IMG/VR virus record: IMGVR_UViG_3300046327_000277
Location: 1 to 33,068 of that record
From: a virus
Direction: 5' to 3' (one strand)
DNA: 33,068 nt
Below the pieces are notes generated by a model. The model did no database searches and was not told where the DNA came from. It saw only the letters and a program-made list of their open reading frames with translations. A program made the translations under genes and the position numbers. Of the stretch, positions 1-33,068 are shown in pieces. How positions within the stretch are numbered: position 1 is the stretch's first letter; every line of letters begins with the position of its first letter.

Positions 1-1
1 G

Positions 2-322
2 CCCAATGCAGCTGTAGTTGCCACTGCTTCAGAGAGCGCAAATGTATCGCTTGAAAAAGCCAACGAAGCTACGCAAAACGCCACTAAGGCAGCCAAGGCA
101 GAGTCTGCTAAGAAAGAACCCGCTAAGGCAGGCGCAAAAACCATGGCTGAAGAAGAACCGACGCTTGAAGATATTCGTGCCAACGTTGCAAAGCACATAG
201 GCACCTACCGCGATGAAATTAAAGCTAAGCTGACGGAATTTGGAGCCACTAACGTGACTACGCTTTCCAAAGAGCAGTACCGCCCATTCAACGCGTTCTT
301 GCTGACGCTTTTGCCTTTCTAA
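2..322 (+). CDS. Phage protein, C-terminal part (gene starts before the window)
   Basis: An open frame runs in from the left edge and ends at TAA 320-322, giving about 106 residues of an incomplete protein. The first part (about 50 residues) is a linker rich in Ala, Lys and Glu. The last ~50 residues look like a compact helical domain, with 'TLEDIRANVAKHIG', then 'YRDEIKAKLTEFGA' and a final 'YRPFNAFLLTL'. Many phage proteins of replication/recombination operons end in a similar small domain (the 'ELLKKFGA..L..L....Y' pattern), but it gives no reaction. The stop overlaps the next start as TAATG, so the two genes are translationally coupled and probably work in the same pathway. The real N-terminus is unseen, so no function is assigned. 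Confidence 0.75.
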   Translation, partial: PNAAVVATASESANVSLEKANEATQNATKAAKAESAKKEPAKAGAKTMAEEEPTLEDIRANVAKHIGTYRDEIKAKLTEFGATNVTTLSKEQYRPFNAFLLTLLPF

Positions 323-1506
323 TGAACGGCATAAACCACACCGGCCGGAAGCACGCGCAGTTGTCTGCTTCCGGTTCTAGTCGGTGGCTTAACTGCCCCG
401 GCTCAATTCGATTAGAAGAAAAGTTCTACGAGTCCAACCCGCGCAAATCTTCTACCTTTGCAGACGAAGGCACATTAGCCCATGAGCTTAGCGATATATC
501 GCTACGAGCGCAATCGGGTGAAATGGACAATGGCACATACAAAAAAGAGCTTGCTAGGATAAAAAAACATAAGCTATACAGCGCCGAAATGACAGAGCAT
601 GTTACGGCTTATGTTGATTATATCCTAGCAAGAATCAAAGAGCTCGAAGAGATTTATGGTGACGTAGCAGAACTGCATATCGAAACAAAGCTCGACTACT
701 CTAGGTACGTTCCGGGCGGGTTTGGGACGGGCGACACCATAATTGTATGCGATACGCATTTGGAGGTCATAGATCTGAAGTATGGCGCCGGAGTGAAGGT
801 AGATGCAGACCAAAATACGCAGCTATCTTTATACGCAGTGGGAGCGCTTCAGATTTTCAAAGGCGTCAAGACTGTAGCGATGACCATATACCAACCGCGT
901 ATGGACAACGTCTCCACGTGGGAAGAATACGCGAGCGTCATATTGGATTGGGCTGAAACAGTCGCAGCGCCTGCAGCAAAGAAAGCGCTTGGACACTCCG
1001 AGGAGCTCAACGCAGGCAGCCACTGCAAGTGGTGCGCCGTGAAGCCTGTATGTAAGGCCCTTGCAAGCAAAAACATGGAGCTAGCGAAGCTTGACTTCAA
1101 AGAGCCGAATATGTTGACAGACGAAGAGATTGCCGAAGTCTATCGCATGATTCCTATGCTTAGCGATTGGGCCAAGAGCGTCAAAGATTACATGCTCGAG
1201 GAGGCCGCCAAAGGCAAGAAATTCCCGGGCTATAAAGTAGTTGAGGGCAAAAGCAATCGTGCTTGGAACAGCGAAAAAGAATATGCTGTGCTCGAGACGT
1301 TAGAAAAGCTAGGCTTAGAATCCGAAGATTATTTGGAATCAAAGCTTCTTTCGCCTACGCAAATGGAAAAGCTAGTTGGGAAAGAGCATTGGGTAAAACT
1401 TACGCCATATGTAGTAAAACCCACAGGCTCGCCTACTTTGGCCCCCGATTCAGACAAGCGCAAAGATTTTGGAGCGTCAAGCGCTCAAAAAGATTTTGCG
1501 GAATAG
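322..1506 (+). CDS. DUF2800 family PD-(D/E)XK nuclease-like protein
   Basis: A 394-residue protein recognisable as DUF2800, a phage family related to the RecB/Cas4 nuclease fold. The N-terminus has the family signature 'HAQLSASGSSRWLNCPGS' (residues 11-28) and 'DEGTLAHELSD' (48-58), whose His fits the nuclease motif. The catalytic core reads GTGD (135-138) and DLKYG (151-155), followed by a Gln-rich helix 'DQNTQLSLYAV' (163-173). Four cysteines, C25 and C235/C238/C244 (C-x2-C-x5-C), are placed as in the iron-sulphur nucleases AddB and Cas4. I infer a DNA nuclease, perhaps a 5'-3' exonuclease for recombination, working with the ssDNA-binding protein that follows. The ATG is set by the TAATG overlap with the upstream gene. 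The family is sure; the activity is inferred. Confidence 0.9.
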   Translation: MNGINHTGRKHAQLSASGSSRWLNCPGSIRLEEKFYESNPRKSSTFADEGTLAHELSDISLRAQSGEMDNGTYKKELARIKKHKLYSAEMTEHVTAYVDYILARIKELEEIYGDVAELHIETKLDYSRYVPGGFGTGDTIIVCDTHLEVIDLKYGAGVKVDADQNTQLSLYAVGALQIFKGVKTVAMTIYQPRMDNVSTWEEYASVILDWAETVAAPAAKKALGHSEELNAGSHCKWCAVKPVCKALASKNMELAKLDFKEPNMLTDEEIAEVYRMIPMLSDWAKSVKDYMLEEAAKGKKFPGYKVVEGKSNRAWNSEKEYAVLETLEKLGLESEDYLESKLLSPTQMEKLVGKEHWVKLTPYVVKPTGSPTLAPDSDKRKDFGASSAQKDFAE

Positions 1507-1538
1507 TTTTTGTTTTTCGCAATATTTCGTTATATTTA
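1507..1538 (+). promoter_or_regulatory. Bacteroidota-type promoter before the ssDNA-binding protein gene
   Basis: A TTTTTG -33 box (1507-1512) is followed after 18 bp by TATATTTA (1531-1538), a good match to the Bacteroidota TAnnTTTG -7 box. It sits in the 55-bp gap after the DUF2800 stop codon. The leader that follows, to the ATG at 1562, has no G. Confidence 0.65.
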
Positions 1539-1561
1539 CACACCATTAAAATCCAATTCCA

Positions 1562-2095
1562 ATGAAAATTATCATTAGCGGCGCACGTTTTTCGTACGCA
1601 AACGTTTTTGTTCCTAAGGCAATGTCGGAAGGTGACGAACCTAAATTTGGCGTCTCAATCTTGATTCCCAAGTCAGACAAGGCCATGGTTAAGAGAGTGA
1701 AAGATGCGATCGACGCCGTGCTTGAAGAAGCCAAAAGCTCGAAGTTCGGCGGCAAGGTGCCTGCAAACTACAAAAACCCGCTGCGCGACGGTGACACAGA
1801 GCGCCCGGACGATGAAACCTATGCAGGGCACTTCTTCATCAATGCCAACAGCAAGATTCGCCCCGGGATTGTGGACAAAGACCTGCAGCCCATCATGGAC
1901 CAAGACGAATTCTATAGCGGGTGCTATGGCCGCGCCTCGGTGAACTTCTATGCGTTCAACACCAACGGCAACAAAGGCGTTGCTGCAGGCCTCAACAACT
2001 TGCAGAAGCTGAAAGATGGCGAGCGCCTTAGCGGCGGCGCTTCAGCAGCAGACGACTTCGCCGGCGAAAAGAACGACGATGACGATTTGATGTAG
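1562..2095 (+). CDS. Single-stranded DNA-binding protein, DUF2815 / Enc34-type
   Basis: A 177-residue protein of the DUF2815 family, whose studied member is the OB-fold ssDNA-binding protein of enterobacteria phage Enc34. Seen here are the conserved start 'KIIISGARFSYANVF', the segment 'GDEPKFGVSILIPKSD' and the late block 'FYSGCYGRASVNFYAFN', followed by 'GVAAGLNNLQKLKDGERL'. The tail is acidic and ends DDDDLM, as in many SSBs, where such a tail recruits partner proteins. It should coat ssDNA during phage replication and recombination. It has its own promoter and is closed by the strong hairpin just downstream, so it can be made at high level apart from the polymerase. Family assignment is firm; the role is carried over from Enc34. 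Confidence 0.92.
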   Translation: MKIIISGARFSYANVFVPKAMSEGDEPKFGVSILIPKSDKAMVKRVKDAIDAVLEEAKSSKFGGKVPANYKNPLRDGDTERPDDETYAGHFFINANSKIRPGIVDKDLQPIMDQDEFYSGCYGRASVNFYAFNTNGNKGVAAGLNNLQKLKDGERLSGGASAADDFAGEKNDDDDLM

Positions 2096-2101
2096 CGTTG
2101 A

Positions 2102-2134
2102 TAAGGGCGCGCTGCTTTGTATAGCGCGCCCTTA
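2102..2134 (+). terminator. Hairpin terminator after the ssDNA-binding protein gene
   Basis: A perfect 12-bp stem (TAAGGGCGCGCT at 2102-2113 with its complement at 2123-2134) closes a 9-nt loop. It starts 6 bp after the stop codon. No long T run follows, so it may attenuate rather than fully stop transcription. The loop contains TTTG, as in the hairpin-promoter elements further on, but the TAAATAAA about 18 bp later is only a weak -7 box. Confidence 0.85.
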
Positions 2135-2168
2135 ACTTAAATAAAACACCAATACGCCACACCAAAAA

Positions 2169-4130
2169 ATGATGCTGCACATAGACATTGAAACGTACAG
2201 CCCTATAGATATAGCTAAAAGCGGCGCGTACAAATATTTCGAAAGCCCTGAATTTCAGATTCTGCTAATGGCCTATAACGTGGACGGCTTGGAGACGCAC
2301 ATAATAGATTTGGCAAGCGGCGAGAAGTTTCCCGAGTGGCTCAAAAAAGCAATAGAAAACCCCAATGTAATAAAGGCAGCCCATAACGCAAACTTTGAGC
2401 GCAACGCGTTCAGAGCCATAGGGCTCAACACAGAAGCAGGCCAATGGGAGTGCAGCGCTGTGAAAGCTGCATACTGCGGCTTGCCAATGAGCCTTGCCGA
2501 AGTATCTAAAGCGCTTGAACTTGAAGAAAAAGGCAAGCTGGCGACCGGCAAAGCTTTGATAAAATACTTCTGCTGTCCCGTGAAGCCCACGGCTTCCAAT
2601 GGCATGCGCACGCGCAATATGCCGCACCATGATACCGTCAAATGGTCAGACTTCAAAGAATACTGCATGCAGGACGTAGAAGCAGAGATGGCAGTCTTGA
2701 GCGCGCTAAAGGCATACGAGATTCCATCTTTGGAACGCGAGCTATATAACTTAGACCAAGCAATAAACGACAAAGGCATATTGCTAGATGAAGACTTAGC
2801 GCAAGCTGCTTTCGACATTGATAACGAAAATGCGGATGCGGTGTGCGCAAAGATTCAAGCACTTACAGGCATAGACAACGCTAACAGCGCCGCGCAGCTC
2901 AAGCAATGGCTAGGGGAGGCTATGGACGAAGACATAACAACATTAGCTAAAGGTGTTATTCCCGACCTGCTTAAAAGAGCTGGCGCAGGCGTTGCTGGCG
3001 AAGTCCTAGAGCTGCGCGCCCACGCTTCCAAGACGTCAACTAAGAAGTATGCCGCGATGCTCAATTGCGTAGGGGAGGGCTCGCGCATCAGAGGCCTGTT
3101 CCAATTCTACGGCGCGAACCGAACAGGCAGATGGGCCGGCCGGCTTGTACAACTGCAGAACCTGCCGCAGAATAAAATCAAGAATATCGACGACGCCCGT
3201 GCCGTGCTTAAGATGCACGACTATGACACCTTTGCGGACCTATTCCCGAGAGTGGCAGATACATTGTCTCAATTAGTCAGGACTGCATTCGTGGCGCCCG
3301 AGGGACAGACACTATTGATCGCAGACTTCAGCGCGATAGAGGCACGCGTAATTGCTTGGCTTGCCATAGAGCAATGGCGCCTCGAGGTATTCGCTACGCA
3401 CGGCAAAATATACGAGGCTTCTGCTTCCATGATGTTCGGCATACCGCTAGAGCAGATAACTAAGGGCAGCGAGCTAAGGACCAAAGGCAAAATTGCGGAA
3501 TTAGCCCTTGGCTACCAAGGCTCGGTAGGGGCGCTAAAGAAGATGGGCGGCGAAAGCATGGGACTATCCGAACAAGAGATGGCCGACATAGTCTCCAAAT
3601 GGCGCAAAGCAAATAAAGCCATAGTGCAGCTTTGGAATGACGTAGAGGCCGCTGCGATTCAGGCGACTAAAAGGCACGGCGCCCCTGTAGTGCTTCAGCA
3701 TTTCAGAGGGCTCGAATTCTTCCACGACGGCGCAGCTTTGAGCATTGAGTTGCCTTCAGGGCGGAAGCTGTTTTATAGGTCCGCTTCCATAGCTATCAAT
3801 AAATTCGCAAAGCCTTCCGTGCGATATAAAGGCCTAGACCAAGCAACCAAAAAGTGGTGGTGGGTAGATAGCTACGGAGGCAAGTTCGTGGAAAACATAG
3901 TGCAGGCTATTGCTAGGGACCTGTTGGGCCACTCCATGCTTACAATAGCCAAGCAGGGCTTCAGTATCTGCATGCACGTGCATGACGAAGTGGTATGCGA
4001 GCATGATGCGGCAAATGCTCAAGTCGCCTTAGACGTTATGTGCGACTCAATGAGCGAAAATGTGCCTTGGGCGCCCGGGCTTGTGCTTAAGGTAGAGGGC
4101 TATCATTCTAAATTCTACAAAAAAGACTAA
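2169..4130 (+). CDS. DNA polymerase, family A (phage type)
   Basis: A 653-residue family-A replicative polymerase with an N-terminal 3'-5' exonuclease. The exonuclease DxE is in 'HIDIETYS' (D6, E8). Polymerase motif A is 'DFSAIEARVIAWLA' (about 385-398), motif B is 'RTKGKIAELALGYQG' (about 437), and motif C is 'HVHDEVVCE' (about 602) with the catalytic Asp. The length and the absence of a 5'-nuclease domain are usual for phage enzymes. It should synthesise phage DNA together with the VapE-type primase-helicase encoded next. The gene starts ATGATG; either ATG could be used and neither has a Shine-Dalgarno site, only a CACACCAAAAA leader. The stop overlaps the next start as TAATG. Confidence 0.95.
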   Translation: MMLHIDIETYSPIDIAKSGAYKYFESPEFQILLMAYNVDGLETHIIDLASGEKFPEWLKKAIENPNVIKAAHNANFERNAFRAIGLNTEAGQWECSAVKAAYCGLPMSLAEVSKALELEEKGKLATGKALIKYFCCPVKPTASNGMRTRNMPHHDTVKWSDFKEYCMQDVEAEMAVLSALKAYEIPSLERELYNLDQAINDKGILLDEDLAQAAFDIDNENADAVCAKIQALTGIDNANSAAQLKQWLGEAMDEDITTLAKGVIPDLLKRAGAGVAGEVLELRAHASKTSTKKYAAMLNCVGEGSRIRGLFQFYGANRTGRWAGRLVQLQNLPQNKIKNIDDARAVLKMHDYDTFADLFPRVADTLSQLVRTAFVAPEGQTLLIADFSAIEARVIAWLAIEQWRLEVFATHGKIYEASASMMFGIPLEQITKGSELRTKGKIAELALGYQGSVGALKKMGGESMGLSEQEMADIVSKWRKANKAIVQLWNDVEAAAIQATKRHGAPVVLQHFRGLEFFHDGAALSIELPSGRKLFYRSASIAINKFAKPSVRYKGLDQATKKWWWVDSYGGKFVENIVQAIARDLLGHSMLTIAKQGFSICMHVHDEVVCEHDAANAQVALDVMCDSMSENVPWAPGLVLKVEGYHSKFYKKD

Positions 4131-6511
4131 TGAAACACTGCGGAAAATTAGACATAGCAACGGGCGCATCTGCGGGGTCGAAGAGTTGGAAAAACAAAAG
4201 CATAACGTGGTCGTGGCTCGTAGAAAAGCTTGCGAAGCCCGTAGTGACCGAAGAAACGTATAAGACCTATATGGCGTCTTCTAAAGACGACCAAAGCCAT
4301 ATAAAGGACGTCGGCGGATTCGTAGGCGGCTATCTGCACGGAGGCCGAAGAAAGCCAAATTCTGTGATTCATAGGCAGCTTCTTACGTTAGATATTGACT
4401 TTGCGCACGCAGGCCTTTGGGACGATCTGCGGCTGCAGTTCGTTAACGCCGCTGTGCTTCACGGCACGCACAAACATAGCGCCGCTACACCACGCTTCAG
4501 GCTCATAATGCCTTTGTCCCGAGAGGCAACTGCCGAAGAGTACGAAGCCATAGCGCGTAAAGTGGCCGGCGAATTAGGCATAGAGCTGTTCGATTCTACT
4601 ACGTTTCAGCCAAGCCGTCTTATGTTTTGGCCGTCCGTCTCGTGCGACGCTTCTTATTACTACGAAGCACAGGACGGTCCTTGGCTAGACACGGATGCTA
4701 TGCTCGCAACGTACCAAGATTGGAAAGACACAAGCCTTTGGCCTAACTCAAAGAAGGACGCGATAAGGCTCGTAGGCGACGTAAAGAAGCAGGAAGACCC
4801 AAGAAGCAAAAAAGGGCTTGTCGGCGCGTTTTGCCGCACTTACTCAATATCTGAAGCCATAGACGTTTTTTTGCCAAAGGCCTATATAGACTGCGGCGCA
4901 GGGCGCTACACTTTCACAGGCGGCTCGACTGCTGCGGGCGTCGTGGTGTATGAAGACCTTTTCGCTTATTCGCACCATTCTACGGACCCTATATGTAGCA
5001 AGCTTGTGAACGCTTTCGACTTAGTGCGCCTGCACCTATTCGGAGACCAAGACACAGACGCATCAAGCAAGGCTTCATTCACGAAGATGCAGGAGCTTTG
5101 CGCCAATGACGAACGCGTCAAAGGCACGCTAGCGCTCGAGACGCTAAACAGCAGCAAGTACGACTTCCAAGACGAACCCGAGGCAGAGCCACAGTCAAGG
5201 CAAGAAGACTTGGAATGGATGGCAGAATTGGAGCTAGACGCAAAAGGCAAGTATATTTCTAGCGCGTTCAATATATCGCACATCTTGACACATGATAGGT
5301 ACCTTTCCAAGTGCCTGCGCATAAACACGTTCGACCGCAAGAAATACGTTTGGCACGATTTGCCATGGCGCAAAGTGCCAAGCCCGGAGCCCATAAAGAA
5401 TGTAGACTATGCGGGCGTAAGGAACTACATGGAAACCGTATACGGCGTGACCTCGGTATGCAAAGTGGAAGATGCGATGGCGTTGGAATTTCAGAAGAAC
5501 CAATACAATCCCGTTCTTGATTATTTAGGAGCCCTAGAATGGGACGGAATCAAACGGATTGACACTTTGTTGATAGATTTATTCGGCGCGCCAGACAACG
5601 TCTATGTGCGCGAAGCAATTAGAAAGATGCTTGTCGGGGCTGTTGCTAGAGTGCTAAACCCCGGCGTGAAATTCGACTTAGTGCTTACGCTCGTTTCGGT
5701 TATACAGGGTACAGGCAAAAGCTCGTTCTTCGCTGCGCTCGGAGGCGCGTGGTTTTCAGATTCGTTCTTCGGCGTCAACGGCAAAGAGGCGCTTGAGCAG
5801 CTGCAGGGCGTTTGGATTCTTGAGATGGCAGAGCTGAAAGGCCTGCGCAAAACAGACGTGGAAGCTGTGAAGCAATTCATATCTAAGCAAGAAGATATGT
5901 ATAGGCCGGCCTATGACCGCGTGCCTGAAACGTACAAGCGCCAATGCGTCTTCGTGGCCACGACCAACGAGATTGAATTCTTGCGCGACCCCTCGGGAAA
6001 CAGGCGCTTTATGCCTATAGTGGCTGCACCCGTTAAGCTAGCTGAAAATGCAAAGCTGACGGAATTCATATACGGCAGCCGCCATACTATAGACATGATT
6101 TGGGCAGAAGCAAAGGCGCTGTATAAGGCCGGCGAAAAGCTTTATTTGAGCAAAGCGGCGGAAGCCATAGCAGGCATGGAACAACAGAAGCACAGCGAAT
6201 CCGACGAACGCACAGGCATGATTGAAGAATACTTGGACATGCTTCTTCCCGAGGCTTGGGACAAGATGGATTTGGCAGAGCGCCGCACATTCTTGAATGA
6301 CCCCTTGAGTGCGAAAGGCACCGTGCAGCGCAAGCACGTGTGCATAGCTGAAATATGGTGCGAGTGCCTTTTGAAAGACAAGACAGAAATTTCTAGGTAT
6401 AAGACACGGGACATAAACGACATACTGCGCGCACTCCCGGGATGGGAGGCCAAGTCGTCTACCAAAAATTTCAAGATATACGGCACGCAGAAATACTATG
6501 AAAGAATCTGA
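4130..6511 (+). CDS. Primase-polymerase/helicase, virulence-associated E (VapE) family
   Basis: A 793-residue two-part replication protein. The N-terminal third resembles a prim-pol domain, with a DxD in 'LTLDIDFA' (about residue 85) followed by 'PRFRLIMPL' and 'QPSRLMFWPS', motifs seen in phage primases of this sort. The C-terminal half is a VirE/VapE-type SF3-like ATPase: 'YNPVLDYLGALEWDGIKRID', Walker A 'VIQGTGKSSF' (about 524-533), Walker B 'WILEMAEL' (about 561-568), and sensor 'VFVATTNEIEFLRD' followed by 'GNRRFMPI'. It should prime and unwind phage DNA for the polymerase it overlaps. VapE proteins are known from phages and staphylococcal pathogenicity islands, where they drive replication. 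Fold and role are well supported; primase activity is inferred. Confidence 0.92.
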   Translation: MKHCGKLDIATGASAGSKSWKNKSITWSWLVEKLAKPVVTEETYKTYMASSKDDQSHIKDVGGFVGGYLHGGRRKPNSVIHRQLLTLDIDFAHAGLWDDLRLQFVNAAVLHGTHKHSAATPRFRLIMPLSREATAEEYEAIARKVAGELGIELFDSTTFQPSRLMFWPSVSCDASYYYEAQDGPWLDTDAMLATYQDWKDTSLWPNSKKDAIRLVGDVKKQEDPRSKKGLVGAFCRTYSISEAIDVFLPKAYIDCGAGRYTFTGGSTAAGVVVYEDLFAYSHHSTDPICSKLVNAFDLVRLHLFGDQDTDASSKASFTKMQELCANDERVKGTLALETLNSSKYDFQDEPEAEPQSRQEDLEWMAELELDAKGKYISSAFNISHILTHDRYLSKCLRINTFDRKKYVWHDLPWRKVPSPEPIKNVDYAGVRNYMETVYGVTSVCKVEDAMALEFQKNQYNPVLDYLGALEWDGIKRIDTLLIDLFGAPDNVYVREAIRKMLVGAVARVLNPGVKFDLVLTLVSVIQGTGKSSFFAALGGAWFSDSFFGVNGKEALEQLQGVWILEMAELKGLRKTDVEAVKQFISKQEDMYRPAYDRVPETYKRQCVFVATTNEIEFLRDPSGNRRFMPIVAAPVKLAENAKLTEFIYGSRHTIDMIWAEAKALYKAGEKLYLSKAAEAIAGMEQQKHSESDERTGMIEEYLDMLLPEAWDKMDLAERRTFLNDPLSAKGTVQRKHVCIAEIWCECLLKDKTEISRYKTRDINDILRALPGWEAKSSTKNFKIYGTQKYYERI

Positions 6512-6776
6512 AAAAGCCATAGAACGCGCCTTAGCGGCCGCAGTGAAAGAGCGCTTAGGTTTGTGCATCAAATTGACAAGCCCTCAATTCACAGGCCTCC
6601 CGGACAGGATATGCTTGATGCCCGGAGGGCGCGTAGTATTCTGCGAACTAAAGAGCAGCGGGCAGAAGCCTACGGCGCGGCAGCTATTCGTACATGGGCA
6701 GCTTAGGCAGTTAGGCTTCAAAGTATTCGTAATTGATTCAAAAGAACAGATAAACAGCGCTATAGATGCTAAGTGA
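6498..6776 (+). CDS. VRR-NUC domain nuclease
   Basis: A 92-residue stand-alone VRR-NUC protein (PD-(D/E)XK superfamily). The catalytic set is visible: Asp36 in 'TGLPDRICL', then Glu50 and Lys52 in 'VVFCELKSSGQKPTARQ', with Gln62 in the following helix. Small single-domain members are common in phage replication operons and are thought to cut branched or structured DNA, as the eukaryotic relative FAN1 does. The start lies 14 bp inside the primase-helicase gene, and the end overlaps the next gene by 11 bp, so it belongs to the same translation unit. The family is clear; the true substrate is unknown. Confidence 0.92.
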   Translation: MKESEKAIERALAAAVKERLGLCIKLTSPQFTGLPDRICLMPGGRVVFCELKSSGQKPTARQLFVHGQLRQLGFKVFVIDSKEQINSAIDAK

Positions 6777-8154
6777 AAAAAACCTGCACGCCTATCAAAA
6801 GACAAGCGTTGCGCACATAATCGAAAACCTCCAATGCGGGCTATTTTTAGATATGGGCCTTGGAAAGACTGTTTCGAGCTTGACAGCTGTAAAAAAGCTT
6901 ATCTTTGATTTAGACATATCTACGGCCCTTGTCATAGCGCCCAAGCGCGTAGCCGAAAAGGTGTGGACCGACGAAGTGCACAAATGGAAGCACATTTCGG
7001 ATTTGCGCGTGTCCGTCATAGCGGGCTCGGAAAAAGAGCGCATAGCTGCCCTTAAGAAAGATGCCGACGTATACACCATAAGCCGCGACAATATAGCTTG
7101 GCTGTGCATGTACTATGGCGGAAGCATGCTGCCATTCGATATGCTTATCATAGACGAACTTAGCTCGTTCAAAAGCGCGAAAAGCATACGTTTCAAAGCG
7201 CTCAAGAATGTTAGGAACAGTTTCAGCCGCATAGTGGGCCTCACGGGCACGCCTGCACCTAACGGCCTTATCGACCTGTGGAGCCAACTGTTTTTGCTTG
7301 ACGGCGGCCAAAGGCTTGGGAAGCACATAACGAGCTACCGCGATTCGTACTTCAAGCCGGACAAGCGCAACGGCGCTACCATATTTTCATACAAGACGGC
7401 GCAGGACGGCGAAGAGCGCATATATGCCAAAATAAAGGATATTTGCCTATCTATGAAGACCGAAGACTATTTGAATATGCCCGAATTGATTACGCACAAC
7501 GTTATGCTCGAGCTGCCTCCGAAAGCGCTCAAAGCATACATGGACTTCGAAAAAGAAGAGGTGCTTGAACTAGTCAAAGGCTTAGACGAAACGGAGACCA
7601 TATCCGTAGCCAACGCAGCAGCCTTATCTATCAAGCTGCTGCAGTTCGCTAACGGCGCCATATACCGGGAAGACAAGACGCACGCACCAATGCACGATAT
7701 AAAGCTAGATGCCTTAGAAGATATTGTAGAGGCAGCCAACGGCCGGCCGGTCCTTGTCGCATGGTCGTTCAGGCACGATTTGATGCGCATAAAAGAGCGG
7801 CTTAAGGCTTATGACGTCCGAGAGCTCAAGACAAGCCAAGACATTGAAGATTGGAATGACGGCAAGATTGAGGTTATGCTATTGCACCCCGCCTCAGGAG
7901 GGCACGGGCTGAACCTGCAGCGCGGCGGCAATACGTTAGTTTGGTTCGGCCATACTTGGAGCTTGGAGTTATACCAACAGCTTAATAAGAGGCTTCACAG
8001 GCAGGGGCAGACTTCAGTCGTGAATATGTACAAGCTAATAACTGCCGGGACGATCGACGAAAGGGTCATTGCTGCCCAAGAGCAGAAAGCCGAAGGGCAG
8101 AATAGGCTAATGGATGCAGTTAAGGACCTTATCAAAAAATACCAAAAGCCATGA
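6766..8154 (+). CDS. SNF2-family DEAD-like helicase/ATPase
   Basis: A 462-residue SF2 ATPase of the SNF2 type. Motif I (Walker A) is 'DMGLGKTVSS' (29-38), motif II is 'IIDELSS' with DE at 130-131, motif III is 'GLTGTPAPNG' (158-167), and the C-terminal domain ends in motif VI 'NKRLHRQGQTSVVNMYKL' (about 408-425). Such proteins are regular companions of VapE-type primases and VRR-NUC nucleases in phages. They are thought to remodel DNA or displace proteins during replication and recombination, rather than unwind long duplexes. The gene overlaps VRR-NUC by 11 bp and the deaminase by 4 bp (ATGA). The call is sure at family level. Confidence 0.93.
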   Translation: MLSEKNLHAYQKTSVAHIIENLQCGLFLDMGLGKTVSSLTAVKKLIFDLDISTALVIAPKRVAEKVWTDEVHKWKHISDLRVSVIAGSEKERIAALKKDADVYTISRDNIAWLCMYYGGSMLPFDMLIIDELSSFKSAKSIRFKALKNVRNSFSRIVGLTGTPAPNGLIDLWSQLFLLDGGQRLGKHITSYRDSYFKPDKRNGATIFSYKTAQDGEERIYAKIKDICLSMKTEDYLNMPELITHNVMLELPPKALKAYMDFEKEEVLELVKGLDETETISVANAAALSIKLLQFANGAIYREDKTHAPMHDIKLDALEDIVEAANGRPVLVAWSFRHDLMRIKERLKAYDVRELKTSQDIEDWNDGKIEVMLLHPASGGHGLNLQRGGNTLVWFGHTWSLELYQQLNKRLHRQGQTSVVNMYKLITAGTIDERVIAAQEQKAEGQNRLMDAVKDLIKKYQKP

Positions 8155-8558
8155 AACAGGAAGAGCTAGACGAACGCTATATGCGCATGGCCGAGATATG
8201 GGCCGAAAATTCACGAGCTAAGAGGCTTAAGGTCGGGGCCTTGATTGTCAAAGATGGGTCAATCATATCCGACGGCTACAATGGCACTCCCGCGGGCTTC
8301 GACAACGAATGCGAAGACGCAGACGGAAACACTAAGCCAATAGTGCTTCATGCCGAAGCCAATGCAATTGCCAAAATTGCCAAAAGCAGCAATAGCAGCT
8401 TGGATTCTACGATTTATGTATTATATTCGCCTTGCATAGAGTGCGCAAAGCTTATCATTCAAGCAGGCATTTCGCGCGTTGTATACAAGCACACATACAG
8501 GCTTTTAGATGGTTTAACCCTGCTGGCTCAAGCTGGTGTAAATTTGACTCAAATATGA
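8151..8558 (+). CDS. dCMP deaminase (deoxycytidylate deaminase family)
   Basis: A 135-residue zinc-dependent deaminase. The signature 'HAEANAIAK' gives the zinc ligand H67 and catalytic E69, and 'SPCIECAKLI' gives C95 and C98. The upstream 'DGYNGTPAGFDNECED' is typical of dCMP deaminases and contacts the nucleotide. The expected reaction is dCMP to dUMP, feeding dTMP synthesis for phage DNA. No thymidylate synthase or dUTPase is seen in this window, so that step would rely on the host or on genes outside. It overlaps its neighbours by ATGA on both sides. Confidence 0.92.
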   Translation: MKQEELDERYMRMAEIWAENSRAKRLKVGALIVKDGSIISDGYNGTPAGFDNECEDADGNTKPIVLHAEANAIAKIAKSSNSSLDSTIYVLYSPCIECAKLIIQAGISRVVYKHTYRLLDGLTLLAQAGVNLTQI

Positions 8559-8920
8559 ATATCCTAGAGAGGGCCGACCAAATCGTCAACGGCCGCACAG
8601 AAGAGAAGGAGCGCCAATACGGCGACTTCCACACTACCATGAACAACATGCGCGACATATTCAATGCTATGACCGGGCACAAGCTCGAGACGCGCGATAT
8701 GTACATGGCTATGGTCGCAATGAAGCTTGCACGGCAGAGGTTTGCGCATAAGGAAGATAACCTATTGGACCTAGTCGCCTACGTTGGCTCGCTGAACGAC
8801 TTGGAAGAGCAGATCAGCGAATTCAAAGCAAGCAAAGAGGCTGAAGCACGGCAGCACGAACCTCAATCTATTGGCTGTTGCAGTTGTGGCTTTCCTGCCA
8901 CTGTTGGATGCAACTGCTGA
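8555..8920 (+). CDS. DUF6378 family phage protein with a Cys-rich tail
   Basis: A 121-residue protein starting at the ATG that overlaps the deaminase stop (ATGA); an in-frame extension to 8432 lies wholly inside the deaminase gene and is not used. 'ILERADQIVNGRTEEKERQYGDF' at the start and 'KEDNLLDLVAYVG' near residue 82 match DUF6378, a small helical phage family often found beside nucleotide-metabolism genes; its acidic residues recall nucleotide pyrophosphohydrolases, but that is only a guess. The last ~17 residues add five cysteines (CCSC...C.C). This tail is encoded by DNA that belongs to the iteron array starting here, so it may be a by-product of repeat spread rather than a functional domain. 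Confidence 0.82.
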   Translation: MNILERADQIVNGRTEEKERQYGDFHTTMNNMRDIFNAMTGHKLETRDMYMAMVAMKLARQRFAHKEDNLLDLVAYVGSLNDLEEQISEFKASKEAEARQHEPQSIGCCSCGFPATVGCNC

Positions 8921-8923
8921 CAA

Positions 8924-8946
8924 ATCCAAACAATGATTGTTTGGAT
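8924..8946. repeat. Palindrome 1 of the AAACAAT array
   Basis: ATCCAAACAAT (8924-8934) and ATTGTTTGGAT (8936-8946) form perfect 11-bp arms around a single G, four bases after the DUF6378 stop codon. The flank ATCC/GGAT differs from the other palindromes but is fully complementary. Confidence 0.9.
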
Positions 8947-8979
8947 GCAATCTATTGGCTATCAATCAGTTACAGAAAA

Positions 8980-9015
8980 GCGCCTAAACAATATAAACAA
9001 TGATTGTTTAGGCGC
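8980..9015. repeat. Palindrome 2 of the AAACAAT array
   Basis: GCGCCTAAACAAT (8980-8992) and ATTGTTTAGGCGC (9003-9015) form perfect 13-bp arms. The 10-nt loop holds a further AAACAAT copy. The GC-rich flank GCGCCT/AGGCGC is unique to this palindrome. Confidence 0.9.
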
Positions 9016-9046
9016 AACTGTTTGATAATCAATGAGTTAAGTACCC

Positions 9047-9188
9047 ATAAACAATATAAACAATAAAACAATAACAAAAACAAAGACCTCTGCATCCCTA
9101 TATTATATGAATATCTATAATACCAATATTCATATATTCTATATTTATCCCTTCTTATTTATATAATATTATTGTTTATATTGTTTAT
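9047..9188. repeat. Long inverted repeat enclosing the AT-rich core
   Basis: A 20-bp arm at 9047-9066 (two AAACAAT copies, 9 bp apart) is the perfect complement of 9169-9188. The arms enclose about 100 bp of AT-rich sequence, which itself holds the inverted repeat TATATGAATAT (9104-9114) / ATATTCATATA (9126-9136). Confidence 0.85.
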
Positions 9189-9206
9189 ATAGATATAAGA
9201 TATTGA

Positions 9207-9275
9207 TTTTCAATCAGTTACACATAAACAATGAGATTTTTATTGTTTATGGGACTTTTCGTAAGTGATTGAAAA
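9207..9275. repeat. Nested inverted repeat (iteron outside, palindrome 4 inside)
   Basis: Outer arms 9207-9221 and 9261-9275 are 15 bp with one mismatch and carry the CAATCAGTTAC-type element in opposite orientations. Inner arms CATAAACAAT (9223-9232) and ATTGTTTATG (9242-9251) are perfect. Confidence 0.8.
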
Positions 9276-9288
9276 CCAATGGCTTACG

Positions 9289-9319
9289 CATAAACAATGA
9301 ATTGAATACATTGTTTATG
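9289..9319. repeat. Palindrome 5 of the AAACAAT array
   Basis: CATAAACAATG (9289-9299) and CATTGTTTATG (9309-9319) form perfect 11-bp arms around a 9-nt loop. It comes one base after the iteron at 9267-9287 and is the last palindrome before the early promoter. Confidence 0.88.
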
Positions 9320-9333
9320 GCTAAAATAATTTG

Positions 9334-9432
9334 AAAATAATTGGTCAAAAACTTTCAAGTGTCAATACTAGTGCCTACTTTAGCAACATAATCAAACACT
9401 CAAACACTCAAACACTCTAACACACCAACACC
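9334..9432 (+). promoter_or_regulatory. Early promoter-leader repeat, copy A
   Basis: A conserved unit: AAAATAATT, then TTTC (9353-9356) as a -33-like box, a 19-bp spacer, TACTTTAG (9376-9383) as the -7 box, and a 49-nt leader with no G that ends CACACCAACACC right before the ATG. The leader contains three tandem CAAACACT units. The spacer holds the direct repeat AGTGTC/AGTGCC, a possible operator. It is nearly identical to copy B at 9764-9854. Confidence 0.75.
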
Positions 9433-9774
9433 ATGGCTACTTTAGAAAACATCAACGCCGCAATGCAACTTCTGCCCGCAAGTTTCTATCTTGGAAAGCG
9501 TAGCAGCTTAGAAGCTTTAACAAACAATAAAGATGGGTATATGTTTAAGGTTTCCGGCGTCGTTATTTTGAACGGCACAGAACTTAGCTTAGAAAACTAC
9601 TACGTAAGCGTAGATGGTATTGTTAGGGCCTTAGTAAGGCATGCAAGTGTTATGCAAGACACTAACATTGAAGAGTTGGTGCAAGTTGGCACTCAAGTTC
9701 TTGATTTGCTTAATGTTGAAACAGTTATGTATTGCTTAGAAAAAGGTTTGGTTTTTACAACCAAAAATAATTAG
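9433..9774 (+). CDS. Small early protein of unknown function, 113 aa
   Basis: I do not recognise this protein. It is 113 residues, soluble, without a signal peptide, membrane segment or cysteine motif. The middle is predicted beta-rich ('YMFKVSGVVILNGTELSL' around residues 36-53) and the end looks helical ('LVQVGTQVLDLLNVETVMYCL'). It is the first of a run of small genes behind the early promoter-leader repeat, and codes with a more AT-rich, less biased codon choice than the replication genes. The start is fixed by the conserved leader ending ACACC before ATG. Its stop TAG lies inside the next copy of the repeat, so gene plus leader form a cassette. Position and promoter suggest an early accessory role such as host takeover or anti-defence, but nothing in the sequence proves that. 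Confidence 0.8.
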   Translation: MATLENINAAMQLLPASFYLGKRSSLEALTNNKDGYMFKVSGVVILNGTELSLENYYVSVDGIVRALVRHASVMQDTNIEELVQVGTQVLDLLNVETVMYCLEKGLVFTTKNN

Positions 9775-9854
9775 TCAAAAACTTTCAAGTGTCAATACTA
9801 GTGCCTACTTTAGCAACATAATCAAACACTCAAACACTCTAACACACCAACACC
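9764..9854 (+). promoter_or_regulatory. Early promoter-leader repeat, copy B
   Basis: Matches copy A except for one substitution (A at 9773) and one fewer CAAACACT unit. The -33-like TTTC is at 9783-9786 and the -7 box TACTTTAG at 9806-9813. The first bases overlap the end and stop codon of the upstream gene. Confidence 0.75.
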
Positions 9855-10151
9855 ATGGCAAAATTAACAACCAAAACTACAAAGCCTAGTGGCCGATTTG
9901 GTTACATGTACGTAATTACTGAAATAAAGCTGAACGGTGTGCGTTGCGGAAGCATAAGCCAAAGCTCGCCACACCAAATAACGCTGTCTGTCTTCAAAGA
10001 AGATTTGGACGAAGATAAAAACCCAAACTGTCCATTCAAAAACATTCACCTTGCGGCAAAGTTTGAATCAGTAGCCCAAGCAAAAGCATGGCTTAGCGAA
10101 AAGTCTGAGATTTTGCAAGCTAAATACAATATTTACGCACTTAAAGACTAA
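9855..10151 (+). CDS. Small early protein of unknown function, 98 aa
   Basis: Not recognised. A 98-residue basic-to-neutral protein starting MAKLTTKTTKPSGRFGYMY, with a beta-rich first half ('YVITEIKLNGVRCGSI') and a short acidic stretch (DLDEDKN, about residues 50-56). A helix follows near the end ('SVAQAKAWLSEKSEILQA'). No transmembrane segment or enzyme motif is visible. The start is set by promoter-leader copy B, whose ACACC abuts the ATG. The next gene begins 4 bp after the stop, so the two are probably made from one message. Its function is unknown; an early accessory role is inferred only from its promoter. Confidence 0.78.
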   Translation: MAKLTTKTTKPSGRFGYMYVITEIKLNGVRCGSISQSSPHQITLSVFKEDLDEDKNPNCPFKNIHLAAKFESVAQAKAWLSEKSEILQAKYNIYALKD

Positions 10152-10155
10152 AGCT

Positions 10156-10698
10156 ATGTACGAAGGAAAAGAAATATGCCAAGGCTGCCAAAAGCCGGGC
10201 ACCGAGAAGCCAAGGCAGCACAGGCATGGATTGTGCAGCGGATGCAACAAAACACTTAGGGCTGGCGCTGAAGTGCTTGCCATAGAAAAGTCAGATAAGG
10301 CGCCACGCATTATGGTGCGTCAGCACTTCCATGCTTTTAAGTCTAAAAGCGCAAACGATGTTGCTTTTGCCTTATTGTCAGCACTTAATGAGCCAAATGC
10401 GCCGTATATGCGAGCAGATACGCTTAAATACACCTTTGGCACAAATCAGTTCTATATAGTGCGCGAAGACGTGTTTGAAGCGCTCAAGCCTGTGATGCTG
10501 AAAATAGACGAAGAGCTGTATAAGCATGAAATGGAGATGTGCAATATGTCTTACACTGTGCGCGACGCCGTGGCAGCCGAAAAAGAGCGCATCTATAACG
10601 AAGGTGTGCAGCATGGGCGGAACCTGCTTATGCAACTGAACAGCGGAACCTTGACACTCTCGGACCTCGATAAAAATGTTGCCTACACTGAAAAATAA
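10156..10698 (+). CDS. Small protein with an N-terminal zinc ribbon, 180 aa
   Basis: A 180-residue protein of unknown family. The N-terminus has four cysteines, C8-x2-C11 and C27-x2-C30, with a basic, His-rich stretch between them, a likely zinc ribbon that could bind nucleic acid. Residues 55-120 look like an alpha/beta domain ('SANDVAFALLSALNEPN' ... 'TNQFYIVREDVFEAL'), and the C-terminus is helical and charged ('AVAAEKERIYNEGVQHGRNL'). It lies 4 bp after the preceding gene and has no promoter of its own, so it shares copy B. The stop TAA lies at the start of promoter-leader copy C. A regulatory or nucleic-acid-binding early protein is a reasonable guess; no function is assigned. Confidence 0.78.
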   Translation: MYEGKEICQGCQKPGTEKPRQHRHGLCSGCNKTLRAGAEVLAIEKSDKAPRIMVRQHFHAFKSKSANDVAFALLSALNEPNAPYMRADTLKYTFGTNQFYIVREDVFEALKPVMLKIDEELYKHEMEMCNMSYTVRDAVAAEKERIYNEGVQHGRNLLMQLNSGTLTLSDLDKNVAYTEK

Positions 10699-10781
10699 TT
10701 GGCCAAAAACTTTCAAGTGTCGATACTAGCACCTATATTAGCACTATCAAATTATCATTCACTCTCAAACACACCAACACC
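10691..10781 (+). promoter_or_regulatory. Early promoter-leader repeat, copy C
   Basis: A diverged copy: AAAAATAATT and CAAAAACTTTCAAGTGTC are kept, the -33-like TTTC is at 10711-10714, and the -7 box is TATATTAG (10734-10741). The 40-nt leader after it has no G and ends CACACCAACACC before ATG 10782. Confidence 0.7.
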
Positions 10782-11078
10782 ATGACAAAGAATGAAAAAC
10801 TAGTTTCAGTAGCCGTAAAAAAACAAGCTGGTGTTTTTACACATGTCGCAAAGTTCAACAACACCAATAACGCTAGCAAAAGGACTGCTACGCAAGTTAA
10901 AGCCATTTTGACGTCTGCAGGCTTTGATAAGGCAATAACTGTAGAAAATACAGGCAATGGCCGCAACTTTTGTGTTGGTGTAGCAGATACAATCAACATG
11001 CGCATGCGCTTGAAAAGCCTTGGCTTTATTCTTGAGCGCAGCAACGGCGGCCCTGTTACTTATATTTCATGTTTCTAA
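10782..11078 (+). CDS. Small early protein of unknown function, 98 aa
   Basis: Not recognised. A 98-residue basic protein with no cysteine cluster, signal or membrane segment. It reads as alternating strands and helices: 'VSVAVKKQAGVFTHVAKF', a linker 'NNTNNASKRTA', a helix 'TQVKAILTSAGFD', and a last part 'MRMRLKSLGFILERSNGG' ending in a strand. The compact alpha/beta layout recalls small RNA- or DNA-binding phage proteins, but I cannot match it to a family. It is expressed from promoter-leader copy C. The next gene begins 12 bp after the stop, with the same CACACCACCAC leader end. Confidence 0.75.
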   Translation: MTKNEKLVSVAVKKQAGVFTHVAKFNNTNNASKRTATQVKAILTSAGFDKAITVENTGNGRNFCVGVADTINMRMRLKSLGFILERSNGGPVTYISCF

Positions 11079-11090
11079 CACACCACCACT

Positions 11091-11447
11091 ATGCTACTAG
11101 GATTAAGATATGCAGAGCAGCTTCAGACTGCGCAAGCCGAATTGCTTGACTTCTGCAAAAGCGAAAATGTGCGCATAAGCCGCGTGCTAGCTATGGACTA
11201 CTACTATAAGCAGGGCGTTGAAGTGATAAACGTGTGGACGCTATCAAGCAAAGGCCAAATAAGCCAGCATAGGCGCAAAATAGACTACAACAGCGATGAT
11301 AGTTCTATGACCCAATATTGGTTCGACGTAGATGCGTCTAGCATGGAAGATATTGAATGGATATATAGCAATACGCTTGGCAAAGTGGTTATGGTTCTGC
11401 TGCATTTAGGCAAGTCAGTTTTTTGGGCAAAACAGATACAATTTTAA
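11091..11447 (+). CDS. Small protein of unknown function, 118 aa
   Basis: Not recognised. A 118-residue protein with an N-terminal helix ('LRYAEQLQTAQAELLDFC'), a central Tyr/Trp-rich beta region ('MDYYYKQGVEVINVWTL') and an acidic segment ('YNSDDSSMTQYWFDVDASSM'). The end is hydrophobic ('GKVVMVLLHLGKSVFWAK') but interrupted by charge, so a membrane segment is doubtful. The ATG follows CACACCACCACT, which matches the last part of the early leaders without their promoter, and the previous stop codon forms the first bases of that block. It is the last gene before the late-region hairpin-promoter at 11460. Confidence 0.72.
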   Translation: MLLGLRYAEQLQTAQAELLDFCKSENVRISRVLAMDYYYKQGVEVINVWTLSSKGQISQHRRKIDYNSDDSSMTQYWFDVDASSMEDIEWIYSNTLGKVVMVLLHLGKSVFWAKQIQF

Positions 11448-11459
11448 CTGTAAAAATAA

Positions 11460-11499
11460 ATATGGAACTTTGTTTTTGTTTTAAGACAAAGTTCCATAT
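11460..11499 (+). terminator. Hairpin overlapping the late promoter
   Basis: ATATGGAACTTTGT (11460-11473) and ACAAAGTTCCATAT (11486-11499) form perfect 14-bp arms with a 12-nt loop, 13 bp after the last early gene. It can end early transcription, or act as an operator dyad, because the promoter at 11475-11504 lies across its loop and right arm. Confidence 0.75.
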
Positions 11500-11504
11500 A
11501 TTTG
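11475..11504 (+). promoter_or_regulatory. Late promoter before the terminase genes
   Basis: TTTG (11475-11478), an 18-bp spacer and a perfect TATATTTG (11497-11504) make a consensus Bacteroidota promoter. It is followed by a leader of tandem GCACCAAAA units up to the ATG at 11538. The -33 box is in the loop of the hairpin and the -7 box begins in its right arm. Confidence 0.8.
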
Positions 11505-11537
11505 CAAAAGCACCAAAAGCACCAAAAGCACACAAAG

Positions 11538-12095
11538 ATGGCAAAGGAAATACACAAAAAAACGGGCGAAGAATTCGACAGCCCTTGGAGGCGCAAGTCT
11601 TTGCGCAGCGATATGTTCAAAAAGAACGGCAAGCGCAAAAGCATAGAAGATGCGCCGAAGTTTTGGGCCCTCGCCTGCGAGTACTTCGCGGAAGTGGACG
11701 AAAACCCGATATACAGGAATGAGCTGCTTAAAAGTGGAGACCTTGCAGGCACGCAGGCTCAAGTGACTTTAGCCCGCCCGTATTCATGGCGCGGATTCGA
11801 AGCTTTTCTAGTACTGCGTGGCATAGTAAGCAAGCTAGATGACTATCGCTATAACACGCTTGGCAGGTATGACGACTATATAGAAGTAGTGCAGGCAGTC
11901 GGCAGCGTGATGCACGCCCAAAAATTCGAAGGCGCTTCTGTTGGGCTATTCAATGCGAACATAATCATGTCGGATTTGAAGATGGCAGAGATTGTGCACA
12001 CGCACTTGAGCGGCAACGTGTCCAACGAGCCTGAATACGACAAGCTAAGCGATGAGACGCTTGAAGACATTGCAAGAAACACACCAAAGCAATAA
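11538..12095 (+). CDS. terS: Terminase small subunit
   Basis: A 185-residue DNA-packaging protein that should recognise phage DNA and load the large subunit. The open frame reaches back to a TTG at 11502, but that codon is inside the promoter -7 box and its first 12 codons are the leader repeats, so the ATG at 11538 is taken. Recognisable are the charged start 'KKTGEEFDSPWRRKS', 'RPYSWRGFEAFLVLRGI' and, near the end, 'EGASVGLFNANIIMSDLKMAE', the pattern of small terminase subunits in which a cytosine-free 'FNANII' helix precedes the oligomerisation part. The large subunit starts 5 bp after the stop. The family call also rests on this position. Confidence 0.85.
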   Translation: MAKEIHKKTGEEFDSPWRRKSLRSDMFKKNGKRKSIEDAPKFWALACEYFAEVDENPIYRNELLKSGDLAGTQAQVTLARPYSWRGFEAFLVLRGIVSKLDDYRYNTLGRYDDYIEVVQAVGSVMHAQKFEGASVGLFNANIIMSDLKMAEIVHTHLSGNVSNEPEYDKLSDETLEDIARNTPKQ

Positions 12096-12100
12096 CAGAT

Positions 12101-13528
12101 ATGCAAGGCCTAAAAGTGTCAGCAGATAAGGCTTTGGCCGAACTATGCAGGCGCAGCTTCTATAGGTTCCTGCAAGAATTTTGGAGTGTCTTGATTCCTG
12201 AAGTGCCCGTGTGGAATTGGCATATAAAGTACCTATGTGACGAATTGCAGTACCTCAATGCGTTCGTTGTGGCCCGTAAGCCTAAGCCATACGATTTAGT
12301 GATAAACGTGCCGCCGGGTTCTACTAAGTCAACTATAGCCTCGCAGGCGTATAACGCTTGGATTTGGACTGTTGACCCGACACAAAGGATAATAGGTGCA
12401 AGCTATGCAAATGCCCTATCCTTATCGCATGCCATTAAGACGCGCGATATTGTACAGTCAGACAAGTATAGGCGCCTATTTCCCGAGGTCGAATTGAAGT
12501 CAGACCAAACAGGCAAATCCGACTTTAGGAATACGCATGGCGGGCAGCGCTTCACCACATCGACAGGCGGCTCTATAACAGGCATGCACGCGCATCAGAT
12601 AATCATCGATGACCCTATAAACCCGCTGCAAGCAGCTTCGGACACAGAGAGGCAGTCGGCAAATGACTTCGTAACGAAAACGCTATCGACTAGGAAAATA
12701 GACAAGGCTGTTACGCCTACCATATTGATTATGCAGCGCCTGCACGAGCAGGACCCCACGGGCGTAATGCTTAGCAAAAAAGCGAACAAGATTAAGCATA
12801 TATGCCTGCCTGCAGAAGACGAAGGCAACGTGCTTCCGAGAGAGATAGCGGCAAACTACGTAGATGGGCTTTTGGACCCCGTGCGCCTTAGCTTAGAAAT
12901 ATTGGAAGAATCGAAGACAGACTTAGGGGGCTACGGCTATGCTGGGCAATTCAAGCAGAAGCCGGCGCCAGACGAAGGCGGCATTCTTAAAAAAGCGTGG
13001 TTCGATGTTGTGGATTGGCAGCCGGGCTTTGAAGCACTATGTTGGAACGTGGCAGCAGATACTGCATACACAGCAAGCGATAAGAATGACCCTAGCGGCT
13101 TCATTGCCTATGCGGAATACCAAAACACGTTCTATATACGAAGCATCGCCGTAGAGCATCTAGAATTCCCCGAGCTTTGCCGAAGCATAGCTTCTTTCGC
13201 AAATATGAACGGCTATACGAGGCGCAGCATGATTTATGTAGAGCCGAAAGCCTCGGGCAAATCATTGGTGCAGACGATAAGGCGCGAGACGTCTTTGAAC
13301 ATCACGGAGGGAGCGAACCCAACGACAGACAAGATAGCGCGAGTCAAAGGCATAAGCCCTATGTGCGAAGCTAAAAGGGTTAAACTTATTCGCGGTGTGT
13401 GGAATGAACAATTCTTAGACGAAGTCTGCACGTTCCCTAATGCTGCGCATGATGAACTAGTCGACTGCCTTACAATGATGTTGGATGGGCAGCGGAAAAA
13501 AAATATTGGCATTCGTAGAACTAATTGA
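12101..13528 (+). CDS. terL: Terminase large subunit
   Basis: A 475-residue packaging ATPase-nuclease. The ATPase domain has Walker A 'NVPPGSTKST' (69-78, K76) and Walker B 'IIIDDP' (167-172), with 'MQRLHEQDPTG' (211-221) as the coupling region. The C-terminal RNase H-like nuclease shows its acidic residues in 'NVAADTAYTAS' (D320), 'MIYVEPKASGKSL' (E381) and 'AAHDELVDCLTMM' (D451, D455). It should pump DNA into the prohead through the portal and cut it. The length is normal for the family. The last codons run into an A-rich stretch before the next promoter. Function is sure. Confidence 0.96.
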   Translation: MQGLKVSADKALAELCRRSFYRFLQEFWSVLIPEVPVWNWHIKYLCDELQYLNAFVVARKPKPYDLVINVPPGSTKSTIASQAYNAWIWTVDPTQRIIGASYANALSLSHAIKTRDIVQSDKYRRLFPEVELKSDQTGKSDFRNTHGGQRFTTSTGGSITGMHAHQIIIDDPINPLQAASDTERQSANDFVTKTLSTRKIDKAVTPTILIMQRLHEQDPTGVMLSKKANKIKHICLPAEDEGNVLPREIAANYVDGLLDPVRLSLEILEESKTDLGGYGYAGQFKQKPAPDEGGILKKAWFDVVDWQPGFEALCWNVAADTAYTASDKNDPSGFIAYAEYQNTFYIRSIAVEHLEFPELCRSIASFANMNGYTRRSMIYVEPKASGKSLVQTIRRETSLNITEGANPTTDKIARVKGISPMCEAKRVKLIRGVWNEQFLDEVCTFPNAAHDELVDCLTMMLDGQRKKNIGIRRTN

Positions 13529-13539
13529 TATTTATTTCA

Positions 13540-13547
13540 TATATTTG
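13540..13547 (+). promoter_or_regulatory. Probable promoter (-7 box) before the gene at 13592
   Basis: TATATTTG is a perfect -7 box in the 63-bp gap after the large terminase. No good TTTG stands 18-19 bp upstream (ATTG at 13524-13527 is too close), so it may need an activator. The leader to the ATG is A-rich and ends ACAAACC. Confidence 0.5.
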
Positions 13548-13591
13548 TGTTTTCTATGCAACGCGCATTTGTTCAATAAAAATAACAAACC

Positions 13592-14215
13592 ATGGGCTTA
13601 CTTTATACATGCCCGGAAGCCGCCTCAATCGCGGACTTGCCGGAAGACTGCAAAGAATCGTTTGGGCAGATTCAGAAAGCTGTTTTTCAGCGCACATTCG
13701 CTAGCGCAGGCACAAAGAATGCTATCGCAAACCCTTTGCTGCTTGCTAGTTGGACGGCTTTGCTTGCTGCAGCGGATGGCACCAAAGTAGTGCCAAGCCC
13801 TTATATGCAAGCACCTACAACGGAGCCCGGGGCTGCGCGCACCTATGGTGGCGGCAACGAGACGCTCGGAGGCATTGAGCTTATCGTCGGTCGCGAGCCA
13901 ACGACATTCACAGCCAATATTTTGGAGAGCAAGCAGAGCACCATCAAAGCGCTCAAAACGTACATGGGAGAGACCGCAAGCGTTTTCCTAGTTGACGAAT
14001 ATGGGCGCATTGGTTGTATCGCAGACGACCCCGAAACACCTACGGAATACTACGGGATCCCGGTGCGTGCGCTGTTCGTTGGCGACAAGACATTTGGAGG
14101 CTTGGAGGCGCCCGACATGAATTCAGTGCAATGGAAGATGCTGCCCAATTGGTCGGACAACTTCGTTATTGTCACTCCGACAGACTTCAACGCACTTACG
14201 GACCTTGTACCATAA
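13592..14215 (+). CDS. Probable virion structural protein, 207 aa
   Basis: A 207-residue soluble protein with no enzyme motif, beginning 'MGLLYTCPEAASIADLPEDC'. The alternating short strands, many Gly and Thr ('GAARTYGGGNETLGGIELIVG') and a final 'NWSDNFVIVTPTDFNALTDLVP' resemble proteins I have seen next to terminase and portal genes of Bacteroidota siphophages. There it is usually left as hypothetical, perhaps a capsid decoration or tail tube protein. Its own promoter suggests high expression, which fits a virion protein. The stop overlaps the next start as TAATG. The exact role cannot be read from the sequence. Confidence 0.85.
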   Translation: MGLLYTCPEAASIADLPEDCKESFGQIQKAVFQRTFASAGTKNAIANPLLLASWTALLAAADGTKVVPSPYMQAPTTEPGAARTYGGGNETLGGIELIVGREPTTFTANILESKQSTIKALKTYMGETASVFLVDEYGRIGCIADDPETPTEYYGIPVRALFVGDKTFGGLEAPDMNSVQWKMLPNWSDNFVIVTPTDFNALTDLVP

Positions 14216-14412
14216 TGGCTAAGAAGCAAAAAATATTGCTTCAGGCCGGAGCCGACCGCCGTTATTTTGATGCAGAGCACGCCGCGCGCGTCTTAAGCAT
14301 GAAGAATAACGGCGGGTGGCACTTGCCCGAAGATTCAACCTATAAACTGCAGGAAGATGGAACTTTCGCTAGACGAAATAAAGGCGGCCTTGATAAGCCC
14401 GCGGAATCGTAG
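14215..14412 (+). CDS. Small protein between structural genes, 65 aa
   Basis: A 65-residue basic protein starting MAKKQKILLQAGADRRYFDAEHAARV. The start is the ATG of a TAATG overlap with the preceding gene; the same frame is open further upstream but only as an antisense-free shadow of that gene. The end overlaps the portal gene by 56 bp in another frame, which is a long but plausible phage overlap. The segment 'NNGGWHLPEDSTYKLQEDG' suggests a small beta fold. The position before the portal hints at a head-joining or assembly role, with no direct evidence. Confidence 0.72.
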   Translation: MAKKQKILLQAGADRRYFDAEHAARVLSMKNNGGWHLPEDSTYKLQEDGTFARRNKGGLDKPAES

Positions 14413-16060
14413 TTCTTTGCATAAAGCCGTCGAGCACGAAGAGCGAATAAAGTTCCATGCAGATGTAGAACTTGAGCAAAGGAATGTGTCTAGGGCGTTC
14501 GGGGTTTTTCTTGATTGGGTTGCGACTATTTTGCCTAAAGACAAATACCGCGTATTCCTATCGCTGTTCAAACTGCCGACACCGAATGCGCAGCTTGCCA
14601 ATGAGATATTCACGGAGCTCAAACAGATATGGGATGGCACAAACCCCGTATACCAATACCAATTTACAAGCCAAGAATACAAAGAAGACTGGCTTGCATA
14701 TAGGCGCGATGCTTTGGAGAGCCCAGAAGTGTGGAAAACAAAAGGATGGGAGGCCTTCAGGTCTGCCATAAATTCAGTGCTTATTGTTGACTTGCCAAAA
14801 GAGCAAAAAAGCAAGCTGCCCGAGCCTTATTTCTACTTTCTTGACATAGCAAAAGTGCATGATTTTGCTATGGATGGCGACGGCTTAGCCTATATAATGT
14901 TTTGGGAAGCTGAAGACAAATTGGCTGTTGTGGATGGCGCGCAATATAGGCTTTTGCAGGTAGATGGCGACAAAGTAAAAGCTGTGCTTCACGAAGCGCA
15001 GCACTCCTTAGGCTACTGCCCCGCAGAATTCTTTTGGCGCACGCCAATAAACAGGAAAGAGCAAGCTGTAAAAATGTCGCCCTTATCTGCGCATTTGACC
15101 AACCTAGATTGGCTTCTGTTCTTTATGACGTCTAAGAAGCACTTAGACTTATATGCCGCTTATCCTATATACTCAAGCTACGCGTCAGACTGCGACTTCG
15201 AAAACAACCAAACGGGAGAGTATTGCGATGGTGGGTATCTTAGGAATTCAGGTGGCAGCTTTATGGTGTCGCGCGACGGCGCCGTGCATCAATGCCCTAT
15301 TTGCGCAAGTAAAAAGATAGTTGGTGTAGGTTCGTTTATAGAGGTGCCAATACCTGAAAAGGATGGGCCGGATTTGCGAAACCCTATAACTGTAACGCCT
15401 GCGGACGATAAAAGCCTATCCTATAACACTTCTGAAGTAAGCAGGCTGCGCGCAGAGATATTTGCGGGAGCTGTTGGGGCGGGAGGCGGCATGCTAACGA
15501 AAGAGAGCGTTAACGAGATGCAAGTTAAAGCTAATTTCCAAAGCAAAAATGCTGTTTTGGCACTAGTTAAGGATAACTTTGAGCTAGCTATAAAGTTTGT
15601 CGAAGACACATGCTGCCGCTTGAGGTATGGCGTGAACTTCATAAATAGCAGCATATCGCTAGGCACTGAATTCTTTAACTTGACGATAGAAGATCTTTAT
15701 GCTAAGTACAAACAGGCAAAAGAGCTTGGGGCGCCCGTAGCAGAACTTGATGCTTTGTTAGGGAAAATCATAGACACGCAGTATCGCAACAATCCCGTGA
15801 TGCAGCAGCGCGTAAAACTATTGATGCAGTTAGAGCCGTATAGGCATTACACTGTGCAAGAACTTTCAGGCTTGACTTCTACAGGCTTAATAGATGAAAA
15901 GCTTTTGAAGCTCAAGATAAATTTTAGCCACTACATAGACAGGTTCGAGCTTGAAAACATGGACGTTTCGGCTTTTGGTTCTGCCATAAGCCAAGAACAA
16001 AAAATCAGTATTGTTAACGAAAAATTACAGAGTTATGTCAACGAAAAAAACGTCGATTGA
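14357..16060 (+). CDS. Portal protein with a zinc-binding insertion
   Basis: A 567-residue portal protein, the dodecameric ring through which DNA is packaged. The C-terminal part is typical of Bacteroidota phage portals: 'KYKQAKELGAPVAELDALLG', 'QYRNNPVMQQRVKLLMQLEPYRH', a short 'LTSTGLIDEKLLKLKINF' and 'YIDRFELENMDVSAFGS'. The clip/wing part carries 'EVSRLRAEIFAGAVGAGGGML'. Unusual for portals in general, four cysteines (C279, C290, C313, C316; the last pair in 'HQCPICASKK') form a zinc-ribbon-like insertion between residues 276 and 320. Placement after terminase and before scaffold and capsid supports the call. The N-terminus overlaps the preceding small gene. Confidence 0.9.
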   Translation: MELSLDEIKAALISPRNRSSLHKAVEHEERIKFHADVELEQRNVSRAFGVFLDWVATILPKDKYRVFLSLFKLPTPNAQLANEIFTELKQIWDGTNPVYQYQFTSQEYKEDWLAYRRDALESPEVWKTKGWEAFRSAINSVLIVDLPKEQKSKLPEPYFYFLDIAKVHDFAMDGDGLAYIMFWEAEDKLAVVDGAQYRLLQVDGDKVKAVLHEAQHSLGYCPAEFFWRTPINRKEQAVKMSPLSAHLTNLDWLLFFMTSKKHLDLYAAYPIYSSYASDCDFENNQTGEYCDGGYLRNSGGSFMVSRDGAVHQCPICASKKIVGVGSFIEVPIPEKDGPDLRNPITVTPADDKSLSYNTSEVSRLRAEIFAGAVGAGGGMLTKESVNEMQVKANFQSKNAVLALVKDNFELAIKFVEDTCCRLRYGVNFINSSISLGTEFFNLTIEDLYAKYKQAKELGAPVAELDALLGKIIDTQYRNNPVMQQRVKLLMQLEPYRHYTVQELSGLTSTGLIDEKLLKLKINFSHYIDRFELENMDVSAFGSAISQEQKISIVNEKLQSYVNEKNVD

Positions 16061-16331
16061 AGAGGCGGCGCAAGAAGCTAAAGAGAGTGCTTTGAACAAA
16101 GCGGCTGAAATTGCAGAATCCGGCGTATACGAGCCGAGTGCAAAAGAAAAGAGCCTTTTTCATGTGCAGCTTGAAAAAGTGAAGTTCAACCCTGTAACGG
16201 GCGAGAGGCTTTCTAAAGCCGTGATTCAGAAGTTCAACCCAAAGGCGTACGCCAACTTCATTAAGTTTGCCGCAACGCTTGGCTTCACGAAAGTGGAAGT
16301 CCTTTGGAATCCCGAAGAAGACAATTTCTAA
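16035..16331 (+). CDS. Small protein between portal and scaffold, 98 aa
   Basis: A 98-residue protein. The frame opens at a TTG (16011), but the ATG at 16035 gives the sensible start MSTKKTSIEEAAQEAKESAL and overlaps the portal gene by 26 bp. The first 45 residues are Ala/Glu/Lys-rich and probably helical; the rest ('FHVQLEKVKFNPVTGERLSK' ... 'AYANFIKFAATLGFTKVEVLWN') is a small folded domain. It lies where head assembly genes are expected. It could be a capsid-assembly accessory protein, but I know no family for it. Confidence 0.75.
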   Translation: MSTKKTSIEEAAQEAKESALNKAAEIAESGVYEPSAKEKSLFHVQLEKVKFNPVTGERLSKAVIQKFNPKAYANFIKFAATLGFTKVEVLWNPEEDNF

Positions 16332-16349
16332 CCTTAAAAACAAACAGGC

Positions 16350-17291
16350 ATGGCCCTCACACCAGAAACCTTAAAGGCTACCACTGTGCTAGCTGCACTA
16401 ACAGAAGAGCAGCTAGCAGCGATAGCCACGCTTTCAGTCAATGACGAAGCGCGCGTTGTTTCTTCCAAAGTAAACGAGCATTTCAGCAAGCTTGAAGAAA
16501 CCGTAAAAGCTGCAAGCGGCGTGGCAAAAAAAGACGGAGAGAAGCCGCAAGAATACATATCGCGCACCTTGGTAGCTTTCAAAGAGCAAGCCACGGGAGC
16601 GGAAGCATTCAAAACCGAGTCGGAAAAGCATAAAGCTAAAATAGCTGAATTGGAGACCGCTATCAAGGCGGGCGCCGGCTCAGACATTATTGCTAAGCAG
16701 CTGCAAGATTCTAGGAACGAGCTTAGCGCGCTGCGAAACGCTTTCGATTCTGAAAAAGCTGCTTGGGCAGGAAAGGAAAAAGAGCTAGTTGGCGAAATTT
16801 CTAACATACGTGTGGGCTCAGAATTCAGCAAAGCTTTGGCCTCGCTCAAGTTCAAGCCTGAATATCCCAAAGAGGTCATTGAAACCATGGTAAGCAATGC
16901 CAAAGAAAAAGTGATGCGGGAATATAAGCCAGATTGGCTAAATGTTTCAGGTTCCACGGCTTTGGTATTCAGAGACCAGACGGGAGAGATTGCAAGGAAC
17001 AAAAGCAACGCTTTGAATCCATACACGCCCGAGGAGCTGCTAAAACAGCATTTGCAGGTTGTGCTAGACACAGGCAAGACGCAAGAGGGAGCCGGCACAA
17101 AAGGTGAAGGTTCTGCAGGGCAAAAATCGGACCCTGTGGACCTGCGAAGTGCAAAAACGCAGCTTGAAGCAGACAGGGCTATTGCTGCTGCTTTGATGGC
17201 GAAAGGGCTTACTAGAGGCAGTGCAGAATTTGCTTCAGAGCAGACAAAGTTAAGGGCTGAAAACAAAGTAAGCCTGCTTCCTATCCGCTAA
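16350..17291 (+). CDS. Capsid scaffolding protein
   Basis: A 313-residue, highly charged and mostly helical protein. A long heptad-like coiled coil runs over about residues 85-150 ('ESEKHKAKIAELETAI', 'LQDSRNELSALRNAF', 'EKAAWAGKEKELVGEI'). The C-terminal part has a disordered Gly/Ser/Lys linker and a basic helix 'LTRGSAEFASEQTKLRAENK', the usual capsid-binding end of scaffolds. It lies directly before the major capsid gene, separated by a hairpin and promoter. Together these features fit a scaffolding protein that shapes the prohead and then leaves. No protease motif is seen. The open frame on the opposite strand over this gene is a mirror of its biased codons. Confidence 0.85.
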   Translation: MALTPETLKATTVLAALTEEQLAAIATLSVNDEARVVSSKVNEHFSKLEETVKAASGVAKKDGEKPQEYISRTLVAFKEQATGAEAFKTESEKHKAKIAELETAIKAGAGSDIIAKQLQDSRNELSALRNAFDSEKAAWAGKEKELVGEISNIRVGSEFSKALASLKFKPEYPKEVIETMVSNAKEKVMREYKPDWLNVSGSTALVFRDQTGEIARNKSNALNPYTPEELLKQHLQVVLDTGKTQEGAGTKGEGSAGQKSDPVDLRSAKTQLEADRAIAAALMAKGLTRGSAEFASEQTKLRAENKVSLLPIR

Positions 17292-17294
17292 GAA

Positions 17295-17340
17295 AAAAAA
17301 CGACAAATAAATCAACTTTTGTTTTTATTTGTCGTTTTTT
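17295..17340 (+). terminator. Hairpin terminator after the scaffold gene
   Basis: A perfect 17-bp stem (17295-17311 with 17324-17340), loop of 12 nt, ending in six T. It has the A-stretch/T-stretch look of a bidirectional Rho-independent terminator, and starts a few bases after the scaffold stop. The capsid promoter begins inside its right arm. Confidence 0.88.
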
Positions 17341-17353
17341 ATTTCTACATTTG
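17324..17353 (+). promoter_or_regulatory. Promoter of the major capsid gene
   Basis: TACATTTG (17346-17353) matches the TAnnTTTG -7 box. The place of the -33 box is held by TTTA (17324-17327) after an 18-bp spacer, within the terminator right arm. It gives the capsid gene its own transcript. A 6-bp hairpin (TTGCTA/TAGCAA, 17354-17371) follows at or near the RNA start, and the ATG is preceded by AAGGG, one of the few Shine-Dalgarno-like sites here. Confidence 0.65.
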
Positions 17354-17395
17354 TTGCTAATCGAATAGCAATTTTCAAACTATAAATATAAGGGC

Positions 17396-18436
17396 ATGTC
17401 GTTAATCAACACACGCGTTCAGAACGTCAGAGCCGCCGGTAACATTGATAAAAACGAGTTGAGGGCTTCGCGCTATGGCGCGCTTGATTTGTTCATGATG
17501 CAATCGTCAGACCCGGCCGGTATTTTGACAGAAGAGCTTAAGCAGAAAGCGCTTAGCTCAATTGGCAATACATTTGAAACGCCCGTCATTGATTATGATG
17601 GCAGCGTAACAATTGGAAGCACGCGCAGCGTGACAATTGCAGACGATGAAAACACGTCGCAGATGCACACAATTTCGTTCGCTACATTTTCGTGGGGTTT
17701 CACAATCGTGCCCGCTATGTATATGAACAACGAGATTGCAATCCAAGCGGATTTTCAGCGCAAGTTTTTGAAGTACCTTTACAAGTTTGCGGAGACGCTT
17801 GATGCTGTGGCTGTGGCTGCTTTGGATTCGGCCAAAACGCAAGTTTTCGAAGATGCTTTGAATTATGCTATCACGGGCGACGTGCTGCAGGCGCCTTGGA
17901 CTTCGCGCGACAACGTTATTGGAGACATTAACCCTATCATGGCGGCCAACGATCACTATGGCCAAATCCATTTGCTTGGAAACGCAGGCATTGAGAGCAT
18001 CATACGCAAGCTAGCAGAAAGGGGTATCTACAACAGCGAAAACAAGACGCTCGAGTATTCAGACAAGATGCTGCACTTTTCTACGCGCATTGGCAATGGT
18101 GTAGGCGAATTCGCAAACGCTTTTGCTGTGCAAGGTGGTTCCCTTGGCGTTCTTACCCGCTTTGAGCGTGAAAGCTTGCTTGGCACGACCATGCAGGACG
18201 GCACAGAGTGGGGCATTGAGACGCTGCCTATGATTAACTTCCCTTGCGGTACGTACTTCTACGAAAGCAAAGGAGACTTCTCAGGCATTGCAGGCGCCGC
18301 TACAGCGGACATGACCCGGGCACGCAAAGAGCACTATGGTTTTGCCGTAGATGTTGCTTTCATTACGCCGTATAACTCGGACCCTGCGACCATCGCAAAT
18401 CCGATTATGCAGCTTGCCGTATTGGCAGAAGTATAA
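17396..18436 (+). CDS. Major capsid protein
   Basis: A 346-residue protein of the size and position of an HK97-fold major capsid protein. It follows the scaffold, has a separate promoter and a terminator behind it, and encodes no enzyme motif. The sequence is rich in small and aromatic residues, with a long helix 'FQRKFLKYLYKFAETLDAVA' as expected for the spine helix, and blocks such as 'VIGDINPIMAANDHYGQIHL' and 'TADMTRARKEHYGFAVDVAF' that I associate with Bacteroidota phage capsids. No N-terminal delta domain or cleavage site is obvious. Its fold is inferred; the role is strongly supported by context. Confidence 0.9.
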   Translation: MSLINTRVQNVRAAGNIDKNELRASRYGALDLFMMQSSDPAGILTEELKQKALSSIGNTFETPVIDYDGSVTIGSTRSVTIADDENTSQMHTISFATFSWGFTIVPAMYMNNEIAIQADFQRKFLKYLYKFAETLDAVAVAALDSAKTQVFEDALNYAITGDVLQAPWTSRDNVIGDINPIMAANDHYGQIHLLGNAGIESIIRKLAERGIYNSENKTLEYSDKMLHFSTRIGNGVGEFANAFAVQGGSLGVLTRFERESLLGTTMQDGTEWGIETLPMINFPCGTYFYESKGDFSGIAGAATADMTRARKEHYGFAVDVAFITPYNSDPATIANPIMQLAVLAEV

Positions 18437-18469
18437 AAATTTCCTTTTGGTGTGGGGAGAGTGGTGGTA

Positions 18470-18500
18470 AGGGGCGCGGCGGTTTTTCAGTCGCGCCCCT
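18470..18500 (+). terminator. Hairpin terminator after the major capsid gene
   Basis: AGGGGCGCG (18470-18478) pairs with CGCGCCCCT (18492-18500), extendable by a G-U and a C-G pair. It is GC-rich, stands alone in the 88-bp gap after the capsid gene and lacks a T run, as the hairpin at 2102 does. It probably limits read-through from the abundant capsid message into the connector genes. Confidence 0.8.
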
Positions 18501-18524
18501 ATCATCTTATCAAATAGAACAGAT

Positions 18525-19859
18525 ATGTATAGGCCTAAAGATGCAATAGACGGACTTTTTGGCTTGATAGGTTGGCGAAAGCACTACAACCCGTCAGGGG
18601 TTTTCTTAGCTGCTTCTATGTTAGAATCTAGGACAAGCCAATGCTACCAAGATTTTCACCCCCTGCTTACGTTAGATAACATCGAAGCGGTCGCACCGCA
18701 GTTTGAAGCAACGAACCATGCAGCTTGGAATAGCCTCAAGGCATACGCTGTTGGCGACGTAGTTTCTGTTGCTTCAGCCACTTACCAATGTTTGCGAGCA
18801 GGCACAGGCCAAAACCCTACAACAGCGGCAGCTTATTGGGAGCTTACAAATGAATTTTCTATTTGGCTAAAAGAAAAAACAAGGGCCGCCATAGGGAATG
18901 CAATTAGGAAGGTGTGGGCTGAAAAACTAAGCGACAGCACATTAAAAAACACACTAGAGCAGAAATACCTTTTTGATGGCACGGGCCGGATGGTAGATGT
19001 TATACCAAACGAAGGAAAGCTTGTAGGATTTGAGTTAGTACCAATACGCGCAAGCGGCGTGACTGTAAAAATAGAGAAGGTTGGTATACAGACTAACGGG
19101 CAGGGCCATATGACTGTATATCTAATGCACTCAAGTTCTAAGGTGCCCGTTGCGACGTACGAATTCAATAAAATCCGCATAGGCACTATAGAATGGTTTA
19201 ACGTTGGCGAGTATCTGCCATACGTAAGCGATGCAACAGACGCGGGAGGCAGCTGGTACCTAGTATATAAGCAGGCAGAGCTAGCTAATGGGATGCAAGC
19301 AATTAGCAAAGACAGGGATTGGTCAAAAAAACCATGCTCAAGCTGTTCCGCATACGATTCTAGCTCGTACACTGCTTGGAGTCGCTACCTAGAGGTACAC
19401 CCGTTTTGCGTTAGTGGCTTCAATGCTGAACCAGATTTTAACAACGACTTCAATAGTGACTTCGCAGGGCCAGGCTTAGAGCTTTGGGACGTAGAAGATA
19501 ACCAATACACATACAGCACAAACTACGGCCTGAATCTTCAGGTAGCTATAGAGTGCGACCCGACAGACCTTATCATAGCCAACGCCCGTACGTTTCAAAA
19601 CTTAATTGGTTTGCAGCTTGCTTCCGATATGCTTCTTGAAATGGCGTATAACGCAAACGCGCGCATCAATAGACGGCAGCAATTGGCTTCGCAGCAAGAA
19701 ATATTGTACGCTTTGGATGGCGACAGCCAAGGCTATAAAAAATCAGGCATAGCACACTCGCTAGCTTTAGAGCTGAAAGGTTTGAGCCTAGACATGACAA
19801 ACATGAGCCGCCTATGTTTTACATGCAATAAAAAAGGCGTAAAGTTTATGACTGTATAA
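18525..19859 (+). CDS. Virion connector-region protein with a CBM5/12-like segment
   Basis: A 444-residue protein after the capsid gene, where head-tail connector (adaptor) proteins lie. Residues about 68-107 ('WNSLKAYAVGDVVSVASATY' then 'CLRAGTGQNPTTAAAYWE') have the Trp/Tyr-Gly-Asp-Val pattern of carbohydrate-binding modules of family 5/12, found in phage virion proteins and chitinases. The remainder is mixed alpha/beta with two cysteine clusters (CSSC around residue 270 and a terminal CFTCNKKGVKFMTV) that may bind metal. The late block 'LQLASDMLLEMAYNANARIN' is helical. I recognise it as a conserved Bacteroidota phage gene of this position without an assigned role. Adaptor plus surface display is my inference. 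Confidence 0.85.
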   Translation: MYRPKDAIDGLFGLIGWRKHYNPSGVFLAASMLESRTSQCYQDFHPLLTLDNIEAVAPQFEATNHAAWNSLKAYAVGDVVSVASATYQCLRAGTGQNPTTAAAYWELTNEFSIWLKEKTRAAIGNAIRKVWAEKLSDSTLKNTLEQKYLFDGTGRMVDVIPNEGKLVGFELVPIRASGVTVKIEKVGIQTNGQGHMTVYLMHSSSKVPVATYEFNKIRIGTIEWFNVGEYLPYVSDATDAGGSWYLVYKQAELANGMQAISKDRDWSKKPCSSCSAYDSSSYTAWSRYLEVHPFCVSGFNAEPDFNNDFNSDFAGPGLELWDVEDNQYTYSTNYGLNLQVAIECDPTDLIIANARTFQNLIGLQLASDMLLEMAYNANARINRRQQLASQQEILYALDGDSQGYKKSGIAHSLALELKGLSLDMTNMSRLCFTCNKKGVKFMTV

Positions 19860-19860
19860 C

Positions 19861-20316
19861 ATGGAGGCCTTAGTTAGAATGATAGCAGGCTTAAAGAAGT
19901 TTGAGCAGCTTATACTAGACACGGTTAGAAGCACGCTAGAGCAGTATGATTACATAGCACTCGATATGGTGGCCCAAGACCAGCTATATGAAAGAGGCAT
20001 TGACGGAGACGGGCGCTTTATTGCAGATACCCAACCCTATGCAGCTTTTACGATAGCCGTAAAACAGGCAAAAGGTCAACCAACAAACAGAGTGACGCTA
20101 AGGGACGAAGGAGACTTTCATGCCTCGTTTAAGTTAGAATTCTATGACACATACTGCACCATCGTTGCAACAGACGAAAAAACAGAAGCTTTGATGCTTA
20201 GATATGGGCACCAAATATTGAACTTAACAGACGAAAACGTGTCGGAATTAGCGCAAAACTATGTAGCGCCGGCCATAACAGAACTTCTTAAAAACTATGC
20301 TAGCTCGAGTACCTAA
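19861..20316 (+). CDS. Probable head-tail connector / tail completion protein
   Basis: A 151-residue protein, 1 bp after the preceding stop. The conserved-looking core is 'DQLYERGIDGDGRFI' followed by 'KQAKGQPTNRVTLRDEGDFHASF', a pattern I associate with small head-completion proteins of Bacteroidota phages. The N-terminus is helical ('IAGLKKFEQLILDTVRSTLEQ') and so is the C-terminus. There is no signal or membrane segment. It overlaps the next gene by 20 bp. The order (capsid, adaptor, this gene, next gene, tail genes) supports a role in joining head and tail. The exact class (stopper, completion or terminator) cannot be settled from the sequence. Confidence 0.82.
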   Translation: MEALVRMIAGLKKFEQLILDTVRSTLEQYDYIALDMVAQDQLYERGIDGDGRFIADTQPYAAFTIAVKQAKGQPTNRVTLRDEGDFHASFKLEFYDTYCTIVATDEKTEALMLRYGHQILNLTDENVSELAQNYVAPAITELLKNYASSST

Positions 20317-20857
20317 ACCGCAAAGCCCTTATGGGTTTGATGTACCTATAGGATTGATGCAAGACGCTTTGGCGGAAGAATTCAATTGGCTTAACCACGT
20401 GTTCGGAGCTGCGCAGAACTTAACCGAGAGGCGTGGGACAAAGCTCGTGAAATACCCGGGCGTGTATGCTTCCGCTAATCAATACATAAGCGTTCTTCCT
20501 AGCGACACGCTTGGCAACATATCTTTTTTCATGCTGCATGACCCCATAGAGGTCAAGCCGTTGTCGGGCCGCAGTTCGATATTGACTGCCAAGGCGTCGA
20601 TTGTATTTTGGGCAAATCTGAATACTGTATTCGGTGCTTCGATTGACAGGAACGCAGAAAGGATGACGCAGGACGTGTTGAAATTCATAAACGGTATGCG
20701 AACAAAGCAAGGACGTTTCGTTGCGTCTACGATGTATAGAAACAGCCGACACGTATACCAAGGCTTTGATATTGAAGAAGCCGACCATCAATATTTAATG
20801 CAGCCTTATTTTGGGCTGCGCATAGAGGGAAAACTAATACACCGAGATATATGTTAA
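20297..20857 (+). CDS. Probable tail terminator-like or connector protein
   Basis: A 186-residue soluble protein with strand-rich segments such as 'QYISVLPSDTLGNISFFMLH' and 'ILTAKASIVFWANLNTVFG', then a helix 'AERMTQDVLKFINGM' and 'YFGLRIEGKLIHRDIC' at the end. The alpha/beta layout and position between the completion gene and the tail genes fit a tail terminator, the ring that closes the tail tube. I have no motif that proves it. The start overlaps the preceding gene by 20 bp, and its end overlaps the small membrane protein by 7 bp. Confidence 0.8.
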   Translation: MLARVPKPQSPYGFDVPIGLMQDALAEEFNWLNHVFGAAQNLTERRGTKLVKYPGVYASANQYISVLPSDTLGNISFFMLHDPIEVKPLSGRSSILTAKASIVFWANLNTVFGASIDRNAERMTQDVLKFINGMRTKQGRFVASTMYRNSRHVYQGFDIEEADHQYLMQPYFGLRIEGKLIHRDIC

Positions 20858-21102
20858 GCTTAACAATCTGTTTGGCACTGCTATCTAGCTTTGCCGTTTT
20901 GACTTTGGGCAAAGCTGGCCTATTTGAGTATTGCGCGCTGCACGCCCCTAAGCAAGTGGCAAAAGCGTGCTCATGCAGCTTGTGCGTTTCTTTTTGGGCA
21001 AATGTCGTTGTAGCCGTCTTGGTATACATGCTAATTGGCGACCAAACCGTTTTAGTGTGCCCGCTTGTAGCCACTCCGTTGACTAGAATATTGATACAGT
21101 GA
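20851..21102 (+). CDS. Small membrane protein with a CxCxxC motif
   Basis: An 83-residue protein with a hydrophobic N-terminal segment (about 2-19), a second (about 46-62) and a hydrophobic end. Between them is 'CSCSLCVSFWANVVVAVLV' (from residue 40), close to the C-x2-C-x-x-F-W pattern of DUF1360-like membrane proteins that I have seen in Bacteroidota phages. It is oddly placed, between connector and tail chaperone genes, where soluble proteins are expected. It overlaps the gene before by 7 bp and the gene after by 4 bp (GTGA). It might act in the host membrane (superinfection exclusion or DNA entry) or be carried in the virion; this is open. Confidence 0.8.
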   Translation: MLSLTICLALLSSFAVLTLGKAGLFEYCALHAPKQVAKACSCSLCVSFWANVVVAVLVYMLIGDQTVLVCPLVATPLTRILIQ

Positions 21103-21860
21103 AGACAAGCAAAATAGCCAGCCAAAGCGTAAGATATTACGATAGCTTAGAGGAGCTGCCAATATGGCGGTTCCAAAAGTTCAATAAGTTTCTGCTAGTC
21201 GATGCAGGCGTCGGAAGCGACTTGGCAAGCATAGACAGCAAGATTGCTAAAATAAGGGCACACCTGAGCGCGGGGCGCACCAAAGAGGCAGATATTGAAC
21301 TTGTTAATGTGCGGCAAGCTATGCTATTGGTTATGTCAGAGGTAAGCCCAAAGCACATGGCTTTTTCTGCGCTTGTGCATAGCATAGGCGAAAAAGAATA
21401 CAGCAGCCCGTCGGACTCAGCAATGCAAGAGATATTTGCATTGCTGAACACAGAAAAAGCAAGCGCCCTTTCGGCGCTAGTCGATGCAATGCGAAAAAAG
21501 TTCGACGCGGAATTAAAAGCCTTGTTTCCGGTGGCTTTCGATTCCGCAAAAACTAACCAACAATATGACCTGCTTAAAAGGCGCGTGCTTGCTATAACCA
21601 AGGGTATAACAAAGCTCGTAAGCTATAGTGCAGAGCTTGATGCGTTAGACGACAGCATATTGACTGTGCACAAACCGGAAAAATTCATGGGCGCCGATAA
21701 CCCGGAAACAGCCTACGATAAAAATTTCAACGACTTATGCGCCTTTATGCTTACGCAAAACATACAGGCGCCGAAGCAAATGATGACCATAGACTTCTAT
21801 GCCACGTTTGAGTTAATAAAGAAGTCTGCAAAACCAAACGCTAAAAAACATGGCAGATAG
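21099..21860 (+). CDS. Probable tail assembly chaperone-like protein
   Basis: A 253-residue protein starting at GTG within the GTGA overlap with the previous gene. The N-terminus 'YYDSLEELPIWRFQKFNKFL' followed by 'DAGVGSDLASIDSKIAKI' and 'AMLLVMSEVSPKHMAFSALV' is a conserved pattern directly before the tape measure gene of Bacteroidota siphophages. Mostly helical. The position is that of tail assembly chaperones, which hold the tape measure protein during tube polymerisation. No slippery site for the classical chaperone frameshift was found. It ends 11 bp inside the tape measure gene. The family recognition is good; the chaperone role is inferred from position. Confidence 0.82.
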   Translation: MKTSKIASQSVRYYDSLEELPIWRFQKFNKFLLVDAGVGSDLASIDSKIAKIRAHLSAGRTKEADIELVNVRQAMLLVMSEVSPKHMAFSALVHSIGEKEYSSPSDSAMQEIFALLNTEKASALSALVDAMRKKFDAELKALFPVAFDSAKTNQQYDLLKRRVLAITKGITKLVSYSAELDALDDSILTVHKPEKFMGADNPETAYDKNFNDLCAFMLTQNIQAPKQMMTIDFYATFELIKKSAKPNAKKHGR

Positions 21861-24063
21861 TCAACTGAAATACTCGGACTTTGTCAAGCCGGATGAAAGC
21901 ATAACAAATCTAATAGCACAGCTGGAGGAGTTGCTAAAGCACTATGGCATGCTATACGGCAAAATAAAGGCGGACGCGCAAGACCTAGAAAAGTCAATGA
22001 AGTCTGCATCTACAGCCACGGACACCGGCCGCAAAGCCATTGAAAAAGCGACGGCTGAAGCAGACAAATTAGCTGCGGAATATGAGAAGCTTACGGCTGC
22101 GCAATCAGACACTGCCAATGAGCTTGCTAAGCTGCGCGCAGAGCAGCAGAAACAGAACGCCGTAAACAAGCTAACTGAAAAGTTTAATAACTCGCTAGAG
22201 GGTTCCTATGACAAATTAAGCGCGCAGTATTCTTTGAATGTTATGAAGCTGAATGCTATGTCAAAAGCAGAGCGTGAGCTATCGCAAGAGGGCTTGATGC
22301 TAACTGCATCTACAAAAGACGTACGCAATGAAATGAAACGCTTGAAAGAAGAAACCGAAGACCATCGCTTGTCTGTGGGTGACTACGAAAAAGGGTGGCG
22401 TGGACTTGTGCAGCAAATGTCAGAAACTAACGGTGCCGCTGGTAGCGCTGCGCAGGGTATTGGTGGCTTAGACGACGCGGCAAAAAAACTTTTAGCTAAT
22501 CCCATAGTGTTGATGTTATCAATACTTGCAGCCACGCTATATGGTCTGTTTAGCCTATTCAAAAGAACCGAATCGGGAGCCGACTTGATGGCAAAAGCCA
22601 CGGGCGCTTTGAACGCTGTTTTGTCTATCGCTGTAGGCGTAACAGACAAACTATATAAAGCTATGCTTTCGGCTTTTGAAAACCCACAGCAGGCGCTTAA
22701 AAACTTAGGAGAGGCAATAGTAAAACAGGTTCTTAATAGGCTTAATTCGTGGACGCTAATAGCTAAAGCAGCTGGTCAAGCTATGCAGGCCCTTGCAAGT
22801 AGGGATATGGCAGCATTGGAACAGGCTGGCAAAGACGCAGGCACGGCTTTGATTCAAATGACTACCGGCTTAGATGCCCAACAGCAACGCGAATTTGGCA
22901 AAGCTATAGCAGATACTACGGAAGAGATAAAAGCGCAGACAGCGGCATTTGTGGCGCTTGAGGCTTCTCGCAGAGGTGTACGCAAAGAAAACAGGAACCT
23001 GCAGAGAGCACTTGAAGAAGTAATAACAAAAGAGGAGCTAGCAAAAGCAGTTGCCGACGACGCGACAAAGTCTTTCAAAGAGCGCGAAGCGGCAAACAAA
23101 GAAGCCCAAGAAGCAACAATAGAGAGGGCTAAGCTTGAAACAAAAATAGCGTCTAACAATTTAGGGCTAATTAGCCGTGAAATTGATATGCGCAGCAAAA
23201 ACGGCGAAAACGTGGAAGAACTGCTTGATGCGCAGCTCGGAGCCTATTCGCAGTTGAAAGCTGCGCAGCGCAGTTATCTGTTGGCTGTGCGCGACAACGA
23301 AAAAATAGAGTCTGAGCTCAAACAGGATAGGCTTGAAAAAGACCTAGACATATTGATTGATGGTTTTGAAGCGCAGCAAGCTATAAACTTAGCTATTGCA
23401 AACGATACTACGCTAACTGAACAAGAGAGGCGCAAAAAAATAGAGGAGACTCGGGCACTAGCTGAAAGGTCATTTGCAAAGCAGATGGAAACCATACAAC
23501 AGTTCACAGGTATAAGCTTGGATTCGACGGCCCTAATAACAGAGGCGGATGCTGTAGCGCTTAACCAAAAAATAAGGGCTTATGACCTTTCGGAAGTTAT
23601 TGAGGGCAGATTGCTTGAGGCAGTCAACGGCCGCAAGAATGCTTTGGTGGGGCTATCTGAAGCAGAAAAAAAGCTAGCTGCAGACAAACTAAAAGCAGAG
23701 CAAGACGAACTTAAGCTTAAAAAAGAGAGTGCAGCAAAGCAATACGATAGCGCCTTGGTAGCCTATGAGCAGGAAAAAGAGCTGCGCATATCTGAAATAG
23801 ATTTGATGCAGGTTACGGAAGCTGAAAAGACAAAACTAAAGCTTGCTGCAGAAAAGGACCGGCTTGAAAAAATGCTTAAGCTAAACGCCGACGTTGAGGG
23901 CCGCATGACAGATATGCAGGTGGCCGCTGCTCGCAACACAATAAAGAAACTTGAGGCAGAAATAGCCAAAGCAGGTGGTGGTGAAAATAAAGACTTGTAT
24001 GCAGCCCTTGGTTTTGATTTGGACGACGAGCAAAAGCTGTTTCAGATTCGCTTAAGTTCATAA
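21850..24063 (+). CDS. Tape measure protein, N-terminal and central part (frame broken)
   Basis: A 737-residue helical protein with long coiled coils (for example 'AIEKATAEADKLAAEYEKL', 'LEKDLDILIDGFEAQQAIN', 'AEKTKLKLAAEKDRLEKML') and a hydrophobic stretch 'PIVLMLSILAATLYGLFSLF' near residue 220. This is the look of a tape measure protein, which sets tail length and helps DNA enter the cell. It ends early, at TAA 24061-24063, after 'DLYAALGFDLDDEQK'. In relatives I know, that block continues into 'AISDSL' and a C-terminal domain with 'YGDGG..FL.GGSHASGND'. Both appear here in the frame of the next entry. A lost base at the CAAAAG run (24031-24036) explains the break. Confidence 0.88.
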   Translation: MADSQLKYSDFVKPDESITNLIAQLEELLKHYGMLYGKIKADAQDLEKSMKSASTATDTGRKAIEKATAEADKLAAEYEKLTAAQSDTANELAKLRAEQQKQNAVNKLTEKFNNSLEGSYDKLSAQYSLNVMKLNAMSKAERELSQEGLMLTASTKDVRNEMKRLKEETEDHRLSVGDYEKGWRGLVQQMSETNGAAGSAAQGIGGLDDAAKKLLANPIVLMLSILAATLYGLFSLFKRTESGADLMAKATGALNAVLSIAVGVTDKLYKAMLSAFENPQQALKNLGEAIVKQVLNRLNSWTLIAKAAGQAMQALASRDMAALEQAGKDAGTALIQMTTGLDAQQQREFGKAIADTTEEIKAQTAAFVALEASRRGVRKENRNLQRALEEVITKEELAKAVADDATKSFKEREAANKEAQEATIERAKLETKIASNNLGLISREIDMRSKNGENVEELLDAQLGAYSQLKAAQRSYLLAVRDNEKIESELKQDRLEKDLDILIDGFEAQQAINLAIANDTTLTEQERRKKIEETRALAERSFAKQMETIQQFTGISLDSTALITEADAVALNQKIRAYDLSEVIEGRLLEAVNGRKNALVGLSEAEKKLAADKLKAEQDELKLKKESAAKQYDSALVAYEQEKELRISEIDLMQVTEAEKTKLKLAAEKDRLEKMLKLNADVEGRMTDMQVAAARNTIKKLEAEIAKAGGGENKDLYAALGFDLDDEQKLFQIRLSS

Positions 24064-24074
24064 AAACAGCCATA

Positions 24075-24851
24075 GTGGATTTGCTTGATGCAAGGATAGC
24101 AGCCATAGATGCTTCACTAGAAAAGTCGCAAGAAGAAAAAAGCGAAATACAGAGCCGCTACGATTTAGAGCTTGAAAATAGGGCTAATGGCTTGGCAAAC
24201 AATGCAGCTCAAGTGCAAAAAGAATTAGAGTTGAACAAAGCAAAAGAAGATGCTTTGTTGAAACAGAAAGCCAAGGCGCAAAAAGCAAAGGAGCTCATAG
24301 ACACAGCTACACAGATAAGCAGTTTAATAACGGCTTCTTCAGAAATATGGGCTAGCTTAAGCGGAATTCCAGTTGTCGGGCCTGTGTTGGCAGTTGCGGC
24401 AATAGCTGCTATGTTTGGTAGCTTTGCAATTTCAAAAATAAAAGCCAAGGCAGCGAGCAAGCAGCAGTATGGAGATGGCGGGTTTGAATTTCTAGATGGT
24501 GGCTCGCACGCCTCGGGAAACGATATTCCCATAGGCATGACTGCAAATGGCAAACAGCGCACTGCTGAAGGTGGCGAGGCTTTAGCCGTCATAAATAAGA
24601 AAAACACGCGCAAATATAAGCATCTAATACCTACGATTGTAGATTCACTCAACGCAGGAAATTTTGAAAAGCACTTTGCGGATTCGGCTGCTTACGCTAC
24701 GCAGATAATGTCAGTCTCAGATGCAACGGACACTAGCACTATGGAAAAGCGCTTAGAGCAATTAGTTAGCCAAGGAAACGCGCGCACCTACACAGATGAG
24801 CGTGGGCGCTTAGTAGAAATAAAAAACAACTTAAAACGCACTTATGTTTAA
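24075..24851 (+). CDS. Tape measure protein, C-terminal part in the -1 frame
   Basis: 258 residues if read from the GTG at 24075; the frame itself is open from about 24018, where it reads 'AKAVSDSLKFIKTAIVDLLD', the expected continuation of the upstream gene. The part contains a coiled coil ('AQVQKELELNKAKEDALLKQ'), a hydrophobic stretch 'IPVVGPVLAVAAIAAMFGSF', and the hallmark tape measure end 'YGDGGFEFLDGGSHASGND' with 'GGEALAVINKKNTRKYKHL'. The GTG is 11 bp after the upstream stop, so re-initiation could make it as a second polypeptide. Otherwise it is the C-terminus of one ~1,000-residue protein joined by frameshifting or by an error in the sequence. It overlaps the next gene by 8 bp. Confidence 0.8.
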   Translation: MDLLDARIAAIDASLEKSQEEKSEIQSRYDLELENRANGLANNAAQVQKELELNKAKEDALLKQKAKAQKAKELIDTATQISSLITASSEIWASLSGIPVVGPVLAVAAIAAMFGSFAISKIKAKAASKQQYGDGGFEFLDGGSHASGNDIPIGMTANGKQRTAEGGEALAVINKKNTRKYKHLIPTIVDSLNAGNFEKHFADSAAYATQIMSVSDATDTSTMEKRLEQLVSQGNARTYTDERGRLVEIKNNLKRTYV

Positions 24852-27369
24852 TTGGACACTAAAAACTAAAAAGCCAACCACAGTCAATATGCTAGACCCC
24901 GAGCGCGCTGTGCTAGGATTCAAGTGGATTGGCGGCGAGGCTGTTGTTAGCTTGACAGATAACTACGTGCGCCTGCCAGTTGTTGCGCTAGAAGTCTATT
25001 ATCTGCAGACGCCTAGCTTTGTTGCGACTTTCACAAACGCAGCATTCTACGATGCCAACGGCTTGCTGCTTTCAGAATCAGTGCCAGTGCTTGGAGCCAC
25101 AGCGCCCGCCGGAGCCGTTACGGGCTTCTTTTCATTTGTCATTGCGGACACTATAGAAAATTTAGCTATAGTGTCCGGTGCCGGGGCGTTTGAACTGTAT
25201 TACGATTCTGTGCCGGCAAATCCGATGTATAGAAAGCTTAATAGGACCGTCAAGGCTGAGCCGGGGCAGCAGTTCTATAGGGAATCAATAGATGGAAGCT
25301 TAGTGTTCTTAAAAAGCGACTATGACTATATAGTTGGGCTGCCGTTCGATACCACTATAAAAGTGCTAGGCTTCGATTCAGAAAGCGGCCAAAGCATAAG
25401 CGCCTATTTTCATTTGACCGACTGCGAGATAGATTCAGACGACAAGAAATTGACGGCTAAGCTAAGCACCACAGACCTATATGAAGACTTCCTAGGCAGC
25501 AAAGACAAGGTATTTAACTTGCTTGACATAGCGGCCGAGTTAGAGCCTGTTTTGCTTACGCGCAGGCCTATTCTGCAGGTATATGTAGCCGGAGACAATG
25601 TGCTAACGAACATAGTGTCAGGCGCTTATTGGGAACAGCAGCTTAGCATAGACCCGGTATATGATGACAGCGTTTTAACAGGAACGCACAAGATGTTCAA
25701 TGCTTTGAACATACGCGCCATTCCCGCAAGCTATGTCCCACTGCTAAGCACAGACGTAACCGGGAGCTACAATAGCAGCCGCGTTAATACGACAAAGCCA
25801 TACAAGCTTGTAGAAACAGCAATACCGTTTGTTGGCTTTTTCAAGCGCAAGTTTCACATAGTGCCCGTTGCGGCAACTGAAGGCGCGGGGTGGTCACTTT
25901 CAGCACTATATGAAACCGAGTACACAGACTATTTTAATATAAGCGTCAATGCACTGCTTTTCAAAGGTGTCAATGGCCAAACAGGCGAATTTTATTTTGC
26001 AGAGTACCGGATATATGCACGGCTTTATACAAGCTTATTGGAGGTAGCCGCTGTTGCTACGCACCCAATACCCGCTAACGATTTGGTGCCTGCAAACCAA
26101 AACTATACAAGGATTGTACCCTATGGCATAAACCAGTTTGTTGTATACGACGAATTCCAAGGCACTCCCAACAAGTTTGGCCGCGTGCCTGAAGGTTCGC
26201 CGGATTCGGGGCTTTATTACAGGCAGCTTCTGCCCGCTGTTGAATCGGGCGCGTCTAACGCAATACCCATATCGCAGAGCAATTGGAAAGCCGTTTCGCT
26301 GTGGTATTACGATACGAGCGCTACGAAGTATTTCTTGCGCGTAGAGGGCGAAAAAGTGCTTTTGCGCGACTGCTTCCCGCTGCACTCGGTTATACAGGCG
26401 CTGCTTAATGCTAATAAGCTTAATTTGACTTTCACAGCGTCTTCGGAATGCTCGCAATTCCTATACGCTGCAATTAACCCACTTGGAGGCTTCACGTTCT
26501 TGGATTTTGATTTTGCAGGCATTTTAGACGCGTACGCAGGAAACCTAAAATGGCTTTTGACGCCCAAGTCTAACGCTATATACGGCAATTACGAGCAGCC
26601 TGCGGCAATAGCTGAAATAACACTTGAAGGCGTGCTTAAAATGCTCAAGACTTGCTTCAACTGCTATTGGCACCTAGAAAATGGCATGCTGCGCATAGAA
26701 CATATTTCATGGTACGACAAGGGCGGCACGTATTCAGGCGTAGAGGTTGGGGCAGACTTGACTAGCTTGATACAGCCAAGGAACGGAAAGCCGTGGAGCT
26801 TTGCTCAAAACAAGTGGAGCTATGAAAAGCAGAATATGCCCGAGCGCATTGAATTTTCTTGGATGGACAAAGTAAGCTCGGGATTTGAAGCGGCCCCCGT
26901 CAACATGATAGGCAAGTTCGTGCAGCCAGGGAACATAGAGGAGCGTTCAGCCACAGGATTCACTACAGATGTGGACTTTATGGCAGCCAACCAATCGGAA
27001 GTGTCTAAGCAAGGCTTCTGCATGTTTGGGGCAGTGATTCACGAGGGTATAAACAAAGCGCCTTTCGTAGAGGTAGCTATACCCGGCTATGAGCTTTCTT
27101 TGCAGAATGGGTTTTTGTCATTCCCGTATCTGCGAGATAGGTTCTTGCTGTTCAACCTGCCCACGGACAATGTAGAGATTGATGGGCAAGAGCAGACAAT
27201 AATTGGCAACGTAAGCCGGTTCAAAAAACAAGACGTTGCCTATCCGCACGTAAGCTCAAACTATTACGCGCTAGTTAGAACCGAACTAGGCTTAGGCAAA
27301 CTGCAATCGACGTCGCTAGACTTCGAAAGCATGATGGAAAAATCGACTATAATGCACGAAACAATATAA
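24844..27369 (+). CDS. Large tail/baseplate protein, 841 aa
   Basis: An 841-residue soluble protein behind the tape measure gene, where distal tail and tail-hub proteins are encoded. The N-terminal ~200 residues are strand-rich; the middle has 'YETEYTDYFNISVNALLFKG' and 'VPYGINQFVVYDEFQG' like other Bacteroidota phage baseplate proteins. The later part has 'LKMLKTCFNCYWHLENGMLR' followed by 'EHISWYDKGG', which resembles a hub domain seen in tail-associated proteins. No lysozyme or peptidase motif is visible. The start overlaps the preceding gene by 8 bp and the next gene begins 4 bp after the stop. The structural role is well supported by context; the exact baseplate part is not known. Confidence 0.82.
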   Translation: MFNWTLKTKKPTTVNMLDPERAVLGFKWIGGEAVVSLTDNYVRLPVVALEVYYLQTPSFVATFTNAAFYDANGLLLSESVPVLGATAPAGAVTGFFSFVIADTIENLAIVSGAGAFELYYDSVPANPMYRKLNRTVKAEPGQQFYRESIDGSLVFLKSDYDYIVGLPFDTTIKVLGFDSESGQSISAYFHLTDCEIDSDDKKLTAKLSTTDLYEDFLGSKDKVFNLLDIAAELEPVLLTRRPILQVYVAGDNVLTNIVSGAYWEQQLSIDPVYDDSVLTGTHKMFNALNIRAIPASYVPLLSTDVTGSYNSSRVNTTKPYKLVETAIPFVGFFKRKFHIVPVAATEGAGWSLSALYETEYTDYFNISVNALLFKGVNGQTGEFYFAEYRIYARLYTSLLEVAAVATHPIPANDLVPANQNYTRIVPYGINQFVVYDEFQGTPNKFGRVPEGSPDSGLYYRQLLPAVESGASNAIPISQSNWKAVSLWYYDTSATKYFLRVEGEKVLLRDCFPLHSVIQALLNANKLNLTFTASSECSQFLYAAINPLGGFTFLDFDFAGILDAYAGNLKWLLTPKSNAIYGNYEQPAAIAEITLEGVLKMLKTCFNCYWHLENGMLRIEHISWYDKGGTYSGVEVGADLTSLIQPRNGKPWSFAQNKWSYEKQNMPERIEFSWMDKVSSGFEAAPVNMIGKFVQPGNIEERSATGFTTDVDFMAANQSEVSKQGFCMFGAVIHEGINKAPFVEVAIPGYELSLQNGFLSFPYLRDRFLLFNLPTDNVEIDGQEQTIIGNVSRFKKQDVAYPHVSSNYYALVRTELGLGKLQSTSLDFESMMEKSTIMHETI

Positions 27370-27373
27370 CGCA

Positions 27374-28228
27374 ATGACACCTTACGCAAACAATTTCAGC
27401 GTCTTGCCTTTCTATACGAACGCAGCGCAGCTTCAACATAAACGCAGTTACAGCTACGGAGACAAATATGCGCTTTACTCATATAACAGCAAAATACTGC
27501 CTTTCCAAATAAAGAGGCCTACGAGCATTGCGCCAATAGTTTCTTGCGTGCTGAAGCCGGAGGGAGGCGACGCGCTAGACATAACAGCCGAGATGCTAGC
27601 GGCAGGTTTGAACATACAAGCGTTCAGTGGCTATGACTTGATTGTCAACCCGTCGGCTATGATTTTCCCCGAATTGCAGCTTGTAGAGGGGCGCCATACT
27701 TTGGAAATTTCAGACGGGGTAACTACATGGCATAGCGATATTTTCACGGTGCGCAACGATACGTCAAAGTTGGTTAAGCTTTTGTTTTGGGATTCGCAGA
27801 ACCTAGAGCACGCACATGGCCAAATATCCTACGCCTATCCGTTCAAGAACTACATACTGCTAGACACAGAGATTGGCAAGCCTGAATATAAATTCGAAGA
27901 AGAAGTAAGCCGCCGCGATGGGTATCTGTTTTATGAAAAACAGATAAGCTATAAGCTTTTCAAATTTGCATTTTTGGCGCCCGAGTACCTATGCGACGTG
28001 CTGCGATTGGTGCGGATGCACGATTATATAAAAATAATTGACAAAAATGCAAATTATTCAATAGAAAGTATTATATTCGACACGAATTGGCAGGACCAAG
28101 GAAATTTGGCAGCCGTCAGCGCAGAATTCGAATGCGATACGGTTGTAAAAAAGATAGGTAGAGGCCTGCCTATAAGCCCATTGGGTGGATTCAGTAATGA
28201 CTTTAGCGACGACTTTGACAATCAATAA
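27374..28228 (+). CDS. Tail/baseplate protein, 284 aa
   Basis: A 284-residue protein I recognise as conserved in Bacteroidota siphophages at this place. The diagnostic C-terminal half has 'SRRDGYLFYEKQISYKLFKF', 'FLAPEYLCDVLRLVRMHDYI' and 'DTNWQDQGNLAAVSAEFECD', ending 'TVVKKIG'. The N-terminal half is beta-rich with 'EGRHTLEISDGVTTWHSDIF'. It lies between the large baseplate protein and the first fibre and is probably part of the tail tip that holds fibres. It has no enzyme motif. The extreme C-terminus is Asp/Phe-rich (SNDFSDDFDNQ). The neighbours are within 3-5 bp. Confidence 0.85.
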   Translation: MTPYANNFSVLPFYTNAAQLQHKRSYSYGDKYALYSYNSKILPFQIKRPTSIAPIVSCVLKPEGGDALDITAEMLAAGLNIQAFSGYDLIVNPSAMIFPELQLVEGRHTLEISDGVTTWHSDIFTVRNDTSKLVKLLFWDSQNLEHAHGQISYAYPFKNYILLDTEIGKPEYKFEEEVSRRDGYLFYEKQISYKLFKFAFLAPEYLCDVLRLVRMHDYIKIIDKNANYSIESIIFDTNWQDQGNLAAVSAEFECDTVVKKIGRGLPISPLGGFSNDFSDDFDNQ

Positions 28229-28231
28229 TTT

Positions 28232-29377
28232 ATGTGGGATGCACTAAAAAGTGCCGTGTCTGCGGTTATCACAGACAACGACAGCAACGAAATTACAGGG
28301 CCAATATTGGAAGCGCTGCTTAATAGCAACGTCATACCGCAGCTTGGTTCTGCGCAGATAGCCGGTGTTGCAGTTCCTACGACGGTTCCAAGTAGCTTGC
28401 CTGAAAAGCCTACATTCTATTTTGCTTACAAGTTAGGTACTTACTCTAACTTCTCAAGCATAACCATAAAAGAGTCAGGCCTATATCTGCTGTTTTGGAA
28501 TTTTGCAACGGGTGTTTGGAACGTAGTGCGGCTATACGATTCAGCAAACAGGCTTGGTGTAAGCTCGCTGAATTATGTTGCTTCTAACGGCACAGCTGTT
28601 GGCACTTTGCAATCAGGGTATTATAGCCTAGTCGAGGCTATCGACGCCGTGCCCTCGGGTCCACCGATTGGTATGGTTATTCCTAACACAATAACCTATC
28701 AAAATAGTCCTATGAATTCGACACCCGTGTTGATTTATATAAAGGGCTTGGTGCGCGTAGGTCGCGAATACCGTTCACTGCTTGTGCAAGATTATTATAC
28801 AGACAGCACCACGTATTGTGCCAACCTAGAGGGAGACTATGTGCTTACGCTGCCGCCCGGGGCAACAGTGCAAGCAACCTGCGAAGCCTTATATTTGAAT
28901 CCAACAATAACGTCTTTAGGTGCTGCGTTTGCTGAAAAGACAAGGTTTAAGATTACATTCACAGCCGCAGTCCCGGCCGTTACGGTAATAGCTGTAGCAG
29001 GAACCTACGTAAAAGCTGCAGGCACGACAGTGATAAGCAATGCTGTGAACGCTACACAGGCTAGCAATAACAGGGCTGTGTGGGGAGGTGCTACAGCATC
29101 AAATGTGCGTATCGAAGGTGTAATATCTGTTAATAGTAATGCAAACAACCAAATAGGCGCACAGATACGCGTATATAGTGCTGCGAACGTCTTGCTTGAA
29201 ACACTGCGGCCACCAATAATAACAACGGATGGCAACGGTCGCTATGAAAATCTAAGCATATCGGATGTGATAACTTCAATGCAAAATGGATATTACATAG
29301 AGCTTTGGCTGGCTAACTTAACTGCGGTGCAAAACGTATCCGTCGCGCAAAACAGCAAATATAACTTAATAGCATAA
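28232..29377 (+). CDS. Tail fibre / receptor-binding protein with shared N-terminal module
   Basis: A 381-residue protein. Residues about 2-38 ('WDALKSAVSAVITDNDSNEI' then TGPILEALL) match the N-terminus of the second fibre gene at 29982 (DALK, VI, N, EITG and two Leu in register), so both probably anchor to the same baseplate site. The middle is strand-rich with 'GLYLLFWNFATGVWNVVRLY'. The C-terminal ~100 residues ('NVRIEGVISVNSNANNQIGA', 'DGNGRYENLSISDVI', 'GYYIELWLANL') look like a jelly-roll receptor-binding head. It overlaps the holin gene start as TAATG. A receptor-binding role is inferred from architecture and position. Confidence 0.8.
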   Translation: MWDALKSAVSAVITDNDSNEITGPILEALLNSNVIPQLGSAQIAGVAVPTTVPSSLPEKPTFYFAYKLGTYSNFSSITIKESGLYLLFWNFATGVWNVVRLYDSANRLGVSSLNYVASNGTAVGTLQSGYYSLVEAIDAVPSGPPIGMVIPNTITYQNSPMNSTPVLIYIKGLVRVGREYRSLLVQDYYTDSTTYCANLEGDYVLTLPPGATVQATCEALYLNPTITSLGAAFAEKTRFKITFTAAVPAVTVIAVAGTYVKAAGTTVISNAVNATQASNNRAVWGGATASNVRIEGVISVNSNANNQIGAQIRVYSAANVLLETLRPPIITTDGNGRYENLSISDVITSMQNGYYIELWLANLTAVQNVSVAQNSKYNLIA

Positions 29378-29985
29378 TGGCACCCATACTCAAAGCTTAT
29401 GTATTAGTGGTATTACAGCATGCTAAGAAGCTAGCTTTATTTGGATTTAGCGATGGCTACAATGTTGCCATCGCTTCTTCCACGTTTGTTTGCTTTGTCG
29501 AATTCATAACGCGCGCTTTTGAGATAGAGGTATTCGGCGTGCCAAACACGGTGCTGTTTGCCATATTCGCCACAATAGCCATAGACGCCTATTATGGCAT
29601 ACGCAAGTCTGTTATGCAGAGCAAAGCGGCGTTCGAGATGGCAAGCCTTTATGGAGACGGCCCCGAGTATAGGAAATTGATGCGCACGCACGAAACCAAA
29701 AAGTTTCAGCTAAGCAAGCTGCGCTATACGTTTTTCAAATGCTTCACGCTTCTCGGGTATCTGTATTTTGCAAATAAGCTTTTGCAGTTCGATGCAAATA
29801 GCGACCTCCTTGCCATTGTTGGCTTCGCAGGCAGCTTGGTTCTTAAGGTGCCACTTACTATATTTTGGTACTACGACTTCAAGAGCATAGGCGAAAATTC
29901 TGCCCACGTGTATGGCAAAAAAGCACCTATATTCGTTATTATAGAAAAGCTTGTTGACCTCAAGATAAAAGACTTAAAACTATGA
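29377..29985 (+). CDS. Probable holin-like membrane protein
   Basis: A 202-residue protein with likely membrane segments near residues 29-46, 56-74, 117-134 and 143-166. The segment 'FAIFATIAIDAYYGIRKSVM' has the Asp-x-x-x-Gly-Ile pattern of phage holins of the toxin-secretion/phage-lysis type, and is followed by a soluble loop and 'LSKLRYTFFKCFTLLGYLYF', like a second half of the family. It would open the inner membrane at lysis. Gene order is odd but seen in Bacteroidota phages: it sits between two fibre genes, with TAATG and ATGA overlaps. No endolysin is next to it. Membrane topology is clear; the holin call is likely but not proven. Confidence 0.75.
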   Translation: MAPILKAYVLVVLQHAKKLALFGFSDGYNVAIASSTFVCFVEFITRAFEIEVFGVPNTVLFAIFATIAIDAYYGIRKSVMQSKAAFEMASLYGDGPEYRKLMRTHETKKFQLSKLRYTFFKCFTLLGYLYFANKLLQFDANSDLLAIVGFAGSLVLKVPLTIFWYYDFKSIGENSAHVYGKKAPIFVIIEKLVDLKIKDLKL

Positions 29986-31412
29986 CAGCAGACGCCTTAA
30001 AAGAGCAAATAGCTTTAGTGATAAAACAGAACGGAAACCAGGAAATAACTGGTTACTTATTGCAGCAAGAGTTGTTTCGCATCGTGGATGCTGCTTATGG
30101 CTACACAGACGACGAAATAGATGCTGCGCTAGACGCTTCAGCAGAATTGACGCTAGAGCCTGTTTTAGCACAGCAAAACGCGCCGGGCACGCAAAGCTTA
30201 GGGTTTAGATACCTAGTAGCTACCGCGCCAACCGGGGCATGGGTTGGCAGAGCAAACGAAATAGCTGAATGGGATGGTGTGGGTTGGGTTTATACAACAC
30301 CTGTGCTAGGAAATACCGTATATGTTGCGAGTGCTTTGATTACAAGGCGTTGGAGTGGCACGGCTTGGGTTACGGCCTCAAGCACAGCTGTTTTGAGCAA
30401 CGGCCAAAATGGTGTGGCAAGCGGATTAAAGTTTGGTACTAACAATAACACGCCCGTAATACTGCGCAGCAATAACGTAGACAGGCTTAGGCTTGGTACA
30501 AATGGCACGCTTGGCTACGAAGCAGACACATCTGCGGGCTATACGGGTTTGAGCGTCCCGCATGTTAGTTGGGTGCAGGACTACGTTACTGCTAACGGTG
30601 GCTTAGGTGCAGGCCAAGGCTTGACTGAAAACGCAGGCAATATTGATTTGGGGGGAAGCATTGACCAATACGCTACGCTGAATCTTAACCCAATGAATGG
30701 TGAATTTGGCGTGCTCGCGGAAGACGGCGGCACTTTTATGTCGGCATATTTTGGCTCGCTTGGCTCGCCATATCAAGGTTATGTAAGCTTAATAACAGGC
30801 AATGAAAGCGCATCAAGAGGCCAATTGCAGTTAAACCCTGAATCTGTTGAGTTAAAATGCAATAACCAAACGGAAGGCATATTTACTTACTTACAATTCG
30901 GGCCAGACAGAGGGGAGCTGTTAACCACAGATAATATAGGCCGCGAATCAGTCGTATTAACTGCGCCAAATGTGACAGCCATTAGCTATTCGGGCAGTGA
31001 AAACTATTCAAGCATGGTTTTGTCAAACACTGGACTTGCTGCAAGAGGTAAAACAATCGGACTTCAAACAGATATGATTAGCATATCTACGTTTGATTAT
31101 GGCAGCGAAGAAGCTTTGTTTATAGCAAACTACAGCCAAGACCTTAGCGAAAGAACTTTTTTTAATATGTACGCGTCTGGCCTAAATTTAGGTTATATAG
31201 ATCAGGTGACGCAGTTAGATACGCAAATTAATGTTGACGGTCCAGACATAAGTATAAGTGCGCAAGGCCGTTTAGATTTTAGGGGCAACCGGCTTGCTTT
31301 CTTTGGCAATGACCTTTTTTTAGGTGCAGCGCCTATTGGGAGCGCAAGTAATGCTTTGCTAGTATATACTCAAGATGGGAACTACGCTATCCCTTTAATT
31401 AGCGTTCCATAA
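29982..31412 (+). CDS. Second tail fibre protein, 476 aa
   Basis: A 476-residue fibre protein. The N-terminus 'ADALKEQIALVIKQNGNQEI' plus TGYLL is the same anchoring module as in the fibre gene at 28232. Next comes a Trp-rich region 'APTGAWVGRANEIAEWDGVGW', a form often found in phage fibre collars, then 'LSVPHVSWVQDYVTANGG' and 'GLTENAGNIDLGGSIDQYAT', typical of trimeric fibre shafts. The remaining ~270 residues are low-complexity beta (many Gly, Asn, Ser) and end 'LLVYTQDGNYAIPLISVP'. No chaperone (S74) end is seen. It overlaps the holin by 4 bp. It is the last gene of the late operon. Confidence 0.82.
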   Translation: MTADALKEQIALVIKQNGNQEITGYLLQQELFRIVDAAYGYTDDEIDAALDASAELTLEPVLAQQNAPGTQSLGFRYLVATAPTGAWVGRANEIAEWDGVGWVYTTPVLGNTVYVASALITRRWSGTAWVTASSTAVLSNGQNGVASGLKFGTNNNTPVILRSNNVDRLRLGTNGTLGYEADTSAGYTGLSVPHVSWVQDYVTANGGLGAGQGLTENAGNIDLGGSIDQYATLNLNPMNGEFGVLAEDGGTFMSAYFGSLGSPYQGYVSLITGNESASRGQLQLNPESVELKCNNQTEGIFTYLQFGPDRGELLTTDNIGRESVVLTAPNVTAISYSGSENYSSMVLSNTGLAARGKTIGLQTDMISISTFDYGSEEALFIANYSQDLSERTFFNMYASGLNLGYIDQVTQLDTQINVDGPDISISAQGRLDFRGNRLAFFGNDLFLGAAPIGSASNALLVYTQDGNYAIPLISVP

Positions 31413-31476
31413 TTCAATTTTCAGATGCTTTTATGTGTTTAATCTTAAAACATTTTTCTTAAGCCCAATTTCACTT

Positions 31477-31827
31477 ATGAAACAGATTAAAGAAGCTCGC
31501 ACTTTCGTGAGCACAATCGACGTAGTTGCAACAGGCACGGACCTAGTGGCCAAACAGTCAGGCTTTACATTCAGCAAAACCCTGCGCGATGGCGACGGCA
31601 ATGCAATCAAGGCTGAAGAGGCCATTCAGGTTACTGCGTTGGCCAACCAAGTCGTAATTGCCCGGTCCAAGCCGCAGCAGGAGCGCAGAGGCCCCGGCCA
31701 ACAGCAAGAGCCGCCTACCAACACTGTGATTCCTATGGTTGGAGCCTATGCGGCGCTTGCGTCGCTGCCTCCGGCCGAAGCCGTGGAAAAGGTATTGAAC
31801 GACTTCGTTCTTCCGCTGTTCGAGTAA
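31477..31827 (+). CDS. Small protein after the fibre gene, 116 aa
   Basis: A 116-residue protein. The frame can be opened at a GTG (31435), but the ATG at 31477 gives a better start, MKQIKEARTFVSTIDVV, close behind an AT-rich gap. A short N-terminal domain is followed by a Gln/Arg/Pro-rich linker ('SKPQQERRGPGQQQEPP') and a short hydrophobic helix region ending VLNDFVLPLFE. This domain-linker-helix layout could suit a tether or assembly factor. It is closed by the terminator at 31832. Neither family nor function is known. Confidence 0.72.
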   Translation: MKQIKEARTFVSTIDVVATGTDLVAKQSGFTFSKTLRDGDGNAIKAEEAIQVTALANQVVIARSKPQQERRGPGQQQEPPTNTVIPMVGAYAALASLPPAEAVEKVLNDFVLPLFE

Positions 31828-31831
31828 AATA

Positions 31832-31867
31832 AAAATGGACGCATTCATAATAGGATGCGTCCATTTT
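31832..31867 (+). terminator. Rho-independent-like terminator
   Basis: AAAATGGACGCAT (31832-31844) pairs with ATGCGTCCATTTT (31855-31867) over 13 perfect bp with a 10-nt loop, directly after the stop at 31827. It separates the late side from the promoter at 31984. The rest of the 220-bp gap up to 32047 is AT-rich, with no gene seen. Confidence 0.88.
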
Positions 31868-31983
31868 CAATCCAAATACAAAAGTAATGATTTTATATAT
31901 CCTATGATTAAAGTGTCATAGAAGTCATTAGAATCACTATCACTAAGCATTAAAAATATTTTTGAAAATAATTCTTAAAAAAT

Positions 31984-32047
31984 TTTTTATTGTCGCGGCA
32001 AGTGCCTACTTTAGCACTATCAAATTACAAAACAAACCCCGACAACC
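31984..32047 (+). promoter_or_regulatory. Early-type promoter-leader, copy D
   Basis: The core AAGTGCCTACTTTAGCA is the same as in copies A and B, with TACTTTAG at 32007-32014 as the -7 box and a T-run as -33. AGTGC/GCACT flank the box as a perfect 5-bp inverted repeat. The leader up to the ATG is A/C-rich with one G. This places the following genes under the same control as the early cassettes more than 20 kb to the left. Confidence 0.7.
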
Positions 32048-32467
32048 ATGCACATATCTAATAAACTTCAAGCAATTTATGACGCTGCAAACCGTCCTGA
32101 AAAATGCGACAACAGAAACTTTGCCACAAAAGCAATAAACACAGCTTTGCAATTTGAGCATGTGCAAATCCTAATTGCGCCACAAGGCAAAGTGTTTGTA
32201 AGTGGCACAAAAAAGCACAACGTCAAAATACGCGTAGCTAACAGACAAAGAACGGCGCTAATGGACGTAGTAAGTTCTGAAAAAATGCTGCCAATGCTTG
32301 CTTCTTTGTTGGAAGAAACTAAAAGCCAAATGCCTAAAGAATCTGAAGGCACTAAATGCTGCAAATGCAATGGCAGCGGCATAATTAAAGCTTTTATGCA
32401 CATCTATAATGGCGTCTGTTTCGATTGTCTCGGTATTGGCTACACATTCAAATCTAACGCACAATAG
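32048..32467 (+). CDS. Small protein with a DnaJ-like zinc finger, 139 aa
   Basis: A 139-residue protein. The C-terminal third has C104-x2-C107-x-G-x-G and C124-x2-C127-x-G-x-G ('CCKCNGSG' and 'CFDCLGIG'), one half of the DnaJ-type zinc finger, which binds one zinc ion. There is no J domain. The N-terminal ~90 residues form an alpha/beta region with 'ALQFEHVQILIAPQGKVFVS' and a basic patch. Stand-alone CxxCxGxG proteins occur in phages and plasmids as nucleic-acid- or protein-binding factors. Expressed from the early-type promoter copy D; the next gene starts 2 bp after the stop. Its function is unknown. Confidence 0.8.
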   Translation: MHISNKLQAIYDAANRPEKCDNRNFATKAINTALQFEHVQILIAPQGKVFVSGTKKHNVKIRVANRQRTALMDVVSSEKMLPMLASLLEETKSQMPKESEGTKCCKCNGSGIIKAFMHIYNGVCFDCLGIGYTFKSNAQ

Positions 32468-32469
32468 TT

Positions 32470-32784
32470 ATGACAGCAGTAAAGAAAGGCGAAACAGTGT
32501 ATGCAGTCTTGAATGGCCGCATACAGAACCTAGAGACAGTTAAGGAAGTGCACAAAGGCTTAGCAGCGCTTAGCTCGGGCACAACGGTTGTAGCCAAACC
32601 CGATAAGTTTGGGGAGCTGCTGCAATCCACAAAGCAGACTATGCTAAAGTATTATGCAGAAACCGAACAGATTAAGCATGCTTGGGAGCGGCAAGAGCTT
32701 ATCACGTACTTGAGCAGTGTGAACTTCAAAGAAGTGCCTTTGGTGAAAATGCGCAAAATAGCCGCAGTGCTCAAGAACCAATAA
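32470..32784 (+). CDS. Small protein of unknown function, 104 aa
   Basis: Not recognised. A 104-residue basic protein, mostly helical in its second half ('KFGELLQSTKQTMLKYYAET', 'VNFKEVPLVKMRKIAAVLKN'), with a short strand-rich start 'GETVYAVLNGRIQNLETVKE'. It has no cysteine motif and no membrane segment. It lies 2 bp after the zinc-finger gene and shares its promoter. Its last codons and stop form the left arm of the hairpin at 32778, so transcription of this unit probably ends there. Confidence 0.75.
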   Translation: MTAVKKGETVYAVLNGRIQNLETVKEVHKGLAALSSGTTVVAKPDKFGELLQSTKQTMLKYYAETEQIKHAWERQELITYLSSVNFKEVPLVKMRKIAAVLKNQ

Positions 32785-32814
32785 AAAAATATTCTTAAAA
32801 ACTTTTTTTATTGG
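32778..32814 (+). terminator. Hairpin at the end of the unit, overlapping the next promoter
   Basis: CCAATAAAAAAA (32778-32789) and TTTTTTTATTGG (32803-32814) pair perfectly over 12 bp with a 13-nt loop. The left arm contains the stop codon of the preceding gene, and the promoter of the next gene starts in the right arm. Confidence 0.75.
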
Positions 32815-32833
32815 AAAACGCTTATTATCTTTA
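32804..32833 (+). promoter_or_regulatory. Probable promoter of the regulator gene at 32850
   Basis: TATCTTTA (32826-32833) fits the -7 box, and the T-run in the hairpin right arm fills the -33 place after an 18-bp spacer. The leader ACAAAAACAAAAAAACT has no G. The sequence ATTCTTAAAAA before it is shared with copy D. Confidence 0.55.
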
Positions 32834-32849
32834 CAAAAACAAAAAAACT

Positions 32850-33068
32850 ATGCGCATCGACTTAAAAGCCATAGTGGAACAGTCAGGCATAGATTTCAAT
32901 AGCTTCGCCTTGGCTTTATTTCCACACAACAAACACTCGCACATGGCACTAAGGCGTGCCATGGACAAAAACACTATGCTGAACGAAAGCCAAGTATACC
33001 TACTCGCTAAGATGTTAGACGTCGAGATCCAAGACCTATACACAAGCGGATGGAAACTAAAGGCAAAC
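32850..33068 (+). CDS. Probable XRE-like helix-turn-helix regulator (gene runs out of the window)
   Basis: The first 73 residues of a protein whose end lies beyond the window. It starts MRIDLKAIVEQSGIDFNSFA and continues 'LALFPHNKHSHMALRRAMDK' and 'LNESQVYLLAKMLDVEIQDL', the order of helices of an XRE/Cro-type DNA-binding domain: a start helix, a turn, a recognition helix, and a last 'L..LA.ML.V.I.DLY' helix. Similar small regulators stand at the edge of the early region in Bacteroidota phages. It might control the early promoters with the shared -7 core. The helix-turn-helix is inferred from pattern, not from a confirmed match. Confidence 0.7.
   Translation, partial: MRIDLKAIVEQSGIDFNSFALALFPHNKHSHMALRRAMDKNTMLNESQVYLLAKMLDVEIQDLYTSGWKLKAN

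Follow-up and report, generated by a model that had tools for sequence, protein, structure and literature searches.

Moron-like accessory genes, repeated start-associated sequences and promoter-marked early genes are already known, and the locus described here is of that kind. In Cluster K mycobacteriophages a repeat lies directly upstream of the start codons of many unrelated genes, either as SAS, a 13-nt motif (GGGATAGGAGCCC) with many copies genome-wide, or as the longer element ESAS, whose consensus differs between subclusters (PMC3203893). In the archaeal virus SIRV2, the presence of early genes under a shared regulatory sequence led to the prediction of anti-defence genes, two of which were confirmed (PMC11065993). 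Morons are independently transcribed accessory genes usually described in temperate phages (PMC6469090), and in T4 segmental amplification and deletion via microhomologies of 6-10 bp, with changes in the dosage of small counter-defence genes, have been observed experimentally (PMC9391042).

The locus lies in the IMG/VR virus record IMGVR_UViG_3300046327_000277 (33,068 bases, without end repeats), the whole of which was analysed and is referred to here as the window. A segment of about 90 bases, the leader, occurs in it in four copies (A to D), each directly before a different gene (Table 1). As with SAS and ESAS, the repeated element precedes unrelated genes; unlike SAS, the leader is a predicted promoter of about 90 nt with an SD-less 5'UTR, present in four copies that each stand before a single AT-rich gene. 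The SAS motif itself does not stand at the end of the leaders, and the last 45 nt of copies A to C contain at most one G. As in SIRV2, accessory genes each sit behind a near-identical upstream regulatory sequence, although SIRV2 uses archaeal TATA/BRE promoters in more copies and its early timing was measured, whereas the timing in the window is deduced from position. The likeness to morons (PMC6469090) consists in the insertion between conserved genes, at a place where about six lineages have no convincing gene, and in an atypical composition, which is confined here to the leader-headed genes and does not extend to their followers; the promoter-like leader and a hairpin (11460-11499) at the block end would, if they act as promoter and terminator, add independent expression to the likeness. 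In the window, three units have a repeated leader in common and a single hairpin at their end. T4 is a precedent for the route proposed below in that short direct repeats recombine there; those of the window are 90 bp long and would recombine in a similar way. Integron cassettes carry attC 3' of the gene, unlike the window repeat, which is 5', ends at the start codon and has a weak RNA-side fold. In a limited search of open-licence literature we found no precedent for the combination of one leader per AT-rich orphan, two operon boundaries and lineage-specific leaders.

Matches to the head and tail genes and to TerL came from Croceibacter phage P2559Y and from several further viral contigs, with TerL identities of 67-72% to the nearest relatives over most of the protein. 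P2559Y has the same gene order (exonuclease, ssDNA-binding protein, DNA polymerase, helicase, small endonuclease, helicase), and all the TerL relatives in bacterial genomes are in Bacteroidota assemblies; judged by these genes, this is a virus of Bacteroidota bacteria. The sole near relative, IMGVR_UViG_3300048690_000214, showed 100% identity across the 16 kb that were read, so that this contig offers no comparison. Among the relatives compared, none was another strain with a changed set of cassettes in which exchange at the repeats could be seen. Two adjacent P2559Y genes, 24 and 25, have their counterparts at opposite ends of the window, in the truncated HTH gene and in the fragment at 2-322 respectively. 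From this synteny we estimate that the record could be an almost complete genome, circularly permuted and missing a few hundred bases.

Table 1 Features of the window, with coordinates and strand
Feature	Coordinates	Strand	Description
Box array ("array 2")	8921-9330		11 TAAACAAT/ATTGTTTA sites, doubled sites flanking an AT-rich core
Leader A	9334-9432	+	Predicted promoter (-7 element TACTTTAG at 9376) and G-free 5'UTR
Orphan gene behind A	9433-9774	+	113 aa; GC 38%; stop TAG at 9772
Leader B	9764-9854	+	Differs from A by one base and one 8-bp unit; holds the stop codon of gene 9433
Orphan gene behind B	9855-10151	+	98 aa; GC 40%
Follower, leaderless	10156-10698	+	180 aa; N-terminal CxxC...CxxC; GC 47.5% (average); stop TAA at 10696
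Leader C	10691-10781	+	Diverged copy; -7 element TATATTAG at 10734; holds the stop codon of gene 10156
Orphan gene behind C	10782-11078	+	98 aa; GC 41%
Translation-start remnant of leader	11074-11093	+	18/20 match through the ATG of gene 11091
Follower, without promoter copy	11091-11447	+	118 aa; average composition at fourfold sites
Hairpin at the end of the cassette block	11460-11499	+	Arms of 17 nt; about -23 kcal/mol
terS -7 element TATATTTG	11497-11504	+	terS promoter
Small terminase subunit gene (terS)	11538-12095	+	Right boundary of the insertion
Terminator-like hairpin	31832-31868	+	Late operon end
Leader D	31962-32047	+	Fourth copy, before gene 32048; -7 element TACTTTAG at 32007
Orphan gene behind D	32048-32467	+	139 aa; C-terminal CxxC-type zinc motif; GC 40%
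Follower	32470-32784	+	104 aa; average composition
Candidate fifth copy E	about 32781-32849	+	Much diverged, weak
HTH-like early gene	32850-33068, cut by window end	+	Resembles P2559Y gene 24 by eye and position

Leaders A and B align with 90 identities, one mismatch and one 8-nt gap (BLAST self-match 2e-35), and their identity begins exactly at 9334 and 9764 and extends over the first 5 nt of the genes (ATGGC). Leader C aligns to A with 76 identities and 14 mismatches, and it was recovered at E 1e-15 by a model built from A and B alone. An earlier sequence-only reading of this DNA had described A and B as alike except for one base and one 8-bp unit, C as a diverged copy, and gene 11091 as retaining the leader's tail; the alignments bear out all three, the last by an 18/20 match over the 20 nt through the ATG, the only such match in the window outside the leaders. 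Its tally of three copies was correct for A, B and C and missed D, which a held-out model (A, B and C only) recovered at E 6.8e-8 and whose alignment to A or C beats all 2000 dinucleotide shuffles (z 12-13). It also had each copy begin in the end of the preceding gene, as B and C do with the stop codons that they enclose, but A follows the 410-bp box array. The copies are sharp-edged, the 3' edge being the start codon. C and D are far more diverged than A and B, and just 3' of the -7 element C has more in common with D than A or B do. The putative copy E resembles D only, with a local score of 24 that was reached by 3 of 2000 shuffles, and has no match to A or C. When viral contigs were searched with a 17-nt leader core, the identical contig was the sole true match and the others were chance matches in different contexts.

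The promoter consensus of Bacteroidota comprises TTTG at -33, a motif reported to be weak in general, and TAnnTTTG at -7, with a mean leader length of 33 nt (PMC6847099). In every copy TAHHTTAG lies 33-49 nt from the ATG of its gene, as far upstream as expected (TACTTTAG in A, B and D, TATATTAG in C), with one mismatch to TAHHTTTG, T to A, at a position reported to be nearly invariant. The terS, 13592 and 17396 promoters of the window match TAHHTTTG in full, and the leaders' mismatch is common to the HTH-gene promoter of P2559Y and of two further relatives, G006 and G008 (TAATTTAG). A division into early TAnnTTAG and late TAnnTTTG is true in the window, but we dropped it because TAATTTAG precedes the late 17396 homologue in P2559Y, G006 and G008. 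The -33 element is weak by inspection (TTTC in A to C, TTTT in D, about 19 nt spacing), and an A-rich tract lies farther upstream in each leader. Between the -33 and -7 regions the stretch GTGTCRATACTAG is conserved in A to C and absent from D. D also has a second, full match to TAnnTTTG (TATTTTTG) 50 nt upstream of its -7 element (window 31957-32014), and TATTTTTG is likewise found in the P2559Y and G008 HTH promoters, 26 nt upstream of TAATTTAG.

The 5'UTR that follows is C/A-rich with little or no G, differs in length between copies by an 8-bp unit and folds no better than shuffles. Adenines at -3 and -6 are reported to be positive determinants of translation start in Bacteroidota, and both are found before the SD-less genes 9433, 9855, 10782, 11091 and 32048, so that these starts have A-3, A-6 and weak structure around the start, as SD-less starts of Bacteroidota do. 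Altogether the leader looks like a predicted Bacteroidota-type promoter joined to an SD-less translation start, with no special element required, and the proposal that the leaders are promoter and translation-start modules agrees with the placing of the -7 elements, the unstructured UTR and the two adenines. The mismatch at the nearly invariant -7 position and the weak -33 element count against it.

Leaders A, B and C head a block that fills the 2.1 kb between the box array and terS, with A immediately right of the array. The array holds all 11 TAAACAAT/ATTGTTTA sites of the window, where 0.1 would be expected in 410 nt, and its box is a 17-bp palindrome, TAAACAATgATTGTTTA. An array built in this way lies immediately upstream of terS in L014, P2559Y (L015), L016/L017, L018/L019 and L020/L021, and in L022/L023 with GAAACAAT boxes. 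In these approximately six lineages the interval between array and terS holds no convincing gene, and the last box lies 44-89 nt from the terS start (286 in L014). The cassette block is absent from these relatives, the nearest of which share no more than 67-72% TerL identity with the window. P2559Y, G004, G006 and G008 have a second array ahead of the early operon, whereas the window has no box there and has leader D with genes 32048 and 32470 instead; both cassette sites are therefore operon boundaries. D sits directly after the late operon's terminator-like hairpin, at the position of the relatives' promoter for the HTH-exonuclease-SSB-polymerase operon, and it resembles the P2559Y HTH-gene promoter with a score reached by 2 of 2000 shuffles.

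The array itself is possibly a replication origin or the operator array of a regulator. Binding by the small terminase subunit was considered and appears unlikely, since phages with TAAACAAT arrays do not all have a recognisable relative of this subunit next to them (11538 has no match in L018-L021) and the related subunit of L022 has GAAACAAT boxes beside it. Several relatives have arrays twice, bracketing the early region, and the box has changed to GAAACAAT in the L022/L023 lineage; examples lie at 7600-8060 in L018, at 4590-5000 in L022, and at 23628-23863 and 42881-180, across the record start, in P2559Y (G002). At the other end of the block, the 3' arm of the closing hairpin overlaps the terS -7 element, so that a terminator-like structure and a late promoter overlap (11460-11504).

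The four genes directly behind the leaders (9433, 9855, 10782 and 32048) exceed all others among the window's 36 genes in AT content, both by total GC and by GC3 (chance 1.7e-5), a ranking that holds once the frame of 8555-8920 is set right. At fourfold sites their GC is 31% (56/182) versus 49% elsewhere (2070/4224; p 1.5e-6), figures that for the leader-headed class come from four short genes. The AT-rich genes might also be old ones under special codon selection. The followers 10156, 11091 and 32470 are of average composition. Late genes that stand behind a promoter (11538, 13592 and 17396) have GC-rich third positions, so that AT-richness is not a general effect of adjoining a promoter. The composition break coincides exactly with the leader-headed genes in two places 22 kb apart, and this is where the earlier suggestion of a repeated unit made of leader plus one gene finds its support. 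Its count of five cassettes has to be reduced to three leader units at the locus, with a fourth at 32 kb, since 10156 and 11091 are leaderless and of average composition.

The description of the proteins as unfamiliar was also justified: searches of families, phage proteins and viral contigs gave no convincing relative of the leader-headed and follower proteins except in the identical virus, and PADLOC gave none either. Genes 9855 and 9433 had no match in 395 Bacteroidota genomes. For 10782 we rejected a resemblance to enoyl-CoA hydratase (NCBIfam E 0.037) and matches in two bacterial genomes (E 2e-4 and 6e-4), because these are short similarities inside larger proteins, at about chance level over the 395 genomes searched, and a match of 32048 to one of the 395 sampled genomes (2.7e-4) was at chance level too. 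Single-sequence structure models of 9855 (pLDDT 56) and 10782 (pLDDT 47) were not usable.

Repeated leaders are also present in relatives. G004 has three copies, 84-93% alike, of the form TTTG-N20-TATCTTAG, two of which precede only very short frames (22 and 26 aa); G006 has two copies of its own leader; and L022 (434-3092) has three copies of a different leader, about 110 nt long, which in each case runs up to the start codon of a short gene. In these three genomes the leaders mostly end at the start codons of unrelated genes. Because each repeats its own, different leader before unrelated genes, the arrangement is, on comparison of the genomes, a habit of the family, with sequence and cargo specific to the lineage. 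Other repeats were noted in the relatives: in L022 (434-3092), a 150-nt terminator-like repeat that occurs twice around short genes, some of them paralogues; a 56-nt repeat with a GGCTCC...GGAGCC dyad before two unrelated accessory-region genes in L016 (969-1024 and 2904-2959; G004 359-414 and 2294-2349); and, in the accessory region of G008 (12460-12974; L068-L070, reversed), about 500 nt of tandem repeats with a 15-nt period, ending at the start of an 82-aa ORF.

We consider it reasonably probable that the leader works as a complete expression module, copies of which have been set at two operon boundaries in front of single AT-rich genes of foreign appearance. Such a module would combine an A-rich upstream tract, a promoter of the Bacteroidota primary-sigma type, transcription beginning a few dozen nt ahead of the gene, and a C/A-rich, unstructured 5'UTR on which translation would begin in the SD-less "Kozak-like" context used in Bacteroidota. 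A, B and C would occupy the boundary between box array and terS, and D the one that separates the terminator of the late operon from the HTH early gene. An ORF joined to the leader at its ATG would be expressed on its own, timed with the early operon, while the leader's first bases could also provide the preceding gene with a stop codon, and the hairpin at the block end would insulate the block from terS. The near identity of A and B would allow homologous recombination between the two to double a single gene, swap it or remove it. Because D resembles the P2559Y promoter at the same place, it is likely the source and A to C ectopic copies, an order of events that we reconstruct from the sequences. 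Promoter activity, and recombination as the route, are what we infer from the motifs and the repeats. Early timing, which had been claimed for the block, is plausible from the position of D at the head of the early operon. By analogy with the archaeal viruses, accessory, host-specific roles such as counter-defence would be a reasonable expectation. The further idea that the leader is an acquisition device, copied into operon boundaries and capturing single AT-rich ORFs at their ATG, so that phages of the family would build up and trade orphan genes ready for expression through recombination between leaders specific to each lineage, is tentative and in our view rather unlikely.

That the leaders belong to long-resident genes and are kept alike by one phage or host factor, without any capture, is possible though doubtful. 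Concerted evolution of this sort has been proposed for the start-associated sequences of Cluster K mycobacteriophages, and it would agree with leaders that are repeated within each relative and different between genomes (three copies in G004, two in G006, three in L022) and with the early-operon position of D. It accounts poorly, however, for a composition break that falls exactly on the leader-headed genes in two places 22 kb apart, for relatives without the block, and for the much greater divergence of C and D than of A and B, which suggests serial copying and not uniform upkeep.

The genes could also descend from tandem duplication of one leader-plus-gene unit, having later diverged beyond recognition. 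Duplication does occur in the family, where the leader-headed operon genes 1732 and 2841 of L022 are detectable paralogues (E 4e-8), but outside the 8-bp unit A and B differ by one base while no pair among 9433, 9855, 10782 and 32048 is similar at E below 5; complete divergence of the genes behind such leaders is impossible unless gene conversion restored the leaders, and we regard this explanation as the least probable of those considered. Hardly more credit is given to the leader as mainly an RNA control element (an attenuator, a riboswitch or a protein-binding 5'UTR) or a repressor operator, with its promoter character incidental. The stretch GTGTCRATACTAG could be a protein site, but it is not kept in D, the folds predicted for the 5'UTR do not exceed shuffles in stability and the UTR length varies by the 8-bp unit, which makes such an element very unlikely.

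If the reading of the leader as an expression module is true, repeated leaders would be a sequence rule for accessory, possibly counter-defence, genes in Bacteroidota phages, complete orphans included, in the way that early-promoter motifs already serve that purpose in archaeal viruses (PMC11065993). The composition break at the leader-headed genes would provide a second, independent handle on them, and with several relatives having a repeated leader of their own, the rule could be tested on large phage collections.

Follow-up and report, generated by a model that had tools for sequence, protein, structure and literature searches.

Why does the tape measure protein (TMP) gene of a metagenomic phage run through two reading frames, and does the break reflect the biology of the virus or the state of a single record? 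The gene lies in the window, by which we mean the whole 33,068-bp stretch analyzed here (positions 1 to 33,068 of IMG/VR record IMGVR_UViG_3300046327_000277), which has no terminal repeats and probably represents a partial genome. The virus is a marine-type Bacteroidota phage, a siphophage; the Croceibacter phages P2559Y (43,153 bp) and P2559S are among its relatives, and its terminase is 67-72% identical to those of relatives in other IMG/VR contigs.

The first of the two frames (21850..24063, plus strand) encodes the N-terminal part of the protein, 737 amino acids (aa) that close with GFDLDDEQK-LFQIRLSS before a TAA stop codon at 24061-24063, the last eight residues (LFQIRLSS) being out of frame. 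The -1 frame, open from 24033, reads K-AVSDSLKFIKTAIVDLLDA and continues into the C-terminal part of the gene (24064..24851, plus strand), in which ORF callers list a 258-aa ORF at 24075-24851 that starts with a GTG 11 nt past the TAA. The window has no continuous TMP ORF that reaches about 1,000 aa. Both parts belong to the PHROG tape measure profile phrog_20660 by profile match: profile positions 3-372 and further stretches match the first ORF (E = 6.8e-144), and positions 849-1106 of 1106 match the second (E = 3.4e-108). Because the same profile matches both ORFs, we conclude that this is one gene in two frames and not a chance arrangement, and the earlier note, which had described a TMP gene broken by a net -1 change, was correct on this point and in its coordinates. 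Directly upstream of TMP stands a virion structural protein or tail assembly chaperone-like gene (21099..21860, plus strand; phrog_8914, E = 2.7e-56); in Elizabethkingia phage TCUEAP2 the gene immediately upstream of TMP is annotated as a tail assembly chaperone. The tail gene directly downstream (24844..27369, plus strand; phrog_19383) is intact.

What looks like a frameshift in this key gene of the virion is settled by a second record, which represents the same virus. IMGVR_UViG_3300048690_000214 (25,720 bp), a close relative in IMG/VR that was found with the C-terminal part of TMP, aligns end to end with window positions 6177-31892 with 0 mismatches: the 25,716 bases of the window that the two share are identical, and the alignment is interrupted by one 4-nt gap. 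The gap, the sole difference between the two records, sits exactly at the frame break, and the DNA of the first ORF is identical in both up to 24037. Where the window has a single AAGC unit (24034..24037, plus strand), the second record carries two in tandem, reads GAG CAA AAG CAA GCT GTT (E Q K Q A V) at the junction, and has an intact TMP gene (1,011 codons open without a stop; 1,001 aa from the ATG), in which the peptide across the junction is DLDDEQKQAVSDSLK. The repetition of AAGC leaves the exact position of the junction ambiguous over the interval from 24033/24034 to 24037/24038. This was the only other record of the window virus that we found (in IMG/VR); a pattern scan for more records with a piece of window DNA gave no match, nor did a comparison of the C-terminal part of TMP with GTDB genomes.

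The state of the gene in relatives indicates which of the two forms is the derived one. In a profile search of viral contigs, the C-terminal region of TMP lay in one uninterrupted frame in all of the best 80 loci, retained by E-value from 157 confirmed (a choice that may favor intact copies; such searches omit the window's own record). Six residues, neither more nor fewer, correspond to DEQKQA in 77 of the 77 sequences aligned at the junction, and relatives with D-D/E-Q-K-x-A-V/I at this position align to the intact copy without gaps. Five of 25 individually searched records held TMP, with an uninterrupted frame in each; a single TMP ORF is found in annotated phages of Croceibacter, Parabacteroides, Elizabethkingia and Bacteroides, and in MT835637, a fecal record without annotation, TMP is also one long frame. 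The TMP of P2559Y (AGM14078.1; 54% identity over residues 3-1001), which has the motif LNDDQKQAITDS at the junction and, as in the window phage, precedes a large tail gene of comparable length, is a single intact ORF, whereas the window copy is broken. Given that relatives are uniformly single-frame with six residues here, the state of the window is private and derived. The converse, a 4-nt insertion in the second record, was rejected, because the TMP encoded there has exactly the length of the family.

We put the probability at roughly 0.94 that the break is a private 4-nt contraction of a tandem repeat, either an artefact or the mark of a real minor or defective genome. On this reading, one AAGC unit was lost from an AAGC-AAGC pair inside the TMP gene of a Bacteroidota siphophage that normally encodes one 1,001-aa TMP, and the loss would be a contraction of the slipped-strand type. 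The number of exact period-4 duplications in the region shared by the two records (117, versus 111 expected in shuffles) is that of chance, indicating that AAGC-AAGC is an ordinary site. The lesion that had been guessed from one sequence, an A missing from the AAAA run, came out wrong, as the second record shows the AAGC pair to have contracted by 4 nt; the frame arithmetic behind the proposed addition of one A was sound, but one A is not the difference seen in relatives, which is 4 nt. Adding back a single A would, moreover, leave five residues at the junction, compared with six in every aligned relative. Assembly error and mutation, both among the options offered at that stage, still fit, in the form of a private 4-nt contraction.

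As to how the contraction came to be in the record, we somewhat favor an artefact of assembly, amplification or sequencing, or the entry of a minor variant into the consensus, either being confined to this record. The one place where the two records differ lies in a gene that we expect to be essential, at a residue kept by all aligned relatives; however, a change of 4 nt is not a homopolymer error, and to create it, reads or a step of gap closure would be required. De Bruijn assemblers ordinarily call for variant-bearing reads, so some molecules may really carry the contraction.

A true in vivo frameshift mutation, present in a sizeable fraction of the population or in a defective (decaying) genome in the sample, is possible and to our minds somewhat doubtful. 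The change from AAGC-AAGC to AAGC is plausible as replication slippage, and the rest of the record equals the second record base for base, hence the quality of the assembly is high. Yet no substitution accompanies the change in 25.7 kb, and the window is unlike a decaying prophage, since replication, packaging, head and tail genes are present among the ORFs scanned, no lysogeny gene was seen among them, and no other gene of those scanned is apparently broken. A mutation of this kind would also have to be reconciled with the role of the protein: mutants of lactococcal phage TP901-1 with a TMP shortened by 30 residues at its C terminus gave no plaques, and heads were the only structures seen (PMC5099701), and by analogy TMP is expected to be essential in the window phage. 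The product of a genome truly carrying the lesion would be without about 270 C-terminal residues, including a hydrophobic segment and a conserved tail-tip part, and a TMP truncated in this way should not build infectious tails. We lean toward an origin in amplification, sequencing or assembly, or in a minor defective variant that would have entered the consensus, rather than in a viral lineage that is fit.

It is very improbable that the gene is truly split, with the GTG at 24075 beginning a separate C-terminal protein, as the earlier note had allowed, and we reject this reading. This GTG, 11 nt after the stop, does open a long ORF; nevertheless, every related locus surveyed is unsplit, no relative surveyed keeps both a split and an internal start, the Val codon of the GTG is without counterpart in aligned relatives, and AGTTCATAAAAACAGCCATA, which precedes it, contains no Shine-Dalgarno-like site, although Bacteroidota often lack one. 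The GTG is only a possible restart.

Less probable still is a programmed -1 ribosomal frameshift, or transcriptional slippage, that joins the frames at GCAAAAG. The frames overlap around CAAAAG with a net shift of -1, and the lambda-type G/GT programmed frameshift, like the window case, involves the tail module and a net -1 change. The lambda-type frameshift chaperone gene stands upstream of TMP. It is in this chaperone gene that the tail-module frameshift of lambda-type phages occurs, and it is conserved (PMC5009743), whereas the frame change of the window lies inside TMP and is private. No slippery heptamer of the form X XXY YYZ is found at the frame overlap: the sequence there is G CAA AAG, which had rightly been called a poor site, and a shift would require the tRNA that decodes CAA to pair with GCA. 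In folding compared with shuffles, no RNA structure that would stimulate a shift emerged (z = -0.04 for 81 nt and 0.63 for 141 nt). A perfect 7-nt inverted repeat (24036-24042/24064-24070), equally present in the intact copy, does not form as such in the predicted folds. An in-frame copy exists in the otherwise identical virus, and no relative surveyed uses a two-frame arrangement (single frame in the best 80 of 157 loci and in the 77 aligned sequences); regulated slippage, which had also been proposed, thus finds no place here, and programmed recoding as a conserved mechanism is refuted. A reversible change in AAGC copy number that switches TMP off and on in the virus population, which the existence of two forms might suggest, is scarcely credible, contingency loci typically having far more than two 4-nt units.

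The missing AAGC unit, private to the window, most probably reflects an artefact of the sequence or a mutation that knocks the gene out, rather than a novel means of TMP production, and the break should be annotated neither as programmed frameshifting nor as two genes.

Other features of the window were observed away from the tail module. A leader of about 90 nt is repeated at 9334-9423, 9764-9853 and 10692-10781 (copies one and two are 96% identical, the third 63%), in each case directly in front of the start codon of a small ORF (ORFs at 9433, 9855 and 10782); these repeats are probably promoter or leader modules, and the first two copies are identical in IMGVR_UViG_3300048690_000214. The adjoining region (8900-9330) is AT-rich and non-coding, with many ATTGTTTAT and ATAAACAAT motifs in direct and inverted orientation, and is possibly an origin or a regulator-binding region. 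A dCMP deaminase gene (PF00383, phrog_174) lies at 8151-8558, after a gene for an SNF2-type helicase. On the minus strand, a 310-aa open frame at 16334-17266 runs almost wholly opposite a 313-aa ORF (16350-17291) and is probably a shadow frame.
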